In this document: positions 1 through 32,990 of the stretch, in pieces
Position numbering within the stretch: position 1 is the first letter of the stretch
How the letters are laid out: every line of letters starts with the position of its first letter
Assembly: GCA_001872545.1 (NCBI GenBank)
Contig: MNWN01000015.1
Span: 1 to 32,990 of the forward strand
Reading direction: 5' to 3'
Source: Parcubacteria group bacterium CG1_02_58_44
GTDB lineage: Bacteria > Patescibacteriota > Patescibacteriia > SG8-24
Length of the DNA: 32,990 nucleotides
Position numbers and translations under genes: made by a program
The notes under the pieces: generated by a model
Seen by the model: the letters and a program-made list of their open reading frames with translations, nothing else
What the model was told of the DNA's origin: nothing
Database searches by the model: none

Positions 1-58
1 AGCCCGGATGCCTCCGAGGTTGCCGCGCCGGGGCCGTCCCGCAAAAAAAGATCGGATC

Positions 59-372
59 CTGGATCCCAGATAATCGCTGACGCGATTTCCGGGATGACAA
101 ATTAAGAAGGAAAGCGGTTCCGGGATGACCGAAAAAATTATTTCGGCTTAGAATGACGAACTGAAAAAGTAGGGATGACGAATAAGACTTTGTCGTCCCG
201 GCCTCCGAGCCGGGACCCAGAAGCAAAACGTAAAGGCACTGGATCCCGGGTCTTCGCCCGGAATGACAAGCTTTGAGTGAAGGACGATCTGGATCCCGGA
301 TAATCGCTAACGTGATTTCCGGGATGACAGGAGGCTTTGTTTGTTTGATTCCGGATCAAGCCCGGGAGGACA
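59..372. repeat. Intergenic palindromic repeat cluster 1
   Basis: Tandem, non-identical copies of a two-part palindromic repeat. One half-unit has CCCGG arms around a variable loop and ends in GGGACCCAGAAG (191-223). The other begins CTGGATCCC and ends CGGGATGACA (59-100, 239-271, 290-329), with a partial copy near 110. The same halves recur at 18221, 19638, 25339 and 27369. Bases 1-58 are open on the + strand, and that frame runs into the repeat to a TAA at 106-108. This could be the tail of a gene cut by the window edge, but nothing identifies it. Confidence 0.85.
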
Positions 373-375
373 AAG

Positions 376-813
376 GATGTAGAGCTTACCCATACACCTG
401 ACTCGCTCCTTCCGAGACGACAGTGGGGGGGGTCGTCTGCACAGGAGCACCGAAGTCAACTGTATGCACACACAAGATCGGCGACCAAATATTCTTCATG
501 ATATGCAAAATCCGGCTCACGCCGGACTCTGTCGTTTGGGGTCTTGAAGTTCGAGTTGGCTATAACTGCGTTACTGAATCCTCTAGCGAATCTTCCGGAC
601 CTGTGCTTTCCGTTTATGTTGTCTTCCCCAAATCAATTGATCAATTGCACAAGACCTGAACTATAGCACCTAACCTCAAAAAGGTCAAGGGTTGAGGGCT
701 GTTTTGAGGCCAAAAGGCGCATTCTTAGACAAAAACTGAACGAAGGTGCAATCTCTTTTCCGGAACTTACAGCGTTAGGGTTGGGTTAGCGGTAAAACAT
801 CAGCCACCCCAAC
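376..813. other. Gene-poor stretch with one doubtful small ORF
   Basis: No gene is convincing here. A GTG-initiated frame on the + strand (423-659, 78 codons) has a plausible amino-acid mix but no Shine-Dalgarno sequence, promoter or recognisable domain. A GACGAC/GTCGTC hairpin (416-437) sits at its start. Part of the frame could be a small orphan or a decayed gene. Confidence 0.35.
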
Positions 814-836
814 AAAAAAGGACGGCGCTGCCGTCC
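814..836 (-). terminator. Intrinsic terminator of the orphan gene at 897-1394
   Basis: On the minus strand GGACGGC pairs with GCCGTCC across a 3-nt loop and is followed by six T. It lies about 60 nt past the stop codon. Confidence 0.85.
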
Positions 837-896
837 GAAGGGAATAGCCGGTAAAGATCCGGCCACCAAGCGACCGATTTGGATTTCTTGGCCGCA

Positions 897-1394
897 CTAC
901 TCAACCTCCGCTTTTGCCTTAGCGAGCAACTCCTTTTTGCGCTCCATGAATTCAGAACCATTCCGTGCGATGCCGTCTGGCACTCTGGTCAAAACCTTAA
1001 AGAATGGTGGCAACTCATTCAGCTCTCTAGACAAGTCACCACAGTCGGCCTGGATGTAAACGTGACCGTCTTCTCCAGCTATCCTCTTCATTGCCTCTGT
1101 TTCGAGTTTTCTACGAAGTGGCTCGCTGACCACCTGTTCTTCCCGAAACCTACAAAATACGCAAGTCCTCGCGGGAGGATGGACACGCACCACATGTCCA
1201 TCCTCATCGCACTCGGCCTCGACGCGTCCTAACTCATGAATACAGAGACTATGCAAGCAGCGTAGCGTCAGAGACTGCAGAGCTCTATTGGCCCGCCTCT
1301 GGGCATCATCCAACTTCCGTCTGGCAAGATCGACCTCATCGACCGCCATGTCACACTTCACTAGACGTCGAAGATCCGAATCTATATTTCCCAT
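897..1394 (-). CDS. Orphan protein with clustered cysteines, 165 aa
   Basis: I do not recognise this protein. The upstream in-frame start at 1436 is rejected because the ATG at 1392-1394 has a strong Shine-Dalgarno sequence (AGGGAGGT on the minus strand, 8 nt away). The N-terminal third is charged and helical. It is followed by a cluster of Cys and His ending in CVFC, which could bind a metal such as zinc; that is an inference from spacing only. The C-terminal half is mixed alpha/beta with a Lys/Glu-rich end. There is no signal peptide or membrane segment. It stands alone, ends in TAG and has its own terminator. It belongs to the group of isolated small genes here that carry good ribosome binding sites, unlike the core genes. 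Confidence 0.6.
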   Translation of the reverse strand: MGNIDSDLRRLVKCDMAVDEVDLARRKLDDAQRRANRALQSLTLRCLHSLCIHELGRVEAECDEDGHVVRVHPPARTCVFCRFREEQVVSEPLRRKLETEAMKRIAGEDGHVYIQADCGDLSRELNELPPFFKVLTRVPDGIARNGSEFMERKKELLAKAKAEVE

Positions 1395-1518
1395 TTCGAA
1401 AGACCTCCCTGACCCTAAGCAAAAATGGGTCCCCAAACAATTACCATGGCTCTACACCCATGTCAACCAGCGCCTGCATCGATCTGCCCACCCCGGAATC
1501 AATACAGGGCTCAAGACC

Positions 1519-1544
1519 AAAAACCGCCCCCAAACGAGGGACGG
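1519..1544 (-). terminator. Terminator of the DEAD-box helicase gene
   Basis: On the minus strand CCGTCCC pairs with GGGGCGG (one G-U pair) and is followed by TTTTTGG. It lies about 27 nt past the helicase stop. Confidence 0.75.
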
Positions 1545-1570
1545 CTCTTCTATATTATTATGCTCCTAGC

Positions 1571-2878
1571 CTAGACCCGACGACGAGGCGGTCCGCTGCG
1601 GCGACCGGACGACGGACGCGCCGACGGTCCTCCGGCAGACGGGCGCGAACTACCGCGACGGGCCGACGGTCCCGACGGACGGCCGCGACTCGGGCGACGT
1701 CGGTTGTTGGACTGACCCGAAGGCAAAATCGAAACGCTCGGCTCGAACGGCAGGTCAAGCATGGTCAGCCGCTTCTGGATCAGCATCTCAATGTCCGTGA
1801 CATTCCGACCCTGATCCGGTTCGGCAAAGGAGATCGACTTGCCGGTCCGCTCGGCCCGGCCGGTCCGACCGATGCGGTGCACGTAATCCTCGGCCTGCTC
1901 CGGCAGATCAAAATTGATGACCATCGAAATTCCGTTGACGTCGATGCCGCGGGCCGCGATGTCGGTCGCCACCAGCACCCGGAACTTGCCGCTCTTGAAT
2001 CCGCCGAGTGCGGCGCGGCGCTGGGCCAGCGTCCGATTGCTGTGGATCTCGGCCGCCTTCTCGTTATCGCGGCACAGTTCGTGCGTAATGCGCTTCGCCC
2101 CGTACTTGGTGCGGGAAAAAACCAGCACTGTCCCCTGCTCCTCCTTGAGGAAATGACGCAGCAGACGCAACTTATCCGGCTTAGGCACCACACACAGCTG
2201 CTGTTCGACCAGTTCGGACGAGGTACCGGAAGGCGCTATCTCGATCCGCTCCGGATCGCGCATGTACTGCTGGGCCAGGCGGGCGATCTCGTCCGGCATG
2301 GTGGCCGAGAAGAGCATAGTCTGTCGTTCGGTCGGCACGGCCTGCATGATCTTCCTGATCTGCGGAGCAAAACCCATGTCGAACATGCGGTCGGCTTCGT
2401 CGAGCACGACGACGCTCACCCCGTCGAGCGAGGCGGTTCGACGCTGCAGATGATCGATGAGACGGCCGGGCGTCACCACGATGACGTGCGGCTTGCGCTT
2501 CAGCTCCTCGATCTGACGGCCCATCGACGCTCCGCCGATCAGGACCGACGTGCGCAGTCCGAACCGCTTGGCGATCTTGACCAGTTCCTCCTCGACCTGG
2601 AGCGCCAGCTCGCGGGTCGGCAGCACCACCAGTCCCTGACCGCCCTCGCGCGCGATGCGCTGCAGCATGGGAATCGAAAAGGCCATGGTCTTGCCGGTGC
2701 CGGTCTGGGCGATGCCCACCATATCCCGGCCCTGAATGCAGACCGGAATGGCCTTGGCCTGAATCGGCGTCGGATTCTTGAAGCCGGAGCCCTGTAGGGC
2801 GGCCAGCAGTTTGGGGGCGATCCCCAATCCGTCGAATCCGACGGACTCCCCTTCGTTGTTTTGTTCTTTGTTGTTCAT
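1571..2878 (-). CDS. DEAD-box ATP-dependent RNA helicase, 435 aa
   Basis: An ATP-dependent RNA helicase of the RhlE/DeaD type, expected to remodel structured RNA in ribosome assembly or mRNA decay. The motifs are complete and in order: Q motif with F15 and Q40, Walker A AQTGTGKT at 57-64, PTRELA near 87, the DEAD box at 160-163, SAT at 191-193, ATDIAARGID near 304, and HRIGRTGR at 334-341. Residues from about 391 form a low-complexity Arg/Ser/Gly/Pro tail, a common RNA-binding extension in the family. The gene is a single transcription unit with its own terminator and ends in TAG. The start codon lacks a Shine-Dalgarno sequence, and the leader contains two hairpins (2883-2950) that suggest RNA-level control. 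I cannot assign a single named subfamily, so no symbol is given. Confidence 0.95.
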   Translation of the reverse strand: MNNKEQNNEGESVGFDGLGIAPKLLAALQGSGFKNPTPIQAKAIPVCIQGRDMVGIAQTGTGKTMAFSIPMLQRIAREGGQGLVVLPTRELALQVEEELVKIAKRFGLRTSVLIGGASMGRQIEELKRKPHVIVVTPGRLIDHLQRRTASLDGVSVVVLDEADRMFDMGFAPQIRKIMQAVPTERQTMLFSATMPDEIARLAQQYMRDPERIEIAPSGTSSELVEQQLCVVPKPDKLRLLRHFLKEEQGTVLVFSRTKYGAKRITHELCRDNEKAAEIHSNRTLAQRRAALGGFKSGKFRVLVATDIAARGIDVNGISMVINFDLPEQAEDYVHRIGRTGRAERTGKSISFAEPDQGRNVTDIEMLIQKRLTMLDLPFEPSVSILPSGQSNNRRRPSRGRPSGPSARRGSSRPSAGGPSARPSSGRRSGPPRRRV

Positions 2879-2882
2879 ACTT

Positions 2883-2950
2883 AAAAACGTGACCCGATAT
2901 CTGCAGAGTCACGTTTTTGGGCCTATCCAGGAAGATACCTGGTGGGCCCA
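2883..2950 (-). promoter_or_regulatory. Two-hairpin leader of the helicase mRNA
   Basis: Two inverted repeats lie directly before the helicase ATG. The nearer pairs AAAAACGTGAC (2883-2893) with GTCACGTTTTT (2908-2918) and ends 4 nt from the start codon. The farther pairs TGGGCC + CCAGG (2918-2931) with CCTGG + GGCCCA (2938-2950). The nearer stem ends in T-runs on either strand, so it could also terminate. Helicase autoregulation is inference. Confidence 0.6.
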
Positions 2951-3085
2951 TCCGTACGAATCTCTGAGCTCGAGTCCATCACCACTTGATTAGCTTTTTT
3001 TGCGGTGACGCTCTGACAAGTGCCAATTAAACCACAAAACTACGAAAGTGTCAACTCGGCCCTGCCAAAAATTGCGGTGTTTAAG

Positions 3086-3111
3086 GCAAAAAAGACGCCC
3101 AAGCAGGCGTC
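3086..3111 (-). terminator. Terminator of the sensor-kinase operon
   Basis: On the minus strand GACGCC and GGCGTC (6 bp perfect) are followed by six T. The stem overlaps the stop codon of the frameshifted gene at 3110-3494 and closes the four-gene unit. Confidence 0.8.
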
Positions 3112-3494
3112 AGAAGACTCGACTGCCATTCATCGACGGAAGAGGAAGGGCAAAAAGTTCCGTGCTTCCGTCCCTGACCGACAGCACCAGGAACGATCCC
3201 GCCAGATGCAGAACGTCGATCTTTGGGTCCAGGTGAGGGTTGGTGGCGATCAGGTCCTGACGGAGCTGATCCGGACAGATTCCGACCAATATCGGAAGAC
3301 GCTTACCGTCGTGCGGCGTCCAATCACAGTCCGGCCGCAGCTGAGCTGCACAGTTGCGGGCCGGTTCGCTGCTCCAGTACCAGACCCAGCAGCCTACGAG
3401 ACCGACAGCCCGACTCGAGCGCCAGGGCCGCTTCGGTCAAGAGCTGTCGCCAGATGTCGTCGTCTCTCCTCAGTTCGATCACGCTTTCGGACAT
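3110..3494 (-). pseudogene. Small gene broken by one frameshift
   Basis: The ATG at 3492-3494 follows a strong Shine-Dalgarno sequence (GGAGGAG, 7 nt away). The first frame starts MSESVIELRRDDDIWRQLL and runs into a TGA about 60 codons on. A different frame then continues with clearly protein-like sequence (…LPILVGICPDQL… and …VLHLAGSFLVLSV…) to the TGA at 3110-3112, where the terminator begins. The shifted frame has no start codon of its own before its conserved-looking part. The span of 385 nt is one base more than a multiple of three, consistent with a single indel around 3360-3400. It is the last gene of the sensor-kinase operon. Decay, a sequencing error and programmed frameshifting are all possible; no slippery heptamer stands out. 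The function is unknown. Confidence 0.65.
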
Positions 3495-3522
3495 CCACCT
3501 ACTCCTCCGCTAGAGGGAAAGG

Positions 3523-3804
3523 TTACCAAAATCCGGCGCCGACCGAAACCGGACACCGGATTAAAAAACGCTCCATTCTAAAGTACAGAGACAGTCCCAG
3601 CAGTCCGTGAAACAAAACCAACGCCACGGTCACGTAGGCCAACCGTACATGAGTCCGATACGGCATCAATCGTTTACCCTTCCAACTGAGCTTGGGGGCG
3701 GCGGCGGTCAGCAGCAGGAGCAGCAGGCTGGCGATGCCGCCGTACATGATGAGCGGCTTGCCGAGTATGGAGAAGTAGGCGATGTCGACCAGCATAGGAA
3801 TCAC
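3523..3804 (-). CDS. Small membrane protein, possible b-type heme protein, 93 aa
   Basis: The protein has about three hydrophobic segments (near residues 5-35 and 53-75). H52 and H66 lie on one predicted helix, a spacing seen in membrane b-type cytochromes. The start is GTG at 3802-3804, overlapping the TGA of the cytochrome-b5-like gene by three bases, so translation is probably coupled; an ATG at 3793-3795 is an alternative. It ends in TAA. The tight link to a heme-binding lipoprotein suggests that the two form a membrane redox module, but this is inferred from context. I do not assign a family. Confidence 0.65.
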   Translation of the reverse strand: MIPMLVDIAYFSILGKPLIMYGGIASLLLLLLTAAAPKLSWKGKRLMPYRTHVRLAYVTVALVLFHGLLGLSLYFRMERFLIRCPVSVGAGFW

Positions 3805-4184
3805 TTCAGCGTTCCGATCAAATAACTTTCCAGGCCGGCCTCGGCCCGTGACGAATGCGGCGGACCGGATTCGCCGCGTCCTTTGGTGGCGAAAAGCTGA
3901 GTGGCGTCCTTGCCGCAGCCGGTGAGCATCGCCTGGCCGCCGGGATGTCCGGCAACGGCATCGGTCACGTCGTAGACCAAACCGCCGATGGCCATCCAGC
4001 AGTCGTCGACTGAGACATGCAGGGCCACGTCGTCTAGAGTGTAGGTCTGTTCCGGTGTCGTAGCCGAAGACGGAGTATCTGTCGTCGTCGTAAAGACCTG
4101 CGTCTGACCGGAACAGCCTGCACCCGTAAACAGCAAGGTGGAGAACGCCAGCACGGCCAACGAAATCATTCTGGTCTTTCTCAT
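3801..4184 (-). CDS. Cytochrome-b5-like heme-binding lipoprotein, 127 aa
   Basis: An exported lipoprotein with a cytochrome b5-like heme/steroid-binding domain. Residues 1-23 form a signal peptide ending at C24 (GAGC), followed by a Thr/Ser-rich linker to about residue 45. The b5 domain has the typical order: YTLDDVALH, DCWMAIGGLVYDVT, then HPGG with axial H80, CGKDAT near 90, and the second axial candidate H110 in PPHSSRAEAG. Both heme ligands are thus present. The domain should lie on the outer face of the membrane and carry electrons, with the adjoining small membrane protein as a likely partner. It starts 20 nt after the sensor kinase stop and overlaps the next gene. There is no clear Shine-Dalgarno sequence. 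Confidence 0.85.
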   Translation of the reverse strand: MRKTRMISLAVLAFSTLLFTGAGCSGQTQVFTTTTDTPSSATTPEQTYTLDDVALHVSVDDCWMAIGGLVYDVTDAVAGHPGGQAMLTGCGKDATQLFATKGRGESGPPHSSRAEAGLESYLIGTLK

Positions 4185-4204
4185 ATCTCTAAGAACTTCG
4201 CGAA

Positions 4205-5809
4205 TTAGGACCCCAACGGCAGGGTGAAGCCAAAAGTCGAGCCGCTGTCGCGTCCGGCCGACTCGACGATCATCTGTCCGCCGTGCGCATCGACGATCTG
4301 CTTGACGATGAATACGCCCAGTCCCTCGCCGCGCGACTCCAGCTTGACCGCCGACATGCCGCCCTTGAAGATGCGACGGACGGACTTGATCTCCTCGTCG
4401 GTCATGCCGATCCCGGTGTCGGTGACCCGAATCTCGACGTACCCGCCGGAGACGTAGGCCGTTACGGCCACCTCCCCACGCTCGGTGTACTTGATGGCGT
4501 TGTCGACCAGGTTCATGAGCGCGTGATAGATGGCCCCGGAATCGCACGGCACCGACGGCAGGCTGGACGGCACTGCGGTCTTGAAGGTCAGACCCTTCCG
4601 TTTGGCCAGCGGCTCCGCCTCGACAGTCAAACGTGCGACCACGGAGCCGAGGCCGGTGTCCGACTTGTAGACCTTGAGCTCGCCGGTCTCGATCCGTCCC
4701 ACGTCCAGGAAGGTCTTGCTGGTGCCCATCAGCCGGTCCAGCGTCTCGATGTTCGACTGCAGCACCTCACGCATGCGTTCCGGCAGCTTGCCGAACTCCC
4801 CCCTGAGCGCCAGTTCGGTGTAGCTGTGCAGCGAAGTCAGCGGCGAGTGCAGCTGGTCGGCCACGAGCGAAACGAACTTGGTCTTGAGACGGTCGGCCTC
4901 GACCAGCTTGCGATTCATGACGATGACCTGCTCCTGCATCACCTCGTTGCGCCGCTGCTGCCTGATCTCTCTCACGAAGGTCCTGGTAGTCATCGCCCCG
5001 TACGAAAGCAGGAAGAAGAGGACCGCCAGACGGGAGCCGAAGTCGAAGATCGTCTCCGACGAGACGACCATGTCGGAAATGAAGACGAACAGAGCGATCA
5101 GGATCAGGACCTCGACGCCGACCAGCCTCAGGTCCACCAGCAGACGACGCTGGACGACGAACGGCATGATGATCAGCACGCCGCCGACCAAAGACACGAC
5201 AGTGAAGATGTAGTTGGTCCCATGACCCAAATAGTGGCTGAAGAGGATACCGGACACCGCATAGAAGACAAAAACCGCGCCGGCGATGATCAACAGCAGT
5301 TCCTTGAAACTCATCCTACGCTTGGCCCGCGCGGCATAGACCATTACGGTCAGCGATGCGGCGACGAACAGGATGAAATGCAGCGCGAACAGCTTGAGGC
5401 CGATTCCCTGCAACGAAAAACTGTGGCCGCTTTCCCTGACCAGCATGTCGGAGAAGAAGACGAACCAGCCGATGGCCAAGTTCGGCAGCAGCGCGACCGT
5501 CCAGACCAAGCGCGGCAGCCTCCGGTCGAACAGGTAGGTCAGGCCGAACAGGTAGAAGAAGACCGGGATCAGGGAGCCGACAAGACAGAGCAGCTGGATC
5601 CAGAACGTCGACTGGCCGGCCAGAGTCGGCAGTCGCCAGAAGGCCAAGGCCATCAGCCATAGCGCGGCCAGGATCATGATGCCGGAAAAGGACAGGTTGC
5701 GATGGTTTTGCCGGCTGCCGAAGCTGACCCAAGTGCCTAAGCCCATCAGCAGCAAGACCACGATCAGCGACGCATAGGCCATCACCTGCTGCAGCAAGAT
5801 CGAATCCAT
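4205..5809 (-). CDS. 7TM sensor histidine-kinase homologue lacking the H-box histidine, 534 aa
   Basis: Residues 1-230 hold about seven membrane segments of the HisKA_7TM type, followed by two more hydrophobic segments to about 275. A linker helix leads to the dimerisation region at about 305-370. The ATPase domain is intact: N box NLVDNAIKYT, G1 box DTGIGM, F-box region and G2 box GEGLGV. In the H box, however, the phospho-acceptor position that should read (S)HELRTP reads ADQLHSP, with Asp at 318; H321 takes the place of the usual Arg. The codon GAC was checked on the opposite strand. The protein may signal without autophosphorylation, use H321, or be a degraded kinase. No response regulator adjoins it. 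It heads an operon with two heme-type proteins, so redox sensing is a reasonable guess. The start has no Shine-Dalgarno sequence. Confidence 0.9.
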   Translation of the reverse strand: MDSILLQQVMAYASLIVVLLLMGLGTWVSFGSRQNHRNLSFSGIMILAALWLMALAFWRLPTLAGQSTFWIQLLCLVGSLIPVFFYLFGLTYLFDRRLPRLVWTVALLPNLAIGWFVFFSDMLVRESGHSFSLQGIGLKLFALHFILFVAASLTVMVYAARAKRRMSFKELLLIIAGAVFVFYAVSGILFSHYLGHGTNYIFTVVSLVGGVLIIMPFVVQRRLLVDLRLVGVEVLILIALFVFISDMVVSSETIFDFGSRLAVLFFLLSYGAMTTRTFVREIRQQRRNEVMQEQVIVMNRKLVEADRLKTKFVSLVADQLHSPLTSLHSYTELALRGEFGKLPERMREVLQSNIETLDRLMGTSKTFLDVGRIETGELKVYKSDTGLGSVVARLTVEAEPLAKRKGLTFKTAVPSSLPSVPCDSGAIYHALMNLVDNAIKYTERGEVAVTAYVSGGYVEIRVTDTGIGMTDEEIKSVRRIFKGGMSAVKLESRGEGLGVFIVKQIVDAHGGQMIVESAGRDSGSTFGFTLPLGS

Positions 5810-5884
5810 AGTTCATCGGTCGTCCGACCGGATCGACGTGCGGACTTCATGTCCGACGGACCGCCGCGGTCGGAATACAGGGTC

Positions 5885-5893
5885 ATGATACCA
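5885..5893 (-). promoter_or_regulatory. Possible extended -10 promoter of the sensor-kinase operon
   Basis: The minus strand reads TGG-TATCAT about 75 nt before the kinase ATG. No good -35 box is visible. Confidence 0.35.
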
Positions 5894-5977
5894 CAGCCGC
5901 GGCACCCGAACATCGGCCCAACCTAGAGACAGGGCGGCGCTAACTCCGACAGACCTGCTCGTAGTGAATCTGTGTTC

Positions 5978-6003
5978 AAAAGCAAGACCTCCTTGAGGGA
6001 GGT
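5978..6003 (-). terminator. Terminator after the amidoligase-like gene
   Basis: On the minus strand ACCTCC pairs with GGAGGT across a 5-nt loop, directly abutting the TAA at 6004-6006. The following tract (CTTGCTTTT) is a weak T-run. Confidence 0.6.
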
Positions 6004-7401
6004 TTAGCGTCCGCGCCTTTTTCTCGCCCCGCGACGCCCCAAACGACGATTGCTGACAGCGCTGTTGTCGTCTGAATCCGGGTCCAGATCCTTGTCCCTG
6101 AGCAGCCTGGCGCCCTCCTCGCCGTGGTGTTCCTTGACGAACCGGGCGATGGTCTTCCTGGTGTAGGCGTCGGCCGAGTCCCAGACACCGTCGAACCTCC
6201 CGACGAGCAGCCTGGCGCCAGCCTCGCCGCCGTGTTCCGCGACGGACCGGAGGATGGTTTCCCTGGTGCCGGCGTCGGCCGAGCCCCAGGCCCGGCCCAT
6301 GAGCAGCCTGACGCACTCCTCGCCGCCGTACTCCGCAATGGCCTGGACGATGGTCTCCCTTTTCTTTTCGTATCCGATCTCCAGCAGTCCGGAATACGCG
6401 TCCCCCATCCGTCCCTCCGGGATCCGCGAGCGGACCGCCCGGACGGCCAGGCCGCAGTCGACGAACATCGGCGAGGTACGAACGGCGTATATCGCCGCCG
6501 CCCTCTGCTGGGGTGACTCGCCCATCAGGGACAGGGTCAGGGCCTTCCGCACGGCGTCGGCCGGCCCGAGGCCGTCGAAGTCGCCCCCGGTCCCCCCGTC
6601 CTCCGGCACCTCGGCCGCCCGTGAGGCGAACAGGGCCAGCCAGCCGGCGCGGACCGGGTCCAGGCGGTGCTTCCTGCCCCTCCGCTCCCGGCCGTCGTCG
6701 ACCGTCAGCGTGGGCGGGGGCAGGGAACGGACCTCGGTGGTGCCGTGTCCACGGGTCTGGTCCCTGCTTTCGGCGAAGACTCTCTCTCCGTCCTCCGGCG
6801 GCAGCGCGTCGGCGTCCACGTGAACGTGCATGGTGGCCAGCCAGCCGGGACACGCGGCCTCGGCGCGCCTGGCCGAGCCGCAGACGGAGGCGAGCGTCGC
6901 CAGGTCGAGCGGCACGCCGCCCTCCCCGGTGCGCAGCTCCACGCAGGACTGGTCGATGGAGGCATCCAGCGGACCGCTCTCCTCCGGGGCCGCCTCCGTT
7001 TCCTCCGGCGCTTCGCCTTCGTCCCCGTCCCCGTCCCGGTCAGTCCCCGCCTCGGGCGCCGGGCTTTTTTCCTTCAGGGCCGCCTTCGTGTCCTCCAGTG
7101 CCCTTTCTCTGTCCCCGGACAGCGGGGCGTACTCGAACTCGAGCCCGACATGCGGCAGTCCCGCGTCAGCGACCTCCGGGATCGGCGGTCCGGCCCTGAC
7201 CACCCGGGCGGAGAGCGCGGACCATTCGACGAACGAGAGTTCGGCTAGGCCTTCCACCGGCACCGACAGCTCGGCGGACAGCTCCAGCCAGGCCTTTTCC
7301 CTGGCCGCGCGCAGGCGTCCGATCTCGGGCGGCGCGTCCGGAGTGCGGTCCGCGAGCAGGGGCACCGACAGCGGCGACGAGAAGTCCCCGGCGTCGGCCA
7401 T
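6004..7401 (-). CDS. Amidoligase-like protein with C-terminal helical repeats, 465 aa (probably the 3' part of a split gene)
   Basis: Three spaced motifs match the amidoligase/glutamate-cysteine-ligase fold: GLEFE at 86-90, QSCVELRT at 151-158, and MHVHVD at 191-196. In that family these carry metal-binding Glu and His. An acidic linker (about 105-140) interrupts the domain. The C-terminal third has three helical repeats of about 33-37 residues, with EYGGEECVRLL, EHGGEAGARLL and EHHGEEGARLL, HEAT-like in look. Family members form amide bonds between amino acids, but the substrate here is unknown. The start is doubtful: the ATG at 7399-7401 has no usable ribosome binding site, and the same frame stays open upstream for 22 codons to the TAG that ends the previous gene. 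It looks like the second half of a longer gene. GC is very high and AGG arginine codons are frequent, unlike its neighbours. Confidence 0.55.
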   Translation of the reverse strand: MADAGDFSSPLSVPLLADRTPDAPPEIGRLRAAREKAWLELSAELSVPVEGLAELSFVEWSALSARVVRAGPPIPEVADAGLPHVGLEFEYAPLSGDRERALEDTKAALKEKSPAPEAGTDRDGDGDEGEAPEETEAAPEESGPLDASIDQSCVELRTGEGGVPLDLATLASVCGSARRAEAACPGWLATMHVHVDADALPPEDGERVFAESRDQTRGHGTTEVRSLPPPTLTVDDGRERRGRKHRLDPVRAGWLALFASRAAEVPEDGGTGGDFDGLGPADAVRKALTLSLMGESPQQRAAAIYAVRTSPMFVDCGLAVRAVRSRIPEGRMGDAYSGLLEIGYEKKRETIVQAIAEYGGEECVRLLMGRAWGSADAGTRETILRSVAEHGGEAGARLLVGRFDGVWDSADAYTRKTIARFVKEHHGEEGARLLRDKDLDPDSDDNSAVSNRRLGRRGARKRRGR

Positions 7402-7467
7402 GGCGGCGGCGCAGTCGGCCCTGGCCCTCCTCGGCAGCTGGGCGTACGGCAGCAGGTCGAGTGCGGC

Positions 7468-8292
7468 CTAGATCTCGCGCCTCGTCCCGCCGTCCGACCT
7501 GCGCGACAGTTCGGCGAGGCGCAGCGCCAGCTCTCCGGTGCGCACCCTCTCCGGGCTGGACGTCCGGTCGAGCAGGAACGATATGGCCCTGACGACGTCG
7601 AGCCTGGCCCAATCGGGCATGAGCCACCAGGCCTCCGGAGTCAGCAGGAGCGCCAGGCGTCCGTATTCCGTCTCCGCCCCCTCCGCGTCGGGGTCGATAC
7701 GCCTCTCGAGATCCGCCTTTCCGATCTCGTTCGAAATGAACCGCCCGAACGTCCCGCGGACCTCGCCGTCCCCGCGGAACCCGGCCGCCTCCAGGATGGA
7801 GTCCAGATACGGCCGGAGCTGGGACTGCCCGGCCAGCAGGTTGAACTTCATCGCCTCATGTACCCTCACGGCCGCGGCGACGAGCTTGGGCGGCAGGTCC
7901 GAGTACGGCGCGGTCTCCATCAGGTCGGACAGGGGCTCCTCCTCGACCCTGGCTCCCTCCGGCAGGTCGTCCGTTCCGAAGATCGATATGCCCTCGGCCT
8001 CCCCGTCCGGCAACGAAAGCCCGGACCCGCCTGCCTTCAGCCTGCCTCTCGACAGCCTGTCCGCCCCCCTCGGCGAGACTACCCTGATTCCCGTTTCGGG
8101 CCTTGGCGGCAGGCGCAGCTCCGGCGGCAGCTTTCGGTCGTCGGGCGGTGCGATCAGCTCCGGACAGCTGCCGTCGTACGGCTTTCCGGTGTTCGGGTCG
8201 ATGATGCGTCCGGTATCCGGATTCTTCATGTCTTTAGGCTTAGGTTTGCGGTCCCGTTCATTATATTGATAATTATGCCGACGTAAAGGCAT
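7468..8292 (-). CDS. Unrecognised GC-rich protein, 274 aa (probably the 5' part of a split gene)
   Basis: I do not recognise a family. Residues 1-75 are basic and proline-rich, with NPDTGR and NPNTGKP-like stretches suggesting a flexible region; 76-125 is acidic, and about 130-265 looks helical (…LVAAAVRVHEAMKF…, …LDVVRAISFLLDR…). It ends in TAG (7468-7470), and the next open frame downstream is in the same frame. If read as one gene it would encode about 760 residues ending in the amidoligase-like domain. No ribosome binding site is visible before the ATG at 8290-8292. The stop could be a nonsense mutation, a sequencing error or a genuine gene end. Confidence 0.55.
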   Translation of the reverse strand: MPLRRHNYQYNERDRKPKPKDMKNPDTGRIIDPNTGKPYDGSCPELIAPPDDRKLPPELRLPPRPETGIRVVSPRGADRLSRGRLKAGGSGLSLPDGEAEGISIFGTDDLPEGARVEEEPLSDLMETAPYSDLPPKLVAAAVRVHEAMKFNLLAGQSQLRPYLDSILEAAGFRGDGEVRGTFGRFISNEIGKADLERRIDPDAEGAETEYGRLALLLTPEAWWLMPDWARLDVVRAISFLLDRTSSPERVRTGELALRLAELSRRSDGGTRREI

Positions 8293-8321
8293 CGGAAAGA
8301 ACGAGATTCGGGGCGGGATCC

Positions 8322-8348
8322 AAAGGGCCGCCCGACGTCAGACGGCCC
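8322..8348 (-). terminator. Terminator after the CYTH gene
   Basis: On the minus strand GGGCCG pairs with CGGCCC around a 12-nt loop and is followed by TTT. It separates the CYTH operon from the GC-rich pair. Confidence 0.6.
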
Positions 8349-8354
8349 GTCCCG

Positions 8355-8915
8355 TCAGATGACGGCCAGTTCCGTCTCCGCCTCGGCCACCAGCTCGCGC
8401 CAACGCTCGCGGTACTCGGCGTAACGCCGGTCGAACTCCTCTCGCGAGGTCGGCTGGACCCCCAATTCGGTCAGCAGGACATACAGCCGCCGAACGGCCG
8501 CCTCGCGCCCGTCCGGACCGACCAGCTCCTCCAGCTCCACGATCCGTCCGTAACCGCGGGTGATGTCGAGCGTCGCCTTGACCCCGTGCCACCTGAAACG
8601 CCGCCGCTCGCGGAACCACTTGACCTCGACCGTATGTCCGAGGGCCGCCATCATCTCTGACAGTCCGGGAAAGTCCTCCCAACGGCACCTCACCTCGAAT
8701 TCCTCCCGTACGCTGTCATGCAGCTCTCCGCTCTTGAGCCACAGCTTGGCCTCGCGGTCCGAGCGCTGAATTCGGAGGTCGTGCGCACCGCTCAGGTAGT
8801 GCGTCTCCTGAAAGTCCTCGCCCAACGGCTCGCCCTCCCGCCCGAACCGCTCCAGCAGCTCGTCGAACTTGCGTCCGTCCACGAAACTCCTGACTTCGCA
8901 TTCAAAAACCGACAT
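8355..8915 (-). CDS. CYTH domain protein (class IV adenylate cyclase/triphosphatase-like), 186 aa
   Basis: A CYTH-type triphosphate tunnel protein; family members hydrolyse inorganic or thiamine triphosphate, or make cAMP. The N-terminal signature reads ECEVR where the family usually has ExExK, so the basic residue is Arg. It continues with DLRIQRSDREAKLWLKSG, the EEFEVR strand, a WFRERRRFRW strand and TLDITRGYGRIVELEE, all matching alternating charged strands of the tunnel. C-terminal helices run to residue 186. It lies 12 nt downstream of the gene at 8928-9428 in the same operon and ends in TGA. The substrate cannot be told from sequence. No Shine-Dalgarno sequence is evident. Confidence 0.85.
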   Translation of the reverse strand: MSVFECEVRSFVDGRKFDELLERFGREGEPLGEDFQETHYLSGAHDLRIQRSDREAKLWLKSGELHDSVREEFEVRCRWEDFPGLSEMMAALGHTVEVKWFRERRRFRWHGVKATLDITRGYGRIVELEELVGPDGREAAVRRLYVLLTELGVQPTSREEFDRRYAEYRERWRELVAEAETELAVI

Positions 8916-8927
8916 AGATAGAAAGGA

Positions 8928-9428
8928 TCAGCCCACTTTGGCCACCAGCACGACGTAATTGTGGCCGTACTTGTTGGCGCACTTGGGGCAGGTGGTGTAA
9001 TAGAAGAAAAGCCTCTCGACCTTCCGGCCGCGGGACTCGACGAACCGGCCCATCTCCCCGATCCACTGCCTGACGTTGCGGAACGGGCCGTCGAAGACCT
9101 TGCAGATGAATGTCCCGGTAAGTCTGACAATGTCGGCCTCGTCGATCTCCTTGTCCGTTTCGATCAGCAGGTCTGCGCCCCATGCCGACCTTTTGTCCGA
9201 GAGCCAGATCGGATGGACCGGCAGGGCACCGGCCCGCTCCAGCCGTCCGAAGCCCCGCTTGAAGGCCGCACCCATGTTGATCGGCATGCGCAGAAAGCTC
9301 CTGACCTGCTCCCGCAGGAACGGCTTGTCGGTCCAGACCACCTCGCGTTCGTCCCAGAGGCTGGGATCAAATCTCGGGCAGCATTCGTAGCCCCGTCCGA
9401 CTCCTTTTCCGTTGGTTTGGCTGTTCAT
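8928..9428 (-). CDS. Conserved protein with CCP and CPKC motifs, 166 aa
   Basis: This resembles a conserved family, found in several bacterial and archaeal groups and sometimes labelled only 'hydrolase', with the pattern CCPRFDPxxWD, then WTDKPF, MPINMG, LTGTFxxKVFDGPF and a C-terminal FFYYTTCPKC. Most of these motifs are present. The N-terminal C-C-P and the C-terminal CPKC might form a metal or redox site; that is inferred. No membrane segment or signal is visible. It is the first gene of a two-gene minus-strand operon with the CYTH gene. A TATCAT box lies about 11 nt before the ATG, so the mRNA may be nearly leaderless. The biochemical function is unknown to me. Confidence 0.75.
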   Translation of the reverse strand: MNSQTNGKGVGRGYECCPRFDPSLWDEREVVWTDKPFLREQVRSFLRMPINMGAAFKRGFGRLERAGALPVHPIWLSDKRSAWGADLLIETDKEIDEADIVRLTGTFICKVFDGPFRNVRQWIGEMGRFVESRGRKVERLFFYYTTCPKCANKYGHNYVVLVAKVG

Positions 9429-9518
9429 AGTAAATGAAAATGATAAGTGACGAATGAGATTGCGGAGTCGAGACGTCCCGCGGTCTCAATATAGCAAAGG
9501 CTGTCCTCAGGCGCACTC

Positions 9519-9547
9519 TTGGTCTGAGTCCGACGGCGATGTAACAT
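9519..9547 (+). promoter_or_regulatory. Promoter giving a probably leaderless methyltransferase mRNA
   Basis: TTGGTC (9519-9524), a 17-nt spacer and TAACAT (9542-9547). The expected start of transcription falls on the A of the ATG at 9554. Confidence 0.6.
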
Positions 9548-9553
9548 CCACCC

Positions 9554-10105
9554 ATGCCAGAACCAATAATAAACGGCCTGCTTATCGTCGTCTTCGTCGT
9601 GGTGCTGACCGCCGGCTATGCCGGACTGTCCGCCGCACCGTGGGTGCCGACACGAAAGGGAGAGCGAGCTTCGTTGGCCGCCAAACTAAAACTGAAGAAA
9701 GGTCAGACTGTCTACGACTTAGGGAGCGGCGACGGATCGCTGCTGTTCACGCTGGCCGAGCGCTTCCCCGACTGTCGGCTGGTCGGCCTGAAGATATCGC
9801 TGCTGCCGTTCCTCATCTCGCTGGTCCGCCGGCTGGCCGGACGGTCGAGATACCGAAATGTTCGACTACTCTTCCGCGACCTGTACCGAACCGACCTGTC
9901 CGGAGCTGACCTGGTGTTCGCCTACCTGACACCCGGCTGCTACGGCCGCATAAGCAAAAAATTCTCGAAGGAACTCAAGGACGACTGCATCGTGGTGATT
10001 GAGGCTTGGCCGATTCCCGGACTGGAACATCGGGACAAGATCGTCGGCGACCGGCAACTACCGCTTTACGTCTACGACGGACACCAGTTCAGGACCGGCA
10101 GGTAA
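9554..10105 (+). CDS. Membrane-anchored class I SAM-dependent methyltransferase-like protein, 183 aa
   Basis: An N-terminal hydrophobic segment (about 5-28) precedes a Rossmann-type methyltransferase core. Motif I, VYDLGSGDG, is at 53-61 and would bind S-adenosylmethionine. Downstream come VGLKIS (strand 2), a DLYRTDLSGADLVFAYLT stretch matching the motif-IV region, and DDCIVVIEAW (strand 5). The substrate is unknown. The length is typical of the small 'membrane anchor plus methyltransferase' proteins seen in Patescibacteria. It is a single-gene unit with its own promoter and a terminator shared with the converging genes at 10159-10929. No Shine-Dalgarno sequence is seen, consistent with leaderless translation. 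Confidence 0.85.
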   Translation: MPEPIINGLLIVVFVVVLTAGYAGLSAAPWVPTRKGERASLAAKLKLKKGQTVYDLGSGDGSLLFTLAERFPDCRLVGLKISLLPFLISLVRRLAGRSRYRNVRLLFRDLYRTDLSGADLVFAYLTPGCYGRISKKFSKELKDDCIVVIEAWPIPGLEHRDKIVGDRQLPLYVYDGHQFRTGR

Positions 10106-10107
10106 CC

Positions 10108-10141
10108 AAAAAGCACCGAGCGTAATGCCTGGTGCTTTTTT
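10108..10141. terminator. Bidirectional terminator
   Basis: AAAAAGCACC (10108-10117) pairs with GGTGCTTTTT (10131-10140). T-runs on both strands let it serve the methyltransferase (+) and the membrane-protein operon (-). Confidence 0.9.
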
Positions 10142-10158
10142 GCTGACGTATTCGTCTA

Positions 10159-10473
10159 CTACTTTCTGGCGTCGACAATGGAATCCCAAGTCATGTAAGC
10201 CGACGCGCCCGACCCTCCGTCATCTTCAATCACACACAATTCCACATCACCGTCTTCGATGGACACAACGATCAAGCCCAGGATTGTATGTTCCGTCCCG
10301 TCTTTGAATCGCTACACTAAAGTCAGACTACCCTCGTGCAGTTCCCGTGCGGAATCATTCCAGACCTCCAATGACCCACGCAGCAGGGGCATCAGGCGTT
10401 CTTTCTTCTGCTCGACTGTTTCTACGGATCTGTCGGGAGTGGGCTCTGGTGATAGTTCCTTGTTCATATTCAT
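10159..10473 (-). pseudogene. Small gene interrupted by an in-frame TAG, 104 codons
   Basis: One reading frame runs from ATG (10471-10473, or 10465-10467) to TAG (10159-10161). Its single interruption is a TAG at 10312-10314, after residue 53. Both sides look coding: an acidic N-terminal half with EQKKERLMPLLRG, then ILGLIVVSIEDGDVELCVI and AYMTWDSIVDARK. There is no length change, so a point mutation (for example from CAG or TGG) or a sequencing error explains it best. It starts 3 nt after the membrane protein gene and shares its operon. The function is unknown. Confidence 0.65.
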
Positions 10474-10476
10474 AAA

Positions 10477-10929
10477 CTAAAGCGAGGGCGTGACAATCGG
10501 CGGCACATCGAATTTACGATGTCCGTTCCAAGCCACGGTCGTCACAATGAAGATTAATATATAGAAAACCAACCCATAGACGCAGGTCGGCAGACCGAGG
10601 GTGTAGAACGGACCACCAGACAGGATAGAGATTATCTCCGGCACTGCGAACCAACCAGCAAATAGGATACCAAAGCCGGAGAGCGTTAGATTAACCTTGA
10701 TCGGCCAGCTGGTCCGTACCCGCTTCAGGTTGGCGTAGAGCGAAACCAAGAACAGTGCCGAAAAGATGACGAAGCCGTAGGCGCAGGACGGCAAACCCCA
10801 TAACGTTGGGCAGGTCTCGTTGAACGCGCAGGCTCCGCCGAACAGTTTGATGCTGGTCAAATAACCAGCGAACAGTACGCCGGCCAGCGACAGCCAGGGA
10901 GCTGCCTTGAGATAGCTTTCGATCTTCAT
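10477..10929 (-). CDS. Four-helix membrane protein with an internal duplication, VKOR-like, 150 aa
   Basis: Four hydrophobic segments form two similar halves. Each half has LFAG (19-22 and 89-92), then a loop ending in GLPxCxYG (45-52 and 113-120) and a hydrophobic helix. The first loop has two extra cysteines, C34 and C40, in GGACAFNETCP. Cysteine-bearing loops beside four membrane helices recall vitamin K epoxide reductase/DsbB-type thiol oxidases, but the canonical CxxC is missing, so this remains a tentative fold-level guess. It is the first gene of the operon, with a TATAAT box upstream, and ends in TAG 3 nt before the broken small gene. Confidence 0.65.
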   Translation of the reverse strand: MKIESYLKAAPWLSLAGVLFAGYLTSIKLFGGACAFNETCPTLWGLPSCAYGFVIFSALFLVSLYANLKRVRTSWPIKVNLTLSGFGILFAGWFAVPEIISILSGGPFYTLGLPTCVYGLVFYILIFIVTTVAWNGHRKFDVPPIVTPSL

Positions 10930-10947
10930 AATGAAATGCTCAAAAAA

Positions 10948-10953
10948 ATTATA
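10948..10953 (-). promoter_or_regulatory. Promoter -10 box of the membrane-protein operon
   Basis: A perfect TATAAT on the minus strand, 18 nt from the ATG. No good -35 is seen. A GGGC/GCCC inverted repeat (10957-10971) lies just upstream of it and could be an operator. Confidence 0.5.
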
Positions 10954-11039
10954 GAAGGGCCGATTCAGCCCGGTAACTCATAGAATACATCAAAATTGCA
11001 CCGAAAGTAATGGTCACACCCCCATCCGACGCGCGAAAC

Positions 11040-11048
11040 TGCTACAAT
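11040..11048 (+). promoter_or_regulatory. Extended -10 promoter of the transporter gene
   Basis: TGC-TACAAT, about 38 nt before the ATG at 11087. No -35 consensus is present, typical of extended -10 promoters. Confidence 0.5.
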
Positions 11049-11086
11049 GCGGATAGAATCGACAAACTTATTCACGCCGCCAAACT

Positions 11087-11419
11087 ATGGCCTACCTATC
11101 CGTCCTGCTCGCCCAGCTCCTCTACACTCTGTCCGATGTCTGGAAGAAGTCGTTGTTCGGCGAGCAGGGCTTCACTGCCGCGACGTTCGTGCGGCCAGCC
11201 TTCCTGCTGGCGCTCCTCGTCGCCGCTGTTGGATTCGCCTTCCAGATGCACGCGCTATCGAGACTCGATCTATCGAGGACGATCGTTATGATGGGACTGC
11301 TAGCGGTGATCTTCTCCTCGGTGGCCGGCGTAATCTTCTTCCGCGAGCACCTCAACATCTGGAACGTGGTCGGGCTAACGCTGGCCTGCGCGGCAATCGT
11401 ACTCGTGAACGTAAAGTAG
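11087..11419 (+). CDS. EamA/SMR-like small drug/metabolite transporter, 110 aa
   Basis: A small integral membrane protein with four predicted helices, corresponding to one EamA half or an SMR subunit. The final third (ALSRLDLSRTIVMMGLL…, then FFREHLN and the last helix) matches the end of an EamA repeat, including the glutamate after the third helix. The SMR-type glutamate in helix 1 is not visible. Such proteins work as dimers exporting small cations or metabolites; the substrate is unknown. It is a single gene with its own promoter, ends in TAG and shares a terminator with the converging nucleotidyltransferase gene. Confidence 0.8.
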   Translation: MAYLSVLLAQLLYTLSDVWKKSLFGEQGFTAATFVRPAFLLALLVAAVGFAFQMHALSRLDLSRTIVMMGLLAVIFSSVAGVIFFREHLNIWNVVGLTLACAAIVLVNVK

Positions 11420-11434
11420 AAAACGTCGATGATT

Positions 11435-11464
11435 AAAAAAGGCGCCGGGTTACGGGCGCTTTTT
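11435..11464. terminator. Bidirectional terminator between converging genes
   Basis: GCGCC (11442-11446) pairs with GGCGC (11455-11459), flanked by A-run and T-run. The TAA of the minus-strand nucleotidyltransferase (11450-11452) lies in the loop. Confidence 0.8.
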
Positions 11465-12019
11465 AGTTTGATTGAGACAGTAGGATCTGATCTCCTTGAT
11501 CGTGCCTAGACGCTCGAACAGGACAGCCACATAGATCCTGAAGCTCGGAATGACGAGCTGATGCCGGTCCCGATAATCCTTAAACCGAACTATCAGTTCA
11601 CGCTGTGCATCACTCACCTCCAGACCTTCCCATGATCCGAAAGGTAATGCCTTAACTTGTGGATCGGTAAGAAACCAAATGTCTATCTTCCATTTCTCTC
11701 CGCGAAAATTGTCCTTAACGCCAATATAGTAGGCCTTGGGGAAATCTGGATGGCGATACTTCACCCAGTCGAAGAACAACAGACCCTTTACCCGAAGCTG
11801 TCCGAGCAGCGAGACAAAAATCCTGGTCACCTTCTCTCTGCTCCACGAACCGACGACATAAACGTCAATATCGGACCGGTTCATTAAGTTGGCGGCATAC
11901 GATCCGGTGAACTTCACCCATCCATTCTTCTCCAGAAGTCGAACTAAATCCAACTTTTGCAGGAGCTTGGAAGCGTCCGCCCTGAGTCTTTCGTTTTTTG
12001 CGAGTATCTGCTTTTTCAT
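11450..12019 (-). CDS. Nucleotidyltransferase-fold protein, 189 aa
   Basis: The N-terminal half has the polymerase-beta-like nucleotidyltransferase signature: GS at 39-40, catalytic D50 and D52 in RSDIDVYV, and a third Asp, D113, in KIDIWF. All three carboxylates are present, so it could be active. The C-terminal part (about 120-189) is helical and basic. The family includes nucleotidyl transfer to small molecules, RNA or proteins, and toxin-type MNT enzymes; nothing here picks one, and no HEPN antitoxin partner adjoins. Its ATG overlaps the TGA of the upstream glycosyltransferase (ATGA), so the two are translationally coupled. Confidence 0.85.
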   Translation of the reverse strand: MKKQILAKNERLRADASKLLQKLDLVRLLEKNGWVKFTGSYAANLMNRSDIDVYVVGSWSREKVTRIFVSLLGQLRVKGLLFFDWVKYRHPDFPKAYYIGVKDNFRGEKWKIDIWFLTDPQVKALPFGSWEGLEVSDAQRELIVRFKDYRDRHQLVIPSFRIYVAVLFERLGTIKEIRSYCLNQTKKRP

Positions 12020-13503
12020 AATTTTGGCTGGCTAAATAGTAACACGGTCGGGGAGAACTCGTTGGCTGTCCAAATACCGTCGAGTCGCCAGCTGTGGTCG
12101 ACGAACCAACCCTGGACCGGATTAGTCGCCGGCTGAAACTCGCCAGTCACCAGAAAGACGCGTTCCATCTCGCCAAGATCGCGTTCCATTCGGGTCAGCA
12201 TCTCCAGACTGGCGACCGCACTCCCTGAGTAACGCACTAGCCGCTCGTCGAAATTCAGTGTCTCATCATAGGCATAGCCCGAGGCGATCGGCAGTACACC
12301 ACGGTAGTATTCGCGGATCGGTAGCTCGGAGACGAACCATTCGGCGAAAATCATATCCACGACATGCTCCTGCGACTCAATGAAACGCATGGCCTCATCC
12401 CAGCGGATCCGGCGAACCGACACCAACTGCAGAAGCGACGAAAGGATCAATGACAGAAAAGCGACGGCCAGAAAAAATCCGACGATCATGCGTCGGGACG
12501 AGCGGAAGATCTGAACTAACACTGAAGCTCCAACCGCCGTGAGCGCCAGAACTGCCGGCAGTGCGACGATATAATACTTGACCGTGGACCAACCCAACGA
12601 CGCGAAGGCCACGAACGGCGTGATCGCCAGCAGCATATACAGCTCAACAATCTGCGGTCGATTTCCGGCCTGACGACGCAACGACATGAAAGCGATAATC
12701 ATCAAAGCGGCCGCGAACAAACCGACCAACCACAAACTAACCTCCGAAGTACCGTAAGCGAACAACTTCGGAAAAACTCCAACCGCCGCAAGAACTCCCC
12801 CATTCGTTCCAAGCTGCCACTCGTTTCCGAAACCAGCGGACCTAAATCGCACAACCGGAATCAACCAAACTAAAAAAGGGAACACTACTCCGACCGCGGT
12901 AACCATTAACCGACGACGGGCGGAACTGCCGGACCGCCAAACACCCCAGACAACCATGACCGCAAACGGCACGACTGCGGTGAGATGCGTCAACAACGCC
13001 GTGGCGGCCGCTAAACTCCAGACCAGCAATGACCGACGACTGAAACCATTTCTCCAGGTGCGCACGAACAACCATAGTGACAAAGAGACGAGTAGAGTCA
13101 GCATTGAATACATTCGTGCCTCGCCCGACAAGTAGACCAATACCGGCGAAACAGCCGCCAACGCCGCGGCCACCGTCGCCGACCGACGTCCGCCGATCTC
13201 TCTGGCCACCAACCAAACTATCGGAACCACAGCTGTACCGCACAGCACCGACAGTAATCGGGCAGCTGACAGCGAATCACCCACGACCCACAGCCAACTA
13301 GTCAAAACCGGATGAAAAAACGGCGGATGTACATCCCAAAAGGCCGGCAACCACGACTCGAACGTGGACGCCGACGCAAAACGCAGACTAAACAGCTCGT
13401 CCAGCCAGCCGGTCCCCTGCATCCTCAACGAGAGCAGACGCAGACCCAACGCCAACACTGTCGTCACAATCAAACCCATATCATTAATCTGATGATACCC
13501 CAT
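12016..13503 (-). CDS. GT39/ArnT-like membrane glycosyltransferase, 495 aa
   Basis: A polytopic GT-C type glycosyltransferase using a polyprenyl-phosphate sugar donor to glycosylate lipid or protein outside the membrane. The first periplasmic loop has the acidic pair D35-E36 in WLDELFSLR, followed by HPPFFH at 59-64, as in the PMT/ArnT group. SGEARMYS, a conserved family stretch, lies near 130. About ten to twelve membrane helices fill residues 8-390, and a soluble C-terminal domain runs from about 400 to 495. The start at 13503 is preferred over a GTG at 13596, whose extra 31 residues are not membrane-like; an ATG at 13482 is also possible. It overlaps the nucleotidyltransferase by four bases. 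Confidence 0.85.
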   Translation of the reverse strand: MGYHQINDMGLIVTTVLALGLRLLSLRMQGTGWLDELFSLRFASASTFESWLPAFWDVHPPFFHPVLTSWLWVVGDSLSAARLLSVLCGTAVVPIVWLVAREIGGRRSATVAAALAAVSPVLVYLSGEARMYSMLTLLVSLSLWLFVRTWRNGFSRRSLLVWSLAAATALLTHLTAVVPFAVMVVWGVWRSGSSARRRLMVTAVGVVFPFLVWLIPVVRFRSAGFGNEWQLGTNGGVLAAVGVFPKLFAYGTSEVSLWLVGLFAAALMIIAFMSLRRQAGNRPQIVELYMLLAITPFVAFASLGWSTVKYYIVALPAVLALTAVGASVLVQIFRSSRRMIVGFFLAVAFLSLILSSLLQLVSVRRIRWDEAMRFIESQEHVVDMIFAEWFVSELPIREYYRGVLPIASGYAYDETLNFDERLVRYSGSAVASLEMLTRMERDLGEMERVFLVTGEFQPATNPVQGWFVDHSWRLDGIWTANEFSPTVLLFSQPKL

Positions 13504-13621
13504 CAATGTCCGTTCATGGCACCAATCAAAAAACGTACAGACTGGGCACGACGAAATTTCCGCCAGACCGAATAACCCACGCAACTTACGACCCACATTC
13601 CTGTACTGCCAACTTGACCGA

Positions 13622-13630
13622 TGTTATACT
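13622..13630 (+). promoter_or_regulatory. Extended -10 promoter of hsp20, overlapping a minus-strand -10
   Basis: TGT-TATACT gives a start about 23 nt before the hsp20 ATG. On the other strand the same bases read AGTATAAC, a possible -10 for the glycosyltransferase operon. The overlap would make the two promoters compete. Confidence 0.5.
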
Positions 13631-13659
13631 GGACCCATCTTCGACTGCGAAAAACGCCC

Positions 13660-14097
13660 ATGTCCATCATGATTTCACTCAAAAAAGGAAAGGAGGCGGA
13701 TGCCGGGGAATTGCTGCTGTTTCCAGAAGCCCTGGAGCCGGAGAAAAGTCCGGACTGGATGTTCGCCGACAACGAGGAGGGACAGCTGGCGGTCGACGTC
13801 TTCGAGACGGACCGTGAGATCGTCCTCAAGTCGGCCATCGCCGGCGTCTCGTCCGACGACCTCGACGTCTTCCTCAACAACGACGTGCTGACCGTACGCG
13901 GCATCCGACGTCACGTCTCGGAGGACTGCGCCCGCTATATGGTCCGGGAGTGCCATTGGGGGCCGTTCTCCCGATCGGTCATCCTGCCGAAGGAGATCGA
14001 GGAGGACCGAATATCCGCGGTACTGAAGGACGGAGTGCTGACCGTACGGATGCCCAAGACCGACCGCTCACGCCATATCGAGATCAGCGAGATCTGA
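13660..14097 (+). CDS. Hsp20/alpha-crystallin small heat-shock protein, 145 aa
   Basis: An ATP-independent chaperone that holds unfolding proteins. The alpha-crystallin domain spans about residues 40-140: LAVDVFETDREIVLKSAIAGV, DDLDVFLNNDVLTVRG, a SRSVILPKEI strand and the conserved (L)KDGVLTVRMPK end. The C-terminal tail HIEISEI provides the I-x-I anchor motif. The frame opens at 13621, but that ATG lies inside the promoter -10 box, so the ATG at 13660 is chosen (13669 is also possible). No Shine-Dalgarno sequence precedes it. The vanW gene follows 70 nt later on the same strand and may be cotranscribed. Confidence 0.9.
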   Translation: MSIMISLKKGKEADAGELLLFPEALEPEKSPDWMFADNEEGQLAVDVFETDREIVLKSAIAGVSSDDLDVFLNNDVLTVRGIRRHVSEDCARYMVRECHWGPFSRSVILPKEIEEDRISAVLKDGVLTVRMPKTDRSRHIEISEI

Positions 14098-14167
14098 CCG
14101 CCGCACACGACCGCATTCCATAACGAACCGCCGCCGGGGACACCCTGCCATCAGTACAGCCAGAGCT

Positions 14168-16138
14168 ATGACGAAAGAGAAGAGCCGCAAGTCGAACGGC
14201 AAGCCGACCAAAAAAAAACGAGCCTCAACCGACGGGCAGCGACCGAAAAAATCGACTGCCGCCGTCAGGTGGGCGGCATTTTTTATACTAGTCGCAGCGG
14301 TACTGGTCGGAACCGCGCTGGTTCTGCTGGGCAGGGCGCCGGAGGGAGAGATCCGCTCCGGGGTCAGCGTCGGACCGATCGACCTGGGCAGCAAGACCGT
14401 CGATCAGGCTGAGCTGGAGCTGGCTCGATTCATCGGCGACTACCGACTGACCTTCGTCCTGCCCGATGCTCAACCGGCCCTCGGCCCGTTCGTCGGCGAG
14501 GAGAGTCCGATCAGGTTCGAATCGGGAATCGCTATCGAATTGGCCTACGGCATCGGGCGCTCAAAGAATCCGTTCGTCTCTCTGGTCCAACGCCTGAAGT
14601 CGGCAACCTTCGGCCTGAACGTCTCGATCCCCTTCTCGCTCGACGAAACGCTTCTGCTGGACGAGCTGACCGCCGACCTGGGCACCGAAGTCAGGCCGGC
14701 CGAGGATGCCAGCCTGCGCATCTCAGTCGAGGACAGCGGACAGTACGATATCTCGATCCAGCCGGAAAAGGCGGGCATCAACTTCGATCGGCTGCTGGCC
14801 GTCGCCGAGGTGCGCGACCGCCTGCACCGGCTGTCCGACGAACCGATCGAACTGACGATCTCCACCGAACTGCCGCACTTCACTGCCGCCGACCTGGAAC
14901 CGCTCTTGCCCGACGCCCGAGCCAGCCTGGAACTCGCTCCCCGAACTGTCCGCGCCCGCAGCCTGACCTGGACCGTATCGCGACGGCACATTGCCGACTG
15001 GCTGATGCCCACCGACGACGGCGGCCGCATCCACCTGACGTTCGACCAGGAAAAGGTCTCCAAACACCTCGAGACCTACGCCTCGTCAATGGCGGTCAGC
15101 CCGACAGACGCGGTCTTCGAGATGACCGACGGCCGCGTGACCAAGTTTTCGCCCAGCGTCGATGGAGAGAAGCTCGACCTAGAAAAGTCATACGAGATCC
15201 TGCTGCAGGAGCTGTCGCCTGCCGCCGAGCCGACCTCCGGCACGATCGAACTGCCGGTCACCGTGGCCTATCCTGACGTACCGACCGAAAAATCCAATCC
15301 TTACGGGATTAAAGAAATCCTCGGTGTAGGATCGTCCAACTTCAAGGGCAGCCCGTCCAACCGCCGCCACAACATCGCACTGGGTGCCTCGTCGCTCAAC
15401 GGCCTGCTGGTCGCGCCGGGCGAAGTCTTTTCCCTGGTAGGCGCCCTGGGTGAAATCGACGGCGAGCATGGCTATCTGACGGAACTGGTCATCAGGGACA
15501 ACAAGACCACTCCCGAATTCGGCGGAGGACTATGCCAGATCGGCACCACAACCTTTCGCACTGTGCTGGCCGCCGGACTGCCGGTCACCGAACGACGCAA
15601 CCATTCCTACCGCGTCTCCTACTATGAACGCGACGGCAACGGCGACTACATGGGGCCGGGTAAGGACGCGACCATCTACGACCCGTCGCCCGACTTCAAG
15701 TTCACGAACGACACCGGACATCACATCCTCATCATGACCAACATCACCGGCGACAGGATCTCGTTCACTTTCTGGGGCGTGAGCGACGGCCGCCGGGCAA
15801 AGCAGACCGATGCGGTCATCCTGAGCCAGACCGCGCCACCGCCCAAGAAGGTCATCCTGACCACCGACCTGCCGGTCGGACAGGAAAAGTGCACCGAGCT
15901 TGCGCATGCCGGAGCCAAGGCCGTCTTCACCTACACGGTCACCATGGCCGACGGAGAGGTCCGCAAGGAGGACATCTTCAGCCAGTACAAACCCTGGCAG
16001 GAGGTCTGCCTGCTGGGCGCCACACCGGAGGACATAGTCGCCTCGCAGGAGCAGGCGATCCCGACCGACGAGACGGCGGAAACGACGACGCCGGACGCAG
16101 AAACGCCTGCCGTTCCAGCGGCACCGCCGGAGGGCTAG
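14168..16138 (+). CDS. VanW family protein with PG-binding-like domains, 656 aa
   Basis: A membrane-anchored cell-envelope protein. A basic Lys/Arg-rich cytoplasmic tail (1-32) precedes one membrane helix (about 33-55), which leaves the rest outside. Residues about 60-330 form two similar putative peptidoglycan-binding (PG_binding_4-like) regions. The VanW domain is at about 395-540: NIALGASSLNGLLVAPGEVFS, EFGGGLCQIGTT, RRNHSYRVSYY and the D-A-T-I-Y-D motif, all family hallmarks. The last 35 residues are Thr/Pro/Ala-rich and acidic. VanW proteins accompany vancomycin resistance in some Firmicutes but are widespread in Patescibacteria, where a wall-related role is likely and the reaction unknown. 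It ends in TAG just before a strong terminator. Confidence 0.9.
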   Translation: MTKEKSRKSNGKPTKKKRASTDGQRPKKSTAAVRWAAFFILVAAVLVGTALVLLGRAPEGEIRSGVSVGPIDLGSKTVDQAELELARFIGDYRLTFVLPDAQPALGPFVGEESPIRFESGIAIELAYGIGRSKNPFVSLVQRLKSATFGLNVSIPFSLDETLLLDELTADLGTEVRPAEDASLRISVEDSGQYDISIQPEKAGINFDRLLAVAEVRDRLHRLSDEPIELTISTELPHFTAADLEPLLPDARASLELAPRTVRARSLTWTVSRRHIADWLMPTDDGGRIHLTFDQEKVSKHLETYASSMAVSPTDAVFEMTDGRVTKFSPSVDGEKLDLEKSYEILLQELSPAAEPTSGTIELPVTVAYPDVPTEKSNPYGIKEILGVGSSNFKGSPSNRRHNIALGASSLNGLLVAPGEVFSLVGALGEIDGEHGYLTELVIRDNKTTPEFGGGLCQIGTTTFRTVLAAGLPVTERRNHSYRVSYYERDGNGDYMGPGKDATIYDPSPDFKFTNDTGHHILIMTNITGDRISFTFWGVSDGRRAKQTDAVILSQTAPPPKKVILTTDLPVGQEKCTELAHAGAKAVFTYTVTMADGEVRKEDIFSQYKPWQEVCLLGATPEDIVASQEQAIPTDETAETTTPDAETPAVPAAPPEG

Positions 16139-16153
16139 TGGTGAATTCGATAG

Positions 16154-16192
16154 AACCAAAAAGCCGACCCCTTTAGGGCCGGCTTTTTGGTT
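16154..16192. terminator. Terminator after vanW
   Basis: A 13-bp perfect arm pair (16154-16166 with 16180-16192) around a smaller CCC/GGG stem. It has a T-run on the + strand and is nearly symmetric. Confidence 0.9.
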
Positions 16193-16220
16193 TGGTTGGG
16201 AACGCAAAAATCGCCGGGGC

Positions 16221-16248
16221 AAAAAAGAAAACGCCCCAAGCGGAGCGT
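16221..16248 (-). terminator. Terminator of the orphan gene at 16291-16650
   Basis: On the minus strand ACGCTCC pairs with GGGGCGT across GCTT and is followed by TTTTCTTTTTT. Confidence 0.8.
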
Positions 16249-16290
16249 CCATTCGAAGACTGTAAAACCTTCCCCTGCTACTGTCAGCCT

Positions 16291-16650
16291 TCAACGGAGA
16301 CAGACGTGTAGGCGTACTGATTCGTCTAGCCGCACTGGCGACAGTCTGATTCTGCGTAATCTCATCCGGCTGACCATTTCTCTGGCTTCATCAGGATAAA
16401 CCAGATTATCGCCGAAGAAGACTTCGGGCTCGCTTGTACCGTTTTCCCCCTCGTGCCATTCGACGATGTAGGCAAAGCTGGTATGCCGCGGTACACCGTC
16501 TACCGACGGACGTCGATATATAGAGCCGAGAAACACGCGTCGCATTACTCGACCTACCACCACCTGTCCTTGTTCAACTAGTCGTAACGGACAGGCTTCC
16601 TCGCCTTCCCGCCATAATCTGACGGGCTGAGAAGATATCGATTCGGTCAT
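16291..16650 (-). CDS. Orphan small protein, 119 aa
   Basis: I do not recognise this protein. The start at 16648-16650 is preferred to the ATG five codons upstream because GGGGAG lies 7 nt before it. The middle is beta-rich (QGQVVVGRVMRRVFLGSIY, SFAYIVEWHE), followed by an acidic turn and a helical, arginine-rich end (…DEAREMVSRMRLRRIRL…). There is no signal peptide or membrane segment. It is a single-gene unit with its own terminator, and one of the short isolated genes here with a good ribosome binding site. It ends in TGA. Confidence 0.6.
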   Translation of the reverse strand: MTESISSQPVRLWREGEEACPLRLVEQGQVVVGRVMRRVFLGSIYRRPSVDGVPRHTSFAYIVEWHEGENGTSEPEVFFGDNLVYPDEAREMVSRMRLRRIRLSPVRLDESVRLHVCLR

Positions 16651-16689
16651 TCCCTGTCTCCCCATCTCCCTGTTTCCCTATCCTAAAGA

Positions 16690-17070
16690 ACCAAAAATCT
16701 CAAAAAACCAAAACACCCCAGAGGTTCGCGCTCAAGAAGTTAGCTCATAGGAGACCTCGAGCCGGAGCCCGAAAATCCCTATTAGCGCACTCCATGCTTG
16801 TCGTGAGCGCGAAACACCGAGGTGTTCCGTCGCCAAGCGCAACGGACCGCCGCTGCAACTGACGTGGAAATTTACCACGCTTCCAAGCACCTGTAAAGTC
16901 GAGACCTGCCGATAGTACGAGATAGAAGGAAATTTCGCTAGACCTTGAGAAAAAACGACCGTACCTAAAACGATCCTCGCTTACCACCCTAACTTTAAGC
17001 GACGAAAGTCGTGACGATAGTCCAAATCTCCGCTTATTTATGCCAAAATTGAACCGAAGATGTCCAAGGA
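16690..17070. other. Gene-poor stretch with a long inverted repeat
   Basis: No supported protein gene. A minus-strand frame at 16745-17080 exists but has no ribosome binding site and looks like chance. TTCGCGCTCA (16725-16734) is repeated inverted as TGAGCGCGAA (16804-16813), enclosing about 70 nt with further complementarity, so a structured RNA is possible. No promoter clearly matches it. Confidence 0.4.
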
Positions 17071-17073
17071 CAC

Positions 17074-17102
17074 TTGACAATCTTGTGTCAGTGTGCTATA
17101 AA
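17074..17102 (+). promoter_or_regulatory. Strong promoter of the tRNA-like RNA
   Basis: A perfect TTGACA (17074-17079), a 17-nt spacer ending TGC, and TATAAA (17097-17102). Transcription should start at about 17109-17110, immediately before the closing stem of the RNA. Confidence 0.8.
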
Positions 17103-17108
17103 TACTTG

Positions 17109-17397
17109 TCAGCGTTGCCATGCAAAACGGAGCATGCGTCCAGAGATGGATGCAACGAGAGCGATCTCGGTGCGGCATGGGTTCCGGCGCGCGAGCGTGG
17201 GCGCAGACCCCGCAAGCGGAACGGGGGTTCGAATCCCCCCAACGTTGCTGAATTCCAGCTGTGAAGTCTGAAACTCCGGGAGGTCCCTTATGGGACCGAT
17301 GGAACCGAGAGGATCGTCCGCAGCTGGTCGGGGACAAACTACCAATGACGGTAGTCTCCCTAAGGCCTCACTTCTTCTAGGTGGGGCGTTTTTCTTT
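17109..17397 (+). ncRNA. Structured RNA with a tRNA-like four-way junction
   Basis: This is about 290 nt from a strong promoter to a strong terminator, with no credible ORF. The 5' 137 nt fold into a four-way junction whose helices abut with no unpaired bases: AGCGTTG (17111-17117) pairs with CAACGTT (17240-17246, one G-U); CCATGC (17118-17123) with GCATGG (17175-17180); GTTCCG (17181-17186) with CGGAAC (17217-17222); and GGGGG (17223-17227) with CCCCC (17235-17239) around TTCGAAT, a textbook tRNA T-loop. Arm 1 holds TGCGTCC/GGATGCA (17135-17154) and CGAGA-GCGA-TCTCG (17156-17169). Arm 2 holds CGC-GCGA-GCG. The 3' part has CCAGCTG (17255-17261) with CAGCTGG (17321-17327), enclosing GGTCCC-TTAT-GGGACC. 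The length and lack of an anticodon loop exclude an ordinary tRNA. No tmRNA D-loop, RNase P or SRP core motif was found. A divergent tmRNA relative or a new RNA class are the options. Confidence 0.75.
17365..17397 (+). terminator. Terminator of the tRNA-like RNA
   Basis: GCCTCAC (17365-17371) pairs with GTGGGGC (17381-17387) and is followed by GTTTTTCTTTT. Confidence 0.8.
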
Positions 17398-17433
17398 TGA
17401 AGGCAGAATTGAACGTGCTCCACTGATCCGACC

Positions 17434-17473
17434 TTCACTTTGCCGCGCGAAAACGATATGCTGAAGCGGCAAA
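17434..17473 (+). promoter_or_regulatory. clpP promoter within an inverted repeat
   Basis: TTCACT (17434-17439), a 17-nt spacer and TATGCT (17457-17462). TTTGCCGC (17439-17446) and GCGGCAAA (17466-17473) form an 8-bp inverted repeat around the -10 box, a placement expected of a repressor operator. The 5' UTR would be about 27 nt. Confidence 0.5.
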
Positions 17474-17495
17474 TTGACTAAGCCCCAGCCCCGAT

Positions 17496-18098
17496 ATGAA
17501 AAATCCGTACACGATCTCGTCCCAGATCCTAATTCCGACGGTCATCGAGAAGACCGCGCACGGCGAACGTGCCTACGACATCTACTCGCGCCTGCTCAAG
17601 GACCGCATTATCTTTCTGGGCGACGGCATCGACGACCACGTCGCCAACATCATCATCGCCCAGCTGCTCTTCCTGGATAGCCAGGACAAGACCAAGGACA
17701 TCAAGCTTTACATCAACTCACCGGGCGGATCTGTGACCGCCGGTCTGGCGATCTACGACACCATGCAGTACATCAAGCCGGACGTGGCCACGATCTGCGT
17801 AGGCATGGCGGCCTCGATGGGTGCGGTACTGCTCACGGCCGGCGCCAAGGGCAAGCGCTTTGTCCTGTCTAACTCCGAAGTCATGATCCACCAAGTCATG
17901 GGCGGAGCCGAGGGTCAGGCCACGGACGTCAAGATCCGAGCCGAACGCATCCTCAGGATGAAGGACTCGCTGAACGGCATCCTGGCCAAGCACTGCGGAC
18001 AGAAATTCGAGAAGGTCGAGAAGGACGCGGACCGCGACTACTTCATGTCGGCCGAGGAGGCGGTCAAGTACGGGCTGGTCGACAAGATCATCAAGTAA
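17496..18098 (+). CDS. clpP: ATP-dependent Clp protease proteolytic subunit ClpP, 200 aa
   Basis: The serine peptidase chamber of the Clp protease, working with a Clp ATPase to degrade damaged or tagged proteins in the cytoplasm. The catalytic triad is intact: S107 in GMAASMGA, H132 in MIHQVMGG, and D181 in DRDYFM. The usual MIHQP Pro is Val here. NSPGGSV at 74-80 forms the oxyanion-hole strand. The length is normal and there is little or no propeptide. No Clp ATPase gene adjoins. The start has no Shine-Dalgarno sequence. The gene is a single unit with its own promoter (with a possible operator) and terminator. Confidence 0.97.
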
Positions 18099-18115
18099 AA
18101 GTCGCACCAAGTATG

Positions 18116-18144
18116 AAAGACCGCCCGGGATGGGCGGTCTTTTT
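18116..18144 (+). terminator. Terminator of clpP
   Basis: AAAGACCGCCC pairs with GGGCGGTCTTT across a 5-nt loop and is followed by a T-run, 18 nt after the stop codon. Confidence 0.92.
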
Positions 18145-18220
18145 AGTGTCGCTATTGATTTGGAATTTCCATTGGGGGGTCTAACCCCTTGTCCACATCG
18201 ATATTGGACTGACCGGATCG

Positions 18221-18491
18221 TGAATCCCGGGTCTCGGCCCGGGATGACAAAAGCAGAGTAATGTCGTCCCGGACTTGATCCGGGACCCAGAAGAAAAAAG
18301 ATCGGACTCTGGATCCCGGATACCGTTCGCTGCGCTCGCGGTTCCGGGATGACATATTAAGTAAGGAATACATTTCCGGGATGACAAAAGTTTTTAATTT
18401 ACTGTCGTCCCGGCCCCCAAGCCGGGACTCAGGAGCAGACAGATCGAATTCTGGATCCCGGATAATCGCTGACGCGATTTCCGGGACGACA
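18221..18491. repeat. Intergenic palindromic repeat cluster 2
   Basis: Five clear half-units and one partial (starting near 18221, 18262, 18309, 18402 and 18450) of the same repeat as at 59-372. The loops differ between copies (ACTTGAT, CCCCAAG) and one contains a nested ACCG/CGGT stem. The cluster fills the gap between the converging clpP and nrnA-type genes. Confidence 0.88.
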
Positions 18492-18556
18492 GTACAGAAA
18501 GGTACGAGGCAAAATCTGACTCCAGTCAATTGACCGAGGACCAACAAATCAATTCA

Positions 18557-19525
18557 TTAACTCCGCTCCACCCGCCAGACGTCAGCCTCCTCCACGATCC
18601 GTCCGGCCACGGAAAAGCCGGCCGCCTTGCGGTGCCCGCCGCCACCCATCAGCTTGGCCACCCGAGACACGTCGACCCCTTCGACCGAGCGCAGCGAACC
18701 GCGCACCTGCCCATCCGGCATTTCGCGCAGGACCATGATCACGTCGGCATCCAAAAAAGTATTCAAAAAGTTCGAAACGCCCTCGACATGTTCGTCGGTC
18801 GTCTCCTCGTTCATGTCGTCGGCCAGGATGACCGTCGAGGCCACGCCCAGACTCTCGTCGTACTTCAGCCGGGCCAGCACCGCGCCCCACAGCCGCAGCG
18901 ACCCGACCGACTTGTTGCGGAACAGGTTGCGTCCGACATCATGCATCCGTGCACCGCTCTTCAGCAGCACAGAGGCCGCCTCGATCGCGTCCCGCGTGGT
19001 GGCCGAATTGCTGAAGTTGCCGGTGTCGGTCAACAGCCCGGTCAGGAGCGAAGTCGCCATGTCCCGGCAGATCTCCACCCGATTGTCGACGAAGAAACGG
19101 TAGACCAGCTCGCAGGTCGAGGAGGCGGCGGAGTCGATGACGTTCAGATGGCCGTAGCCCTCGTTGGTGGGATGATGGTCGAAGTTGACGACGGTAGCCC
19201 GCTTCTTGAGCGAGTCGATGTGGCCATCGATTCCGGCGAACCGCGAGTCGCCGCAGTCGCAGACCACCACCACATCATGGATGCCGTCATCGAAGACAGC
19301 CGGATCGGAGACGTACTTCTCCGTACCGGCCAGAAACAGGTACTGCTGAGGCAGCGGATCGCTGCAGAAGTTGGTCACTACGATTCCCTCCCGCTCGCAC
19401 CAGCGGCGCAGCGCCGAGGTGGCCCCGATCGTATCGCCGTCCGGACCGCGATGCGACACCAATAGCACGCCCTTCGCGCGCTTAATGACGTCGTAGACCG
19501 ATTTGTTTCGCTGATCGAACTGCAT
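18557..19525 (-). CDS. DHH/DHHA1 phosphoesterase, NrnA-like oligoribonuclease, 322 aa
   Basis: A Mn-dependent phosphoesterase of the NrnA/RecJ superfamily, expected to degrade nanoRNA or cyclic-dinucleotide products and possibly pAp. Metal-binding motifs are complete: SHRGPDGD at 24-31, CDCGD at 89-93, the DHH box at 116-118 (FDHHPTN), and LLTDTGNF near 165. The DHHA1 domain ends in GGGGHRKAAGF near 295. Length and order match NrnA. The promoter lies so close that the 5' UTR is only about 2-3 nt, consistent with the missing Shine-Dalgarno sequence. The gene stands alone between two repeat clusters and ends in TAA. Confidence 0.92.
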   Translation of the reverse strand: MQFDQRNKSVYDVIKRAKGVLLVSHRGPDGDTIGATSALRRWCEREGIVVTNFCSDPLPQQYLFLAGTEKYVSDPAVFDDGIHDVVVVCDCGDSRFAGIDGHIDSLKKRATVVNFDHHPTNEGYGHLNVIDSAASSTCELVYRFFVDNRVEICRDMATSLLTGLLTDTGNFSNSATTRDAIEAASVLLKSGARMHDVGRNLFRNKSVGSLRLWGAVLARLKYDESLGVASTVILADDMNEETTDEHVEGVSNFLNTFLDADVIMVLREMPDGQVRGSLRSVEGVDVSRVAKLMGGGGHRKAAGFSVAGRIVEEADVWRVERS

Positions 19526-19534
19526 AAGCGAATC

Positions 19535-19563
19535 AATCTACCTCCTGCCGGTAGAGGTGTCAA
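19535..19563 (-). promoter_or_regulatory. Promoter of the DHH phosphoesterase gene with an inverted repeat in the spacer
   Basis: On the minus strand TTGACA, 17 nt, TAGATT. The spacer and -10 edge hold TCTACC/GGTAGA (19538-19556), a possible operator. The predicted start is about 2-3 nt before the ATG. Confidence 0.6.
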
Positions 19564-19637
19564 CCCACTCCATTAATTTCACGCGATGTCAAGCCTATCA
19601 CCAGGGTGACATTTTTCAAAATGTCATTAAACACCTT

Positions 19638-20013
19638 TGTCGTCCCGGCCTCCGAACCGGGACCTAGAAGTAAAAACAAAACGGCACTGGATCCCGGATA
19701 TCGTTCGTTACACTCGCGATTCCGGGATGACATCCTTTAGAAATGACACTGGATCACGGATAGCCGCTGAGCGACTTCCGGGACGACAACATATTTCCAG
19801 AAACTGTTTTTAGAACTGTCGTCCCACAAACAAATCGAGAACCTGGCTGCGTCACGGTCGGCAAGCAGCGGGGATCGGATCGTGGATCCCGGATACCTCT
19901 CGCTGCGCTAGCGGTTCCGAGATGAAAAAAGCTTTCTTCAGTAGTTTCTTTAAAATTTTGTCGTCCCAACATTTCAAATTTTGTCGTCCCGGACTTGATC
20001 CGGGACCCAGGAG
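19638..20013. repeat. Intergenic palindromic repeat cluster 3
   Basis: About six half-units of the same repeat, some decayed (for example near 19818 and 19880). The last copy (19981-20013) has the ACTTGAT loop. It occupies nearly the whole gap upstream of the DHH gene. Confidence 0.85.
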
Positions 20014-20070
20014 CACTCATTAAGTCAGTCGCTGTCCCCATCCGTCACATCGAACATCCGCTCCACCGCC

Positions 20071-20126
20071 CCAAAAAACAAAACTCCTGCCGCAGTGCCG
20101 AACGCCGTTCGGAACTATGGCAGGAG
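20071..20126 (-). terminator. Large nested terminator hairpin
   Basis: On the minus strand CTCCTGCC pairs with GGCAGGAG (20084-20091 with 20119-20126), with an inner CCGAAC/GTTCGG stem, followed by TTTTGTTTTTT. It is the likely end of the orphan transcript from 20711. The 200 nt between that gene's stop and this hairpin hold nothing I recognise. Confidence 0.8.
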
Positions 20127-20330
20127 GGCAGAACAAGAATGTCCTGCACCTTTTCGCAAGAATGCACTGAATACGCCTCGTCCGATGTGCCGGCGGACGA
20201 AGGGAGGCTGCTGCTTCCTCTGGGCTCACCACTTACGTCAGGTGACTACGCCATTCGTTTTGTGCGGTCAGGTTTCCACCGCAACCGATCCCCCTGTCGA
20301 GGACCGGAATTTTCTTGGACGTCGCCGAGG

Positions 20331-20711
20331 CTAGACGACCGCCCTGTCACGCTCGACTAGGTGGGAATGCCGCCGACCGGCGTGACCGTCCCGAGCGATC
20401 CGGCGCTCCAGCCGCACCTCCTGACCCTCGGACCGTTCGACACTTCGAACGGCCTTTCGATCCCGCCTCTGCCCTCGCTGCCACTTACGGCAGTCCGAGC
20501 AGCTACAGATCGACCGTGCCGGCTGCGTGTCGTACAGCACGTAGACCGGCCCGTCACTCACGCCTCCCGACTGCCGCTGCTCCTCCTGAGCCAGCAGCAG
20601 TGCCCGAGCTTCCGCCACCGAATAGAAACTATTCGACGACGGACCGTTCACGTCCGGCACCTCCACGAGGTGATCCTCGTGGAAGGCGGCCAACTCCTCC
20701 GAAAAACTCAT
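20331..20711 (-). CDS. Orphan small protein, 126 aa
   Basis: I do not recognise this protein. The upstream frame to 20843 is not used: the ATG at 20709-20711 has a strong AGGAGG 5 nt away. The N-terminal half looks folded (MSFSEELAAFHEDHLVEV…, then …FYSVAEARALLLAQEE… and VYVLYD). A CSCSDC cluster follows near residue 70 and could bind a metal. The last 50 residues are strongly basic (Arg-rich) and could bind nucleic acid, or could reflect a shifted frame near the end. It is a single-gene unit ending in TAG with a long 3' region before the terminator. Confidence 0.55.
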   Translation of the reverse strand: MSFSEELAAFHEDHLVEVPDVNGPSSNSFYSVAEARALLLAQEEQRQSGGVSDGPVYVLYDTQPARSICSCSDCRKWQRGQRRDRKAVRSVERSEGQEVRLERRIARDGHAGRRHSHLVERDRAVV

Positions 20712-20934
20712 GCTCTCCTCCTGCCGGAACCACCGACACAGGTCCGAGGTTCGGGCAGAATGTCCACGGCCGCCAGTACAGCCTGACCGTAAACAGAATG
20801 AATATCTTCTTAATCCTCGCCTAAACCACCAATGCAAGTTCATCGCATGATGTCATATTTTAAAGATTGTGTCAAGTATGCCCTAGACATAATCAAGACA
20901 ACTTAAGTATTTTAACCAGTATCTACCAAAAAAA

Positions 20935-21186
20935 TTAGTCTGGAGTGTCTACCGGACAACGCCTTTCTTGTGAGGCAATACCCGCCATGGCTAAATTCAA
21001 CAGCCTAAACTCAGACGTTTCATGCAACCGAATCCAGACCCAACACCGATCTTGATCGATCAAACCAAACAAGACCGACGTCAGTACGTTCAAAACGCTA
21101 TCGGAACACGCACCGGACGATTGCCATTCCAGGCTAAAACTGGCACTATTTGAGCGTGTTTCAGCCGACCGGCAACGATGCCGCAC
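20935..21186 (-). CDS. Doubtful small ORF, up to 83 aa
   Basis: An uninterrupted minus-strand frame upstream of smc, with a reasonable protein-like composition (SVLNVLTSVLFGLIDQD, then WVWIRLHET). It has no Shine-Dalgarno sequence or known domain and no terminator of its own. It would be transcribed divergently from smc. It may be a small orphan or chance. Confidence 0.3.
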   Translation of the reverse strand: MRHRCRSAETRSNSASFSLEWQSSGACSDSVLNVLTSVLFGLIDQDRCWVWIRLHETSEFRLLNLAMAGIASQERRCPVDTPD

Positions 21187-21221
21187 CGGCCGACGGCGTA
21201 ATCCGACCAGAACAACAGACT

Positions 21222-23525
21222 ATGATTCTCCAAAAGCTGGAAATGCACGGCTTCAAGTCCTTCGCCGACCGCAAGGTCCTGGAGTTTGTCCAACCGTCGG
21301 GCCAGTCCCGCGGCATCACGGCCATCGTCGGACCGAACGGCTCAGGCAAGTCCAACGTGGCCGACGCAGTCCGCTGGGTTCTGGGCGAACAGAGCACCAA
21401 GCTGCTCCGGGGCAAGAAGGCCGAAGACGTGATCTTCTCCGGTTCGGAGCGGCGCGCCCGGTCCGGCTACGCCGAAGTAGTGCTGCACTTCAGCAACGAG
21501 GCCGGCAAACTGCCGCTCGACATCAGCGAGGTCACCATCGCCCGACGCATCTACCGCGACGGCGAATCCGAGTACCTGATAAACAAGAAGAAAGTGCGTC
21601 TGACCGACGTGCAGCTGCTCCTGGCCCAGGCCAACTTCGGCGCGCGCTCCTACTCGGTCATCGGCCAGGGCATGATCGACAGCATCCTGGTTGCCTCGCC
21701 GCAGGAGCGCAAGGAATTCTTCGACGAGGCTGCGGGCGTCCGGCAGTACCAGCTCAAGCGCCACCAGTCGACGATCAAGATGCAGGCCACCAAGGAGAAC
21801 CTAGGCCAGGCCGAAATGCTGGTTAACGAAATCGAGCCGCGCGTACGGTCGCTCTCGCGCCAAGTCAAACGACTCGAGGAGCGTGACGAACTGCAGAACG
21901 AGCTGCACGACCTGCATCACCAGTACTACGGACAGCTCTGGTCCGAACTTCAGCGGAACATTAACCGCCGGACCGCCGAACTGGGTAAGCGCGAGCAGGA
22001 ATGGAAGGACCGCGAGTCCACTCTGGACGAGGCCAAGCGCGAGCTGTCAAAGCTCGAACGCGAGGAGACCGGCAACGACGCCTTCACCGAGCTGCAGTCC
22101 CGCTTTCAGAAGCTGATGTCCGAAAAGAGCGCGCTTAGGGAACGCGAGCTCCGCGTCCGCAGCCGGATAGAAATCGCCGAGCAGGTCAAGAAACAGACGG
22201 CGACCGCCATGCCGCTTTCCAAGATAATAGAAGGCGTGCGCGGACTGGGCGACCGGCAGGGTCAGGCGATCAAGTCGCTGGAGGCAGCCAAGGATCTCAA
22301 GGTAGCCAAGGCGCTGGTCCCGAACTTCAAGTCAGTGCTCGACGATACGGTCACGCTGGCCGACCGGCTGGAGCGGCCGGCCCCGGAGGTCGAGATCAAA
22401 AAGCCCGAGGCCGATCCGGCGCTGGTCAAGGAACTCGAGGGACTGCGACAGGAGATCGACGCGCTCGAAGCCCAGATCAAGGAGACACAAGGGACCCTCG
22501 GTACCTACAACGACAGCGAACGCAAAAAGAAGGAAAGATTCTTTTCGCTGCAGCGAGTCCTGCAGGAAAAGATTTCGTCGGCGCATTCGCTGGAGCGCGG
22601 GCTGGGCGATATGCGCGTCGAGCTGGCCCGGCTGGAGACGCGACGCGACTCGCTGGAGCAGGAGATGTCAGCCGAACTCGGCGAACGGGCCGAGCGAGTC
22701 AAGTCAGAAATCGCTGCCGGCGGCGAGAAGCCGACTGCCTCGCCCGAATCGCTCCGGCCGCGCATCGAAAAGCTCCGCTACCAGCTGCAGATGATCGGCG
22801 GCATCGATCCGGAAGTGGTCCGTGAATACCAGGAGGCCAACGAGCGCTACACCTACCTGTCCGGACAGATCGGCGACCTGACTAAGGCCATCGCCGACCT
22901 CGAACGGGTGATCGTCGAGCTGGACCAGACCATCAGAACGCGTTCCGAGACCGCCTTCCGCAAGCTGAACCGCGAGTTCGACCGCTACTTCAAGATACTG
23001 TTCGGCGGCGGCAAGGCCGAACTCATCCAGCTGACTGCGGCCCGCGTGCAGAAGGACGACCGGGCCGAGTCGGAAGCCGAGGGCATCGAGGGCGGTGACG
23101 TGGAGATTACCGAAACCGACGGACAGGATGACACCTACATTGCCGGAGTCGACATCACGGCCACGCCGCCCGGCAAGAAGATCAAGCACATAAACATACT
23201 CTCCGGAGGCGAGCGGGCCCTGACATCTATCGCGCTCATCTGCGCCATCATGGTCTCCAACCCCAGCCCGTTCGTGCTGCTCGACGAGGTGGATGCCGCA
23301 CTCGACGAGTCGAACGCCGACAAGTTCGCCAGCATCCTCGGCGAACTCGCGGAGAGGACGCAGTTCATCGTCGTATCGCACAACCGCTACACCATGCGCC
23401 GGGCCAACGTGCTCTACGGCGTGACCATGCGCGACGACGGCACCTCCGACCTGCTGTCGATCAACCTCGAGGAGGTTGACACCTTTAAGGAAGAAGGAAA
23501 GACGAAATCCAAAAAAGCCGCCTGA
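21222..23525 (+). CDS. SMC-type chromosome segregation ATPase, short form without hinge, 767 aa
   Basis: Both ATPase halves are typical of SMC: the N-terminal MHGFKSFADR and Walker A GPNGSGKS (37-44), a QLL-type Q-loop region, and C-terminally the signature LSGGE (660-664), Walker B VLLDE (685-689) and a VVSHN switch. Bacterial SMC is about 1,150-1,200 residues; here about 400 are missing. The coiled-coil arms (about 165-330 and 410-600) are joined by a Pro/Lys/Glu-rich linker around 340-405, with no sign of the glycine-rich hinge domain. It should still form an ATP-gated clamp, but hinge dimerisation would need another solution. The ATG at 21222 is chosen over a TTG at 21150 because homologues start at this M-I-L-Q-K-L type sequence. 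The ABC gene follows 28 nt later. Confidence 0.85.
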   Translation: MILQKLEMHGFKSFADRKVLEFVQPSGQSRGITAIVGPNGSGKSNVADAVRWVLGEQSTKLLRGKKAEDVIFSGSERRARSGYAEVVLHFSNEAGKLPLDISEVTIARRIYRDGESEYLINKKKVRLTDVQLLLAQANFGARSYSVIGQGMIDSILVASPQERKEFFDEAAGVRQYQLKRHQSTIKMQATKENLGQAEMLVNEIEPRVRSLSRQVKRLEERDELQNELHDLHHQYYGQLWSELQRNINRRTAELGKREQEWKDRESTLDEAKRELSKLEREETGNDAFTELQSRFQKLMSEKSALRERELRVRSRIEIAEQVKKQTATAMPLSKIIEGVRGLGDRQGQAIKSLEAAKDLKVAKALVPNFKSVLDDTVTLADRLERPAPEVEIKKPEADPALVKELEGLRQEIDALEAQIKETQGTLGTYNDSERKKKERFFSLQRVLQEKISSAHSLERGLGDMRVELARLETRRDSLEQEMSAELGERAERVKSEIAAGGEKPTASPESLRPRIEKLRYQLQMIGGIDPEVVREYQEANERYTYLSGQIGDLTKAIADLERVIVELDQTIRTRSETAFRKLNREFDRYFKILFGGGKAELIQLTAARVQKDDRAESEAEGIEGGDVEITETDGQDDTYIAGVDITATPPGKKIKHINILSGGERALTSIALICAIMVSNPSPFVLLDEVDAALDESNADKFASILGELAERTQFIVVSHNRYTMRRANVLYGVTMRDDGTSDLLSINLEEVDTFKEEGKTKSKKAA

Positions 23526-23553
23526 CCTATCTCGCGGCCGTCACCGCGACCAC

Positions 23554-25275
23554 ATGCGTTCCTATTTAAAATTCATCCTCCAGGAACTCAAGCCGCATCG
23601 CCGGCTAATTTTCGTCTGCATGCTGCTGGCGACGCTGGGAGCGGTCGTGGATCTGGCCGGTCCGGTGACCATGGGCCGGGGCTTCGACCTGGCCAACGAG
23701 CATGCGACACCGTTGCTCTACGGCGGCGCGATCCTGCTCTGGTTCGCGTTGCACACTGTCGGTGACCTGATCCGGACTTGGGTGGCCAACAGCGGCGGGC
23801 TGGGCGTCGGCAACCTGGTCTCGACCTCATTCGTCGCCAAGGCCGCCGCCCGCATCATCGACAAGCCGCTCGAATTCCACTACGGACAGAAGATCCAGGA
23901 GCTGATGGAGCGGGTCGGCAACTTCCGATGGTCCCTGGACGCATTCCTGAACGCCGGTCTGTTCGACCTGGTACCGTCGCTACTGGCGCTCTTCGGCATC
24001 CTGATCTATCTGTTCGTCATGAACTGGACGATCGGCCTGACTATACTGACCGGACTCGTCGTCTACATCGTCTTTTCCGGCCGAATGACCGTCTATTCGC
24101 TCGAGACTCGAAGGGCCTGGAATAAGGCCGACGGCTCGTTCATCAACGTCATCCACGATGCGATCAGAAACATCCTGCTGGTCAAGTCAACGACCAACGA
24201 GTCAGCCATCGCCAGACGCGTCACCAAGAAAAGGAGGGAAGTCATGTCGGCTGTCGAGCAGGACATACGCATCTCCAAGACCATGCTCAACGGTCAGAAC
24301 CTGATCGCCGCGCTGTCCATGGCCGGAACACTGACACTGTGCGTGCACGGACTGGCGAACGACCGCCTGACCATCGGTCAGACATCAACTCTGATCGCCT
24401 TCACCTTCACCATCTTCGGCTACCTACGCGCCGTCCAGTGGCAGTTCAGGACCTATCTCCGGTCGATCGCCGACTGGCAGGCCATCATGCCGGAGCTCGA
24501 AAAGCCCGGCGAGGACCTGAAGACCGGACGAAAGATCGACCTGATGGGCGAGGTCGAATTCCGCGACGTGCACTTCCGCTATACCGATGACCGACCGGTG
24601 CTCGAAGGCATCGACTTCCGCGTCCCGGCCGGAACGCGCGTAGCCGTGGTCGGCGAGTCCGGCGAGGGCAAAACCACGCTCGTCGACCTGCTCGGACGCT
24701 ACCTGATGCCGCAGGCCGGACAGGTGCTGGTCGACGGCCAGGATGTCCAGGGCCTGAACCTACTCTCGCTCCGCTCGCAGATGGCCTACGTACCTCAAGA
24801 TCTGACGCTGTTCCATGAGTCGCTACAGGACAACATTCGCTTTGGCCGTCCCAAGGCCTCCGACAAAGAGGTGCTGACGGCGGCCAAGCGGGCCGGACTG
24901 ACCGACCTGATCAAGAAGCTACCCGACGGACTCGACACCCAGGTCAGCGAACGCGGACTGAAACTTTCCGGCGGTGAGCGTCAGCGCGTAGCCATCGCCC
25001 GAGCTTTCCTGCGCGAACCACAGATACTCATACTCGACGAGCCAACAGCTCACCTAGACAGCAAGACCGAGGCGGCGATCCATCTGTCGCTCGGCAAGCT
25101 CATGGCCGGACGAACGGTTTTCGTCATCGCCCACCGCCTCAAGACCGTGGCCGACGCTGACCTGATCCTGGTGTTACACCAAGGTCGCGTGGTCGAGACC
25201 GGAACTCACGCGCAACTGGCCGCCCGACCGGACAGCGTTTATGTCTCGCTACTTCGGGCTCAGGGTTTGGCTTAA
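23554..25275 (+). CDS. ABC exporter half-transporter (MsbA/ABCB-like), 573 aa
   Basis: A fused membrane-ATPase half-transporter that should dimerise to export a lipid, peptide or drug. The transmembrane domain (about 15-320) has six helices. The nucleotide-binding domain has Walker A GESGEGKTT (367-375), a Q-loop near VPQD, signature LSGGERQ (471-477), Walker B ILILDE (491-496) and H-loop IAHRL. All catalytic elements are present. The frame opens at 23476 inside smc, but the ATG at 23554 is the natural N-terminus; its start is 28 nt after the smc stop, so the two are probably cotranscribed. No Shine-Dalgarno sequence is present. The substrate is unknown. Confidence 0.92.
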   Translation: MRSYLKFILQELKPHRRLIFVCMLLATLGAVVDLAGPVTMGRGFDLANEHATPLLYGGAILLWFALHTVGDLIRTWVANSGGLGVGNLVSTSFVAKAAARIIDKPLEFHYGQKIQELMERVGNFRWSLDAFLNAGLFDLVPSLLALFGILIYLFVMNWTIGLTILTGLVVYIVFSGRMTVYSLETRRAWNKADGSFINVIHDAIRNILLVKSTTNESAIARRVTKKRREVMSAVEQDIRISKTMLNGQNLIAALSMAGTLTLCVHGLANDRLTIGQTSTLIAFTFTIFGYLRAVQWQFRTYLRSIADWQAIMPELEKPGEDLKTGRKIDLMGEVEFRDVHFRYTDDRPVLEGIDFRVPAGTRVAVVGESGEGKTTLVDLLGRYLMPQAGQVLVDGQDVQGLNLLSLRSQMAYVPQDLTLFHESLQDNIRFGRPKASDKEVLTAAKRAGLTDLIKKLPDGLDTQVSERGLKLSGGERQRVAIARAFLREPQILILDEPTAHLDSKTEAAIHLSLGKLMAGRTVFVIAHRLKTVADADLILVLHQGRVVETGTHAQLAARPDSVYVSLLRAQGLA

Positions 25276-25338
25276 AAAAGCTGGAAAATCTGAAGTCAGA
25301 TCTTACCTTGTACCTTTGCTGTCATTCTCTTCTTTAAA

Positions 25339-25416
25339 TGTCGTCCCGGACTTGATCCGGAACTCGGAAGCAAAAAAGAGTACTGTCGTCCCGGCCTCCG
25401 AGCCGGGACCCAGAAG
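25339..25416. repeat. Intergenic palindromic repeat cluster 4
   Basis: Two half-units of the CCCGG/CCGGG repeat in tandem, one with loop ACTTGAT and one with CCTCCGAG, with no CTGGATCCC half. Confidence 0.85.
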
Positions 25417-25456
25417 CAAAATAGAAAAAGCTAAGAATCAAGATTTGACCCAACGA

Positions 25457-25485
25457 TTGACAAGACCACACAGAATCGGTATTCT
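25457..25485 (+). promoter_or_regulatory. Promoter of the orphan gene at 25536
   Basis: Perfect TTGACA (25457-25462), 17-nt spacer, TATTCT (25480-25485). Predicted 5' UTR is about 44 nt. Confidence 0.75.
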
Positions 25486-25502
25486 CTTTAGTCCAGATCA
25501 TT

Positions 25503-25530
25503 CTGTCTCTCATAGAGACAGAGAAGGAGG
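25503..25530 (+). promoter_or_regulatory. 5' UTR hairpin followed by a strong Shine-Dalgarno sequence
   Basis: CTGTCTCT (25503-25510) pairs perfectly with AGAGACAG (25514-25521) across CAT, 2 nt before AAGGAGG (25524-25530). The ATG is 5 nt further on. The stem could stabilise the mRNA 5' end or gate ribosome access. Confidence 0.6.
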
Positions 25531-25535
25531 AGAAA

Positions 25536-25985
25536 ATGGACTTCGTGAACGGGTCAAGCCAGATGCCGATCGGATTCTCCGAGTCAGCCGGCGGAAAAAA
25601 GATCGAACAGCTCATGGAGCTGCTACAGGAGCTGATCCTAGGCGGATCTTGGCTCAATAGACTCGGAATTATCGAAAGGACAAGGGCGGCCAGGCTGCTG
25701 AGCAACTGTCTGCAGCACTTCCAACCCGGCCAGTCTCACGGCGACTGCTTCTATTGTCTGGTCGACGGCGGCGATTGCGACAGTGTCATCTTCACGGTGA
25801 CCGAGCCGCATCAGACGGTCCTAGATGGAGAGGATGCAGGAGAACCGATCGCCGTGCTTCTCGTTCATTTGAGGAGCTCGAGTCGCTGCGTAGGCTACCG
25901 GACGATCCGCGTCCACGCCGACGGTCGAGTGCTCGAGGTCCACTACGACCCGACCAACGCTCCCTTCCCAAAGGGATCAATTTAA
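25536..25985 (+). CDS. Orphan small protein, 149 aa
   Basis: I do not recognise this protein. An N-terminal helical region (KKIEQLMELLQELILGG…, about 21-60) precedes a Cys-bearing stretch (CFYCLVDGGDC, near 72-82) and a beta-rich C-terminal half (VIFTVTEP, IAVLLVHLR, YRTIRVHADGRVLEVHYD). There is no signal peptide. It has a consensus promoter, a leader hairpin, a strong Shine-Dalgarno sequence and a terminator, so expression is likely to be considerable. The stop is TAA. Confidence 0.65.
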   Translation: MDFVNGSSQMPIGFSESAGGKKIEQLMELLQELILGGSWLNRLGIIERTRAARLLSNCLQHFQPGQSHGDCFYCLVDGGDCDSVIFTVTEPHQTVLDGEDAGEPIAVLLVHLRSSSRCVGYRTIRVHADGRVLEVHYDPTNAPFPKGSI

Positions 25986-26018
25986 ATTGATTAACACTTC
26001 GACCGAGATCTCTGTTAC

Positions 26019-26049
26019 AAACAGCCCCCATCGTCGAGGGTTGTTTCTC
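26019..26049 (+). terminator. Terminator of the orphan gene at 25536
   Basis: AAACAGCCC (26019-26027) pairs with GGGTTGTTT (26038-26046, one G-U) and is followed by a CT-rich tail. Confidence 0.6.
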
Positions 26050-26060
26050 TTCTCCAGACC

Positions 26061-26089
26061 TTGACTTCCCAGGCCGGCCGAGGCACAAT
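26061..26089 (+). promoter_or_regulatory. rpsP promoter
   Basis: TTGACT (26061-26066), 17-nt spacer, CACAAT (26084-26089). The predicted leader is about 110 nt. Confidence 0.6.
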
Positions 26090-26137
26090 GTCCTCCGACT
26101 GAATCCCAAGAAGCTGCAAGCCGCCCACCGGGGCGCA

Positions 26138-26172
26138 GGACAGCGGGAAGCCTCTCACTTCCCTCCCTGTCC
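26138..26172 (+). promoter_or_regulatory. Hairpin in the rpsP leader
   Basis: GGACAG + GGGAAG pairs with CTTCCC + CTGTCC, with small internal bulges, 36 nt before the ATG. It may be an autoregulatory site, which is inference. Confidence 0.5.
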
Positions 26173-26208
26173 GACCGATTCGTCGCTAAATCCAACCACC
26201 CTAGACAA

Positions 26209-26649
26209 ATGCTAGTCATCAGACTTTCGCGTGTCGGCAAAAAGAAACGGCCATCCTACCGCATCGTAGTCCAGGACCGCCAGCGCGATCCGTGGGGCAC
26301 CTCGGTCGACATCGTCGGCAACTACAACCCGCTGACCTCGCCGTCCACTGTCGTCTTCAAGGAAGATCGCATCAAGCACTGGCTCGAGAAGGGCGCCCAG
26401 CCCTCGGCCACCGTCCATAACCTGTTGGTGACGGCCGGACTGATGAAGGGTTCCAAGGTCAAGGCCACGACCCACGACCGCCAGGACAGACCGGTCGCTA
26501 AGGAAGAACCGAAGAAGACCGAAGCTCCGGCGACGGAGGCGGCGGCAAAACCGGAAACCAAGACCGAAGAGACTCCGACGGTGACCGAAAAGCCGCCTGC
26601 AGAAACTCCGGCCGCCGAAGAACCCAAGGCCGAAGAGCCGGCGCAATAA
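26209..26649 (+). CDS. rpsP: 30S ribosomal protein bS16 with an acidic tail, 146 aa
   Basis: A 30S subunit assembly protein. The first 80 residues match bS16: VIRLSRVGKKKRPSYRIVV, DRQRDPWG, IGNYNP-like IVGNYNPLT, and the RIKHWLEKGAQPSATVHNLL helix. The remaining 66 residues form a low-complexity tail of Glu, Pro, Ala, Thr and Lys, absent in the roughly 80-residue E. coli protein but frequent in other phyla. It has its own promoter, structured leader and terminator. khpA and trmD follow as in the classic rpsP-khpA-rimM-trmD cluster, but rimM is missing and each gene is transcribed separately. No Shine-Dalgarno sequence is seen. Confidence 0.95.
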   Translation: MLVIRLSRVGKKKRPSYRIVVQDRQRDPWGTSVDIVGNYNPLTSPSTVVFKEDRIKHWLEKGAQPSATVHNLLVTAGLMKGSKVKATTHDRQDRPVAKEEPKKTEAPATEAAAKPETKTEETPTVTEKPPAETPAAEEPKAEEPAQ

Positions 26650-26679
26650 ACCGAGCCGGATCGAACCAAAAGAAGAACC

Positions 26680-26709
26680 AAAAGGACAGGCCCAAAGCTT
26701 GTCCTTTTT
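26680..26709 (+). terminator. Terminator of rpsP
   Basis: AAAAGGACA (26680-26688) pairs with TGTCCTTTT (26700-26708) and continues into a T-run. Confidence 0.88.
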
Positions 26710-26711
26710 GA

Positions 26712-26740
26712 TTGACGAAACTACGTCCCCTAGATATGAT
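26712..26740 (+). promoter_or_regulatory. khpA promoter
   Basis: TTGACG (26712-26717), 17-nt spacer, TATGAT (26735-26740). The roughly 100-nt leader contains GTCCC/GGGGAC (26749-26766) and TCTCT/AGAGA (26771-26785) stems. Confidence 0.75.
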
Positions 26741-26847
26741 CGCAACAGTCCCGAACTAATGGGGACGATGCTCTCTACACCAGAGACATCAGCTAACTAC
26801 TGAAGGCACGGCCCCACCGGGAGGGCAGCCGAGCCGAAATATCAGTT

Positions 26848-27207
26848 ATGTCAGAAGAGTTCTTCGATCGTGAATTTGTAGAATACGTAGTTAAGGCCAT
26901 CGTCAACCATCCGGGTGATGTTCGGGCCGAGCGCTCCATCGACGAGCGGGGCGTCCTGATCACGCTGTACGTGAACCCCGAAGACATGGGCTATGTCATC
27001 GGCAAGTCCGGACAGACCGCCCGTTCGATCCGCACCCTGCTCAAGATCGTCGGCGCCAAGAACAACGCCCGCGTGAACCTCAAGATCTACGAGCCGGAAG
27101 GCAGCCGCAAGTTCCCGTCCGCAGTCCCCGCCCAGTCGGCCCCACCGGCGCCGGCCTTCGACGAGGACGAGGATATCGACACTTCAGCCGTCGATCTCAA
27201 GATCTAG
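26848..27207 (+). CDS. khpA: KH-domain RNA-binding protein KhpA-like, 119 aa
   Basis: A small KH-domain protein, in other bacteria a partner of KhpB that binds many RNAs and affects cell division and envelope. The single KH domain covers about residues 8-85 with the G-x-x-G loop GKSG at 52-55 in GYVIGKSGQTARSIRTLL. The family is normally about 75-80 residues; here an extra Pro/Ala-rich and acidic tail (DEDEDID) extends the C-terminus. Its place after rpsP supports the assignment. It has a separate promoter and terminator, ends in TAG and has no Shine-Dalgarno sequence. Confidence 0.88.
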   Translation: MSEEFFDREFVEYVVKAIVNHPGDVRAERSIDERGVLITLYVNPEDMGYVIGKSGQTARSIRTLLKIVGAKNNARVNLKIYEPEGSRKFPSAVPAQSAPPAPAFDEDEDIDTSAVDLKI

Positions 27208-27233
27208 TTCAACAGACGACCAAATTCCCGGAC

Positions 27234-27263
27234 AAAAAGGCTCCGCCCAGTGCGGGGTCTTTT
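27234..27263 (+). terminator. Terminator of khpA
   Basis: GGCTCCGC pairs with GCGGGGTC (with G-U pairs) across a 5-nt loop and is followed by TTTTG. Confidence 0.7.
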
Positions 27264-27368
27264 GATACCAGAAAGGATGACAAATTTAAAAGTCATGCAG
27301 TTTCCTTCTCTCTTAAGAGAGCTTCATGTCGAGCATTACCAAATCATCACTATTCCCTTTTTATCTCC

Positions 27369-27752
27369 TGTCGCCCCGGACGAGGACTCGGCTTGCCCGC
27401 CATAGCTTTAGCGGAGGTGGGGACCCAGAGGCGATGATGACGGATCGAATTCTGGATCCAAGCTCAAGGCCGGGATGACATGATCTTTAAAGACTGCCTT
27501 CTACCCACTTTGTCAGTCCCGGCCCCTTTCACTTTGTCGCACCGGACTTGATCCGGGGCCCAGAAGTGGCCATAACGGATCGAATCCTGGATCCAGGATA
27601 CAACTCGCTGCACTCGCGGTTCCGGGATGACAATTGTTGATGGAGTCGTCCTTAAACACCTTTGTCGCCCCGGACTTGATCCGGGGTCCAGAAGCAGCCT
27701 TGCCGGCACTGGATCCCGGACAGACCTCACTCCGCTCGGTCTTCCGAGACAA
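27369..27752. repeat. Intergenic palindromic repeat cluster 5
   Basis: About six half-units, starting near 27369, 27451, 27534, 27585, 27660 and 27708. The first has its loop enlarged by about 40 nt containing its own GC-rich stem. The 27585 copy has the AACTCG/CGGTT nested loop. It separates khpA from trmD, where rimM would be expected. Confidence 0.85.
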
Positions 27753-27784
27753 TAAGCTTGACCTGCCACCAGAAAAGCGTAATC

Positions 27785-27793
27785 TGCTATAAT
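27785..27793 (+). promoter_or_regulatory. Extended -10 promoter of trmD
   Basis: TGC-TATAAT, a perfect extended -10. The predicted start of transcription at about 27800 is only about 3 nt before the ATG at 27803, so the mRNA is nearly leaderless. An upstream TTGACC at 27758 is 24 nt away, too far for a -35. Confidence 0.7.
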
Positions 27794-27802
27794 TTCGGCG
27801 AT

Positions 27803-28528
27803 ATGCCTAAAATGACCCACAAAAAAGAAAAGAAGCTCCGCTTCGACATCGTCTCCATCTTCCCTCAGATGTTCGAGAGCTATTTCGGCGAGTCAATTAT
27901 CGCCCGAGGCATCAAACAGAAACTGCTCGACATTCGGCTGCATGATCTGCGCCGCTGGTCCGAGGGTCGTCATCGCCGAGTGGACGACCGACCGTTCGGC
28001 GGCGGACCGGGCATGGTGATGATGGTCGGACCGTTCTATCGGGCCATCAAATCGCTCCGACTTCGCAATCGCCAAAAGTCGCGCGTTATCCTGATGTCGG
28101 CCAAGGGCCGGCGCTTCACCCACCGCGAGGCGATCCGGCTGGCCAAATACGACCGGCTGGTGCTGCTCTGCGGCCGTTACGAAGGCGTGGACGAACGGGT
28201 CGCCAAACATATCGCCGACGAGGAGCTGTCGATCGGCGACTTCGTACTGACTGGCGGCGAGCTGGCGGCTATGGTGGTGGTCGATGCGGTTTCGCGGCAA
28301 ATTCCCGGTGTGCTGGGCAAGGAAGAGTCACTGAGCCAGGAATCCCATGTCGAGGAAGGAGTGACCGAGTACCCGCAGTACACCCGTCCGGCCGACTTCT
28401 CTCCGATTTGTGGACAGCACTGGCAAACACCCAAAATTTTGCTGTCTGGTGACCATCAAAAAGTCGAAACTTGGCGTCAGGAAAAAGCACAAGAAGCATC
28501 AAAAAAACTTCAAACGAAAAACAGATAA
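27803..28528 (+). CDS. trmD: tRNA (guanine-N1-)-methyltransferase TrmD, 241 aa
   Basis: Methylates G37 of tRNAs reading CNN codons using S-adenosylmethionine, preventing frameshifting. The SPOUT core is clear: FDIVSIFPQMFESYF near 14-28, DDRPFGGGPGMVM at 61-73, the cofactor-knot CGRYEGVDER at 123-132, SIGDFVLTGGELAAM at 143-157, and YTRPADF near 193. An upstream TTG-initiated frame from 27758 is rejected because it begins before the promoter -10 box. The C-terminus ends in a Lys-rich stretch. It is a single unit just upstream of the rRNA gene. The start codon has no Shine-Dalgarno sequence. Confidence 0.95.
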   Translation: MPKMTHKKEKKLRFDIVSIFPQMFESYFGESIIARGIKQKLLDIRLHDLRRWSEGRHRRVDDRPFGGGPGMVMMVGPFYRAIKSLRLRNRQKSRVILMSAKGRRFTHREAIRLAKYDRLVLLCGRYEGVDERVAKHIADEELSIGDFVLTGGELAAMVVVDAVSRQIPGVLGKEESLSQESHVEEGVTEYPQYTRPADFSPICGQHWQTPKILLSGDHQKVETWRQEKAQEASKKLQTKNR

Positions 28529-28715
28529 TCTCCAATCCTGGCCCATGCAGATCTGGTCGAATCCGATGATTCGCAAATCACACGATATCCACAACTGCAT
28601 TTCCGGCTGACTATGCCGACCCTAAAAACACCCAAAAAAATATCACTCAAAAAGCATTTTTTAGGCCAAAATAAGCCATAAATAGACAACGACGCCCAAA
28701 CGGCTCATAAACCTC

Positions 28716-28743
28716 TTGACAGCCCAGCGAAAATCCATATACT
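28716..28743 (+). promoter_or_regulatory. 16S rRNA promoter
   Basis: Perfect TTGACA (28716-28721), 16-nt spacer, TATACT (28738-28743). The predicted start at about 28750 is some 200 nt before the mature 16S end. Confidence 0.75.
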
Positions 28744-28750
28744 TACGGAC

Positions 28751-28818
28751 GGAATTCAACAATCGGATTCCTTAATAAAAACGCTTGAAATCGAGTCGTT
28801 TTTTTCTTCAGTCCGATT
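28751..28818 (+). promoter_or_regulatory. Attenuator-like structures in the rRNA leader
   Basis: AAAACGCTTG (28778-28787) pairs with CGAG-T-CGTTTT (28792-28802) and continues as a long T-run, a terminator lying between the promoter and the 16S gene. Two rival pairings flank it: GGAAT/ATTCC (28751-28755 with 28767-28771) and AATCGGA/TCCGATT (28761-28767 with 28812-28818). They share bases, so they could switch. Confidence 0.55.
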
Positions 28819-28835
28819 CTGGGTCCAGGAACTTT

Positions 28836-28923
28836 GACAATGTGAACGAGACAACCCAACACAATTGGGTCCCGGACCTTCGGGTTCGGGGGAACTAGGA
28901 AAGTCTATTTCCTCACTTCAGTT
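28836..28923 (+). promoter_or_regulatory. 5' strand of the 16S precursor processing stem
   Basis: GACAATGTGAACGAGACA (28836-28853) is perfectly complementary to 30561-30578 beyond the 16S 3' end. GAACTAGG (28892-28899) matches 30553-30560, and TTTCC/CACTTCA (about 28908-28920) matches 30539-30549. Two internal hairpins (ACCCAA/TTGGGT and a CCCGGAC/GTTCGGG stem) lie between. The long duplex is the expected RNase III processing site. Confidence 0.85.
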
Positions 28924-28952
28924 GAGTAGTCCGACGTTTCGTCGGACAACTT

Positions 28953-30456
<1,504 letters not shown>

Positions 30457-30538
30457 AAGGAGAACACTACATCTCGAATGGGGATGAAAGCTCCTAGGTC
30501 GAATCGATCGTGCCGTAAGGGCGCATCGAGGACAACAA

Positions 30539-30578
30539 TGAAGTGGAAACTACCTAGTTCTGTCTCGTTCACATTGTC
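30539..30578 (+). promoter_or_regulatory. 3' strand of the 16S precursor processing stem
   Basis: TGTCTCGTTCACATTGTC (30561-30578) pairs with 28836-28853, CCTAGTTC (30553-30560) with 28892-28899, and TGAAGTGGAAA (30539-30549) with the leader bases just before mature 16S. Confidence 0.85.
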
Positions 30579-30587
30579 CAAGCCGAC

Positions 30588-30614
30588 AAAACGCGCCCGA
30601 AAGGACGCGTTTTT
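30588..30614 (+). terminator. First rRNA terminator
   Basis: AAAACGCG (30588-30595) pairs with CGCGTTTT (30606-30613) and is followed by further T. It comes right after the processing stem. Confidence 0.85.
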
Positions 30615-30629
30615 GGTCTGTAAAAAACT

Positions 30630-30661
30630 GGCGGTCTTGTAAAGACCGCCCGACTCTTTTC
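30630..30661 (+). terminator. Second rRNA terminator
   Basis: GGCGGTCTT (30630-30638) pairs perfectly with AAGACCGCC (30642-30650) and is followed by a CTCTTTTC tail. It backs up the first. Confidence 0.7.
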
Positions 30662-30863
30662 ATGTGAGCAAAGCTTTCCAGACTGACATCCGAGACAACT
30701 TGCCCAAACGAGCAGCCTTGTCTTTTCTCCCTCAGTACTTATGGGGAATGGGAGAAGAGGAGATATTATCCTCCAGAGTTCATATCCGGGGTTTGGGCCT
30801 CACAATCAAAAAATCGTCTTTTTAGCCAATAAATACTCAATTACGGCCGCATAATATGCGGCC
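30662..30863. other. Structured gene-free stretch before the repeat lipoprotein
   Basis: No gene. It holds several hairpins: TTCTCCC/GGGAGAA (30725-30756), GAGGA/TCCTC at about 30757-30773, and GGCCGCAT-AAT-ATGCGGCC (30845-30863), an 8-bp perfect palindrome. It may hold a small RNA or only terminators and an operator. Confidence 0.45.
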
Positions 30864-30869
30864 TAAAAG

Positions 30870-30909
30870 ATGCCATCAGCTTGACAAGCTAGGCATTTCT
30901 TGGTAAGAA
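30870..30909 (+). promoter_or_regulatory. Promoter and inverted repeat of the repeat lipoprotein gene
   Basis: TTGACA (30881-30886), 17-nt spacer, TAAGAA (30904-30909). The -35 lies in a nested inverted repeat, ATGCC + AGCTT with AAGCT + GGCAT (30870-30896), which could be an operator. Confidence 0.5.
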
Positions 30910-30957
30910 GAGAACGTCTCGCCCAATGGTGGGTTGAGCAAAACAAGGAGAAGGACC

Positions 30958-32949
30958 GTGACGACGAGAAACACGGCGGCCATGCTGGCCGTCACCGCCC
31001 TGCTGACCGTAGCCGCCATCTGCGGCGGCTGCATAATGGACCCGTCCGACGACTCCGACGGGGTCGGAGTGGACCGCGACGCCCTGTCGCTCGTCCCCGT
31101 GGGGGGGATTCTGATGCAGAAGCCCGTCACCTGTGGTGATGGCGGCCATTGTGCCGTACAGCTCGGCCAATGTTCGAGCCGAGTCGTCCGTTATGGCCGG
31201 AACCCCAGCGGGGGTCTGTCCTTCTGCTGCTATGAACGCAGCACTGGGAGTTATTTTTTGATGGGAAGTGTTTCACTCTCTCAGATGAGGGATCACGTCG
31301 ATGTTACCGTCAACGGTTCAGATGACGGGGATCGTCTGGAGGCCGAAGACGGGACGAGGTGCGGAACCTCGACCATTAGCGGTTCCGCCGATTACAGGTG
31401 GAGAGGAGGTCTGGAAGTCCTTGGAGGCGGCGGAAACGACTACCTCTGGGGACTGGAGTGGTCGCCGAGCGGATTCTACACTTCCCTCTATGGGGAGGGG
31501 AGGAATGATCGCCTTTACCTAGGCGACAACGGCGGGATCGCCGATGGCGGCGAAGGCCAAAACTACCTCTACGGAGGTAGGGACGGCTACAACGTCTTCA
31601 TGTTCACCGGCGGCGACGGCGTAACGACCAGAACCCTCGCCTACGGCGGCAATGTCGGAAACTTGTTCTGGGGAGTGGGCTTCCCAGGAATAATCCAAGC
31701 CTACGGGGGGGGTGGAGATGACTTTTTTAATTTGGGGGACGGCAACGACGTTGCCTTCTCCAATGGAGGAAGCGATCTCTTCGCCGGCGGCGGCGGCGAA
31801 AACACCTTCTACGGAGGTGACGGTGGCGACATCGCCTTCGGAAGCGGAAACTTCGTCCGTTTCGGACGGGGATGGAGCCAGGAAGAGGCGATGGAAAATC
31901 ATGAGCCGTTGCTCGGCGGCGTGGCCGGAAACTGTTCCCTCATGGGAAACAGCGGCGACGATCTCCTCATCTGTAGTAGAGGAGAGAACGACCGTGTTAA
32001 CGGCGGCCCCGGCCGCGACACTTGTGCCGCGGACACGATGGTTCACTGCGAACAAGTCGTTCCGGTCTGCGGCGACGGCGACTGCAACGACGACGAGACC
32101 TACGATACCTGCCCCGCCGACTGCCCAGTGTCGTTTGTCTGCGGCGACGGCACCTGCAACGAAGGTGTCGAAACATGCGATTCCTGCGAAGCCGACTGCG
32201 GGGCCTGCCCATACTGCGGGGACGGGATCTGTAGCGTCTACGAGAGGTCGGAATGCGAGCCGGGCGACGGGTCATGTATGGCCTGCCCCTCGGACTGCGG
32301 CTACCCGTCCCACTGCGGGGATGGGTTCTGCCTCGAAGCAGATCGAGAGACCTGCTGGACCTGCCCCTCGGACTGCAGCGACGGGGAATACACCTATCCA
32401 GGTGTGACTGGGAGCAGCACCTGCCCCATATCCTGCGGCGACGAAGTCTGCAGTGAGGCGGACGGCGAGAGCTGCGCCAACTGCCAGTCAGACTGCGGCT
32501 GGTGCGCCTGCGGGGACGGACACTGCGCCGAGGGCACCGAAACCTGCACTTCCTGCCCCGGGGACTGCGGAGCCTGCCCGTTCTGCGGCGACCACGTCTG
32601 CGACGAGGACGAGACGACCGGAACCTGCCCCGCCGACTGCCCCCCGGTCTGCGGCGACGGAAGCTGCGAAGGCGGAGAGACTCCCGTCACCTGCCCCGCC
32701 GACTGCGATCCGCCGTCGTTCTGCGGCGACGGGTTCTGCGACGAGGCGGCCGGCGAGTGGTGCCGTATCTGCCCACGCGACTGCGGCGGCTGCGAGTCGT
32801 GCGGTGACGGGATCTGCAACGGCGACGACGACTGCCAGTCCTGCCCCGCCGACTGCAGTCACGGATGCGTCCTTAGCTGCGGGGACGGGTACTGCCTGTA
32901 CGAGGAGACCTGCGCCACCTGCCCCGGGGACTGCGGGAGCTGCGGCTGA
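30958..32949 (+). CDS. Large secreted lipoprotein with RTX-like glycine repeats and 11 cysteine-rich repeats, 663 aa
   Basis: The start is GTG at 30958, with AAGGAG 7 nt upstream; the frame opens at a TTG at 30934 but that lacks a site. Residues 1-25 form a signal peptide ending in a CGGC lipobox-like stretch, so the protein is probably lipid-anchored outside. Residues about 120-350 are glycine- and aspartate-rich with RTX/hemolysin-like GGxGND, GGGGDD and GDGND units that usually bind calcium. From residue about 371 to the end come 11 repeats of the form CGDGxC…E…C..CP.DCG.C, some 22-38 residues each, like repeats known from large secreted proteins of myxobacteria and others. About six cysteines per repeat suggests disulfide-bonded beads. 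Surface adhesion or structure is likely, not shown. GC is very high. Confidence 0.85.
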   Translation: MTTRNTAAMLAVTALLTVAAICGGCIMDPSDDSDGVGVDRDALSLVPVGGILMQKPVTCGDGGHCAVQLGQCSSRVVRYGRNPSGGLSFCCYERSTGSYFLMGSVSLSQMRDHVDVTVNGSDDGDRLEAEDGTRCGTSTISGSADYRWRGGLEVLGGGGNDYLWGLEWSPSGFYTSLYGEGRNDRLYLGDNGGIADGGEGQNYLYGGRDGYNVFMFTGGDGVTTRTLAYGGNVGNLFWGVGFPGIIQAYGGGGDDFFNLGDGNDVAFSNGGSDLFAGGGGENTFYGGDGGDIAFGSGNFVRFGRGWSQEEAMENHEPLLGGVAGNCSLMGNSGDDLLICSRGENDRVNGGPGRDTCAADTMVHCEQVVPVCGDGDCNDDETYDTCPADCPVSFVCGDGTCNEGVETCDSCEADCGACPYCGDGICSVYERSECEPGDGSCMACPSDCGYPSHCGDGFCLEADRETCWTCPSDCSDGEYTYPGVTGSSTCPISCGDEVCSEADGESCANCQSDCGWCACGDGHCAEGTETCTSCPGDCGACPFCGDHVCDEDETTGTCPADCPPVCGDGSCEGGETPVTCPADCDPPSFCGDGFCDEAAGEWCRICPRDCGGCESCGDGICNGDDDCQSCPADCSHGCVLSCGDGYCLYEETCATCPGDCGSCG

Positions 32950-32990
32950 CCCGCACGGGGGGCCCCAACAACTGAACCAACTTCCCCCCC

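Follow-up and report, generated by a model that had tools for sequence, protein, structure and literature searches.

A genus-restricted structured RNA gene with a putative tRNA-like 5' module upstream of clpP in Patescibacteria

We describe an RNA gene located directly upstream of clpP in the window, the 32,990-nt stretch of DNA analysed here, corresponding to contig C47 in a draft assembly of 1.06 Mb that comprises 51 contigs and is 95% complete. Analysis of the window together with the genome of a sister species shows that positions 17111-17397 constitute a structured and independent RNA gene, equipped with a predicted promoter and terminator of its own, that the RNA structure has been kept by selection, and that the RNA is not a tRNA, a tmRNA, an RNase P RNA or a coding gene. 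As judged from sequence, the gene is best filed as a genus-restricted new gene for a tRNA-mimic type of non-coding RNA with a putative function. The RNA may act in trans as a stand-alone molecule, its 5' module imitating the acceptor/T-arm elbow of a tRNA and so binding a factor that handles tRNAs; we give this reading about an even chance of being right.

Results

Promoter and terminator of the RNA gene

The gene order in this part of the window is VanW-domain protein, 124-aa minus-strand ORF, minus-strand hairpin RNA candidate, tRNA-like RNA (17111-17397) and clpP. The genes and signals are listed below.

14168-16138: VanW-domain protein gene, upstream of the RNA gene
Between the VanW-domain gene and the minus-strand hairpin RNA candidate, minus strand: ORF of 124 aa, no Pfam match
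17074-17079, plus strand: -35 hexamer TTGACA, read from the sequence; unchanged in the sister genome, with the same 17-nt spacing
17094-17102, plus strand: extended -10 element TGC-TATAAA (TATAAA at 17097-17102), read from the sequence; unchanged in the sister genome
17111, plus strand: likeliest first nucleotide, an A 8 nt past the -10 element, predicted from promoter spacing and purine preference; 17109-17110 are possible too
17365-17397, plus strand: intrinsic terminator, called by the scanner and kept in the sister
17434-17462, plus strand: separate clpP promoter TTCACT-17-TATGCT, from sequence and alignment; both hexamers identical in the sister
17496-18098, plus strand: clpP (PF00574, 1.9e-85)

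The first-pass annotation, made from the window sequence by itself, had proposed a TTGACA-17-TATAAA promoter and a terminator at 17365-17397, and both held up on comparison. The promoter is present at 17074-17102, and its hexamers, spacing and TGC are identical in the sister while the letters of the spacer differ; the automatic promoter scanner missed it because it demands T as the final -10 base. The predicted start at 17111 coincides with base 1 of the acceptor-like stem described below, and the predicted transcript measures about 275-285 nt. Among named genomes, the proteins nearest to ClpP are mostly from Patescibacteria, e.g. Uhrbacteria, Magasanikbacteria and Buchananbacteria, which would place the host in the same group.

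Other features of the window were also recorded. A complete 16S rRNA gene lies at 28953-30454, and no tRNA was called in the whole window. Another likely RNA gene lies on the minus strand at 16690-16862; it folds into a long, interrupted hairpin (MFE -76 kcal/mol, z = -4.5, equally good folds in 0 of 200 shuffles) and has a U-rich tail and, at 16897-16869, a promoter-like TTTACA-17-TAAATT. The region 16700-16900 around it is 88% identical in the sister genome. The shape of this hairpin recalls 6S RNA, and the Rfam search gave no 6S match. Its core motif CTCCATGCTTGTCG also occurs between VanW and clpP in a genome of another family (G012), and an extended core motif is present in four IMG/VR viral contigs.

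Conservation and covariation between two species

A DNA search of relatives found a homologue at the same locus in the sister species (G001; 80% identity, E = 4e-71), which is the sole other species of the genus compared, and all comparison rests on these two sequences. Identity reaches 86.9% in the tRNA-like 5' half and 91.5% in P5, the terminator is 84% identical, and the flanking spacers are only 68.5% and 69.0% identical; clpP is 82.6% identical, with 90 of its 106 changes at third codon positions. A structure-guided alignment that reproduces both sequences exactly contains 79 pairs, of which 64 are unchanged, 8 are changed on one side and still paired, 5 are changed on both sides and still paired, and 2 are broken. 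With the same substitutions placed at random and sites treated as independent, the expectation is 0.8 for double changes (P = 2.4e-4) and 10.4 for breaks (P = 1.5e-4). Covariation is strong within the 3' half, where 4 doubles and no break occur, with gap placement in the lower P6 stem following the structure, and modest in the 5' half alone (1 double, P = 0.13; 1 break, P for breaks 0.03).

Fold of the RNA and its likeness to tRNA

In the MFE fold of the window RNA, four helices abut with zero spacers (17111-17117/17240-17246, 17118-17123/17175-17180, 17181-17185/17218-17222 and the T-arm 17223-17239). Folding of the whole RNA gave z = -3.9, with an equally good fold in 1 of 200 shuffles, and the tRNA-like half folded alone gave z = -2.4. 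The parts of the RNA are as follows.

17111-17117, plus strand: P1, acceptor-like 5' strand, pairing with 17240-17246; an extra pair 17110-17247 is possible
17118-17123, plus strand: P2, D-arm-like 5' strand, pairing with 17175-17180
17124-17134, plus strand: D-loop-like internal strand, from the alignment; putative elbow role
17135-17154, plus strand: P2a hairpin with GAGA loop, in both folds; one U-A to U-G change
17156-17169, plus strand: P2b hairpin, with GCGA loop in the window and 6-nt loop in the sister; one A-U to G-U change
17181-17222, plus strand: P3, outer stem GUUCC/GGAAC of 5-6 bp, from the window MFE fold; the sister gives no support
17223-17239, plus strand: T-arm GGGGG-UUCGAAU-CCCCC, 5 bp with UUCRANY loop; in the sister one G-C to G-U change and an identical loop
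17240-17254, plus strand: acceptor-like 3' strand followed by G-CUGAAUU, no CCA; the sister reads G-CUAAAUU
17255-17327, plus strand: P5, long interrupted hairpin, the best conserved part (91.5%); 9-nt apical deletion in the sister
17330-17361, plus strand: P6 hairpin with invariant AAUGAC loop and 4 double compensatory changes

The helices had been described in the first-pass annotation as a closed four-way junction bearing one arm of tRNA type and further GNRA-capped stems. The tRNA-type arm is present at 17223-17239 as a 5-bp T-arm with a UUCRANY loop, the form found in tRNAs; its loop UUCGAAU is invariant in the sister and identical to that of many tRNAs in the same genome. Pair probabilities of P1 and of the T-arm are 0.71-1.0 in both genomes and about 0.8-1.0 in the sister, where both stay probable, and P1 contains one G-U to A-U change. 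P2 shows a compensatory change at 17118-17180 (C-G to U-A), with a probability of 0.92 in the window and 0.15 in the sister. For P3 the probability in the sister falls to 0.01 and the outermost pair is broken (G-C to G-A); its interior, which occupies the anticodon-arm position, is conserved and GC-rich. The cloverleaf lies 3.5 kcal/mol above the MFE in the sister. P1, P2 and the T-arm are supported by the comparison, P3 is not. With P3, and even P2, disfavoured in the sister, the stack of acceptor-like stem and T-arm is secure and the four-way junction likely but unproven. Among the GNRA-capped stems, the GAGA loop is conserved and the GCGA loop of P2b is not. In the D-loop-like strand, the GG at 17129-17130 is kept amid changed neighbours (AAAACGGAG in the window, CAACUGGUG in the sister). 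These data support, and leave unproven, an arrangement in which the acceptor-like stem would be continuous with a canonical T-arm and the conserved GG would be offered to the T-loop, giving a tRNA elbow. The earlier proposal of a tRNA mimic, with aminoacyl-tRNA factors or RNase P as the putative partners it named, would be the best reading given the architecture, the conserved T-loop and the conserved GG in the D-loop position.

The likeness to tRNA could instead be accidental, the RNA being a real structured trans-acting RNA with a T-arm that is no more than a stable GC hairpin and with its activity residing in P5/P6. In line with this, the top conservation and the best covariation are found in P5/P6, and the P3 helix is not conserved. 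We searched 60,000 dinucleotide shuffles of the GC-rich segment with a descriptor that combines a T-arm (5 bp, UUCRANY loop) with three helices abutting in the junction, one of them a 7-bp acceptor stem. The T-arm alone appeared in 205 shuffles, as an accident would allow, and the T-arm with an abutting 7-bp stem in 26. However, the T-arm, abutting acceptor stem and D-like arm appeared together in none, nor did the full descriptor, which within the 33-kb window occurs once, at the RNA gene. T-loop and GG are moreover both invariant despite 13% divergence of the 5' half between the two species. We consider an accidental likeness unlikely, although it is the strongest competitor of the elbow-mimic reading.

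RNase Z and the processing of the RNA

The 5' half might instead be a processing module as in MALAT1/mascRNA, where tRNA nucleases would release a 3' sRNA (P5-P6) with a defined 5' end. A tRNA-like part is here joined to a separate structured part, the top sub-threshold Rfam match is mascRNA-menRNA (19.6 bits), and RNase P RNA is encoded in the genome. RNase Z is the usual enzyme cutting at the 3' end of an acceptor-like strand. However, the best matches to the RNase Z profile TIGR02651 reached 20-28 bits against a cut-off of 293 in the two genomes, which are both drafts, so that the absence is not certain; of these, the two from the window genome belong to a nuclease of the beta-CASP type and to a ComEC-like protein. 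Without a detected RNase Z, a 3' cut of the MALAT1 kind is unlikely. In addition, both genomes encode CCA in all of their detected tRNA genes (40 of 40 in each), so that the usual route through RNase Z seems not to be used, and a transcript that starts where predicted has no leader for RNase P to remove. Release of a 3' sRNA by this route is in our judgement quite improbable.

Regarding the tRNAs of the genus themselves, the lack of a detected RNase Z together with the 40 of 40 CCA-encoding genes fits an RNase Z-free tRNA 3' maturation.

Relation to clpP

A role as cis-acting leader or attenuator of clpP would agree with the position of the RNA, which in both species immediately precedes clpP on the same strand, and with its ending in an intrinsic terminator. 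However, the conserved clpP promoter at 17434-17462, which the scanner did not flag (8 of 12 consensus matches), lies between that terminator and clpP, and the other family members checked have different clpP upstream neighbours without the RNA. An alternative pairing of anti-terminator type was not apparent on unsystematic inspection. With a terminator and a separate promoter intervening, cis-control of clpP is unlikely, and we hold a leader function to be very improbable.

Comparison with known RNA classes

The first-pass annotation had allowed for a new RNA class and had reported no anticodon loop, tag ORF or tmRNA D-loop. The covariance search against Rfam agrees with the former, as no family reached threshold for the RNA and no strong match to a known class was obtained; the three elements are indeed absent. 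ARAGORN found neither a tRNA nor a tmRNA in the RNA. A tRNA was rejected since the RNA has no anticodon loop, a GC-rich insert in P3 instead, and no CCA, and a missing or split tRNA was rejected since 40 tRNA genes are listed in each genome. Because the RNA encodes no CCA while 40 of 40 tRNAs do, it is very unlikely to be aminoacylated, and factors needing an aminoacylated CCA end are unlikely as partners.

The suggestion of a tmRNA relative found no support. The genome carries a separate full-length tmRNA elsewhere (116.6 bits, CCA-ended, alignable end to end), missed by ARAGORN, and the RNA has no CCA, tmRNA D-loop or conserved tag ORF. When tmRNA models were run on the RNA, only the 17-nt T-arm aligned, with 11.7 bits against a threshold of 84 for beta_tmRNA and 10.4 against 47 for the permuted form, and non-triplet indels between the two species interrupt any long tag frame. 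The RNase P RNA gene of the genome likewise lies elsewhere (170 bits). For bacterial Y RNA, no match to the TROVE/Ro60 protein (PF05731) was found in the ~95% complete genome, so a Y RNA partnership is absent, and the fold has no Y RNA-type terminal stem joining 5' and 3' ends outside the tRNA-like domain. Coding on the minus strand was rejected because the ORFs of 99 and 109 aa are broken in the sister by indels of 1, 2 and 9 nt. A Shine-Dalgarno GGAGG in P5, possible by sequence, was rejected as the sister does not keep it.

A decaying tRNA or tmRNA copy, or a tRNA gene broken by inserts, would account for the tRNA-like outline and for the tRNA-Cys not found in either draft genome, but it is extremely improbable given the strong constraint with compensatory changes, the lack of an anticodon loop, the replacement of the GCA-bearing hexaloop of the window by CAUAGA in the sister, and the intact tmRNA elsewhere; the missing tRNA-Cys is likely explained by assembly gaps because both drafts are without other needed tRNAs too.

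Separately, an odd second tRNA-Gly(CCC) occurs in the window genome (G000 C33:12617-12684), with a weak tRNA score of 33 bits and mismatches in T-stem and acceptor; it is possibly a non-translating or decaying tRNA.

Distribution of the RNA

The DNA search of relatives found the RNA in the sister species only. A covariance model of the 3' half recovered only the two known copies in 381 genomes of the class and 380 phylum-wide genomes, and one of the 5' half no further copy in the 381 class genomes or in 37 relatives; as models built from two sequences, both would miss strongly diverged copies. The 5'-half model, made from the two RNAs only, matched a tRNA-Ser/Leu gene at 27 of 28 checked non-self loci elsewhere, which speaks for the likeness of this half to tRNA. 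One stretch had no tRNA call, and matches beyond these 28 were classed as tRNA by their length of 76-93 nt. The RNA is absent upstream of clpP in the other family and order members checked and in G012, where VanW, the minus-strand hairpin and clpP occur in the same order without the tRNA-like RNA, which suggests a gain in this genus or a loss elsewhere. The phage search gave no match to the RNA. In viral contigs, a search with two patterns gave one 19-nt chance match, confirmed by neither covariance model, and a 14-nt pattern, too short to be specific, gave chance-level matches only.

Discussion

In the elbow-mimic reading, transcription would start at base 1 of the acceptor-like stem and thus no 5' trimming would be needed. 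The 5' module would be neither charged nor decoded, since it has no CCA and no anticodon. It could serve as an anchor docking on a reader of the acceptor/T-arm elbow (candidates are RNase P, the ribosome and enzymes that modify the T-loop), and P5 and P6 in the 3' half may provide a second binding site; with two sites and putative factor binding, the RNA might act as a scaffold or decoy. Against this reading stands that the locus is linked to no partner protein, and a part in a universal machine is made less likely by the RNA's restriction to one genus. More tentatively, and in our view rather unlikely, the RNA would represent a previously unrecorded bacterial class, in which an uncharged, leaderless 5' tRNA elbow serves as docking handle in a very small genome without detectable RNase Z, RNase P and the ribosome being examples of what it might hold or inhibit.

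To our knowledge, few stand-alone RNAs made by a cell itself mimic tRNA, the familiar cases being tmRNA, bacterial Y RNA and vertebrate mascRNA. If the elbow-mimic reading is true, this compact case in a genus with ~1-Mb genomes shows that tRNA-mimic modules arise independently, and it offers a simple system in which to look for the reader of an uncharged elbow. The gene also suggests that structured RNAs confined to single lineages of Patescibacteria are incompletely catalogued.

Among known systems, mascRNA/menRNA (RF01684; vertebrate MALAT1 and MEN-beta) share with the RNA a linker-free acceptor-like stem and T-arm, a conserved GG facing the T-loop, the lack of a working anticodon and the joining to another RNA part. 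Human mascRNA has no junction linkers, is nevertheless L-shaped with an elbow formed by two conserved D-loop guanosines, and is not aminoacylated (PMC11693755); a linker-free junction can therefore still give an L-shape with an elbow. However, mascRNA is an animal RNA and our RNA scores 19.6 bits against a threshold of 42.5; the mascRNA module is excised from the 3' end of a precursor by RNase P and RNase Z, whereas the module described here lies at the 5' end; and the module measures about 137 nt here as against 56-60 in mascRNA/menRNA. YrlA, a bacterial Y RNA, combines a domain like the D, T and acceptor arms with a second domain and is modified by TruB and DusA (PMC8394870). It resembles the present RNA as a bacterial non-coding RNA with a tRNA-like domain plus a second domain, but its tRNA-like domain lies inside the stem of its 5' and 3' ends, whereas here the module starts the RNA, and there is no Rfam match. 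tmRNA (RF00023) likewise places a tRNA-like acceptor/T-arm without anticodon arm in a larger RNA, and differs by the CCA, conserved tag ORF and tmRNA D-loop that our RNA does not have and by its separate gene in the genome. tRNA-Ser/Leu, which is matched by the 5'-half covariance model, has the anticodon loop, CCA and junction linkers that are missing here, whereas the RNA has two extra hairpins in the D-arm position and a 3' domain. Finally, viral 3' tRNA-like structures reach the tRNA shape by other means (PMC4810234), as does the yjdF riboswitch (PMC9142559); the RNA has no Rfam homology to either and differs from both in not being a viral 3' end or an mRNA leader.
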